Both the position numbers and the translations under genes were made by a program. This document shows positions 1 through 40,532 of a stretch of 40,532 nt of DNA, piece after piece (position 1 is the first letter of the stretch; each line of letters opens with the position of its first letter). Under the pieces are notes generated by a model, which did no database searches, was not told the DNA's origin, and saw nothing but the letters and a program-made list of their open reading frames with translations. The DNA is from Melioribacter sp. (lineage in GTDB: Bacteria > Bacteroidota > Ignavibacteria > Ignavibacteriales > Melioribacteraceae), in assembly GCA_012026935.1 (NCBI GenBank), contig VEPI01000095.1:1-40532 (forward strand). The letters run 5' to 3'.

Positions 1-503
1 TATTTAACAATTATTTTTACCAAATCCGTTTCTAAAGTTTCTTTAGGTGTTTCAACTATTCTTCCTATTTCTTTATCGTCCCTAAAAAAGATAATAGTCG
101 GCACTAATTTGATATCAAGTTTTTCAACAAGGTTATCAGGGGTTGTTTTATTTCTATCAACACAAATAAGAGTTAAATTTTGTGTGTTGAAACTGGCTTG
201 GTCCAATATCTTATAAAACCTAGGTACTTCCCTTCTGCTGTCGCTGCACCAGGTACCCATTACAATTGTAATTTTCACATCTTGCAGTTTTTTTGAGAAT
301 CTTGTTACTGCTGTAGAATCGGCCGGGTAGTATTCATATTCTGAATTGAACCACCATGAAAAATTTGTATCTGCAAATGCCGTTCTATCGCAAAGACCTA
401 TAAGCATTGGTTTGCCCGAATTTTCATCTGTAACCAATTTGTTTTTTTCTTGCGCATAAATTACTGCAGATAGTATTAACAGAAAAAGAATAAGCTTTTT
501 CAT
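1..503 (-). CDS. Thioredoxin-fold exported protein with CxxS motif (3' end at window edge)
   Basis: Reading down from the ATG at 503 gives 167 residues that run off the window. The last two bases begin a TA- codon, so the true stop is probably one base outside. Residues 1-17 are a signal peptide ending in IYAQ. A thioredoxin fold follows: the active-site strand and motif GTWCSDS (Cys86, Ser89) and a cis-proline loop LVPTI (Pro135). The resolving Cys of the usual CxxC is Ser, so a monothiol, isomerase-like or purely binding role is more likely than dithiol reduction. This is inference. The start codon overlaps the nadK stop by one base (TAATG), which suggests translational coupling. The protein should act outside the cytoplasm. 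The fold is fairly sure; the substrate is unknown. Confidence 0.8.
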   Translation of the reverse strand, partial: MKKLILFLLILSAVIYAQEKNKLVTDENSGKPMLIGLCDRTAFADTNFSWWFNSEYEYYPADSTAVTRFSKKLQDVKITIVMGTWCSDSRREVPRFYKILDQASFNTQNLTLICVDRNKTTPDNLVEKLDIKLVPTIIFFRDDKEIGRIVETPKETLETDLVKIIVK

Positions 504-1390
504 TACTGCCTCTTTTTAGAATTATTCGATTTACGAACGTCGAGCCCCCAATACAATTTATTGCGTAGGATTTCAAAATAGTTTGTACGGTTGGAATGAA
601 TTAATCTAACCGATTGTTTATTTTTTTCAATTGTAAGCTGCGCAGGGGAACTAAAAAAGTTAACACGCTGTCCGTCACTGCTGACTTGAATTTTTTCTGA
701 TGGAGAGTTAATCATCACTGTTATTTTTTGTCCGCTAGAAATTACTAACGGCCGCATAGTAAGTGTATGGGGAGCAATCGGGCTAAGTGTTATCACATCT
801 GCTTTCGGATTTACAATCGGTCCGCCTGTTGACAAAGAATAACCCGTAGAACCAGTTGGTGTTGCAATTATTAAACCATCTGCTGAAAAAGTAGAAACGT
901 AATCATCATCAACTTTAATTGTCAGCTCAATCATTTTGGGCCAAGGACCTTTATCAATAACTATATCATTAATCGCATATAATTCATTATTATTTCCGTT
1001 ACTGCTTCCAACTAACGCCATTCTTTCTTCAATTGTATAATTTTTAGTTTTTATATCGTGAAGAAGTTCAGTAAAACTTGTAAGATCAAACTCGGCAAGG
1101 AATCCGAGTTTTCCAAAATTAACCCCAATGATTGGAGTACTTGAGTTTCTAACTTCAAATGCGGTATTCAGCATTGTCCCATCACCACCGATTGAAATCA
1201 CCATATCACAATTATTACTCAAATCAACCGGAGATTTAAACTTAGCCGTACTGTCAAATTCATTTTTAAATTTTAAAAGTGACTCGCACAAAATAAAATT
1301 GAACTCGTTCTGCTGAAGTTGTACAATTATTTTTTTTACAATTTCAAGAATATCGCTTTTCGAAATATTCGGAATTATTCCTATCGTCAT
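503..1390 (-). CDS. nadK: NAD kinase
   Basis: This cytosolic enzyme phosphorylates NAD+ to NADP+ using ATP or polyphosphate. The 295-residue length is normal. The hallmark GGDGT is at residues 68-72, the NAD-contacting ND pair at 141-142, and the glycine-rich DGLIIATPTGSTGYSLSTGG block starts at 171. The C-terminal tail (FEILRNKLYWGLD) also fits the family. The ATG overlaps the stop of the upstream glycosyltransferase by 4 bases (ATGA), so nadK is the tail of the envelope operon and is probably coupled to it. The cluster-mates do not predict its role; the motifs do. Confidence 0.96.
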   Translation of the reverse strand: MTIGIIPNISKSDILEIVKKIIVQLQQNEFNFILCESLLKFKNEFDSTAKFKSPVDLSNNCDMVISIGGDGTMLNTAFEVRNSSTPIIGVNFGKLGFLAEFDLTSFTELLHDIKTKNYTIEERMALVGSSNGNNNELYAINDIVIDKGPWPKMIELTIKVDDDYVSTFSADGLIIATPTGSTGYSLSTGGPIVNPKADVITLSPIAPHTLTMRPLVISSGQKITVMINSPSEKIQVSSDGQRVNFFSSPAQLTIEKNKQSVRLIHSNRTNYFEILRNKLYWGLDVRKSNNSKKRQ

Positions 1391-2160
1391 TTTGATCTTT
1401 CTCTATTCAATTCCCAAAGTTTACAGTACTTTGTAAATACATAAGAAGATGAGAACGCAGCCAGTATCAACCCTTGTAGTCCGTCTAAAAATCCTAATCG
1501 AAAGATATACATTTTGCAAAAAAGAAAAATCGGGCGGAGTAGAATATCTATCACTGTCGCTTTCTTACCTTTTTCGAATAGTTCTTTAGCTGCAAGTGAA
1601 GTATATGTATTATACTTGATAAAATAATGTTCTATTGATGGGCCCGTATAATGATTAAGATCATTTTTAAGTTTACCAACGGTTCCTTCCACTTTTAAAT
1701 GCTCATGCACCTCTTTTTCGTTAAACGATATTTGTTGCTTATTAAAGAGTCTGGTAACACGTGCTGGATACCAGCCGCTATGTTTAATCCATTTGCCGAG
1801 GAAAAATGCTCTGCGCGCTACATCATAAGCATCATACCTATTTAGGGATTGTTTGAATTGTTTCAGTTCCTCTGCGAGTCCTGGAGTAATTTCTTCATCG
1901 GCATCAATCCAAAGTACCCAATCATATTTTGTTTTAGACAAAGCATAAATTTTAGTTTGAGCAAATCCCTTCCATTCTACAATCTCGCAATTAACATTTT
2001 GGAATGTTGATGCAATCTGTATTGTTTTATCAATTGTTCTTGAGTCAACAATAACAACGATATCATCAACAACATTTATCTGGCTTTTAATGCAACGATG
2101 AATATTGGTTTCTTCATCGCGAGCAATTATTATTGATGATATTTTAGTGTTTTCATCCAT
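1387..2160 (-). CDS. Glycosyltransferase family 2, WaaE/KdtX-like (LPS core)
   Basis: A GT-A fold transferase of 257 residues that probably adds a sugar to the inner core of lipopolysaccharide on the cytoplasmic face of the inner membrane. The N-terminus (ISSIIIARDEE) and the DADEE metal/nucleotide-sugar motif (86-90) are typical of GT2. The segment FLGKWIKHSGWYPARVTRLF matches the WaaE/KdtX subfamily. The C-terminus has hydrophobic amphipathic stretches. I chose the ATG at 2160, 7 bases after the upstream stop; an upstream ATG at 2211 would add 17 poorly conserved-looking residues and overlap the ligase gene by 44 bases. It sits between an O-antigen-ligase-like gene and nadK. The donor and acceptor sugars cannot be told from sequence. 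Confidence 0.85.
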   Translation of the reverse strand: MDENTKISSIIIARDEETNIHRCIKSQINVVDDIVVIVDSRTIDKTIQIASTFQNVNCEIVEWKGFAQTKIYALSKTKYDWVLWIDADEEITPGLAEELKQFKQSLNRYDAYDVARRAFFLGKWIKHSGWYPARVTRLFNKQQISFNEKEVHEHLKVEGTVGKLKNDLNHYTGPSIEHYFIKYNTYTSLAAKELFEKGKKATVIDILLRPIFLFCKMYIFRLGFLDGLQGLILAAFSSSYVFTKYCKLWELNRERSK

Positions 2161-2167
2161 CTTAATT

Positions 2168-4234
2168 TTAATTTGTCTTTGTGTCTTTAAGGTATGATTT
2201 ATAAAATGCAATATTCAAACCAAGAGTAAACCAAACCATGGTTATAATTTCTTGATCGCCAAAATTCCATTCTCCAAGACCGGAAAACAGAAATCCAACA
2301 AAAGCTGCCGTTGCACCCAACGCATAAGAAGATACAAACGGAATATCTTTCACAGTTTTATATATTTTTAGATGCAACTGAAATATCTTGAACAGCATAA
2401 GCATAACTACTGCAAAACCAACTACTCCAAGTATAACTAATAGATGAACAAAATTGTTGTGCATATGTCCAAAATTTTCTTTGAGATATTTGTCCTTATA
2501 TTGAGAATATAAGTTCCCAAGATCAATATCTCCCACACCAAACAAAGGATGATCGGCCAAAATTTTGAATCCCGTCCGCCAAATGTTCATTCGTTCAATG
2601 TTGGTCTCATGATATGGATCATAAATGGACGCAAGACGATTCCTTTTATTAAATGCAGTATAAAATTTATCTCCGGATTTAATAAAATCAAAAGGTGAAT
2701 AACCAAGCGAGGTTATTTGCTTAAATTTACCAACATGTGAAGAATCAATATCGGCCTCCAATATTTTTCCATCAAGAGTACAAGCGAAAATGTTTTTATT
2801 GTTAAAGACCAATTGAATTGTACCGATTAGTTCCTGACTTACAACTTTCCTCAACTTATTATTTGATATAATAAACTGCACAAATTCTTTACCGCCTTGG
2901 AAAAATAAATGATCATTATTGAGCCAGACTAATCCGTAAATAGATTTTGTATCAAATGAATCTACTGCCGTTATAGGTAATCCATCCATGCATGTATAGA
3001 GTTTAAGTTTATGGTCGTCTGGCGTAAATGAAATAAATTGGGTAGAATTCCCATCAAAACTTTCTATACCATTTAATTTTTTAAAGGTAATTTTTTCGGC
3101 AAGATTTAAGGGATTCTGAAATATTGTAAGTCCGCTGTCTTTATCTGCAATATAAAATTTACCTTGTAACACTTTGAAGAAAGTTGTCTTGCCAGGTGAT
3201 GTAAAAATTTTATCCGAATGAAACTCACCATTTTTTTCCCTATTTAGTAATAGAATTCTCGTATCTGCTAAATAGGCTATGTAATAATTATCTTTCCATT
3301 TTTTTACTTGGGTAACAGGAGACGGTGTTTCAATTTTTTGGACCACTTTACCATCTTTATACGCAACTACACCGCTTTCATAATCAGCAATTAAGAGAGT
3401 ATCTCCTTCACATATAACTCTAATTGCCCGTCCTTCCGTTTTAATCGCATTGGTTTGAACAAATTGATTGTCCTTTATAACATATTCATATACTTTGCTT
3501 TCACTTTTGAAAAAGAATAAGGCAACAAGTAAAACTAAAATTAAGGGTGCAAGAATCAACCATTTACGTTTCAAGATAACTATCGTCAATATACCGGCTA
3601 CCCCGCCTAACCAGGCTGCACGAGTATAACTTGCAAATAGGCCAGTTGCCGCAATGCCAAAAGCAAGTAGATAAAAAAGCCGGATTGCGATTTTTGTCTT
3701 TTCATTTAACAGAAACGCGAAGAAAAAAATCATTGTAAAGCTCATCAATCCGCCTGCAGTCATAACATATTGGAATGGCGAGGGACCTTTTAATTCTATA
3801 CTGTATAACTGCGCTATGAAGTGCTCATAAGCAAATACTATGTACAACAGCATAGTAATTAGAGCAGCACCTATGTAGAACTTGAAAATTAATTTTGCTT
3901 TATCAGAATCGTTTATTACAGCAACTACTGTATAAACAACCGGGATAAGAATTAATCTCTTAAAAAATAATTTAAATGCATACTCTCGATCAACCGAAAA
4001 GATCGCCGAGACCAATTCTGCCGATAGGAAAAGAATAAATGCTAATTCCAATCCATTCTTCTCGAACCTATTATCTTTTTTTATTACAAATAGATATGTT
4101 AAAATAATAAGCGGAAAGAAATAGCCAATCTGATTTATGAAAATTGAGTTAGTAAGACTAACGGCAAAAAGTAAAATTAATCCCAAAATAATTTTATCAA
4201 CCGTTTTAACTCCGGTAAAGTACTTTGTAATCAT
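2168..4234 (-). CDS. O-antigen ligase/polymerase-family membrane protein with inserted beta-propeller-like domain
   Basis: A 688-residue polytopic protein of the WaaL/Wzy_C type, which transfers or polymerises undecaprenyl-linked glycans on the outer face of the inner membrane. About eight hydrophobic segments fill residues 1-243, including the family motif SYTRAAWLGG (202-211). The second signature, IWRTGFKILADHPLFGVG (551-568), and the MHNNFVHLLVILGVVG block (591-606) follow, and more TM segments run to 675. Between them, residues about 246-540 are soluble and read as seven units of roughly 40 residues, each with a short hydrophobic strand and a read-out turn. Ordinary members of the family have only a modest loop here. 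It abuts the msbA stop with no gap. Polymerase versus ligase cannot be settled. Confidence 0.85.
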   Translation of the reverse strand: MITKYFTGVKTVDKIILGLILLFAVSLTNSIFINQIGYFFPLIILTYLFVIKKDNRFEKNGLELAFILFLSAELVSAIFSVDREYAFKLFFKRLILIPVVYTVVAVINDSDKAKLIFKFYIGAALITMLLYIVFAYEHFIAQLYSIELKGPSPFQYVMTAGGLMSFTMIFFFAFLLNEKTKIAIRLFYLLAFGIAATGLFASYTRAAWLGGVAGILTIVILKRKWLILAPLILVLLVALFFFKSESKVYEYVIKDNQFVQTNAIKTEGRAIRVICEGDTLLIADYESGVVAYKDGKVVQKIETPSPVTQVKKWKDNYYIAYLADTRILLLNREKNGEFHSDKIFTSPGKTTFFKVLQGKFYIADKDSGLTIFQNPLNLAEKITFKKLNGIESFDGNSTQFISFTPDDHKLKLYTCMDGLPITAVDSFDTKSIYGLVWLNNDHLFFQGGKEFVQFIISNNKLRKVVSQELIGTIQLVFNNKNIFACTLDGKILEADIDSSHVGKFKQITSLGYSPFDFIKSGDKFYTAFNKRNRLASIYDPYHETNIERMNIWRTGFKILADHPLFGVGDIDLGNLYSQYKDKYLKENFGHMHNNFVHLLVILGVVGFAVVMLMLFKIFQLHLKIYKTVKDIPFVSSYALGATAAFVGFLFSGLGEWNFGDQEIITMVWFTLGLNIAFYKSYLKDTKTN

Positions 4235-6088
4235 CTAATCTCTGAATTGTAATTCATATAATTTTTTATATATGCCGTTTTCCTGAGAAAGTAGCTGTTC
4301 ATGCTTTCCATCCTGAACAATTTTACCGCGGTCGAGAACAATTATTCTGTCTGCGTTTCTAATTGTGCTTAGACGATGTGCAATAACAAATGTCGTGCGG
4401 TCATGCATTAATCTTTCTATAGCTTCTTGAACCAATACTTCCGATTCATTATCAAGTGATGATGTAGCCTCATCAAATATCATTATAGGGGGATTCTTTA
4501 ATAAAGCACGGGCAATAGAAATCCGCTGACGCTGACCACCGGAAAGTTTTGTACCCTTTTCCCCGATTATAGTATTGTAACCATTCGGCAGTTCAAGAAT
4601 AAAATTGTGTGCGTTTGCGGCTTTCGCTGCCGCAACTAATCTTTCCTCAGAGCAATCAACCAATCCATAAGCTATATTATTACGTGCTGATTCATTAAAG
4701 AGAACAGTCTCCTGAGTAACAATTCCCATAAGTTTACGCAAATCTTCAATGCGGATAGAACGAATATCCAGTCCATCTAACAAAATATTCCCATCTGTTG
4801 GATCAAAAAAACGGGGAAGTAAGTCCGCAAGTGTTGTTTTACCCGCGCCACTACTGCCTACAATTGCTAATACCTTTCCTTTTTTAACTTGCAGATTTAT
4901 TTTATCCAGAACCAGTTCTTCAGAATCATCATAATGGAAGGATACATTTTGGAATTCGATCATATCCTTAAAATCGGTAACAGATACGGGTGATTCGATA
5001 TTTCTTATTCTCGGTTCCGTATCCAGAATTTCAAAAACCCTTTCTGCAGCAGCGCTGGATTCCTGAATTCTATTATTAACGCCGCTTAATTCTTTTATTG
5101 GCGGCATCATTTGAAAAATGGCAAGTAGAAATACAATAAACTCGCTTGCATTTAAAGTTTTATTAACAAGAACAAGTTCGCCGCCGTAATATATCATTGC
5201 TGCACCCACTACAACACTTAAAAATTCTGTAAGCGGTGAGGCCATGTTTCTAACACGCGCCATTTTTAAAACTAATTTGAAAAAGCTTTGTGTTTGAGTT
5301 TTGAATTTATTGTTCTCATAATTTTCCATTCCAAAAGCTTTTACAATCTTTACGCCGGTTATAGTCTCATGTAATGTTGTAGTAATATTCGCCATCTTTT
5401 CTTGAAGCTGTCCGCTTTGTTTTCTAAGTATTAGACCAATCCAGCTAATTATTCCAATAGTAGGAGGCAAAACTAAAAGCGAAAAAAGTGTTAGCCGCCA
5501 GCTAATGGACAATGCTAATCCGATAAAGAATAAAATTGTTAATGGTTCGCGAATCATATTTAAGAAAACGGCAGAGACACTCGACTGAACTACGTTAACA
5601 TCATTAGTTATTCTGGAAATTAAGTTCCCCGTTTTTTCATTTTTGAAATAGCTCATCGGCAATTTATGTAAATGAACATAAGATTGATTCCTTAGATCGC
5701 GGATCATTCCCTGTTCTACATAAGCAAGAAAGTAAGCTTGTAAGTACCCGAAAATATTTTTTAGAAAAAATGCGAGTAAAATTAAAATACAAATTCGAAG
5801 AAGAATTTCTTTTTCAGTTCCGCTAAAAACAAAATTTTTGAATGCGTTTGAAATTTCCGTCCCAAGATTCGAAAACCAATTGCCAATCGGACTATCTACC
5901 GTCTGGCTAATAGTTTTAGATTCTACCGGTAAAGCTCCTTTCTCCTGGAAAAGTGTATTGAGTAAAGGAATCAACATATAAACAGAAATAGTATTAAGAA
6001 GAGCATATAGAATTGAAAAAATTACGGACGCTGATAAATGTTTCCGGTAAGGTTTTATATAAGTAAGAACTCTTTTGTAGGTGGTCAT
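4235..6088 (-). CDS. msbA: Lipid A/LPS-type ABC exporter (MsbA-like, fused TM and ATPase)
   Basis: A 617-residue half-transporter acting as a homodimer in the inner membrane, probably flipping core-lipid A or another glycolipid. The membrane domain covers residues 1-330. The ATPase domain has Walker A GSSGAGKTT (411-419), signature LSGGQRQRIS (515-524), Walker B IMIFDE (535-540) and the H-loop His571. Residues 51-90 between TM1 and TM2 are longer than in E. coli MsbA and would be periplasmic. The neighbours, a ligase and a core glycosyltransferase, favour lipid A export over drug export, though sequence alone cannot exclude the latter. The gene begins 7 bases after the lipoprotein stop. Confidence 0.88.
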   Translation of the reverse strand: MTTYKRVLTYIKPYRKHLSASVIFSILYALLNTISVYMLIPLLNTLFQEKGALPVESKTISQTVDSPIGNWFSNLGTEISNAFKNFVFSGTEKEILLRICILILLAFFLKNIFGYLQAYFLAYVEQGMIRDLRNQSYVHLHKLPMSYFKNEKTGNLISRITNDVNVVQSSVSAVFLNMIREPLTILFFIGLALSISWRLTLFSLLVLPPTIGIISWIGLILRKQSGQLQEKMANITTTLHETITGVKIVKAFGMENYENNKFKTQTQSFFKLVLKMARVRNMASPLTEFLSVVVGAAMIYYGGELVLVNKTLNASEFIVFLLAIFQMMPPIKELSGVNNRIQESSAAAERVFEILDTEPRIRNIESPVSVTDFKDMIEFQNVSFHYDDSEELVLDKINLQVKKGKVLAIVGSSGAGKTTLADLLPRFFDPTDGNILLDGLDIRSIRIEDLRKLMGIVTQETVLFNESARNNIAYGLVDCSEERLVAAAKAANAHNFILELPNGYNTIIGEKGTKLSGGQRQRISIARALLKNPPIMIFDEATSSLDNESEVLVQEAIERLMHDRTTFVIAHRLSTIRNADRIIVLDRGKIVQDGKHEQLLSQENGIYKKLYELQFRD

Positions 6089-6095
6089 TTAATTC

Positions 6096-7340
6096 TCACA
6101 TTGGAAGATTATTTAATCCGCATCCGCCATAAATCGAAATAGTATTCAATAATTTGTCCCGGGTATAATCATAAACCGCTATTTGGGCTATATCTTTTAA
6201 GCGCTCATCAAAAAATAATAACTTTCCATGAACTAACACATTTTCAAACTGAAATCCGGAAAAAATTCTTACGATTTTCATTTTTACGGCGTCTATTATT
6301 ATTATTTCCCCCGTTTTTTCAGCTTTTATTCCCTTAGAATCTGTAGCCGTATTGTCAGTAATTATGAAAAGGAAGTTTCCATCTTTCGACCATCTTGCAT
6401 CGTTAATATTTCTTTTCGTTGCAATTATTAATTCTTCGGAACGTTGTTTGAAATTCTTCAAGTAAATATTCGATTCATTATCCGATCGAACATTTCTAAA
6501 TTGGAAATCTTTGTTTGGTGATAAATAAACCGGGTTTCGTTTAGGTACAGCAGGAAATCCATGTTGGAGTAGATCATATTTTCTATTTTGTATAAAACCA
6601 AGTTTGCCATTTATATCAAACGGATAAATATTTTGTAATACAGTTTTAGAATTGATAGTATCTAATTTTGTGAAATTAACTTTAAAAGTATCGTTTGATT
6701 CCCAATATGTATAAAGCTGAACGCCATCTCCAGGTTCTACAAGTTCGTCCGACTGTTCATTGGCCCGATTCAAAAAATAAATTCTTGCTTCATGAATATA
6801 CGGGAAACTACTTTCCCTTCCGTAATTAAATGCAGTGGTTATAAATGCGCTTTCTTTATTAGGCAAGTAATTCAGGGAAATTACTTTCCTTTGCCATTTA
6901 CTCCATGCTATCGAACTTTGTTTTGTTAATAAATTGTAGCTGTAAACTGAAGGTCTTCCCAGGTACTTAGCGACAAATAATACATTTGTAAAAATATCAT
7001 CTACAGGCTTTCCATTGCGTACTATTTTATAATCTTTAATTAATGAGTTAGAATAAAAATCAAAAGCATTTTCACCGGCTTCAAATGAAGAAACAAATTC
7101 GCCTGACAATAAATGATATTTATTCTTACTGGATTTCTCAATTTTTAATGTAGAATTTAATTTGTTCTCCAATATGGATTTTATCTTGCCGGCTTCTTCC
7201 TGAGTCTTGAATTCACCGAGCGAGATTGAATATGTAATTCTATTGTTTTGGTCAATATCATAGTTAGATTTGGTGCATTCATTTACCATGAGAGACAAAA
7301 AAAGAAATGAGACTAATATTTGAAATCGTTTCATGTTCAT
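6096..7340 (-). CDS. Putative lipoprotein: SPOR-like domain plus beta-propeller-like domain
   Basis: I do not recognise a named family for the full 414 residues. The N-terminus is a signal peptide with Cys22 in MVNEC, a poor but possible lipobox. Residues about 35-107 look like one SPOR domain (ISLGEF, then a central basic strand, then LLSGEF, with two helices), the fold that binds denuded peptidoglycan at septa. Residues about 110-405 have propeller-like strand/turn repeats, including a TolB/WD-like ARWSKDGNFLFIITD. A second ATG at 7334 is equally possible. It starts 30 bases after xerD and is 7 bases from msbA, so it may monitor or position envelope synthesis. That role is inference. Confidence 0.65.
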   Translation of the reverse strand: MNMKRFQILVSFLFLSLMVNECTKSNYDIDQNNRITYSISLGEFKTQEEAGKIKSILENKLNSTLKIEKSSKNKYHLLSGEFVSSFEAGENAFDFYSNSLIKDYKIVRNGKPVDDIFTNVLFVAKYLGRPSVYSYNLLTKQSSIAWSKWQRKVISLNYLPNKESAFITTAFNYGRESSFPYIHEARIYFLNRANEQSDELVEPGDGVQLYTYWESNDTFKVNFTKLDTINSKTVLQNIYPFDINGKLGFIQNRKYDLLQHGFPAVPKRNPVYLSPNKDFQFRNVRSDNESNIYLKNFKQRSEELIIATKRNINDARWSKDGNFLFIITDNTATDSKGIKAEKTGEIIIIDAVKMKIVRIFSGFQFENVLVHGKLLFFDERLKDIAQIAVYDYTRDKLLNTISIYGGCGLNNLPM

Positions 7341-7370
7341 GATTTAAAGATAAGAAATACGGATTCAAAA

Positions 7371-8261
7371 TTAACCGCGCGGATGATGATCTTTATGAAC
7401 TTGTTTTATATAATTCCGGTCAACATGCGTGTAGATTTGAGTAGTGGAAATATCGGCATGCCCTAACATTTCCTGAACGGCTCTAAGATCGGCACCTCCT
7501 TCCAAAAGATGTGTAGCAAAAGAATGCCGGAAAATATGAGGGTGGATTTCTTTTTTAATGCCTGCTTCTTTTGCATAATGATCAAATATTTTCCAGATCC
7601 ACATTCGCGAAAGTTTAGTCCCTCGCTTATTAAGAAAAACAAAATTCTGACTCTTAGTTTTTTTTTCTAAAAAAGGTCTGGAACGGGTTAGATATTCTTT
7701 TATCCATTTAACAGCACTGTTGCCTATTGGAACGATCCTTTCTTTTGAGCCTTTGCCTAATACTCTTATTACTTCATCATCAAAAAAAAGATCGTTTATT
7801 TTTAGGTTGATAAGCTCAGATACACGCAAACCGGACGAATAAAATGTTTCGAGAATTGCTTTATCCCGCAAGTCTGTTATATCATCTGTTCCGGGGGCGT
7901 TTAATATCATTTCTATTTCCGGCAGGGTTAATACTGTTGGTAGTTTACGTCCTTTTTTAACTGGGGATAGTTTATCAGTAGGATTCTTTTCGATATAACT
8001 ATTATTCTCTAAGAATCTGAAAAACCCTTTAATAGATGACATATAACGGGCAGAAGTTGCGCTGTCTATCTCTGACTTTCGCTGATGATCAAAAAATTTT
8101 GTTATTAGGTTTGATGTGACTTCACTAAAATCTTTTATGCGGGATTTATTTAGGAACGTTATAAATTTTTGAAGATCGTTTTTATATGAGTTTGCAGTAT
8201 TCTCTGAAAGATTTTTTTCATAACGAAGAATGGTTAAATACTCTTTTAGAAATTCTTCCAT
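7371..8261 (-). CDS. xerD: Site-specific tyrosine recombinase XerD
   Basis: This recombinase resolves chromosome dimers at dif with XerC and FtsK. At 296 residues it is full length. The N-terminal core-binding SAM-like domain is followed by a catalytic domain with all expected residues at XerD spacing: Arg146 (GLRVSE), Lys170, His242 and Arg245 (HPHIFRHSF), His268 (LGH) and nucleophile Tyr277. The C-terminus ends HHPRG, which favours XerD over XerC. It lies 5 bases after pgpH. Its activator FtsK is encoded 14 kb away in this window. No partner xerC or dif site was recognised here. Confidence 0.93.
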   Translation of the reverse strand: MEEFLKEYLTILRYEKNLSENTANSYKNDLQKFITFLNKSRIKDFSEVTSNLITKFFDHQRKSEIDSATSARYMSSIKGFFRFLENNSYIEKNPTDKLSPVKKGRKLPTVLTLPEIEMILNAPGTDDITDLRDKAILETFYSSGLRVSELINLKINDLFFDDEVIRVLGKGSKERIVPIGNSAVKWIKEYLTRSRPFLEKKTKSQNFVFLNKRGTKLSRMWIWKIFDHYAKEAGIKKEIHPHIFRHSFATHLLEGGADLRAVQEMLGHADISTTQIYTHVDRNYIKQVHKDHHPRG

Positions 8262-8266
8262 AGTTT

Positions 8267-10459
8267 TTATTCTTCGCTCTTAGTGTTTTCCAGTTCCTCT
8301 TGTTTTGGATATCGTATTCTCTTGTGCTGATGACCCACAAGAATACTCAAGAACGATTCTTTAATTTGTTTTACATCCTTAAATGTAAGCGGGGCTTCAT
8401 CAAGCTGACCGTCATCAATCCTGCTGTTGATTAAATTGTTAATAACATTCTCAATTTTTTGGGTATCGGCGTCACTCAAGGAACGTATTGTTGATTCACA
8501 AGCATCTGCAAGCATAACTATTGCTGTTTCTTTTGTATTAGGTTTTGGTCCCGGGTAACGGTAATCATTCAAATCAACTTTATCCTCTCCATACAATTCT
8601 TTTGCTTTTTCGTAGAAATAAGATATTGTCATTGTACCATGATGCATTGGAATAAAATCTATTATCTCTTTCGGAAGTGAATAAGTTTGACCTAATTCAA
8701 TTCCTTTTTTAACATGATCTAAAATAAGCTTAACACTTCTTTCCGGAGACAAATACTCATGAATATTTTTTGAATCTATTTGATTTTCTACAAAGCTTTC
8801 AGGATCAACAGTTTTACCTATATCATGATAATAAGCCCCCACACGTGCAAGTGTAGAATTAGCTCCGATGGCTTCTGCTGTTGTTTCAACCAGAGTACCC
8901 ATAGTAATCGAATGATTGAAAGTTCCGGGCGCACTTTTTGCTAATTCCCGTAATAATGGTTGATTAAAGTCCGTTAACTCCAGCAGGGTTAAATCAGTAG
9001 TAATCTTAAATATCCGTTCTACAAAAATTATAAGACCATAAGTTAAAACCGGACTTATCAAAGCATTAGAAACCGCAAAGGCAAAGCTCGACAGCAACTG
9101 ATTAAAGGAATCAAATCTTTCAAAGCCAAAGGCAACAATACTTAATGCATAACCGATGAAGATATAAAAAAATGAACGGAAGATTTGAGTCCGATTCTTA
9201 ATATCACGCACAGTAAAAGCGGCTAGCCCGCCTGCAATTATATTAGTCAGTGCAAATGCATAATCATTTCCCCGCAGACCGCCAACAATTAAAGAAGTAA
9301 TTACCGTTCCATAAAATCCTACACGTGAATCAAAAATAATTGTTAACAACATTGATGCAACCGGAACAAGAACCAGGTATTCTCCTGGCGAAGGAATATC
9401 AAGTTTATAAACAAGAAAAGTTAAAAAGCTTATGAACAGAATAATACATGTGATGAGAATAATTTTAAAGTTATCGTTTAAAATTCTTCTTCTGAAAAGA
9501 ACGATATAAATAATGAACGGTAATAATACAATAAGAATATGTAAAAACTTTCCAAAATTTTGAGAGAGACTTCCCCAAAATCCCGTCCCTTGCCCTTTTG
9601 CAATTTTATATGAATCTATTTTTAATTTTATATCCGGTGTTATGCGGTCATGTTTTGTAATTATTCGTTCGTTTTCATTTACTATACCCACATTTGGAGG
9701 AATTTTATCTTTTGCATTTTGAACGGCCAAATTTGTTAATTGTCTACTAAAGACTAAGTTGGGTTTAAGAAAATTAGCGATGTATTCCTCTATAGCAACA
9801 TTTAATTCAGTATTACTTCCAACGTTTCCATTAAGATAGAATTGAATAAAATCATTTACTGATTTACGATCTAAATAATTAGTCTTGGGAAAAGCGTTCT
9901 CAAATTTACCGTCTCTTAATGCAATGCTGTCCCTTGGAATATCTTGATAGCTAAGACTAAGCAATCCGCGTTGATAAATTTTCTTTATTATTTGTGAAGC
10001 AACGTTAAAGACTTGTGTAATTGAAAGAATTCTCGCTCCGGTAAAGGATTTTTGTTTATGAACAAATTTAAAAAGTGTCGTATAAGATTCATCGCTAAGT
10101 AATTTACCTGTATTACGAACATTGTTATTTTTCAACAATGCTGAGGCAAGAATTGAATTTGTATCCTTTAGTGAATCCAAATAAAATTTTTCTAAGCCGA
10201 CATCTCTAAGAAATATTGGCAGAATCGTTTTAGCGGCTTGAGTTTTTTCATTTTCGTAAGTCTTCGGATCTTTAAGTATTTCAAAAGTAATGGAGGAAAT
10301 AAGATCTTCGTGAATCCAAACAGAACCAACCGTTACTTCAGATTCAATTGATTCACCTTTGGGAAACATCAATACAATTAAAAATGCGGTAAGAATAATT
10401 ATCGCAAATTTAATCTGTAAACTTGATCTTAGTTTTTCACTCATTTTAGTATTAATCAT
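8267..10459 (-). CDS. pgpH: 7TMR-HD family c-di-AMP phosphodiesterase (PgpH-like)
   Basis: A 730-residue inner-membrane enzyme likely to hydrolyse cyclic di-AMP. The order is TM near residues 17-32, a large extracytoplasmic domain (about 35-300), a seven-helix membrane block (about 305-490), then a cytoplasmic HD domain with His516, His545-Asp546 (YYHDIGK), His580, His606-His607 and Asp652. This is the 7TM-7TMR_HD plus HDED architecture of Listeria PgpH. The HD residues look intact. A second in-frame ATG is at 10444; neither has a strong ribosome-binding site. The 293 bases upstream are the longest gene-free stretch here. The specific nucleotide is inferred from the family. Confidence 0.9.
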   Translation of the reverse strand: MINTKMSEKLRSSLQIKFAIIILTAFLIVLMFPKGESIESEVTVGSVWIHEDLISSITFEILKDPKTYENEKTQAAKTILPIFLRDVGLEKFYLDSLKDTNSILASALLKNNNVRNTGKLLSDESYTTLFKFVHKQKSFTGARILSITQVFNVASQIIKKIYQRGLLSLSYQDIPRDSIALRDGKFENAFPKTNYLDRKSVNDFIQFYLNGNVGSNTELNVAIEEYIANFLKPNLVFSRQLTNLAVQNAKDKIPPNVGIVNENERIITKHDRITPDIKLKIDSYKIAKGQGTGFWGSLSQNFGKFLHILIVLLPFIIYIVLFRRRILNDNFKIILITCIILFISFLTFLVYKLDIPSPGEYLVLVPVASMLLTIIFDSRVGFYGTVITSLIVGGLRGNDYAFALTNIIAGGLAAFTVRDIKNRTQIFRSFFYIFIGYALSIVAFGFERFDSFNQLLSSFAFAVSNALISPVLTYGLIIFVERIFKITTDLTLLELTDFNQPLLRELAKSAPGTFNHSITMGTLVETTAEAIGANSTLARVGAYYHDIGKTVDPESFVENQIDSKNIHEYLSPERSVKLILDHVKKGIELGQTYSLPKEIIDFIPMHHGTMTISYFYEKAKELYGEDKVDLNDYRYPGPKPNTKETAIVMLADACESTIRSLSDADTQKIENVINNLINSRIDDGQLDEAPLTFKDVKQIKESFLSILVGHQHKRIRYPKQEELENTKSEE

Positions 10460-10752
10460 TTCATTTTTTTGCTTGAAGAAGTATTTTCAAAAATTCAGCA
10501 ACTCCATCTTCATTGTTTTATCTTTTACTTACAATATCAATCATTTATTTAAATTCAGTAATATCAATTTTCTTGATTTTGTGTATCAAAGGGTATTAGT
10601 AATTATACTAATCGTTAATTACAACTGCTACAGTGTAAAAATAACGATTTCGTAGATAATTGAGGTCAAATTCTTGTGATGTTTTTTTTAATCATTTTCA
10701 CCACTTATTCTGCAGAGGGTAGTATTAGAATTGATTTAAGAAGAGTGATTCT
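10460..10752. promoter_or_regulatory. Longest intergenic stretch, with two inverted repeats; probable pgpH control region
   Basis: No gene of minus-strand type is visible in these 293 bases between STAS and pgpH. It holds a perfect 7-bp inverted repeat, ATTAGTA/TACTAAT (10595-10601 and 10606-10612, 4-base spacer), and an 8-bp pair, AATCGTTA/TAACGATT (10610-10617 and 10642-10649). A near miss to the Bacteroidetes -7 box (TACCCTTTG on the minus strand, 10587-10595) has one extra base and no -33 partner at the usual distance. The repeats could be an operator or a weak hairpin. No terminator with a U run was seen behind the STAS gene. Confidence 0.3.
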
Positions 10753-11112
10753 TTATAAATTCTCTAATTCTTTTATTGCTTCATTTACAGTATTGCAAAC
10801 GTGAAGAACTCTATTAAGCTGTGAAATTTCAATAAGAGTCTTAACATTCTTTGTCGGTGAAGCAATACGGATATGACCTTCGTTTGATTGGAGAATTCTA
10901 AAAGCCAGTAGAATGGCGCTTAATCCTGAACTGTCGCAATAATCAACTTCGGAAAGATCAATAATAAGTTTTTTTACATCTTCAGTGTGAAGTAGAATGG
11001 TAAATTCACCTTTTACAAATCCGGCAATTGAAGCATCAAAACGCTTTTCATTTAATTTAAAAATTGCGCTATCGCCTATTTTTTTTAATTCGTAATTGAA
11101 ATTCTCGCTCAT
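10753..11112 (-). CDS. STAS-domain anti-sigma-factor-antagonist-like protein
   Basis: A single STAS domain of 119 residues, the SpoIIAA/RsbV type that binds or releases a switch kinase according to its phosphorylation. The conserved loop DYCDSSGLSAIL contains the phospho-acceptor serine (Ser61 or Ser62). The hydrophobic strand/helix pattern is complete. No kinase, PP2C phosphatase or sigma partner lies beside it, so its partners are elsewhere. It is flanked by 72- and 293-base gaps and is probably its own transcription unit. Which sigma factor or complex it controls, if any, cannot be said. Confidence 0.85.
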   Translation of the reverse strand: MSENFNYELKKIGDSAIFKLNEKRFDASIAGFVKGEFTILLHTEDVKKLIIDLSEVDYCDSSGLSAILLAFRILQSNEGHIRIASPTKNVKTLIEISQLNRVLHVCNTVNEAIKELENL

Positions 11113-11184
11113 TTTCCACTACTATAAATTATAATTTTCTACCTCTAATCTACAAATTCGGTTAAATAATCCCAACGTTTTTAA

Positions 11185-11715
11185 TTAGAACATTTGCAGG
11201 TAATTTAGAAAGCTGTTATATGAAGTCTCAGAATCACCTTGTTTATCAACTATTTGAAGGTTGTAATAGTTCTCGGAAAATTCCTTCACAAAACTAATAC
11301 GGATTTTTGACTTTACAATATTAGAAATTGCACTGAAAAAAATGTCTTCGGTGCGGTTCAGATCAATGACTACATCAAATTCCTTTGTGTTTAATCTTGC
11401 AACAAGATTTTTATCGGGTAAAAAGAATCTTGAAACCTGGTGCGGAAGAAAAGAAATAAACTTGTATTTCTCTTTGTCAGGAATCAGATTGTATTTATGT
11501 TCCGGTAAAAACAATGTTATCACTTTGTTCTGCTTTTGATAATATTTTAATATTTCAAGTGTATGATAAAAATCGTTGTCAACACTCGGCATTACAATAA
11601 AAAAATCCTTTGCACTACTTATGACGTTGTTATATACAAGTTGTTCTATATTTTTGTGTAAATATTTCCGTCTTAGAACAAAGCGGCCAATCTTTCTTTT
11701 TAATCCTTCAAACAT
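11185..11715 (-). CDS. Unknown protein resembling the N-terminal half of a GT9 (heptosyltransferase-like) fold
   Basis: I do not recognise a named family with certainty. The 176 residues begin with a basic amphipathic segment (MFEGLKRKIGRFVLRRKYLH) and continue with an alternating strand/helix Rossmann pattern: FFIVMPS, KVITLFLP, then FDVVIDLNRTEDIFFSAIS and a KIRISF strand. The DLN..........S..... layout recalls the N-domain of GT9 glycosyltransferases, but those have about 340 residues with a nucleotide-sugar-binding C-domain that is missing here. It may be a scaffold or a degenerate enzyme. It follows ligA by 3 bases. No signal peptide is visible. Confidence 0.6.
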   Translation of the reverse strand: MFEGLKRKIGRFVLRRKYLHKNIEQLVYNNVISSAKDFFIVMPSVDNDFYHTLEILKYYQKQNKVITLFLPEHKYNLIPDKEKYKFISFLPHQVSRFFLPDKNLVARLNTKEFDVVIDLNRTEDIFFSAISNIVKSKIRISFVKEFSENYYNLQIVDKQGDSETSYNSFLNYLQMF

Positions 11716-11718
11716 TTT

Positions 11719-14623
<2,905 letters not shown>

Positions 14624-14639
14624 TGAGTTAACTTAATTC

Positions 14640-16007
14640 TTAATAACTCTTTTCTAATTTTGCCGCAAATGAACCGTCAAGTCCGTGTAAATGAGGTAAA
14701 GTTCTAACGCAGCCATTTTCATCTATTAGTTCAACTGATAGCGTATTACCGGGATTAATCAATTTAAAATTAGGAAAATCCGCTAAGAATTTTTTTATGA
14801 TTTCAAAATTCTCTTCGGGTTCAATAGTACATGTGCTATACACCATGTAACCGCCCTTTCTTAATAATGATGCGCCCTTCTTCAGTAACTCATATTGAAT
14901 ATTAACAATTTTTCTGATATCCCCCAAGTCTCTTTTCCACTTTAGATCAGGTTTTTTCGTTAATGTCCCCAATCCGGAACAAGGTGCATCAACTAATACT
15001 CTATCAAATCCATCTTCGTCTTCATATTCATTAGCATCAACTGTAATTGTTTTTACATTAGTCACTTTAAGTCTATTTAAATTCTTCTGTAGTATTTTAA
15101 GTCTGCTTTCAAATCTGTCTAAGGCAATAATTTCTCCTGAGTTTTGCATTACATCGGCGATGAATGCTGTTTTACCACCCGGAGCGGCACATAAATCCAA
15201 AACTCTCATACCTGGTTTTACATCTAATAATTTAACAGGTAGTCCGGTACTTTCATCTTGAACCGTAAAGTAACCTTTATGAAAATATTCCCAATCAGTA
15301 ATATTTGAAAGTGCACTTAGCTTAACAAATTCAGTCAAAAATTTTCCATTTGTAAATTTTAATTCAACGCTGTTAAGTAAAGAACTCATTTCTTCATAAT
15401 TAGAAACTAATCCGTTAACACGAATGGTCAATAAAGGTTTATTGTTATTCGAAATTAACAATTTCTCGGTTTCATCTTTTCCATATCTATTGATCCATCT
15501 TTTGACCATCCAACTAGGATGAGAGTAATAAGCGCTGAAGTATGCAATTATATCTTCATTAGGATCAGGATAACGAATTGCATCTTTACTTCGAATAATA
15601 TTTCTTAACACAGCATTAGTTAAATCAGCCGGTTTTTGACCTTGAAGTTTTTTTACAAAATCTACTGCTTCGTTAACTGCTGCATAGTCAGGGACTTTAT
15701 CAAGAAATAAAATTTGATACAAAGCAACACGCATTGCGTTCTTAACGTTTGGAATGCATTTGGAGAATTGTCCCTTGTAAAATCCATTAAGTACCCAATC
15801 AATTCTACCAAGCCAGCGAGTAACACCATGAACAATTTCGAAGAGTAATGATTTATCAAGACCTGAGAGGTTGGAATTTTTTATTTCTATATCTAGGAGT
15901 TTATCAAGGTATGCATCTGTTCTATCAATGCGGTTGAGGATTTTTACAGCATGTCCTCTAACGCCCTGATAAAGATTGAGTTCAAATGATTCTGTATTCT
16001 GTTCCAT
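14640..16007 (-). CDS. rsmB: 16S rRNA (cytosine-967-C5)-methyltransferase RsmB
   Basis: An S-adenosylmethionine-dependent RNA methyltransferase of 455 residues. An N-terminal NusB-like RNA-binding domain (about 10-145) precedes the catalytic domain with SAM motif CAAPGGKT (273-280) and the two catalytic cysteines, Cys343 in DAPCSG and Cys393 in YSTCT. I prefer the ATG at 16007 to a TTG at 16016, which would add three residues. A terminator lies between rpmE and this gene, so it needs its own promoter in about 16010-16070. No convincing box was found there. Confidence 0.95.
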   Translation of the reverse strand: MEQNTESFELNLYQGVRGHAVKILNRIDRTDAYLDKLLDIEIKNSNLSGLDKSLLFEIVHGVTRWLGRIDWVLNGFYKGQFSKCIPNVKNAMRVALYQILFLDKVPDYAAVNEAVDFVKKLQGQKPADLTNAVLRNIIRSKDAIRYPDPNEDIIAYFSAYYSHPSWMVKRWINRYGKDETEKLLISNNNKPLLTIRVNGLVSNYEEMSSLLNSVELKFTNGKFLTEFVKLSALSNITDWEYFHKGYFTVQDESTGLPVKLLDVKPGMRVLDLCAAPGGKTAFIADVMQNSGEIIALDRFESRLKILQKNLNRLKVTNVKTITVDANEYEDEDGFDRVLVDAPCSGLGTLTKKPDLKWKRDLGDIRKIVNIQYELLKKGASLLRKGGYMVYSTCTIEPEENFEIIKKFLADFPNFKLINPGNTLSVELIDENGCVRTLPHLHGLDGSFAAKLEKSY

Positions 16008-16070
16008 ATCAAACAATAATTTTAGGTGCTTGTAAATTAATTAATCTAAAATTGAAACCGGTAGGGGTAT

Positions 16071-16102
16071 TTAAAAAGCAAAAGGGCTGATAATACAGCC
16101 CT
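16071..16102 (-). terminator. Rho-independent terminator of rpmE
   Basis: On the minus strand AGGGCTG (complement of 16096-16102) pairs with CAGCCCT (complement of 16083-16089) around a 6-base loop. The 7-bp G/C-rich stem is followed by TTTGCTTTTT (complement of 16073-16082). It sits 20 bases behind the rpmE stop and separates rpmE from rsmB. Confidence 0.85.
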
Positions 16103-16122
16103 CTAACTGAAAGCTGAAAAAT

Positions 16123-16329
16123 TTATGCTTCTTTCAAACCATATTTTTTCTTGAATCTTTCTACTCGTCCGGTGGAATCTACAATCTTTTGTTTACCGGT
16201 AAAGAAAGGATGACAATTCGAACAAAGCTCAATCTTAATACTGCTAACTGTTGAACGTGTTACAAATGTATTTCCGCAAACACATGTAACTTCGCATCTC
16301 TTATAATTTGGATGAATACCTTTTTTCAT
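16123..16329 (-). CDS. rpmE: 50S ribosomal protein L31 (zinc-type)
   Basis: A 68-residue ribosomal protein. It starts MKKGIHPNY and carries the Cys pairs of the zinc-binding (C+) form: Cys16 and Cys18 in TCVCG and Cys36 and Cys39 in [10 protein letters not shown], plus an extra Cys12. The [15 protein letters not shown] block is typical. It has a good ribosome-binding site (AAGGAAG, 9 bases from the ATG), its own promoter at 16360-16391 and its own terminator, so it is a single-gene unit. The zinc form predicts no need for a zinc-free paralogue except under zinc starvation; none is visible here. Confidence 0.97.
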
Positions 16330-16359
16330 TTACTACAACTTCCTTGATTATTTTGGGCA

Positions 16360-16391
16360 CAAATTTAGCTATGCCGGGGCTAAAAAACAAA
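16360..16391 (-). promoter_or_regulatory. Bacteroidetes-type promoter of rpmE
   Basis: The minus strand has TTTG (complement of 16388-16391), a spacer of exactly 20 bases, then TAAATTTG (complement of 16360-16367), a full match to the published Bacteroidetes primary-sigma consensus TTTG and TAnnTTTG. The predicted start is near 16353-16356, giving a leader of about 25 bases that includes AAGGAAG. The same boxes with the same spacing precede rimP. Confidence 0.75.
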
Positions 16392-16412
16392 CTGCTAATG
16401 CTTTGATTAAGC

Positions 16413-17078
16413 TTATTTTTGAACCTTTTTTAATGAATCGGCTTTCAATTGCGCTTTTTTGATTGAGTCAACAACGGCACGATACCGGTCTAACGTTTTT
16501 TTGTCAGGCTTTTCTGAAACAATAAATCCATCATATGGCGAAGGTTCTTCACCGTTGTTCACAATATTCCCTCTGTTTGTATTACTTTGGTTCTTGTTAG
16601 ATCCTGAAATGTAGTCATCAAGTTTGATTGACCTTGAATCATTTAACGGAGAAAGTGCACGAGGTCTTGTCGTTGGATTATTCGATCCTAACAGTGATGT
16701 TGAGTTAGATTGTAATTTGGTGTCTGAAGGAACAGATTGCTGACTGTTCAATTTATTCTTATCTGATAAGGAATTATTAACCGCGGATTGGTTATCCTGC
16801 AGTTTGCTCTGCTGTAATAACTGATTATTATTTTCCTGTGATGACGGAAGAAAAATAAAAAAGAGAATAATTACCGAAACAACTGCAGCCGAAGGTGCGA
16901 GAAATTTTATCCAATTAAACTGGGGTTCTCTTTCATTAACAGTACCGAAATTCTTGTTTTGAATACGTGTGGACAGATTGTACTCAAAATTATCCGGTGC
17001 TTTAATCTTGGGTAAGTCTTTAAGATCTTTTAACATTTTTGAAAATTTGTTTTCTTCTTCATTGTAGATTTTTTTCAT
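16413..17078 (-). CDS. Bitopic membrane protein, probable anti-sigma partner of the adjacent ECF factor
   Basis: A 221-residue protein with no recognised catalytic domain. Residues 1-56 are cytosolic and include LKDLPKIKAPDNFEYNLSTRI, the short segment often seen before the membrane in FCB-group anti-sigma-like proteins. One TM helix follows (about 57-78), and then an extracytoplasmic tail rich in Ser, Asn and Gln with a basic C-terminus. The zinc anti-sigma motif HxxxCxxC is absent. Assignment rests on position, 3 bases after an ECF sigma gene, and on topology. It could instead be an unrelated envelope protein. Confidence 0.6.
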   Translation of the reverse strand: MKKIYNEEENKFSKMLKDLKDLPKIKAPDNFEYNLSTRIQNKNFGTVNEREPQFNWIKFLAPSAAVVSVIILFFIFLPSSQENNNQLLQQSKLQDNQSAVNNSLSDKNKLNSQQSVPSDTKLQSNSTSLLGSNNPTTRPRALSPLNDSRSIKLDDYISGSNKNQSNTNRGNIVNNGEEPSPYDGFIVSEKPDKKTLDRYRAVVDSIKKAQLKADSLKKVQK

Positions 17079-17081
17079 AAG

Positions 17082-17666
17082 CTACTCTCTGTAGATATGT
17101 TTCAAAAGTTTTTGTAATTGTGCTCTTCCGCGATTTATTCTTGATTTAACAGTGCCTATCGCGAGTCCTGTAATTTCTGAGATTTCTTCGTAAGAAAGAT
17201 CTTGTATATCTCTTAAGATTACAACCTCACGATAAACAGGTTTAACTTTCAATAAAGCATTCTGAATAATCTCATTGCGTATTTCACCATCTGCTGCTTT
17301 ATCCGGAGCTAAAAACATTTTGTCTTCAATCTGAGGAGATCTTTCATCATCACCATTATCAATCGAAAAAATAATTCTTCGTCGTCTTCGTTTCAATTCA
17401 TTCTTAGCAAGATTACCGGCGATTGTATATATCCACGTTGAAAATTTTGCAAAAGAACGATATGAATCTTTATTCAAATAAAACTTTATCATTGTATCTT
17501 GAACAACATCTGTACAAATATCGCGATCACCAACAAACCGGTAAACAAAATTCATTAAAGGGTCCTTGTAACGCTTAACTAAAATGTCGTAAGCTTCAGG
17601 AGTGTTATTATCCTGATACTCTTTAATTAATTCTTCATCCGAAAATTCTGTCAGGTGCTTATTCAA
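17082..17666 (-). CDS. ECF-type RNA polymerase sigma factor
   Basis: A 194-residue sigma-70 family member with region 2 (about 22-95: YKDPLMNFVYRFVGD, DVVQDTMIKFY, FSTWIYTIAGNLAKNELKRR) and region 4 (about 130-190: VYREVVILRDIQDLSYEEIS, GTVKSRINRGRAQL). It lacks region 3, as ECF factors do. The start is a TTG at 17666: an in-frame TAA lies only three codons upstream and the next Met falls inside region 2. AAGGG lies 11 bases before the TTG. The downstream membrane protein is the likely anti-sigma. The stimulus is not visible. Confidence 0.92.
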   Translation of the reverse strand: MNKHLTEFSDEELIKEYQDNNTPEAYDILVKRYKDPLMNFVYRFVGDRDICTDVVQDTMIKFYLNKDSYRSFAKFSTWIYTIAGNLAKNELKRRRRRIIFSIDNGDDERSPQIEDKMFLAPDKAADGEIRNEIIQNALLKVKPVYREVVILRDIQDLSYEEISEITGLAIGTVKSRINRGRAQLQKLLKHIYRE

Positions 17667-17751
17667 CGAAAATTATACCCTTTTTAAATAAAAATGTTTC
17701 AAAATTTTAGATTTTTATTTTAGCTAGCCAATAAAAAAATGCTATAATTGA

Positions 17752-18789
17752 CTAGGAAACAATAGTTGATGTTACTTCCTCACCTAAAATTTCACCAATT
17801 AACATTAATAAAACAGTACGATTGTCTGTAGCGGTCGTTTTTACAGCTAAATCTGCATTTAATAAAGCTCTGGAAGCATTAAGAAGTCGTTCATCAGACA
17901 TAAGATATTTTGCTTTTTTACAATTAAAATAATACCCCCAGCTAACACCAACCAGTTTAACTGCTTCATTATCGCTGACTTTTGATCTGATTAGATCCGT
18001 AATTTGAGCTACTGTAAGAACGAATTTTGCCAGCATGTTTACTATAAAAACTATTTCAACTCCGGCATCCAATAAATTGTAAGCAACTTCTATAGCCCTC
18101 GATTTATCACCTTTTCCAATCGAATCTTGTAAATCAAATATTGAAAATTCTTTAGTCGGAGAGGAAATTTTTTTGATATCTTCATATGTAATTTCATTTT
18201 TGCCGTTCAAGTAATCAATTATTTTCGGGAATTGCATTTCAAGCAACGATTTATCTTCGCCGACAATTTCAATCAGAGCCCTTGCATTATCTTGTGAAAA
18301 ATTTACTCCAAGTTTTTTGTTCTTTTTCACAACCCAGTCAACTAATTCTTCACCCGTAGCAACGCGTGCTTCAAAGAGTTCTTTTTTCTCCAATAATTTT
18401 GAGTATGGTTCTTTTGAAATGTCCGAAATTTTCCCGGATTGAATAACAATAAGTACAGTGGATTCCGACGGATTTTTAACATATGCGGTAAGTTCTTTTT
18501 TATCAGCAAATTTCTCAAAGTTTTTTAGAATAATTAACTTCTTACCTCCGCCAAAAGGAAATGAATATGCAAGATCTAAAACTTGTGTAAGACTTAAATT
18601 CTTTTCAGCTGAAATGATCTCTCTATCAAAATCTGAGAGGAGAAGCGGTGTTACAGCTTTTTCTAATGTCTCAACTGCAAGATCTAATGTATATTGATCT
18701 TCTCCGCATAATAAATAAACCGGAAGAAGATTTTCCTTAGAAAGAAATTTTGCAATTTCAGTTATTGAGGGTAATTCTTTTTTTGCCAT
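17752..18789 (-). CDS. holA: DNA polymerase III subunit delta
   Basis: The clamp-loader wrench subunit, which opens the beta clamp. The 345 residues have the degenerate AAA+ layout of HolA: LLPVYLLCGEDQYTLDLAVE near residues 16-35, then FPFGGGKKLIILKNFEKF, the TGEELVDWVVKKNKKLG lid region, and a helical C-terminal domain (DLQDSIGKGDKSRAIEVAYNLL onward). No Walker A is present, as expected. It follows the cyclophilin gene by 6 bases and ends the fsa-to-holA run. Confidence 0.93.
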   Translation of the reverse strand: MAKKELPSITEIAKFLSKENLLPVYLLCGEDQYTLDLAVETLEKAVTPLLLSDFDREIISAEKNLSLTQVLDLAYSFPFGGGKKLIILKNFEKFADKKELTAYVKNPSESTVLIVIQSGKISDISKEPYSKLLEKKELFEARVATGEELVDWVVKKNKKLGVNFSQDNARALIEIVGEDKSLLEMQFPKIIDYLNGKNEITYEDIKKISSPTKEFSIFDLQDSIGKGDKSRAIEVAYNLLDAGVEIVFIVNMLAKFVLTVAQITDLIRSKVSDNEAVKLVGVSWGYYFNCKKAKYLMSDERLLNASRALLNADLAVKTTATDNRTVLLMLIGEILGEEVTSTIVS

Positions 18790-18795
18790 AGATAT

Positions 18796-19413
18796 TTAAA
18801 AAATGTGTTTCTCTATAGTAACATTTTTCATAACAACTTCTTTTACCGGTTTATCACCACGACCGGTTTGGACATTACTAATTTGATAAACAATATCCAT
18901 CCCATTTGTAACTTTACCAAAAATTGTGTGTTTCCTATCGAGCCATAAAGTTGGAGCTACTGTAATAAAAAATTGGCTTCTGTTTGTATTTGGGCCCGCA
19001 TTTGCCATTGATAGAATTCCGGGCGTATTGTGATGCAAACTATTAACAAACTCATCTTCAAAATCTTTACCGTATATACTTTTTCCACCCATACCAGTAC
19101 CGGTCGAGTCCCCGGTTTGAATCATAAAATCTTTTATTACCCGGTGAAAAATTACACCGTTATAATATCCTTCCAATGCTAAACCAACAAAATTTTTAAC
19201 TGTTTTAGGAACTTCTTTTGCATATAGCTCGATTTCAATTTTTCCAAGACTGGTTTCGATTTTTGCAACAAGTTGCTCATTATCTTTAAGATTCATTAAT
19301 GTATCCAAAGTGACTCCTTTATTATATTCATTATTAAGAATAATAGTTTTATAATTTCTCTGACACGAAAAAAACAAGTGCGTTATTAAAACGGCTAAAA
19401 TTATCTTACGCAA
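18796..19413 (-). CDS. Cyclophilin-type peptidyl-prolyl isomerase, probable lipoprotein
   Basis: Catalyses proline cis/trans isomerisation during folding of exported proteins. The 205 residues start with a short signal peptide and lipobox LFFSC (Cys17), so it is probably membrane-anchored outside the cytoplasm. The cyclophilin core (about 48-203) has the active-site segment [14 protein letters not shown] and later [14 protein letters not shown] and [10 protein letters not shown]. The start is a TTG at 19413; an in-frame TAG four codons upstream leaves no ATG. The gene lies 16 bases after uppP. Confidence 0.92.
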
Positions 19414-19429
19414 AATTATTCTCTAACCA

Positions 19430-20278
19430 TTAAGGTTGTAAAATATCTTTACTCAATAACAACAGTATTATTATGCCTACAATTACTCGGTATATTATAA
19501 AAATAAAAGTAGAATTCTTTTTTAAGTACCGAAGTAAAAATTCGATTGAAATATAACCAACGAAGGCGGAAAAAATTGTAGCCACAATTAGATTAATCAT
19601 TTCCGCAGAGTGAATGTATTTGAGAGACTGATAAAACTCCAACAAGCCGCTGGCCGCGACCGCGGGAATGCTCATCAAAAAAGAGAATCGCGCAGCAGTT
19701 TCTCTTTTCAAGCCGAGAAATAATCCGGCTGTAATCGTTGTTCCGGAACGTGACGACCCCGGTATTAATGCAAATGATTGTGCAATACCGATAATTAATG
19801 CATCATACCATTTAATATCCTTTGTCTCACGCTTAAATTTTCCAAATTTTTCCGCAGTAGTAAGAATTATTGCAAGAATAATTAAACTTGCTGCTATTAC
19901 ATATAAATTTTTTGTCAATACTCCTTCAATGATATCCTTGAATCCTAACCCGATTACGGCAACAGGAATTGTTGCAATAACTAAATACCAACCCATTTTA
20001 GAATTAATTGTTTGTTCACTAAAATTTTTTCTGTTAAAAATATTATCGCTTAAAAAATCTTTTACAATAAGCAATAAATCATTCCTGAAAAAGATTAAAA
20101 CCGCTATCAAAGTACCGAGTTGTATAACTGCAATAAATGCTGTCCAATGTTCGGGATGATCTGATGAAATAATATTCATCAACTTTCCCGTAATTGTTAA
20201 GTGACCCGTACTGCTAATCGGAAGGAATTCTGTAATTCCTTGTATGATTCCAAGAATTATAGCTTCAATTATATTCAA
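19430..20278 (-). CDS. uppP: Undecaprenyl-diphosphatase
   Basis: Recycles the C55 lipid carrier by dephosphorylating undecaprenyl diphosphate at the outer face of the inner membrane; the carrier feeds peptidoglycan and O-antigen. The 282-residue polytopic BacA/UppP protein has both signature motifs: the N-terminal GIIQGITEFLPISSTGHL (about 11-28) and GSSRSGTTITAG (about 173-184). The start is TTG at 20278, supported by AAAGGA five bases upstream and an in-frame stop four codons before it. It connects to the MsbA/ligase cluster by pathway, not by operon. Confidence 0.95.
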   Translation of the reverse strand: MNIIEAIILGIIQGITEFLPISSTGHLTITGKLMNIISSDHPEHWTAFIAVIQLGTLIAVLIFFRNDLLLIVKDFLSDNIFNRKNFSEQTINSKMGWYLVIATIPVAVIGLGFKDIIEGVLTKNLYVIAASLIILAIILTTAEKFGKFKRETKDIKWYDALIIGIAQSFALIPGSSRSGTTITAGLFLGLKRETAARFSFLMSIPAVAASGLLEFYQSLKYIHSAEMINLIVATIFSAFVGYISIEFLLRYLKKNSTFIFIIYRVIVGIIILLLLSKDILQP

Positions 20279-20283
20279 TTTAA

Positions 20284-20289
20284 TCCTTT
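20284..20289 (-). promoter_or_regulatory. Ribosome-binding site deciding the TTG start of uppP
   Basis: AAAGGA on the minus strand, five bases before the TTG at 20278. No ATG is available between the in-frame stop and this codon, so the site fixes the start. Confidence 0.7.
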
Positions 20290-20929
20290 ACAATGTTAGA
20301 GTGATTCCTAAATAAATTCCGACTGAAATAGAATTCAAGTTTAATTTTTCACCGGAAGCATTATTTATAAGCGACTTGCTTCCATTTGATAACTCTCCGG
20401 GTAGATCATATCTAAGATCAACTCCGATCAACGCATAAAAATCTTTGCTGAGTAATGTGTTTCCAATTGCCCGCATTAAAAATCCTACGCCGGAAGCATT
20501 ATAATTTGTACTTGTAAATACTTTTTCGCTAAGAGCAACATATCTGTAACCAAGTCCGCCACCAAATTTGAATTGATAACCGTTCCCGGGAATAACATAA
20601 TAAGCTATAACACTTGGGCGATGTTGATTATAAGATATTTCATAAACACCGCCGTTTCCAATAGGCGTTGTGTAAGAATCAATTTGGAGATTATATTCAA
20701 TACCAATTGCAAAGTTATCATGAATCTTATAATCGGCCTCGGTTTCAAATCCTACAGAACTTTTAAAAGTGGCTATTTGATTACCAGACGGAGCGTAATA
20801 TGAATTAACATAATCTCGAAATGACGGCGAGGATTTAAAATCGAGACCCATCGCAAAATTCAAATCCCACTGAGCACCAATTTGGCTCAGAGATGCCAAA
20901 ACAAAAAATAAAATCATCAGCCGTTTCAT
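20288..20929 (-). CDS. Outer-membrane beta-barrel protein, small
   Basis: A 213-residue protein with a signal peptide (MKRLMILFFVLASLSQIGAQ) followed by alternating amphipathic strands rich in Gly, Tyr and Asn (FAIGIEYNLQIDSYT, YQFKFGGGLGYRYV, FYALIGVDLRYDL). The final strand, ISVGIYLGITLTL, is typical of an outer-membrane barrel of about eight strands. It overlaps the flippase-like gene by 4 bases (ATGA). It resembles the OmpW/porin-family broad class but no specific ligand can be named. Confidence 0.78.
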   Translation of the reverse strand: MKRLMILFFVLASLSQIGAQWDLNFAMGLDFKSSPSFRDYVNSYYAPSGNQIATFKSSVGFETEADYKIHDNFAIGIEYNLQIDSYTTPIGNGGVYEISYNQHRPSVIAYYVIPGNGYQFKFGGGLGYRYVALSEKVFTSTNYNASGVGFLMRAIGNTLLSKDFYALIGVDLRYDLPGELSNGSKSLINNASGEKLNLNSISVGIYLGITLTL

Positions 20930-21999
20930 TTTTCATCCTTACCGGAATTAAAAACTGAAAGAAATGTTTCTTTCTGTAATCCCTTTTTCTCTCGTTGTCT
21001 GTTAACTACATAAATAAAAAAAAGTGTGGATAGAATGAACAATACATAATTAATAAAGTGTGTAAGAATAGCATATGCAGCGCTAATCTCATTGCCGAAT
21101 AAGAATAATTGTGTAAGTACTAAAATAGAAATTGCATGGTAGGGTCCTGTTCCTCCTGGGGTTGGAATCATAACACCGAAGGAGCTGATTGTCATTAAAA
21201 TCCAAGCCATCTTAAAAGTAACCGAACCGGAAGAATCCAATCCAAGTATATAAAAACCAACGTAAGAATTTAGTGCATATAAAAGGAGGATTAGAATTGT
21301 CCACACAACAATAAAAATAACATTTTTTGTTCCCTTTATACTGGAGAGTCCGTTTAAGAGAGTATCAAAAATTGATTTTACACGGCTTGCTACTTTATCG
21401 CTAAACTTTTTAGAAATTTTTATTAAACCATTTCTAAATATTTCTTGAAATTTTACCAAAAAAATTAAAAATATTGTAAAACAAAATATAAACGAGAAAC
21501 CAATGATGAGTGAAGTTTTTAACCAAACAATTTTATCATACAGATTAGCCTGAAAAATACTTACGCTAATCAATGCAGCAAGTGCAAATGCTGCAATATC
21601 AATAATTCTTTCAACTACAATCGTACCAATAATCGTTGAACGGGAGATTCCTTCCCATTTGCCTAAAAATAATCCGCGGTATAATTCTCCCAGTCTGGGT
21701 ACAACACAGCTAACTCCATAACTTACCATAACAGAACCAAAAAGATGAAACATTGAAACATCATTCTTTACGGAATAAATTATGTATTTCCATCTGATCG
21801 CTCTGGCAAGATGTGATAGAAAAAAAACAATCATATAAAGTATCAGAGGAAAGATCGCAGATCGCGCAATTATTAAAAACGATTCACTAAGATTTATACC
21901 TCTGAAAGCAAAATAAAGGAACAATATTGTAATTAGGATTGGAAAAGTATAACCGACAACCTTAGCGAGCTGATTATTATTTACGTTATCTGAGGTCAA
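20926..21999 (-). CDS. Lysylphosphatidylglycerol synthetase TM-region/flippase-like membrane protein (UPF0104)
   Basis: A 357-residue protein with about eight TM helices. Family motifs are GELYRGLFLGKWEG (about 142-155), STIIGTIVVERIIDI, and PTPGGTGPYHAI (about 279-290), as in the LPG_synthase_TM/AglD family, whose members move or modify lipids. No aminoacyl-transferase domain is attached, so it is not a full MprF. The start is TTG at 21999, with AAAGGGA nine bases upstream, and it overlaps the end of lolA by 14 bases. Position between lolA and an OMP fits lipid or glycolipid handling; that is inference. Confidence 0.83.
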   Translation of the reverse strand: MTSDNVNNNQLAKVVGYTFPILITILFLYFAFRGINLSESFLIIARSAIFPLILYMIVFFLSHLARAIRWKYIIYSVKNDVSMFHLFGSVMVSYGVSCVVPRLGELYRGLFLGKWEGISRSTIIGTIVVERIIDIAAFALAALISVSIFQANLYDKIVWLKTSLIIGFSFIFCFTIFLIFLVKFQEIFRNGLIKISKKFSDKVASRVKSIFDTLLNGLSSIKGTKNVIFIVVWTILILLLYALNSYVGFYILGLDSSGSVTFKMAWILMTISSFGVMIPTPGGTGPYHAISILVLTQLFLFGNEISAAYAILTHFINYVLFILSTLFFIYVVNRQREKKGLQKETFLSVFNSGKDEK

Positions 22000-22606
22000 T
22001 AACTTGAGTCCCTTTGGGAATAGAAAAAGTAAACTTTGTATCAGGTAAATCTTGATTTATTTTAATCTCCGAAAACTGAAATGCATATCGCATTTCACCT
22101 CTGTCCATAACTTCTAATTTGTTAACCATTCCGTCTGCAGAAACCCAAATTTTTACAATCTTAAATTGAAGATCCTGGTCTTTTGGAATCATCTCAACTA
22201 AAACTTCTCCGCTCGCTACGGCTTCATCTTTAATTATTCGACTTTTACAAAGCGGCGGATATTCGAATATAAACTGTTCCAGCGAAAAAGAAGTTGGGTC
22301 ATCGGATAAATTACTAATAACTACTCTGTTAAATCTTTTATCGTTATTCCAAATTATTTGACCATCGGAAACGATTAATTGTGATTTTAATTCAACAATA
22401 AATTTATTTTTCTTTTTATAAGAAAATTTGCCGTTTGCTTTTCCGGCATCTTTGCCTTGAGAATTAAAATAATTTTGAGAGAAGTTGGCCGTAAAATTAT
22501 TTATTGAGTTAAACTTGTTCTGGATTTTTTTCAGTACATCGTTGGCCGATTGTGCAAAGATCAGTGATGATATTACAAAGAAAAGAAATATCAGTTTAGT
22601 TTTCAT
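21986..22606 (-). CDS. lolA: Outer-membrane lipoprotein carrier protein LolA
   Basis: A periplasmic chaperone that ferries lipoproteins from the inner to the outer membrane. It has 206 residues with a signal peptide (MKTKLIFLFFVISSLIFAQS), then the LolA-like open barrel: LKKIQNKFNSINNFTANFSQ, GKFSYKKKNKFIVEL, and KIWVSADGMVNKLEVMDRGE near the C-terminus. Like other FCB-group LolA proteins it is paired with no visible LolB. The ATG lies one base after ftsK, so the two are probably co-translated. Confidence 0.9.
   Translation of the reverse strand: MKTKLIFLFFVISSLIFAQSANDVLKKIQNKFNSINNFTANFSQNYFNSQGKDAGKANGKFSYKKKNKFIVELKSQLIVSDGQIIWNNDKRFNRVVISNLSDDPTSFSLEQFIFEYPPLCKSRIIKDEAVASGEVLVEMIPKDQDLQFKIVKIWVSADGMVNKLEVMDRGEMRYAFQFSEIKINQDLPDTKFTFSIPKGTQVIDLR
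22009..22014 (-). promoter_or_regulatory. Ribosome-binding site supporting the TTG start of the flippase-like gene
   Basis: AAGGGA on the minus strand nine bases before TTG at 21999, inside the end of lolA. No Met codon occurs in the following 50 or so codons, so this pair defines the start. Confidence 0.55.
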
Positions 22607-22607
22607 T

Positions 22608-25079
22608 TTATAACGATCTTAATATTGTTTCCAATTGTTCTTCACTTTCAACAATGACCTCGCGCGCTTTACTTCCTTCCGAAGGTCCAACTATCCCCGC
22701 TTGTTCAAGCTGATCTACAATTCTAGCTGCCCGTGAATATCCTAATTTTAATCTTCTCTGAAGTAAAGATACGGAACCTTGCTGATGCCGAACAATTACT
22801 CTTGCAGCGTCTTCAAACATTGGATCAAGATCATTCAGAAAATCACCGAGTGCTTCTTTCTTTTTATCATACAAAGACGGAAGGAAAAATCTTTTTGAAA
22901 ATCCTTTTTGAACGTAAATGAAATTTGTAAACTTTTCAACTTCCTCAGTAGAAATAAATGCGTTTTGAATACGGATCGGCTTCGGCATTCCACCCGGTAA
23001 AAACAACATATCGCCTTGTCCTAACAATTGCTCGGCTCCGTTCATATCAAGAATTGTTCTCGAATCAATTTTGGTAGCTACCTGGTAAGCCATCCTTGCG
23101 CTGAAGTTTGCTTTTATAACTCCCGTAATAACATTAACAGAAGGACGCTGAGTTGCAAGTATCAAATGTATTCCAACTGCCCGGGCAAGTTGAGCAAGAC
23201 GTGCAATAGGTTCTTCAACCTCTTTGCCGGAAGTAATCATGAGATCGGCAAGTTCATCAATAACTATAATTATATATGGAAGCTTGTGAAATTTCATTTC
23301 ATCCGTGTCTTTAGGCCTTGATTTCGGATTCAGAACTTTTTTATTGTAATCAACAATATTTCTAACTCCAACTTTAGCAAGCTTATCATAACGTTTTTCC
23401 ATTTCATACTCTACAGCTTTAAGAATAAGAAGGGCATTGGACGGATTGGTTATGATTTCTTCTTCAAGATCGGGCGAGACAGCAAGGAAATGTTTGCTTA
23501 ATCTTTTATAGAATGAAAGTTCGATTTTTTTAGGATCAACAATTACAAATTTTACATCGGATGGATGTTTAGCATAAATTAAACTCGCAAGAATCATATT
23601 TATGCCGACACTTTTTCCGGAACCTGTTGAACCGGCAATCAGCATATGAGGCATCTTGGCTAAATCGGTAATATAAACTTCACCGGATATTGTTTTGCCC
23701 AATGCCATCGGTAATTCATCTTTTGATTCATTTAACTTTTTCAGTACCGAACTTGCTCTTACAATTGAGGCATGTGCGTTTGGAATCTCTACACCAATAG
23801 CACTCTTCCCGGGTATTGGTGCAATAATTCTGATTCCGCGGGCTGCCAGCGCTAATGCAATGTCATGTTCAAGACTTACTATGCGACTGATCTTCACTCC
23901 CGGAGCAGGAACAATTTCATAAAGAGTTACTACCGGTCCGGGTGTTACTGTTATATCATCAATTTGAATATCGAACAAAGCTAATTTATCTTTGAGAAGA
24001 GCCGCATTCTTCTTCAACTCGCTTTCATTAACTTTTATTTCTTCATCCCCAGGCGGAATTAACAGATCTAAGGTTGGCGGTGTATAATTTATTTTTTCAT
24101 CCCACTGATCGGGCATAGCAGCTTCCGCATCTTTATCCACAGCAGGAATAATTTCGTCATCTTCCTTCGGTTTTGATTCTGCTTTTTTAGATTTAAACTG
24201 TTCACCTATTTTTTCAACGGCTTCGGGAAATTTTTCCGGCTGATCTTTTTTTACAATTGTAATTTTTGTTTCAGAAGACGTTTCATCTTCAGTATCTAAT
24301 TCTTCATCTTTACTTTTAAACAGAGATCTTAATTTACTTTCACCGCGTAAACTTTTAATCTTAGAAAGATTCTCGTCCGATTTCTCTTCAGCAGGAGCTT
24401 TAATTTTTATTTCCTCATCAATATCTTCTCTACTGAAAAGACCTTTTAAAAATTCCCATAACGAGCTAAACTTAAAATCAAACGCAATTATCATTGTAAC
24501 CAATATAGCTGTGCTTAGAAATATTATACTTCCTACGCCTCCCAGCAATCTGCTAATCACAGTTCCAAAGAAAAATCCAATTTTGCCTGATAGTTCATAG
24601 TAATCAGTCAAAAGAGAAATCTCAGGAGTGAATTGAATCATACCGAAAAATGTTGAGAGTAAGATTCCCATTACCATTAAAAAGTTGGAAAGGTACAAAG
24701 CGAGTTTATACTCGTTAACCTTGCGCAATATAGAATAGCCCCAAATAAACATTATTACCGGGAATATTATAGAAAAGTAACCAATGGTTGAACGGATCAA
24801 AAAATGGGAAACATATGCACCTAATATTCCAAGCCAATTATGTGTGGTTGCAGCTTTATTTGCTAATTCGGGATTAGAGCCAAATCCAAAGAGATCTAAA
24901 AATTTATATGAGAAATATGATTCATCATATCTTGAGTAAGTAAGGATGCTTAAAAAAACTAGAAGTGCAAGTATAACTAAGAATATACCAAGCAGTTTTT
25001 TTTTCTTTTCCGGAGAAACAACAAAAAAATTTTCTCCTAATGAAGAAGAATTTTCTTTTGATTTATTTTTCTTCGGCAT
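22608..25079 (-). CDS. ftsK: DNA translocase FtsK/SpoIIIE
   Basis: A septal hexameric motor that pumps DNA and triggers XerCD at dif. The 823 residues contain four or five TM helices (about 28-200), a short highly charged linker (about 215-345), the alpha/beta motor with Walker A GSTGSGKS (483-490) and Walker B IIIVIDELADLM (603-614), ATQRPSVNVITG (642-653), and a gamma winged-helix domain (about 755-815, RRLKLGYSRAARIVDQLE) that reads orienting sequences and contacts XerD. All parts are present. The linker is short compared with E. coli FtsK. It lies 2 bases after comB. Confidence 0.97.
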   Translation of the reverse strand: MPKKNKSKENSSSLGENFFVVSPEKKKKLLGIFLVILALLVFLSILTYSRYDESYFSYKFLDLFGFGSNPELANKAATTHNWLGILGAYVSHFLIRSTIGYFSIIFPVIMFIWGYSILRKVNEYKLALYLSNFLMVMGILLSTFFGMIQFTPEISLLTDYYELSGKIGFFFGTVISRLLGGVGSIIFLSTAILVTMIIAFDFKFSSLWEFLKGLFSREDIDEEIKIKAPAEEKSDENLSKIKSLRGESKLRSLFKSKDEELDTEDETSSETKITIVKKDQPEKFPEAVEKIGEQFKSKKAESKPKEDDEIIPAVDKDAEAAMPDQWDEKINYTPPTLDLLIPPGDEEIKVNESELKKNAALLKDKLALFDIQIDDITVTPGPVVTLYEIVPAPGVKISRIVSLEHDIALALAARGIRIIAPIPGKSAIGVEIPNAHASIVRASSVLKKLNESKDELPMALGKTISGEVYITDLAKMPHMLIAGSTGSGKSVGINMILASLIYAKHPSDVKFVIVDPKKIELSFYKRLSKHFLAVSPDLEEEIITNPSNALLILKAVEYEMEKRYDKLAKVGVRNIVDYNKKVLNPKSRPKDTDEMKFHKLPYIIIVIDELADLMITSGKEVEEPIARLAQLARAVGIHLILATQRPSVNVITGVIKANFSARMAYQVATKIDSRTILDMNGAEQLLGQGDMLFLPGGMPKPIRIQNAFISTEEVEKFTNFIYVQKGFSKRFFLPSLYDKKKEALGDFLNDLDPMFEDAARVIVRHQQGSVSLLQRRLKLGYSRAARIVDQLEQAGIVGPSEGSKAREVIVESEEQLETILRSL

Positions 25080-25081
25080 TT

Positions 25082-25849
25082 TTATAAAGTTTTGGGTTCG
25101 TTAACGTTATTGTTAGTCGGTGCGGCTGTTTCTAATTTCTTAATTGCACCAGATAGATAATACGGAATCATATCTGTAGTTCCAAACTGAGCACATTCTT
25201 TGATATCTGCAGAAAATCCATTTTCAACCAAAAGTTTACCGTGCTCGGTTTGCTTTAACATCTTTGCAATACTTTTTCCAAAAGATTTATATAGAACCAA
25301 ACTGGCTCTTCCTGAATCAGCTATTTCAACAGCCTTATCAACTTTTTGCAGTTCACTAATTAAATTGCCGGCGCAAACTGCATCTTCCATATTGAAGTTA
25401 CCGCTTGTACCACCGCAAACAATTTCTACATCTTTATTAAGTTTTAAGAGCTGATCTGCAATTGCGGGCAGGTTATTAAAACAACAGATATAAAGATTTT
25501 CAGAAAATTTTGCCTTTACAATTGCTTTAGTGCCGTTAGTCGTATAAAGAATAATTGATTTACCGGAAACGATTTCAGGTTTATATTCTAATGGAGAATT
25601 ACCTAGATTAAATCCTTCGACCTTTTTTGTATTGCGCTCACCGCCAAGAATTGTCTGTCCGCCAAATGCGTTACCGGAAACTTTCATAGCAAAATCAACA
25701 GTGCCAACCGGAATAACTTCGCGAGCACCGTTTTTAAGTGCCGTAACAATTACCGTTGAAGCGCGTAAGACATCTATTACAACTGAGGTTTTACCTGTAA
25801 AGTAAAGTTCATCAAATTGTTGGGTAGTATAATGGACGTTAATTTTCAT
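25082..25849 (-). CDS. comB: ComB-family 2-phosphosulfolactate phosphatase
   Basis: A 255-residue member of the ComB family, whose founding enzyme dephosphorylates 2-phosphosulfolactate in coenzyme M synthesis. The family blocks are visible: VVIDVLRASTVIVTAL (about 23-38), GGERNTKKVEGFNLGNSPLE, ILYTTNGTKA and EIVCGGTSGNFNMEDAVCAG. No other coenzyme M or sulfolactate gene lies nearby, so the physiological substrate is uncertain. The gene sits between gcvT (1-base gap) and ftsK (2-base gap), which looks like operon packing and not a pathway link. Confidence 0.85.
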   Translation of the reverse strand: MKINVHYTTQQFDELYFTGKTSVVIDVLRASTVIVTALKNGAREVIPVGTVDFAMKVSGNAFGGQTILGGERNTKKVEGFNLGNSPLEYKPEIVSGKSIILYTTNGTKAIVKAKFSENLYICCFNNLPAIADQLLKLNKDVEIVCGGTSGNFNMEDAVCAGNLISELQKVDKAVEIADSGRASLVLYKSFGKSIAKMLKQTEHGKLLVENGFSADIKECAQFGTTDMIPYYLSGAIKKLETAAPTNNNVNEPKTL

Positions 25850-25850
25850 A

Positions 25851-26942
25851 TTAGTTTTTCACAAAAGGTAGTTTAGTAATTATAGCAGGAACTTCCTTGC
25901 CCCGAATTAAAAAATTTATTTTGCCGCCTTCTTTAGCGTGCTGAACTTCAACATAACCCAATGCAATTGCCTTTTCAAGTATTGGACTTACCGTTCCGCT
26001 TGTAATATGCCCCACAATTTTTCCATCTACCGATAAATCATAACCATGTCGTGGAAATGCTTTCTCACTAGATACAATGGGGACTAATTTTCTTTTCACA
26101 CCTTCTTCTTTTACCTTAACCAAAATATCTTTAGAAATAAATTCTTGTTTTTTTAATTTGGTAATCCAGCCAAGTCCGGCCTCTAAAGTATTTGTGGTTT
26201 GATCAATATCGTTTCCATATAAACAAAAACCCATTTCCAGACGAAGAGAATCACGGGCACCTAAACCAACAGGCTGAATATCATATTCTTTACCATGTTT
26301 GAATAATGCATTCCAAACTTTTTCTGCATCAGCTTCATTACCTTTAAAATATAATTCATACCCAAGTTCGCCGGTATATCCTGTGCGGGAAATGATCATA
26401 TCAATTCCTGCAACTTTAGCAAAGAAGAAGTGATAGTATTCTAAATCCAAAGGTTTATCACAAATTTTTTGAATTACATTTTTCGAGTTTGGTCCCTGTA
26501 CTGCCAGCAGAGAATATTCGTCACTCTCATCATCAATTTGAACACCGAACTTATTATTCTCCTTCATCCAATTAAAATCTTTATCCTTGTTAGAAGCATT
26601 AACTACAAGTAAAAATTCTTTCTCATTAATTCTATAAACAAGAAGATCGTCTACAATACCTCCGTCAGGATAACACATAGCAGAGTACTGAACTCTTCCG
26701 TTTGTAAGAAGAGATGCATCGTTGACTGTAACATGCTGAACAAATTCCAACGCTTTGTCTCCCTTAATAAATACTTCCCCCATGTGGGAAACATCAAACA
26801 CTCCGACTGAAGTACGAACTGCTTTATGTTCCGCTATGATAGAAGAATATTGTACAGGCATACTATAACCGGCAAAATCTACAATTTTTGCACCAAGCTT
26901 TTCGTGAATCGAATAAAATTTTGTTTTTTTCATAACAGTCAT
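25851..26942 (-). CDS. gcvT: Glycine cleavage system T protein (aminomethyltransferase)
   Basis: Transfers the aminomethyl carbon from the H protein to tetrahydrofolate, releasing ammonia. Motifs include [18 protein letters not shown] at the N-terminus, [25 protein letters not shown] and [14 protein letters not shown] take the ATG at 26942, which overlaps the fsa stop as ATGA; the ATG at 26933 ([14 protein letters not shown]) is equally plausible, and one at 26960 would lengthen the overlap. The P and H protein genes are not in the window. Confidence 0.94.
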
Positions 26943-27583
26943 TGATTTAATTTTTTCCAATCGCTTAAGAATTTTTCGAGACCCAAATCGGTAAGCGGAT
27001 GTTTAAATAATTTATTAATTACATCAAACGGCATTGTTGCAACATGCGCACCCATTAATGCCGCATCAACTAAGTGAAGCGGATGACGGATGCTTGCAAC
27101 AAGAACTTGAGTTTTAAAATTATAATTATTGTAAATCTGAACAATCTGTTGAATTAATTCCATACCGTCATGGCTTATATCATCCAATCGCCCGACAAAT
27201 GGAGAGATATAAGTTGCACCTGCTTTTGCGGCAAGTAATGCTTGCGAAGGCGAGAAGCACAAAGTAACATTTGTATTTATTCCTTCCCCGCTTAAAGATT
27301 TAACTGCTTTGATTCCTTCTTTAATCAGCGGAACTTTAACAACAATATTTTTATGGATTTTTGCAAGCTTATGCGCTTCCTTCATAATTCCGTCGTAATC
27401 GGTTGAAACAACTTCTGCACTTATTGGTCCGTCAACTATTTTTACAATTTCATTTAGAAGTTCGAGGAAATTTTTTCCTTCCTTTGCAACCAGAGACGGG
27501 TTTGTTGTTACGCCATCCAGCAAACCGTAAGAAGCGGCTTCTTTAATTTCATTTATATTGGCTGTATCTATAAAGAATTTCAT
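26939..27583 (-). CDS. fsa: Transaldolase/fructose-6-phosphate aldolase family (TalC-like)
   Basis: A 214-residue class I aldolase of the short transaldolase group, which makes or breaks C3-C3 or C3-C4 bonds in sugar phosphates. The start [29 protein letters not shown] (24-36), the Schiff-base lysine in VVKVPL (Lys83), and [12 protein letters not shown] are family signatures. Short TalC proteins can be true transaldolases or fructose-6-phosphate aldolases; sequence by eye cannot choose, so the symbol is tentative. The 83 bases before it have no clear promoter. Confidence 0.9.
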
Positions 27584-27666
27584 AATATTCTCTAACTATA
27601 TTAATAAATAATTTGTTATCTGAAAATTAACAAAAATTGATCTTAATTATTGGGTTAGATTTTCTC

Positions 27667-29295
27667 CTAATTAAAATCGTTGGTTATATCAATACCTGTT
27701 TTAGTTGCTAAGAAATAATAATTCTGAGGATTTATTTTTTCTTCTTCTTGAAGTTTTATTTTTACAAAATATTTTAATTGGAATTTCGTTAGTCGGGATA
27801 TAAATCCTTCCCTAAGTTTTAATCCGAGTGAAGGATGTACTTTCAATGTTAACGATTTGGATTTTCCTTCAACATGATAACGTTTTAACCAATGTTCAAT
27901 TTCATGAATCAGATTTGACTTTTTAGTAAGCAAACCTGTACCTGCACAATACGGACAAGCATCATTCATAGATTGTACAATATTTTCCCGGATTCTTTCG
28001 CGCGTAATTTGCATTAATCCGAATTCCGTCATCGGAAGCATTGCAATTTTAGCACGGTCTTTTTTAAATTCTTTTTTCAGCTCATCATAAATCTTTTTAC
28101 GGTTCTTTTCATCTTCAAGATCTATGAAATCTACGACAATTAATCCCCCGATATCGCGCAGCCGTAACTGACGAACGATTTCGCGTGAAGCTTCCAAATC
28201 CGTTTTAAGAGAATTAAGTTCTTGTTCTTTTTTAGCCGCATAACGACCGCTGTTCACATCAATAACAACCATCGCTTCTGTATGTTCAATTACAATGTGT
28301 CCTCCGCTTGGCAAAGAAACTTTTCGCCCCATCAACCCTTTGATCTGTTCATCAATCTTGAATGCTTCAAAAATGGGTTCATCTTGCTTAAATAATTCTA
28401 TTCTATCAATAAGTTCCGGTTGAATGAACTGAACATAGTTGCGTACTTCTTTATATAACTTTTTTGAATCAACAAAAACTTTTGAAACATCAGGGGTGAA
28501 CAAATCTCTTATCACACTGATTGTAGTGCTAAGATCTTTATATAGAAGTGCTGGTGGTTCTTGTTTCTTTGCATCTTCCTGCATGTCTTCCCAAATCTTA
28601 ACAAGATACCTCAAGTCACCGGAAAGCGCTTCTTCAGTTTGATCTTTAGCTGCGGTTCTAATTATCAATCCGCAGTTGGAAGGAATTATTCCACGGGCAA
28701 TTCTTCGTAATCTTTTCCGCTCTCTAAAATCATATATCTTCTTTGAAACACCGACTTTATTATCTAATGGAAGAAGGACACAAAATCTGCCCGGAATAGA
28801 AATGGAAGACGTACATCTTACGCCTTTATCCTTAACAGGTTCTTTAATAATCTGAATTAATATTGATTCTCCTTTATGCAGCTTAGGAATTTGCCTCTGT
28901 TCTCGATGATCGTGTTTATCTTTATCTCTTGCCGGTGGTTTTTGTTCCTGCGGTTGAGTTTGAACAGGAGTTTGATCTTGAGTTTGTGCTTGCGGTTCAG
29001 TTTCTTCTTCATCTGTTCCGTCATCAGCTTCCTCATCTTCATCAAGCATATCTTTTAATGCGTCTGTACGGTCGCCAATATCTGAGAAGTGAAGAAAGGC
29101 ATCATGCTTTAATCCTATGTCAATAAATACTGCACGGATACCGGGTAATACCCGGGCAACTTTTCCTAAAAATACATCTCCCACCATTCTTCTTTTTTCC
29201 GGATGATCCACGAAGAAATCAACCAGATTGTTGTCTTCAGTTATCGCAACATGGTTCTGCGATGTAGAAGAACTAATAATTATTTCTTTATTCAT
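27667..29295 (-). CDS. rng: Ribonuclease G/E family endoribonuclease
   Basis: An endonuclease for mRNA decay and rRNA 5'-end maturation. Of 542 residues, the S1 domain spans about 36-160 but is split by an acidic then Gln/Pro/Thr-rich insertion (about 77-140). The 5' sensor and DNase I-like region follow, with metal ligands Asp346 (VVIDVNSG) and Asp389 (VVDFID) spaced 43 apart as in RNase E, and the zinc-link CPYC (Cys447, Cys450). It ends soon after the small domain, so it is RNase G-like, with no degradosome tail. It follows dusB by 19 bases; pnp lies further upstream behind a terminator. Confidence 0.95.
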   Translation of the reverse strand: MNKEIIISSSTSQNHVAITEDNNLVDFFVDHPEKRRMVGDVFLGKVARVLPGIRAVFIDIGLKHDAFLHFSDIGDRTDALKDMLDEDEEADDGTDEEETEPQAQTQDQTPVQTQPQEQKPPARDKDKHDHREQRQIPKLHKGESILIQIIKEPVKDKGVRCTSSISIPGRFCVLLPLDNKVGVSKKIYDFRERKRLRRIARGIIPSNCGLIIRTAAKDQTEEALSGDLRYLVKIWEDMQEDAKKQEPPALLYKDLSTTISVIRDLFTPDVSKVFVDSKKLYKEVRNYVQFIQPELIDRIELFKQDEPIFEAFKIDEQIKGLMGRKVSLPSGGHIVIEHTEAMVVIDVNSGRYAAKKEQELNSLKTDLEASREIVRQLRLRDIGGLIVVDFIDLEDEKNRKKIYDELKKEFKKDRAKIAMLPMTEFGLMQITRERIRENIVQSMNDACPYCAGTGLLTKKSNLIHEIEHWLKRYHVEGKSKSLTLKVHPSLGLKLREGFISRLTKFQLKYFVKIKLQEEEKINPQNYYFLATKTGIDITNDFN

Positions 29296-29314
29296 TTAAA
29301 AACCTTTTTAGTTC

Positions 29315-30382
29315 TTATCCAAGCGGACTAATATTTTGATCAGTCAGCCAGAATAGAACTTTCTTTTGAAATTTTTTGTGGATCTCTTCCTTAATATGTA
29401 TTTCTTTTGAACTACTCATTATTCTTTCGGCGTGATCACTAATGAGTTCACGAAGAGTATCCAATTTTTTTACAGAAAATATTTTTTCTAGAAGAGAATT
29501 AATTCCGGTATAATTTTTAAAATACCAGATTGAATGTTTTTTAGCTTTATCTAAAGCCAATAGTTCACCAAATTCTTCTTCCAAATTTTTTATATGTTTT
29601 AACAATGTGTCTCTAACAACAAATGCATCCGGTTCTCCGGGATCAATTCCTTTTTCCATTAAAACTTGGAAACGTGAAAATATAAACGGATTACCTAACG
29701 CGCCCCTTGCAATCATTGCAGAATCACAACCGGTTAAATCAATCATTTCTTTAACGTCGTGAGGTGTAAACATTGATCCATTACCAACCACAGGAATATT
29801 TACTGCTTCTTTAACTTTTTTAAGCCAGCTCCAGTCGGCGTTCATATCATATTTATCCGCGCGCGTTCTTGCATGAACAAAAATCAAAGCACCGCCGTTA
29901 TCTTCTACTGCTTTTGCATTTTCCAAAACATTTACAGCCGATTTATCCTTTCCCAATCTAAGTTTAACCGATATTGGAACGCCGTTTGACCCGGCTACCA
30001 TTTTACGAACCAGGCTGGAAAGTATTTTAGGATCATCTAATAATGCTGCGCCCATTTTTTTAGAACAAACTTTATCAACGGGACAGCCGCAATTCAGATC
30101 AATTAAGTCGGGATTCATTTTAGAAATTTCTTTTACTGCTTCAAACAATGTTTCCGGGTGGTTTCCTAAAATTTGAACGCCGATTGGTTTTTCAGAACGG
30201 TTAAATGAGAAATGACGAAGGGTTTCAAAATTATTTTTTACAACGCCGTCCGCACTTACCATCTGAGTAAAAGTCATTCCCGCTTGCTGCTCTTTACATA
30301 TTTTTCGAAAAGAAGAGTCGGTAACCTCAGCCATTGGGGCTAAAAATAGTTTTCTGCCTATATCGAGATTTCCGATTTTCAT
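29315..30382 (-). CDS. dusB: tRNA-dihydrouridine synthase (DusB-like)
   Basis: An FMN enzyme that reduces uridine in tRNA D-loops with NADPH. The 355 residues hold a TIM barrel with LAPMAEVTDSSFRKIC near the N-terminus, the catalytic region DLNCGCP (Cys98, Cys100), then KKMGAALL, SVKLRLG, FVHARTR and IARGALGNPFIF, followed by the helical C-terminal domain (about 245-345). It is the first gene behind the pnp terminator and begins the dusB-rng pair. Confidence 0.94.
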   Translation of the reverse strand: MKIGNLDIGRKLFLAPMAEVTDSSFRKICKEQQAGMTFTQMVSADGVVKNNFETLRHFSFNRSEKPIGVQILGNHPETLFEAVKEISKMNPDLIDLNCGCPVDKVCSKKMGAALLDDPKILSSLVRKMVAGSNGVPISVKLRLGKDKSAVNVLENAKAVEDNGGALIFVHARTRADKYDMNADWSWLKKVKEAVNIPVVGNGSMFTPHDVKEMIDLTGCDSAMIARGALGNPFIFSRFQVLMEKGIDPGEPDAFVVRDTLLKHIKNLEEEFGELLALDKAKKHSIWYFKNYTGINSLLEKIFSVKKLDTLRELISDHAERIMSSSKEIHIKEEIHKKFQKKVLFWLTDQNISPLG

Positions 30383-30425
30383 TTAATAACTCTTTCCAAA
30401 ATTTCCAAAAAACACTTTGTATAAT

Positions 30426-30460
30426 AAAGATGAATCCCAAATAAATTGGGATTCATCTTT
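30426..30460 (-). terminator. Hairpin terminator at the end of the rimP-pnp operon
   Basis: A perfect 15-bp inverted repeat (30426-30440 and 30446-30460) with a 5-base loop lies 2 bases behind the pnp stop codon. On the minus strand the stem ends CATCTTT and continues ATTATAC, so the U run is short. It is probably a terminator or a 3'-end-protecting stem. It is nearly symmetrical and could act in both directions. Confidence 0.75.
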
Positions 30461-30462
30461 AA

Positions 30463-32568
30463 TTATTCTTTTTCTTCAGAATCCTGATTTACAGATTCAT
30501 TCAATAATGCTTTTCTAGAAAGAGAGAATTTACCGCCTTCAATTGCAAGTAATTTAACTTTTACCATTTCTCCTTCTTTCAAAACATCTGTTACTTTATT
30601 TATTCGCTTGTTATCTATCTGTGAAATATGCAGAAGTCCTTGCGTGCCGGGTAGAATTTCAACAAAGGCACCAAAGTCCGTGATCTTCATAATCTTGCCG
30701 GTATAATTTTTTCCAACTTCCGGTTCTGAAACAAGTAGTTTAATATATTCCTTAGCAGCTTTTGCAAGTGTTGCATCTTGTCCTGCAATGCTAACCGTTC
30801 CGTCTTCTTCAATATTAATATCAACACAAAAATCTTTCTGCATCTTCTGAATAACTTTTCCACCCGGTCCTATAACTGTACCGATTTTTTCTGTTGGAAC
30901 CTTGGTAGTAAAAATTCTGGGCGCGTAGTTGGAAATATTTGGTTTTGCATCAGAGATTGCTTCATTCATGATTCTAAGAATATGCAATCTTCCTTCTTTA
31001 GCTTGAGCCAATGCTTTTTCCATAATCTCGTATGAGATACCCTGTATTTTAATATCCATCTGTAAACCGGTAATTCCGTTTTCTGAACCTGCAACCTTGA
31101 AATCCATATCGCCGAGATGATCTTCGTTTCCAAGTATGTCGGATAGAATTGCAAACTTTTCGCTTTCTTTAACAAGTCCCATTGCAATTCCAGCTATAGC
31201 AGATTTAACCGGAACCCCGCCTTCCATTAACGCTAATGAACCTGCACAAACAGTTGCCATAGATGATGACCCGTTCGATTCAAGAATATCAGAGTTCAAG
31301 CGAATGATGTAAGGGAATTTTTCTTCGGCAGGAATAATATTTTTAAGAGAACGCTCTGCCAAATTTCCGTGTCCGACTTCTCTTCTTCCCACACCGGAAA
31401 ATCTTCCGGTTTCACCAACGCTGAACGGCGGAAAGTTGTAATGAAGAAGAAACCGTTTTTTATATTCAGGTTGAAGTCCGTCAATAATTTGTTCGTCGCC
31501 TTTAGCACCTAAAGTTAAAGTTGTTAAGCTTTGAGTTTCTCCGCGTGTGAAAAGAGCAGTTGCATGCGGTCTTGGTAAAATTCCAAGTTCGATTGTTATC
31601 GGTCTTATCTGTGTAGTATTTCTTCCGTCAAGACGTAATCCTTCATCAAGAATTCTTTTTCGCATCAAATCTTTTTCCATATCATGCAGGATTTCTTTGA
31701 TTGCCGTTTCCTGTTCAGGATATTTTTCAGCCAGTGCGGCAAGAACTTCATCAGTTAATGCATGGTTTTGTGCCGATCTTTCTTCTTTTGCTAAGACTGA
31801 TGAAACAATCGCTTTGAATTTATCATGTGCAAGCGCTGTAATATCATTGAATAAATTTTGATCAACAACTTTTTCGGCAATTTCTAACTTAGGTTTACCG
31901 CAAAGTTGTCTTAGTTCTTTCTGGACTTCGATAATTTTTTTGATTTCTGTGTGGGCAAATTTGAGTGCATCAAGCATAACTTGTTCGCTTAATTCTTTTG
32001 CCTCACCTTCAACCATCATAATTGAACTTTCAGTTCCAGCTACAACTAATTCAATATCACTTAACTCAATTTCCTGAAGTGTTGGATTTACAACAAACTC
32101 GCCGTTGATTCTTCCAACTCTAACTTCACCGATCGGTTCAAGAAACGGAATATCAGAAACTGCCAAAGCTGCCGAAGCTCCGCAAGCTGCAATTACATCC
32201 GAATCATTTTCACTATCGTATGAATATACGAATGCGGCAACTTGAGTATCATTTCTATAATTATCAGAGAAGAGCGGACGAATCGGGCGATCAATCAAGC
32301 GTGCACTAAGGATTTCTTTATCAGTAGGTTTCCCTTCGCGCTTAAAAAATCCGCCGGGAATTTTTCCCGCAGCAAAAGATTTTTCTCTATACTCAACGCT
32401 GAGCGGAAAGAAATCAACATCCGGTCGCAATTCTCCTGCTACAGCAGTAACTAAAACCATTGTATCGCCGTAGCGAACCATAACAGCGCCGTTAGCCTGT
32501 TTGGCAAGTTTTCCTGTTTCAAAAATTAATTTTTGTTTTCCTATTTGTACTTCTTTGGTATATACCAT
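30463..32568 (-). CDS. pnp: Polyribonucleotide nucleotidyltransferase (PNPase)
   Basis: A trimeric 3'-5' phosphorolytic exoribonuclease of 701 residues. Two RNase PH cores (about 5-215 and 300-540) flank an all-helical linker. The second has FTRGETQSL (340-348) and the catalytic acid pair in LGDMDFKVAG (Asp487, Asp489). A KH domain with IGPGGKVIQ (566-574) and an S1 domain (about 619-687, DFGAFVEILPGTQGLLHIS) follow. It lies 12 bases after rpsO, the widespread rpsO-pnp pairing. In E. coli PNPase autoregulates through its leader; any such leader here would be the rpsO-pnp junction. Confidence 0.98.
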   Translation of the reverse strand: MVYTKEVQIGKQKLIFETGKLAKQANGAVMVRYGDTMVLVTAVAGELRPDVDFFPLSVEYREKSFAAGKIPGGFFKREGKPTDKEILSARLIDRPIRPLFSDNYRNDTQVAAFVYSYDSENDSDVIAACGASAALAVSDIPFLEPIGEVRVGRINGEFVVNPTLQEIELSDIELVVAGTESSIMMVEGEAKELSEQVMLDALKFAHTEIKKIIEVQKELRQLCGKPKLEIAEKVVDQNLFNDITALAHDKFKAIVSSVLAKEERSAQNHALTDEVLAALAEKYPEQETAIKEILHDMEKDLMRKRILDEGLRLDGRNTTQIRPITIELGILPRPHATALFTRGETQSLTTLTLGAKGDEQIIDGLQPEYKKRFLLHYNFPPFSVGETGRFSGVGRREVGHGNLAERSLKNIIPAEEKFPYIIRLNSDILESNGSSSMATVCAGSLALMEGGVPVKSAIAGIAMGLVKESEKFAILSDILGNEDHLGDMDFKVAGSENGITGLQMDIKIQGISYEIMEKALAQAKEGRLHILRIMNEAISDAKPNISNYAPRIFTTKVPTEKIGTVIGPGGKVIQKMQKDFCVDINIEEDGTVSIAGQDATLAKAAKEYIKLLVSEPEVGKNYTGKIMKITDFGAFVEILPGTQGLLHISQIDNKRINKVTDVLKEGEMVKVKLLAIEGGKFSLSRKALLNESVNQDSEEKE

Positions 32569-32580
32569 TTAGAAACTCCA

Positions 32581-32850
32581 TTACTTTCTTATGTTCAATT
32601 CTTTAATTATGCTACGGTATTTTTCTATGTTTTTACTTGCCAGATAATCAAGCAGCCTTCTTCTTTTTCCAACCATCTGCATTAAACCCCGTCTTGAAGC
32701 ATGATCTTTTGTATGCGCTTCGAAATGACCGGTGAGACGATTAATTTCTTCCGTTAATAATGCGATTTGAACTTCGGCAGTTCCGCTATCTTTTTCACTT
32801 TTACCGAATTTTTTAATGATCGCAAGTTTTTCTTCTTTTGACAAAGACAT
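32581..32850 (-). CDS. rpsO: 30S ribosomal protein S15
   Basis: An 89-residue primary binder of 16S rRNA helices 20-22. Motifs include [20 protein letters not shown] (23-42), [22 protein letters not shown] and the C-terminal IIKELNIRK. It has the best ribosome-binding site in the window (AAGGAG, 7 bases from the ATG). The upstream 84 bases contain a nested hairpin (32881-32925) that may be an S15-responsive leader. It is co-oriented with pnp, 12 bases away. Confidence 0.98.
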
Positions 32851-32880
32851 TGTGTTACTCCTTAAGTTGATTATTCGATA

Positions 32881-32925
32881 AAACCCCAGAATTAGCCCCG
32901 CCCTCAGCGGGATAAACCGGGATTT
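32881..32925 (-). promoter_or_regulatory. Structured rpsO leader, candidate S15 autoregulatory element
   Basis: On the minus strand AAATCCCGG (complement of 32917-32925) can pair with CTGGGGTTT (complement of 32881-32889) over nine positions, two of them G-U wobbles. It encloses a hairpin CCCGC/GCGGG with a 5-base loop (32897-32911). The inner end of the outer stem has adjacent G-U and G-C pairs, the type of motif S15 recognises in its 16S site and in known leaders. A TTTT run follows, so it could also attenuate transcription. Function is inference. Confidence 0.45.
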
Positions 32926-32934
32926 ATTAGTTAA

Positions 32935-33864
32935 TTAATTTTCTATAAACTTTTGTGCTGCTTTTTTGTCAGTTTCAATTTGATGAATCAGATCTTCCTT
33001 TGTTTCAAATTTCTTTTCATTACGAAGACGTTTTAAAAATTCTACTTTAAAATATTTTCCGTAAATATCTCTGTCGAAATTTAAAATATGTACTTCGGAA
33101 ACCACTTCATGTTTATTTTCAAATGTTGGTCTAAAACCTATATTCATAATTCCAAAGTGAGTTTCATTTTCAAGCAGACATTTAACAATGTACACACCGT
33201 TCATCGGTATCGCTTTTTTCCCATCGTCCGGCTGAATGTTTGCGGTTGGAAATCCCAGCAGACGTCCGCGCTGCATCCCTTTAACAATAATACCTGCTAA
33301 TGTATAATTTCTTCCAAGCAGTAATCCTGCTTTTTCAATATCACCTGCAAATAATGCATTTCTAATTTTAGTACTGCTGATAATCTCACCATTCAACATT
33401 TCCGGCGGTACAGCAATTACTTCCAAATTGTAAATCTTTCCAACCTCACGTAATTTTTTTTCATCGCCCAAACGGTCTTTTCCAAATTTATGATCGTGCC
33501 CAATTACCATATGTGATGCACCGATCTTTTCAATAAGATATTTCTTTATGAACTCATCTGATGTTAATCGAGAAAATTCTTTTGTAAAGTTTATTACCAT
33601 CAAATTCTCAATACCAATCTTTTTAAGAACTTCTTTTTTTTCATCCAACGATGTTAATATTTTCAAATCAAAATCTTTTGAGATCACGGAACGCGGATGC
33701 GGTTCAAAAGTAATTACAAAACTTGTCCCGTTACTTCTCTTAGAAAGTTCAAGAACTTTCTCAAAAATTTTAATATGTCCGTTATGTAAACCGTCAAACG
33801 AGCCGACGGTTACAGCCGCATTTTTTATTTTTAAATATTCAGAAGTATCTGTATAAACTTTCAT
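32935..33864 (-). CDS. ribF: Bifunctional riboflavin kinase/FAD synthetase
   Basis: Converts riboflavin to FMN and then FAD. Of 309 residues, the N-terminal adenylyltransferase domain has GSFDGLHNGHIKIF (about 21-34) and VIGHDHKFGKDRLGD, and ISSTKIRNAL. The C-terminal kinase domain has GRLLGFPTANIQPDD and GVYIVKCLLE. The ATG overlaps the truB stop by one base (TAATG). Its place between truB and rpsO is the common truB-ribF-rpsO order. Confidence 0.96.
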   Translation of the reverse strand: MKVYTDTSEYLKIKNAAVTVGSFDGLHNGHIKIFEKVLELSKRSNGTSFVITFEPHPRSVISKDFDLKILTSLDEKKEVLKKIGIENLMVINFTKEFSRLTSDEFIKKYLIEKIGASHMVIGHDHKFGKDRLGDEKKLREVGKIYNLEVIAVPPEMLNGEIISSTKIRNALFAGDIEKAGLLLGRNYTLAGIIVKGMQRGRLLGFPTANIQPDDGKKAIPMNGVYIVKCLLENETHFGIMNIGFRPTFENKHEVVSEVHILNFDRDIYGKYFKVEFLKRLRNEKKFETKEDLIHQIETDKKAAQKFIEN

Positions 33865-34592
33865 TATGCTATTTCAGGTTCAGCAATAAAATAATTTTTC
33901 GCAAATTTTTTGAATTCATCAATTGATAAAGCTTCATCTACATCAAACTCGCCAATATGTGTGCGCCGTAATTCTTTAAGATAAGCTCCGCACCCAAGCT
34001 GTTCACCAAATTCACTTGCAAGAACTCTTATATATGTTCCTTTAGAACAAGTTATCTCAAAGAAGATATCAGGAAGATCAATTTTTTCAATTTCAAATTT
34101 TGATATAAAAACTTCACGCAATTCACGTTCAACTTCAATTCCCCGTCTTGCTAAACGATACAAAGATCTGCCGTTTCTTTTAACCGCAGAATACATCGGC
34201 GGTGTTTGAAATATTTTTCCGGTGAATTTATCACGCACCCGATAAATTTGATCTTCGGTTATGCCGTCAAAATTATTCCTTGTGTCAAAATCTGTCTCTG
34301 TATCAAATGAGCGCGTTGTTCTTCCAAGAGTAATGATGCCCTTATACGTTTTTTCAAGATTTTGAATCTCCGGAATTTTTTTTGTCATTTTTCCGGTACA
34401 AACAATCATCAATCCTGTTGCCATCGGATCAAGCGTTCCTGCATGTCCAACTTTTCTAACACCAACTGTTTCTCTAACTCTATAGACACAATCGAACGCA
34501 CTTTTTAACAATGCTTTATCAAAAAGAATAATTTCACCGTCAACAAAGTTCGGATCAATTTCAGTTATTGTGTTTTTCGTTATCGCTTTCAT
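33864..34592 (-). CDS. truB: tRNA pseudouridine-55 synthase
   Basis: Makes the T-loop pseudouridine of tRNAs. The 242 residues contain KVGHAGTLDPMATGLM with catalytic Asp55, then YKGIITLGRTTRSFDTETD, TPPMYSAVKRNGRSLYRLAR and CSKGTYIRVLA. It is short, ending soon after the catalytic domain without a full PUA domain. Its ATG lies 32 bases inside rbfA; there is no later Met that would keep the N-terminal strands, so the overlap appears genuine. Confidence 0.95.
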   Translation of the reverse strand: MKAITKNTITEIDPNFVDGEIILFDKALLKSAFDCVYRVRETVGVRKVGHAGTLDPMATGLMIVCTGKMTKKIPEIQNLEKTYKGIITLGRTTRSFDTETDFDTRNNFDGITEDQIYRVRDKFTGKIFQTPPMYSAVKRNGRSLYRLARRGIEVERELREVFISKFEIEKIDLPDIFFEITCSKGTYIRVLASEFGEQLGCGAYLKELRRTHIGEFDVDEALSIDEFKKFAKNYFIAEPEIA

Positions 34593-34920
34593 GAATTTTT
34601 TTGAACAAATCTTCCATTTTTTCTACGTAGTCCAGAGTATCATCTATAAAAAAGTGAAGTTCAGGAACAAATCTAACTTGTATCCTTCCGGCTAATTGTG
34701 TTCTGATCATTCCTTTTATTTCATTTACTCTATCCAGAACTTGAGTGCGTTTCTCTTTATCATAAACTGATAAATAAACTTTAGTATGCTTCAAATCCGG
34801 ACTCATCTTTACGTTCGTAACGGTAATCATTCCGAAAGTAGGATCCTGAACTTTGTGAAGAAAAATCAAACTCAATTCTTCTTTAATCAAACTTGAAACT
34901 TTATCTATTCTGTGAGTCAT
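34561..34920 (-). CDS. rbfA: 30S ribosome-binding factor A
   Basis: A 119-residue KH-like protein that assists late 30S maturation and cold adaptation. Features are the N-terminal helix (RIDKVSSLIKEELSLIF), DPTFGMITVTNVKMSPDLKHTKVYLSV and the C-terminal RIQVRFVPELHFFIDDTLDY. Its ATG overlaps the infB stop by one base and its 3' end overlaps truB by 32 bases. Confidence 0.96.
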   Translation of the reverse strand: MTHRIDKVSSLIKEELSLIFLHKVQDPTFGMITVTNVKMSPDLKHTKVYLSVYDKEKRTQVLDRVNEIKGMIRTQLAGRIQVRFVPELHFFIDDTLDYVEKMEDLFKKIHESDNEKHNN

Positions 34921-37544
34921 TACTCTAATTTCTTTTTTGTTTCGATCATTTTATATGCTTCGATTATATCGCCGACTTTAATATCATTAAAGTTTGCAAT
35001 GCTGAGACCGCACTCATAACCTTTTTCAACTTCTCTTACATCATCCTTAAATCTTCTTAACGAACTGATCTCACCTTCGTAAACAGCTATTCCCTCTCTG
35101 AACAATCTAACCTTATTAGTTCTGTTAATCCTTCCATCCTGAACTGAACATCCAGCAACAGTTCCCGCCTTCGGAACTTTGAATGTATCGCGAACTTCTA
35201 AAGTTGCAACAACTTCTTCCGATACAACAGGAGAGAGTAAACCTTCAAGAGCAGATTTTACCTCGTTGATTGCATCATAAATAACGTTGTAGAGACGGAT
35301 GTCTACTTTTTCAGCTTCAGCAAGTTTTCGTGCATTTGTATTCGGGCGGACATGGAATCCTACTATAATGGCACCGGATGCTGCGGCCAAAAGGACATCA
35401 CCTTCTGAAATTGCACCAACTCCTTTGTGAATAACACGAACAGAAACTTCTTGATTTGATAATTTCATTAATGAATCTGATAATGCTTCAATAGAACCGT
35501 CCACATCACCTTTAACTATTACAGGAAGTTCTTTAAATCCGCCATAACTAATTTGACTTGCAATTTCATCAAGAGTAATATGATGAACTTGACGATGATC
35601 CTGTTCGCGTTTCAACTGCATACGTTTCAAACTAATTTCTCGTGCTTCTCTTTCAGATTCCGCAACTGTAAAATTATCACCTGCTTGAGGTGCGGATTCA
35701 AATCCAAGTACAAGTACAGGTGTTGATGGTCCGGCTTCAAAAACTTTTTTGCTGCGTTCATCAAACATTGCGCGTACACGTCCGTGTACAACTCCGGCAA
35801 TGAACGGATCGCCAATTTTTACCGTGCCTTTTTGAACAAGAACTGTGGCTGTAACACCTTTTCCTTTATCAAGCTGAGATTCAATTATTGTTCCTCGTCC
35901 CAATCTTTCCGGATTTGCTTTTAACTCCAATAATTCCGCTTCAAGAGCAATTTTTTCTAAAAGAACATCAACATTTTTTCCGGATTTGGCGGAGATTTCA
36001 ACACACTGATATTTTCCTCCCCATTCTTCAACCAAAACATTTCTATCGGCAAGTTGCTGCTTAATTTTTTCTATGTTGGAATTTGGTTTGTCAATTTTAT
36101 TGATAGCAATTATTATTGGAACGCCAGCTGCTTGAGCATGATTGATAGCTTCAACAGTTTGAGGCATCACGGCATCATCTGCAGCTACAACTAATACTAC
36201 GATATCTGTAACTTTAGCACCGCGTGCACGCATAGCAGTAAATGCTTCGTGACCGGGAGTATCGAGAAATGAAATTTGTTTTCCATCTTCGGTGATAACT
36301 TTGTATGCACCGATGTGCTGAGTTATTCCGCCGGCTTCTCCAGCAACAACATTAGCTCTGCGGATGTAATCGAGTAATGATGTTTTACCGTGATCAACGT
36401 GACCCATAATTGTAACTACAGGCGGACGTGGTTTTAGTGATTCTACACTATCAGGAACATCCGCATCTATATCAGCTTGATAAGCAGCCTGAAGTTCAAT
36501 TTCAAATCCGAACTCATCAGCAACAAGAGTAATTGTATCAACATCAAGACGTTGATTTATTGACACCATCAATCCTAGTGAAATACATTTTGAAATTACA
36601 TCACTTACTGAAACTCCCATAAGATTTGCAAGTTCATTAACAGCAATGTATTCGGTAACCTGAATTTTTGTTTTATCTAATTCTTTCTGTTGAAGAATTT
36701 GATCTTGAATATCCTGTTTCTCTTTTCTTTTTCTTTTACGAATTGAAGCTCTGTCTCCGACAGCAGATTCATCCATACTTAACAATGTTCGTTTAATTGC
36801 ATCTTCAACTTCACGTTTATCAATTTCCAGACGTTTAATTTTTCTTTTCTTCTTTGCAACTATAACTTCTTCAGGACCTTCACCCGGGCCGGCAGATTTT
36901 TTCTTAGACTTTAGAATTTTCTTTTTCTTTTTGCCTTTTTTATCTGCTTCTTTATCTTCAACGATAACTTCGATAGGTTTAACTTGGGGAGTAATAGGAA
37001 CTACTTCTGGTTTTTCTCTTCGCTCCTTCAGATCCATCTTACCAACGATGGTTAATCCTTTTCTTCTTCCTTCAATCGCAATTTCAGTTTCAGTTTTATA
37101 TGATTTTGATTCTTCTAAAACCTCTTCTGTTTTTTCCTCAACCGGTTCCGGCTCTATAACTGTCTCAGTTATTTCAGTAGTTTGTATCGGAGCTGCTTGT
37201 TCTGCGGCGGTTTCCTTCGCTTTGAATAGGTCACTTTCCTTTTCTTCTGTTTGTTTTTGTTCAGCAACTTTCTTTGATGTCTCTATTGCTGCCTCAGCTT
37301 CGTCCTGATCACTTCTCTTTTTCTGAAATTCAGAAATCTTTTTATAATGTTTCTCAGCTTTCTCAATATCCTTTTTGAAAAATGACTTTATATCCGCCAC
37401 CATTTCATCGGTCAACAGAGACATATGAGATTTTACTTCGTAGCCTTTCTTCTGTAAAAATTCAACTAAAGTCTCGGTAGCAAGATTATACTCGGTAGCA
37501 AATTTGTATAGTCGTAATTTTTTGTCTTTTACTGTATCCGGCAT
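34920..37544 (-). CDS. infB: Translation initiation factor IF-2
   Basis: The GTPase that places initiator tRNA on the 30S subunit and drives subunit joining. Of 874 residues, an IF2_N domain (about 8-55) precedes a long charged, repeat-poor linker (about 60-290) with Lys-rich clusters, a second IF2_N-type segment (about 296-350), and the G domain: G1 GHVDHGKT (381-388), G3 DTPGH (428-432), G4 NKID (482-485). The C-terminal domains II-IV end VGDIIEAYKMIETKKKLE. It lies 29 bases after nusA. Confidence 0.98.
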   Translation of the reverse strand: MPDTVKDKKLRLYKFATEYNLATETLVEFLQKKGYEVKSHMSLLTDEMVADIKSFFKKDIEKAEKHYKKISEFQKKRSDQDEAEAAIETSKKVAEQKQTEEKESDLFKAKETAAEQAAPIQTTEITETVIEPEPVEEKTEEVLEESKSYKTETEIAIEGRRKGLTIVGKMDLKERREKPEVVPITPQVKPIEVIVEDKEADKKGKKKKKILKSKKKSAGPGEGPEEVIVAKKKRKIKRLEIDKREVEDAIKRTLLSMDESAVGDRASIRKRKRKEKQDIQDQILQQKELDKTKIQVTEYIAVNELANLMGVSVSDVISKCISLGLMVSINQRLDVDTITLVADEFGFEIELQAAYQADIDADVPDSVESLKPRPPVVTIMGHVDHGKTSLLDYIRRANVVAGEAGGITQHIGAYKVITEDGKQISFLDTPGHEAFTAMRARGAKVTDIVVLVVAADDAVMPQTVEAINHAQAAGVPIIIAINKIDKPNSNIEKIKQQLADRNVLVEEWGGKYQCVEISAKSGKNVDVLLEKIALEAELLELKANPERLGRGTIIESQLDKGKGVTATVLVQKGTVKIGDPFIAGVVHGRVRAMFDERSKKVFEAGPSTPVLVLGFESAPQAGDNFTVAESEREAREISLKRMQLKREQDHRQVHHITLDEIASQISYGGFKELPVIVKGDVDGSIEALSDSLMKLSNQEVSVRVIHKGVGAISEGDVLLAAASGAIIVGFHVRPNTNARKLAEAEKVDIRLYNVIYDAINEVKSALEGLLSPVVSEEVVATLEVRDTFKVPKAGTVAGCSVQDGRINRTNKVRLFREGIAVYEGEISSLRRFKDDVREVEKGYECGLSIANFNDIKVGDIIEAYKMIETKKKLE

Positions 37545-37573
37545 TTTGTAATTACCTGTATTTGTGTAATTCG

Positions 37574-38821
37574 TTATTCTTCTTCTTCAAATTGATTTTC
37601 GAGAATTTCAATTATTTGTTTAGCTTTTTCTTCATCAACGCCTTCAATCTCCTTTAACTTTTCAATACCGGCACCAAGAACTTCAAGCGCAGTATCTAAC
37701 CTGTTATTGATTAAGAGATCAACAACTTCCGATCCTAATTCTTCTCTTAATTCAACAAGTTCAATATCTTCATCATATTCTTCAAATGGTTTTTCTTGTC
37801 TGATGACTTCGATTTCGTAACCGCTTAGTTTAATTGCGAGACGGATGTTAACACCGTTACGGCCTACAATTAATGATACTTGATCGCTGTCTGCAGTAAC
37901 AATACATTTTTTAGCTTCTTCATCAATTTCGATTTGCTTTAACTTAGCCGGTGCAAGACATCTTTGAATAAACACAATAGAGTCATCCGTATAATTAATT
38001 ACATCTATATTTTCATTATTCAACTCACGCACTATAGCATGAATACGAACACCTTTCATTCCAACGCAAGCTCCGACAGCATCAATTCTTGCATCGTTTG
38101 ATTCAACAGCAACCTTTGCTCTTTCACCCGGTTCGCGTGCAATCCCTTTTATCTCAATTACCCCGTCATAAATTTCCGGGATTTCAATTTCAAATAATCT
38201 TCTCAAGAAAAGATTATCTCCGCGTGATATTACAATAAGCGGTCCGTTCGGTGTTTTTCTAACATCTTTAATGACCGCACGAATCGTATCTCCTTTTCTG
38301 TATTTCTCTCTTGGAATTTGTTCGTTACGGGGCAGGATTAATTCATTCTTATTGTGATTAATAAGAACATCATTTCTTCTAACCTGGTAAATATCGCCAA
38401 CAACAATTTCGCCTAGCATTTCGCTGTATTCATTATAAACCAATTCTTTTTCAATTTCGCGAATCTTTTGGTTTAAACTTTGGCGCGCAAGATTTATTAA
38501 TCTTCTTCCAAATTCTTTTAATTCGATCTTTTCAACAAAGTCTTCTCCGACTTCAAGATCGTCTGCATTTCCTTTTTCATTCACTTCATCAATACTGATT
38601 TCGGTCCCGGGATCATTAACAGTATCAACAATCGTTCTTTCAAGAAATATTTCTATATCACCTTTATCCATATTTACAACTACATCATACTTAGCTTCCA
38701 GTCCATATTTTTTCTTAACCATAATTCCAAATATTTCTTCAATGATTCCTGCAAGAACATCTTTGTCGAGACTTTTCTCTCGGACCATCTGAGCAAAGGA
38801 TTCTACTATCTCGGTGTTCAT
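37574..38821 (-). CDS. nusA: Transcription termination/antitermination protein NusA
   Basis: An RNA-polymerase-bound factor that modulates pausing and termination. The 415 residues comprise the N-terminal domain (1-125), S1 (about 132-200), KH1 with GACVGMKGVRI (250-260), KH2 with VGRNGVNIRLA (319-329), and a single helix-hairpin-helix-like tail (about 355-412). It lacks the second acidic repeat of E. coli NusA. Because NusA can stimulate termination at hairpins, the leader hairpin before rimP is a possible target for feedback; that is inference. Confidence 0.97.
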   Translation of the reverse strand: MNTEIVESFAQMVREKSLDKDVLAGIIEEIFGIMVKKKYGLEAKYDVVVNMDKGDIEIFLERTIVDTVNDPGTEISIDEVNEKGNADDLEVGEDFVEKIELKEFGRRLINLARQSLNQKIREIEKELVYNEYSEMLGEIVVGDIYQVRRNDVLINHNKNELILPRNEQIPREKYRKGDTIRAVIKDVRKTPNGPLIVISRGDNLFLRRLFEIEIPEIYDGVIEIKGIAREPGERAKVAVESNDARIDAVGACVGMKGVRIHAIVRELNNENIDVINYTDDSIVFIQRCLAPAKLKQIEIDEEAKKCIVTADSDQVSLIVGRNGVNIRLAIKLSGYEIEVIRQEKPFEEYDEDIELVELREELGSEVVDLLINNRLDTALEVLGAGIEKLKEIEGVDEEKAKQIIEILENQFEEEE

Positions 38822-38837
38822 TTTTACTCCTGTGTGA

Positions 38838-39284
38838 TCAAAAACTAATTAATGCTTTTGCTTTTATAATGTTATTAAAATTTATTTTGTACTCTGCATT
38901 TTTCTCAATGAAGAAAAGATCTTCACCTTCTATACGGATTAATCTTGCATTCAACTTTTTTATTTCTTCAGCATCTTTGAATTCAATTTCAAATTTTCTG
39001 CCGATATGTTTACCGTACTGAACTAAAAACTTCAGCGGCCTTTCAACACCCGGAGAAGAAACATCCAGTCGGTAATTAGAATCAATCAGTTTTTCAGATT
39101 CGATAACTTCGTTCAACATCCGGCTTGCATTAGAGCAATCTACAGTAGTAATTCCTTTTTCGTTATCTATATATACTTCGATAATACGAAGATGGTTATC
39201 GCCTCGCATAACAAAATCAATAAGAACAAAGCCTTGAGCGCTAACAATTTCTTCGAATCTGTTGAAAATTTGCTGTTTTTCCAT
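38838..39284 (-). CDS. rimP: Ribosome maturation factor RimP
   Basis: A 148-residue 30S assembly factor. Family blocks are IFNRFEEIVSAQGFVLIDF, LRIIEVYIDNEKGITTVDCSNASRML and YRLDVSSPGVERPL. I chose the ATG at 39284; a TTG at 39359 would add 25 residues encoded by the leader hairpin and promoter, which is not credible. The Shine-Dalgarno is weak (GTGGAAT right before ATG). It is the first gene of the operon extending to pnp. Confidence 0.95.
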   Translation of the reverse strand: MEKQQIFNRFEEIVSAQGFVLIDFVMRGDNHLRIIEVYIDNEKGITTVDCSNASRMLNEVIESEKLIDSNYRLDVSSPGVERPLKFLVQYGKHIGRKFEIEFKDAEEIKKLNARLIRIEGEDLFFIEKNAEYKINFNNIIKAKALISF

Positions 39285-39295
39285 ATTCCACAAAT

Positions 39296-39317
39296 AAAAA
39301 TCGCCCTCGAGGGGCGA
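39296..39317 (-). promoter_or_regulatory. rimP leader hairpin with U5 run (attenuator-like)
   Basis: On the minus strand TCGCCC (complement of 39312-39317) pairs with GGGCGA (complement of 39301-39306) around a 5-base loop, and TTTTT follows directly (39296-39300). The end of the U run is 11 bases from the rimP ATG. It has the form of an intrinsic terminator but lies downstream of the predicted rimP promoter, so it may attenuate the whole operon or guard the 5' end. Confidence 0.7.
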
Positions 39318-39328
39318 AATAGACAGTG

Positions 39329-39360
39329 CAAAGGTAGGAAGAATAGCTTGAAATAGCAAA
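39329..39360 (-). promoter_or_regulatory. Bacteroidetes-type promoter of the rimP-pnp operon
   Basis: The minus strand reads TTTG (complement of 39357-39360), 20 bases, then TACCTTTG (complement of 39329-39336), matching the TTTG and TAnnTTTG consensus with the same 20-base spacer as the rpmE promoter. Transcription should begin near 39324-39326, giving a leader of about 40 bases that is largely the hairpin. The four-helix-bundle element ends only 6 bases upstream of this promoter. Confidence 0.75.
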
Positions 39361-39366
39361 AAGGAA

Positions 39367-39389
39367 TTACGATTTACGATTTTGGATTT
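39367..39389. repeat. Terminal inverted repeat, left copy, of the four-helix-bundle element
   Basis: A 23-base sequence whose reverse complement occurs at 39770-39792 with one mismatch. It is built of repeated TTACGATT-like units, with a third copy just inside (39388-39396). The stop codon of the enclosed gene lies in it. Confidence 0.8.
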
Positions 39390-39753
39390 ACGATTTATTT
39401 AATGTTTCTTGACTTTGTTGTTTTTGCAATACTTGCAAAGATAGCGTTAATTGCTTAGCCTCATTAAGCAATGGTTCAATCTGATTAGAAACATGAATAT
39501 TAGACTCTATTAATAATTCTAACCAATAAAGCGATTCATCAGATTCTTCTTCAATTACTTTAATCTTATAAAGAAAATCGGCTCTTGATTTTGCTCTAAT
39601 AGCTGCTCGATAATTTGCACCAACTGAAGTCGCAGATCTTAAAAGTTGATTGCAAATAATTTTATTAACCGAATTCTGGTTCAGATTATTGACAAAAATA
39701 ATTATATCTAAAGCAAATTTTTTTGTTCTTTTCAATAATTCTTCTTTAGTCAT
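39388..39753 (-). CDS. Four-helix-bundle protein (S23/IVP family)
   Basis: A 121-residue all-helical protein of the family encoded in 23S rRNA intervening sequences and related to the Avd accessory protein of diversity-generating retroelements. The start MTKEELLKRTKKFALDIIIF, the central QLLRSATSVGANYRAA and the later DESLYWLELLIE are family hallmarks. These proteins form basic pentameric barrels that bind nucleic acid; the cellular role is unknown. I chose the ATG at 39753; a TTG at 39777 lies within the flanking repeat. The last residues and the stop fall in the left repeat. It interrupts the space between the SIMPL gene and rimP and looks like an insertion. Confidence 0.85.
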   Translation of the reverse strand: MTKEELLKRTKKFALDIIIFVNNLNQNSVNKIICNQLLRSATSVGANYRAAIRAKSRADFLYKIKVIEEESDESLYWLELLIESNIHVSNQIEPLLNEAKQLTLSLQVLQKQQSQETLNKS

Positions 39754-39769
39754 AAATTTTCTAAAGATT

Positions 39770-39792
39770 AAATCCAAATTCGTAAATCGTAA
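39770..39792. repeat. Terminal inverted repeat, right copy, of the four-helix-bundle element
   Basis: Reverse complement of 39367-39389 with 22 of 23 positions matching. It begins 8 bases past the stop of the SIMPL gene and ends 16 bases before the ATG of the four-helix-bundle gene. No convincing target-site duplication was seen outside the pair. Confidence 0.8.
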
Positions 39793-39800
39793 CTTGTAAA

Positions 39801-40532
39801 TTACTTGATCTCAAACGATGCGCTAACAACGGCAGTTATTTCCTTTTCGATAGATGTCGCATCGTTCATTCCATAATCCGAAATCATATTTGAATTACGC
39901 GGTGTAATTTGAATTACTCCCATTCTTGCATTACGAAGCGGACCAAGACTTCTACCGGTTGCTTCTGCAATTTTAACAGCACGTTCCATTGCGTTCTTTG
40001 ATGCAGCTGCTTGAACTTCAATTTTTAAGTCGTCAAGTTTTGTGTAAAGATATTCCGGTGCGTCAACATTTATATCCAAACCTTTTTCAACAAGAGAACT
40101 AAGTGTTACCGAAAGTTCTTTTATTTTTTTCACATCGTTGGATTTTATTTCGAAGCGCTGGCTGTAAACATAATGAGAAACATTTTGAGTCTGCATTCCA
40201 TTTGCTGCAATTTCAAAAACGGGGTAACCATTTACTCCAAAGACTTCAATTTGATCTTTTTTAAATCCTTGTGATTCCAAATATTTTAGAATTGTCGGCA
40301 TTTGCTGCTGAACTACCTGATAAGCATTTTGTCTGATAGAACTAACTGCTTGTAAAGTTCCGCGCAGTATACCAAGATCGGAAACAATTTCTTTTTTTGC
40401 GGAACCGGTAACAGTTATTGTTTGATCTGCATTCTTTGTTGATTTCCATACAAATGAGAAAATTATTACCGAAAGAAGAATTGCACCGGAAAGAATAGAA
40501 ACCGGAATAATAAATTTAAATTTGTCGTTCAT
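39801..40532 (-). CDS. SIMPL (DUF541) domain protein, membrane-anchored
   Basis: A 243-residue protein whose ATG is the last codon of the window, so a longer upstream start cannot be excluded, but MNDKFKFIIPVSILSGAILL is a natural N-terminal anchor (TM about 8-29). The SIMPL/DUF541 domain fills the rest: ITVTGSAKKEIVSDLGILRG, QKYLESQGF-type helices, and KNAMERAVKIAEATGRSLG, ending VVSASFEIK. The family forms periplasmic or outer-membrane-associated oligomers of largely unknown role. Its stop lies 8 bases from the right repeat of the four-helix-bundle element. Confidence 0.85.
   Translation of the reverse strand: MNDKFKFIIPVSILSGAILLSVIIFSFVWKSTKNADQTITVTGSAKKEIVSDLGILRGTLQAVSSIRQNAYQVVQQQMPTILKYLESQGFKKDQIEVFGVNGYPVFEIAANGMQTQNVSHYVYSQRFEIKSNDVKKIKELSVTLSSLVEKGLDINVDAPEYLYTKLDDLKIEVQAAASKNAMERAVKIAEATGRSLGPLRNARMGVIQITPRNSNMISDYGMNDATSIEKEITAVVSASFEIK

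Follow-up and report, generated by a model that had tools for sequence, protein, structure and literature searches.

The Wzy superfamily includes ligase, polymerase and protein O-oligosaccharyltransferase activities and, to our knowledge, the recognition of the acceptor by its WaaL-type ligases is poorly understood. The closest described enzyme is the WaaL O-antigen ligase (PDB 7TPG/7TPJ, CAZy GT121, Pfam PF04932), in which Arg191 and Arg265 bind the phosphate of undecaprenyl pyrophosphate (Und-PP) and His313 is the proposed activator of the acceptor; polymerases of the clan carry, in most families, an Asp or Glu in place of this His (PMC10920833). Recognition of LPS polysaccharide by a propeller protein has been described for PorZ of Porphyromonas gingivalis (PMC8545088). 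A literature search of incomplete coverage returned no account of a propeller inside an O-antigen ligase, the nearest items being the PorZ work and a lipocone paper, and the architecture reported here, a propeller within an O-antigen ligase, appears to be undescribed.

The window analyzed in this work, which is the whole stretch of 40,532 nucleotides of a Melioribacter sp. contig (VEPI01000095.1), encodes at positions 2168-4234 of the minus strand, on which all features given below are located, a WaaL/Wzy_C-family membrane protein of the O-antigen-ligase type, 688 amino acids in length and with an inserted propeller. Wzy_C was the sole family identified by Pfam in this protein, scoring 65.8 bits (cut-off 31.7) over two stretches, the better of which spans residues 539-610. 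A genome-scale scan for the same family placed its other half at approximately residues 191-255 (3470-3664), and the domain is therefore broken by about 285 residues. When the profile of the fused-ligase family was compared to solved structures, the 7TPG ligase was the only significant match (E 1e-5), and direct profile alignment places R548 (2591-2593) on Arg265 and H592 (2459-2461) on His313. The related family of ligases without a propeller aligns with 7TPG over positions 34-380 (E 1e-13), with its invariant Arg on Arg191, and in the alignment of both families this Arg occupies the same position as R205 of the window protein (3620-3622). Together with H590, these three residues are invariant across 30 fused proteins and 11 propeller-less ones. 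Hydropathy analysis indicates approximately 10-12 overlapping transmembrane segments, for an expectation of about 12 in WaaL, in a part of the protein where the structural model is of low confidence. Since Wzy_C, the match to 7TPG and the invariant catalytic-type residues are all preserved, the predicted activity of the 688-aa protein is that of a WaaL-type O-antigen (surface polysaccharide) ligase. The presence of His at the H592 position favors a ligase over a polymerase, because most polymerases of the clan present Asp or Glu there (PMC10920833). KdtA/WaaA is encoded in the same genome, which is consistent with LPS. The window protein hence shares with 7TPG/7TPJ the Wzy_C domain, the two Arg and the His, and the position of the catalytic periplasmic loop, and differs from it by the roughly 285 additional residues located between a transmembrane helix and that loop.

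These additional residues, 246-529 (2648-3499), almost certainly constitute a seven-bladed beta-propeller inserted in the ligase, as indicated by structure prediction, fold comparison, sequence periodicity and clean junctions on both sides. Modeled on its own with AlphaFold2, the insert yielded 28 strands arranged as seven four-stranded blades, with a mean pLDDT of 87.5 and a pTM of 0.85. In the model of the full protein pLDDT values ranged from 80 to 90 for most of residues 246-530 and from 30 to 60 for most of the membrane part, all models being built on four sequences. Structural alignment of the insert with VIA-align 2 against the top solved propellers, which include 6-phosphogluconolactonase and pre-ribosomal WD domains, gave Z values of about 22-24 and an rmsd of 2.7-3.1 over approximately 264-276 residues. 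Foldseek agrees with the propeller fold, BamB and WD40 scaffolds being among the closest PDB folds. The repeats can also be detected in sequence. Local self-alignment of a 40-sequence insert profile revealed repeats at offsets of 79-81, 121-124, 162-164, 203-207 and about 243 residues, that is, at multiples of approximately 40.5, with scores from 20.9 down to 7.5, whereas none of 20 column-shuffled controls exceeded 6.6. This test and the AlphaFold2 fold rule out a chance pattern of strands.

Searched alone, the insert of the window protein matched no family above cut-off in Pfam, PHROGs or NCBIfam, the best single-sequence hint being a COPA/B propeller in Pfam with an E of 0.0012, under the cut-off. 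The wider family is more informative: LVIVD (PF08309) was matched in 11 of 40 members (best E 5e-7), with the window's own insert outside this group, and the insert profile of the 40 relatives matched YncE-family propellers in the PDB (E 8e-6). The propeller appears to be of LVIVD/YncE character. It shares its fold and a blade motif such as FYIADKDSGLTIFQNP with LVIVD-repeat and YncE-family propellers, including two LVIVD proteins of the same order with a type IX secretion system (T9SS) tail, but these propellers are separate, often secreted proteins, whereas that of the window sits within a membrane enzyme. Within its own genome the insert profile matches only the ligase itself, which leaves the distant, insert-like LVIVD proteins of relatives as the best hint to the source of the insert. 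The same genome presents 57 matches to T9SS sorting domains.

The strands predicted by AlphaFold2 delimit blade 1 at residues 270-301 (3332-3427), with a conserved ADYESG turn; blade 2 at residues 307-345 (3200-3316), with a conserved D324/R326 turn; blade 3 at residues 350-384 (3083-3187), with conserved positions and the LVIVD-like ADKDSGLTIFQNP; blades 4 (392-428; 2951-3061), 5 (434-468; 2831-2935) and 6 (472-509; 2708-2821); and the inner half of blade 7 at residues 514-529 (2648-2695). As judged from strand order, blade 7 would comprise strands 514-520 and 523-529, closed by strands 246-254 and 257-266 from the N-terminal end of the insert (residues 246-266; 3437-3499), which would provide its outer half. 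The segment that follows, residues 530-545 (KRNRLASIYDPYHETN; 2600-2647), aligns with unbroken ligase sequence in the 11 propeller-less ligases and corresponds to the ancestral start of the catalytic loop, which indicates that ligase sequence resumes at about residue 530. The junction reads, for example, ...FFLFAPPSQIERAKSIVNPYHPANIGRLHMW in the propeller-less form and ...ALFFFKSES[246-529]KRNRLASIYDPYHETNIERMNIW in the fused form, S246 being counted with the insert. The original prediction had placed a propeller-like domain at residues 246-540 (3499-2615) of this open reading frame, within the extracytoplasmic loop of a member of the WaaL family. The frame, these positions and all seven peptides quoted for the repeat units were recovered as claimed, and the seven-bladed fold in that loop was borne out by the structure prediction that had been proposed as a check, by the fold match and by the comparison with propeller-less orthologs. 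The end of the domain had been set too far downstream, at 540 instead of near 529. The units of about 40 residues do repeat beyond shuffled controls, and units 1-6 coincide with the b-c hairpins of blades 1-6, but unit 7 is half propeller and half ligase.

Full-length fusions were detected in 77 of the 164 genomes of the order (E < 1e-100), a count that includes some split by contig ends and one with internal stops. The window's own genome holds one copy, and the nearest named relative is a Melioribacter sp. MAG (93 %). The single-sequence scan of genome contigs yielded three loci, and the broader genome searches were conducted within the phylum. Inspection of loci from the order did not reveal a propeller-less form at this place. 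The nearest homologs beyond the order, still within the class, are 385-440 aa long and align with the model on either side of the insert, not within it (core-model E down to 3e-78). Of the eleven such ligases from other orders that were compared, most share the cluster of MsbA, ligase, GT2 and NAD kinase with small variations; they have the same catalytic and EWNFGD-type motifs, and their transmembrane helix runs directly into R..SI.D..HP.N..R. In a tree of the ligase core, a branch with support of 98/99 separates all 40 fused forms from the rest, and a single insertion is therefore the simplest history, with the propeller probably acquired once, in an ancestor of the order; given that the tree is unrooted, an ancestral insert lost elsewhere would be a less simple alternative. 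The same tree mixes two families within the order, which suggests transfer or old paralogy of the fused ligase. Other long Wzy_C proteins of the phylum were also inspected. In the six examined, Wzy_C and repeats occur together as well, but the extra length, mostly TPR, comes after an uninterrupted Wzy_C domain, and since these proteins are extended C-terminally the loop is not ordinarily so long. The propeller-less homologs and these C-terminal extensions rule out a loop of common length in ordinary ligases, which in this phylum differ from the window protein in both the length and the fold of the loop. Neither this refuting condition of the original prediction nor the one on the predicted fold was therefore borne out.

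The ligase gene is embedded in a cluster of conserved composition. Immediately upstream lies an MsbA-like ABC transporter (4235-6088), identified through synteny and a TIGR02203 (MsbA) score of 556.6 bits, for a cut-off of 602. A GT2 glycosyltransferase (1387-2211; PF00535, 49.7 bits), initially described as WaaE-like, overlaps the 3' end of the ligase gene and is likewise syntenic, and an NAD kinase-like gene annotated by eye (503-1390) marks the cluster inside and outside the order. Across 20 fused loci, MsbA directly precedes the ligase on the same strand in 15 and lies on the opposite strand in 2, and a GT2 gene follows directly downstream in 8. The fusion is thus usually, not always, accompanied by MsbA and often lacks the GT2 gene, so that a constant association with both genes, raised as a question at the outset, is not borne out; in three fused loci the ligase lies away from MsbA, beside other unannotated genes. 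MsbA also adjoins most propeller-less ligases, which implies that the neighborhood predates the insert. Further upstream, between XerC and MsbA, a 414-aa predicted lipoprotein (6096-7340) with an invariant Cys near residue 22 and a C-terminal GGCGL is conserved in the order; it belongs to no clear Pfam family, 2 of 12 members match SPOR weakly, and its second half is propeller-like by eye. Its candidacy as an obligate partner of the ligase is unlikely, because it is kept in three genomes without the ligase. A 7TM-HD family protein (8267-10459; 7TMR-HDED, 7TM-7TMR_HD and HD), which maintains conserved synteny with XerC, is found upstream of the cluster.

The insert evolves faster than the ligase core. 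In the closest pair its dN/dS is 0.12, compared to 0.06 for the core, which denotes purifying selection, and in other pairs with unsaturated dS it ranges from approximately 0.11 to 0.25. The whole ligase gene has also been lost repeatedly, with at least two different deletions among close relatives at three loci that preserve the MsbA-GT2 junction. In genomes G028 and G021 the gene was removed by a deletion between short near-repeats (TTTnTAAATCA-like) located near codons 32-36 and 676-680, which spares the first 36 codons or so and the end of the gene, and in G022 through a different deletion. The genes flanking the lost ligase are mostly 75-93 % identical to those of the window. Absence from such close relatives indicates that the gene is dispensable there, and repeated loss of the ligase would be expected for a function in surface polysaccharide.

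The most conserved residues of the propeller are T266, G268, D284, Y285, G288, P306, D324, R326, G348, D364, D366, S367 and G368. They lie within or bordering the b-c or d-a loops of the first three blades, while the same loops of blades 4-6 and most loops of the opposite face are variable. Propellers typically have their b-c and d-a loops on a single side, here termed the top face. The difference in conservation between top and bottom faces has a p of 0.003 per residue and, more weakly, 0.09 per loop, and the D..G motifs in the turns of blades 1 and 3 are partly generic to LVIVD repeats and may have a structural role. From the same strand order that assigns blade 7, the chain would enter and exit the propeller at the b-c position of this blade, on the conserved face. 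With conserved loops and attachment points on one side, we infer that the top face is directed toward the membrane and the catalytic loop, whose Arg548 is located just 19 residues past the insert.

A mechanism can be proposed on this basis. An ancestor of the order would have gained a propeller where the catalytic periplasmic loop begins, after the transmembrane helix and ahead of the Arg/His segment, and would have kept the ligase chemistry, with two Arg holding undecaprenyl pyrophosphate and a His activating the acceptor sugar. The propeller would lie directly against the active site, its top face turned to the membrane and the catalytic loop, and might bind and position a glycolipid substrate or gate its access, the most plausible substrate being the lipid A-core acceptor freshly flipped by the adjacent MsbA. 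PorZ offers a possible functional analogy only: it comprises two propellers and a T9SS C-terminal domain, acts at the cell surface as part of type IX secretion and is not a ligase, whereas the window protein carries one propeller in a membrane enzyme. The reading that we favor, to which we would assign a probability of approximately 45%, is that the protein is a WaaL-type ligase of an LPS-bearing, type IX-secreting relative of Melioribacter, in which the propeller recognizes the acceptor or donor glycolipid or gates its access.

This reading has to be weighed against others that accept the architecture and interpret it differently. The propeller could be a docking platform, linking the ligase to a protein partner such as MsbA, Lpt or type IX secretion components, in place of a glycan binder. 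Propellers commonly mediate protein contacts (see also PMC8545088), BamB and WD40 scaffolds figure among the closest folds, and MsbA is the most constant neighbor of the fusion. Yet MsbA also accompanies most propeller-less ligases and does not account for the insert, a non-systematic look revealed no further gene that follows the fusion, and the conserved residues map to the predicted face of the attachment points, not to a distal face; we consider docking somewhat doubtful. That the conserved loops of blades 1-3 share a side with both attachment points could also suit a structural brace or lid of the catalytic loop that has no ligand of its own and packs its conserved face on the ligase core, as could the faster evolution of the insert. 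We regard such a role as unlikely, since 11 relatives, most in the same cluster and with the same catalytic residues, presumably function without a propeller, and the retention of an insert of single origin despite great sequence divergence points to a role under selection.

A different enzymatic identity is more improbable still. All three activities occur in the Wzy superfamily, and the protein could be a protein O-oligosaccharyltransferase or a polymerase instead of a lipid A-core ligase, the propeller reading a protein acceptor or the growing chain; the proteins with T9SS sorting domains would be possible acceptors at the cell surface. Against a polymerase, the acceptor-activating position holds His, not Asp or Glu (PMC10920833); the linkage to MsbA favors LPS; and genome G028, from which the ligase gene was lost, still presents 61 T9SS-tail matches. 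An artifact, either a chimeric assembly or chance strands forming no propeller, has no supporting point and is refuted by the occurrence of the fusion in 77 genomes, by an insert length that is uniform across 30 aligned members (293-305 aa) and by the confidently predicted fold.

Under the favored reading of a recognition or gating domain, the propeller may, more tentatively, act as a built-in LPS or glycan receptor that chooses the acceptor or the chain, in which case this choice would be encoded in the order by the insert and not by the loops of the ligase core. The recognition domain of a WaaL-type ligase would then be separate and soluble in one lineage, with close propeller-less orthologs at the same locus available for comparison, and a propeller that can be expressed alone would make acceptor recognition directly testable.
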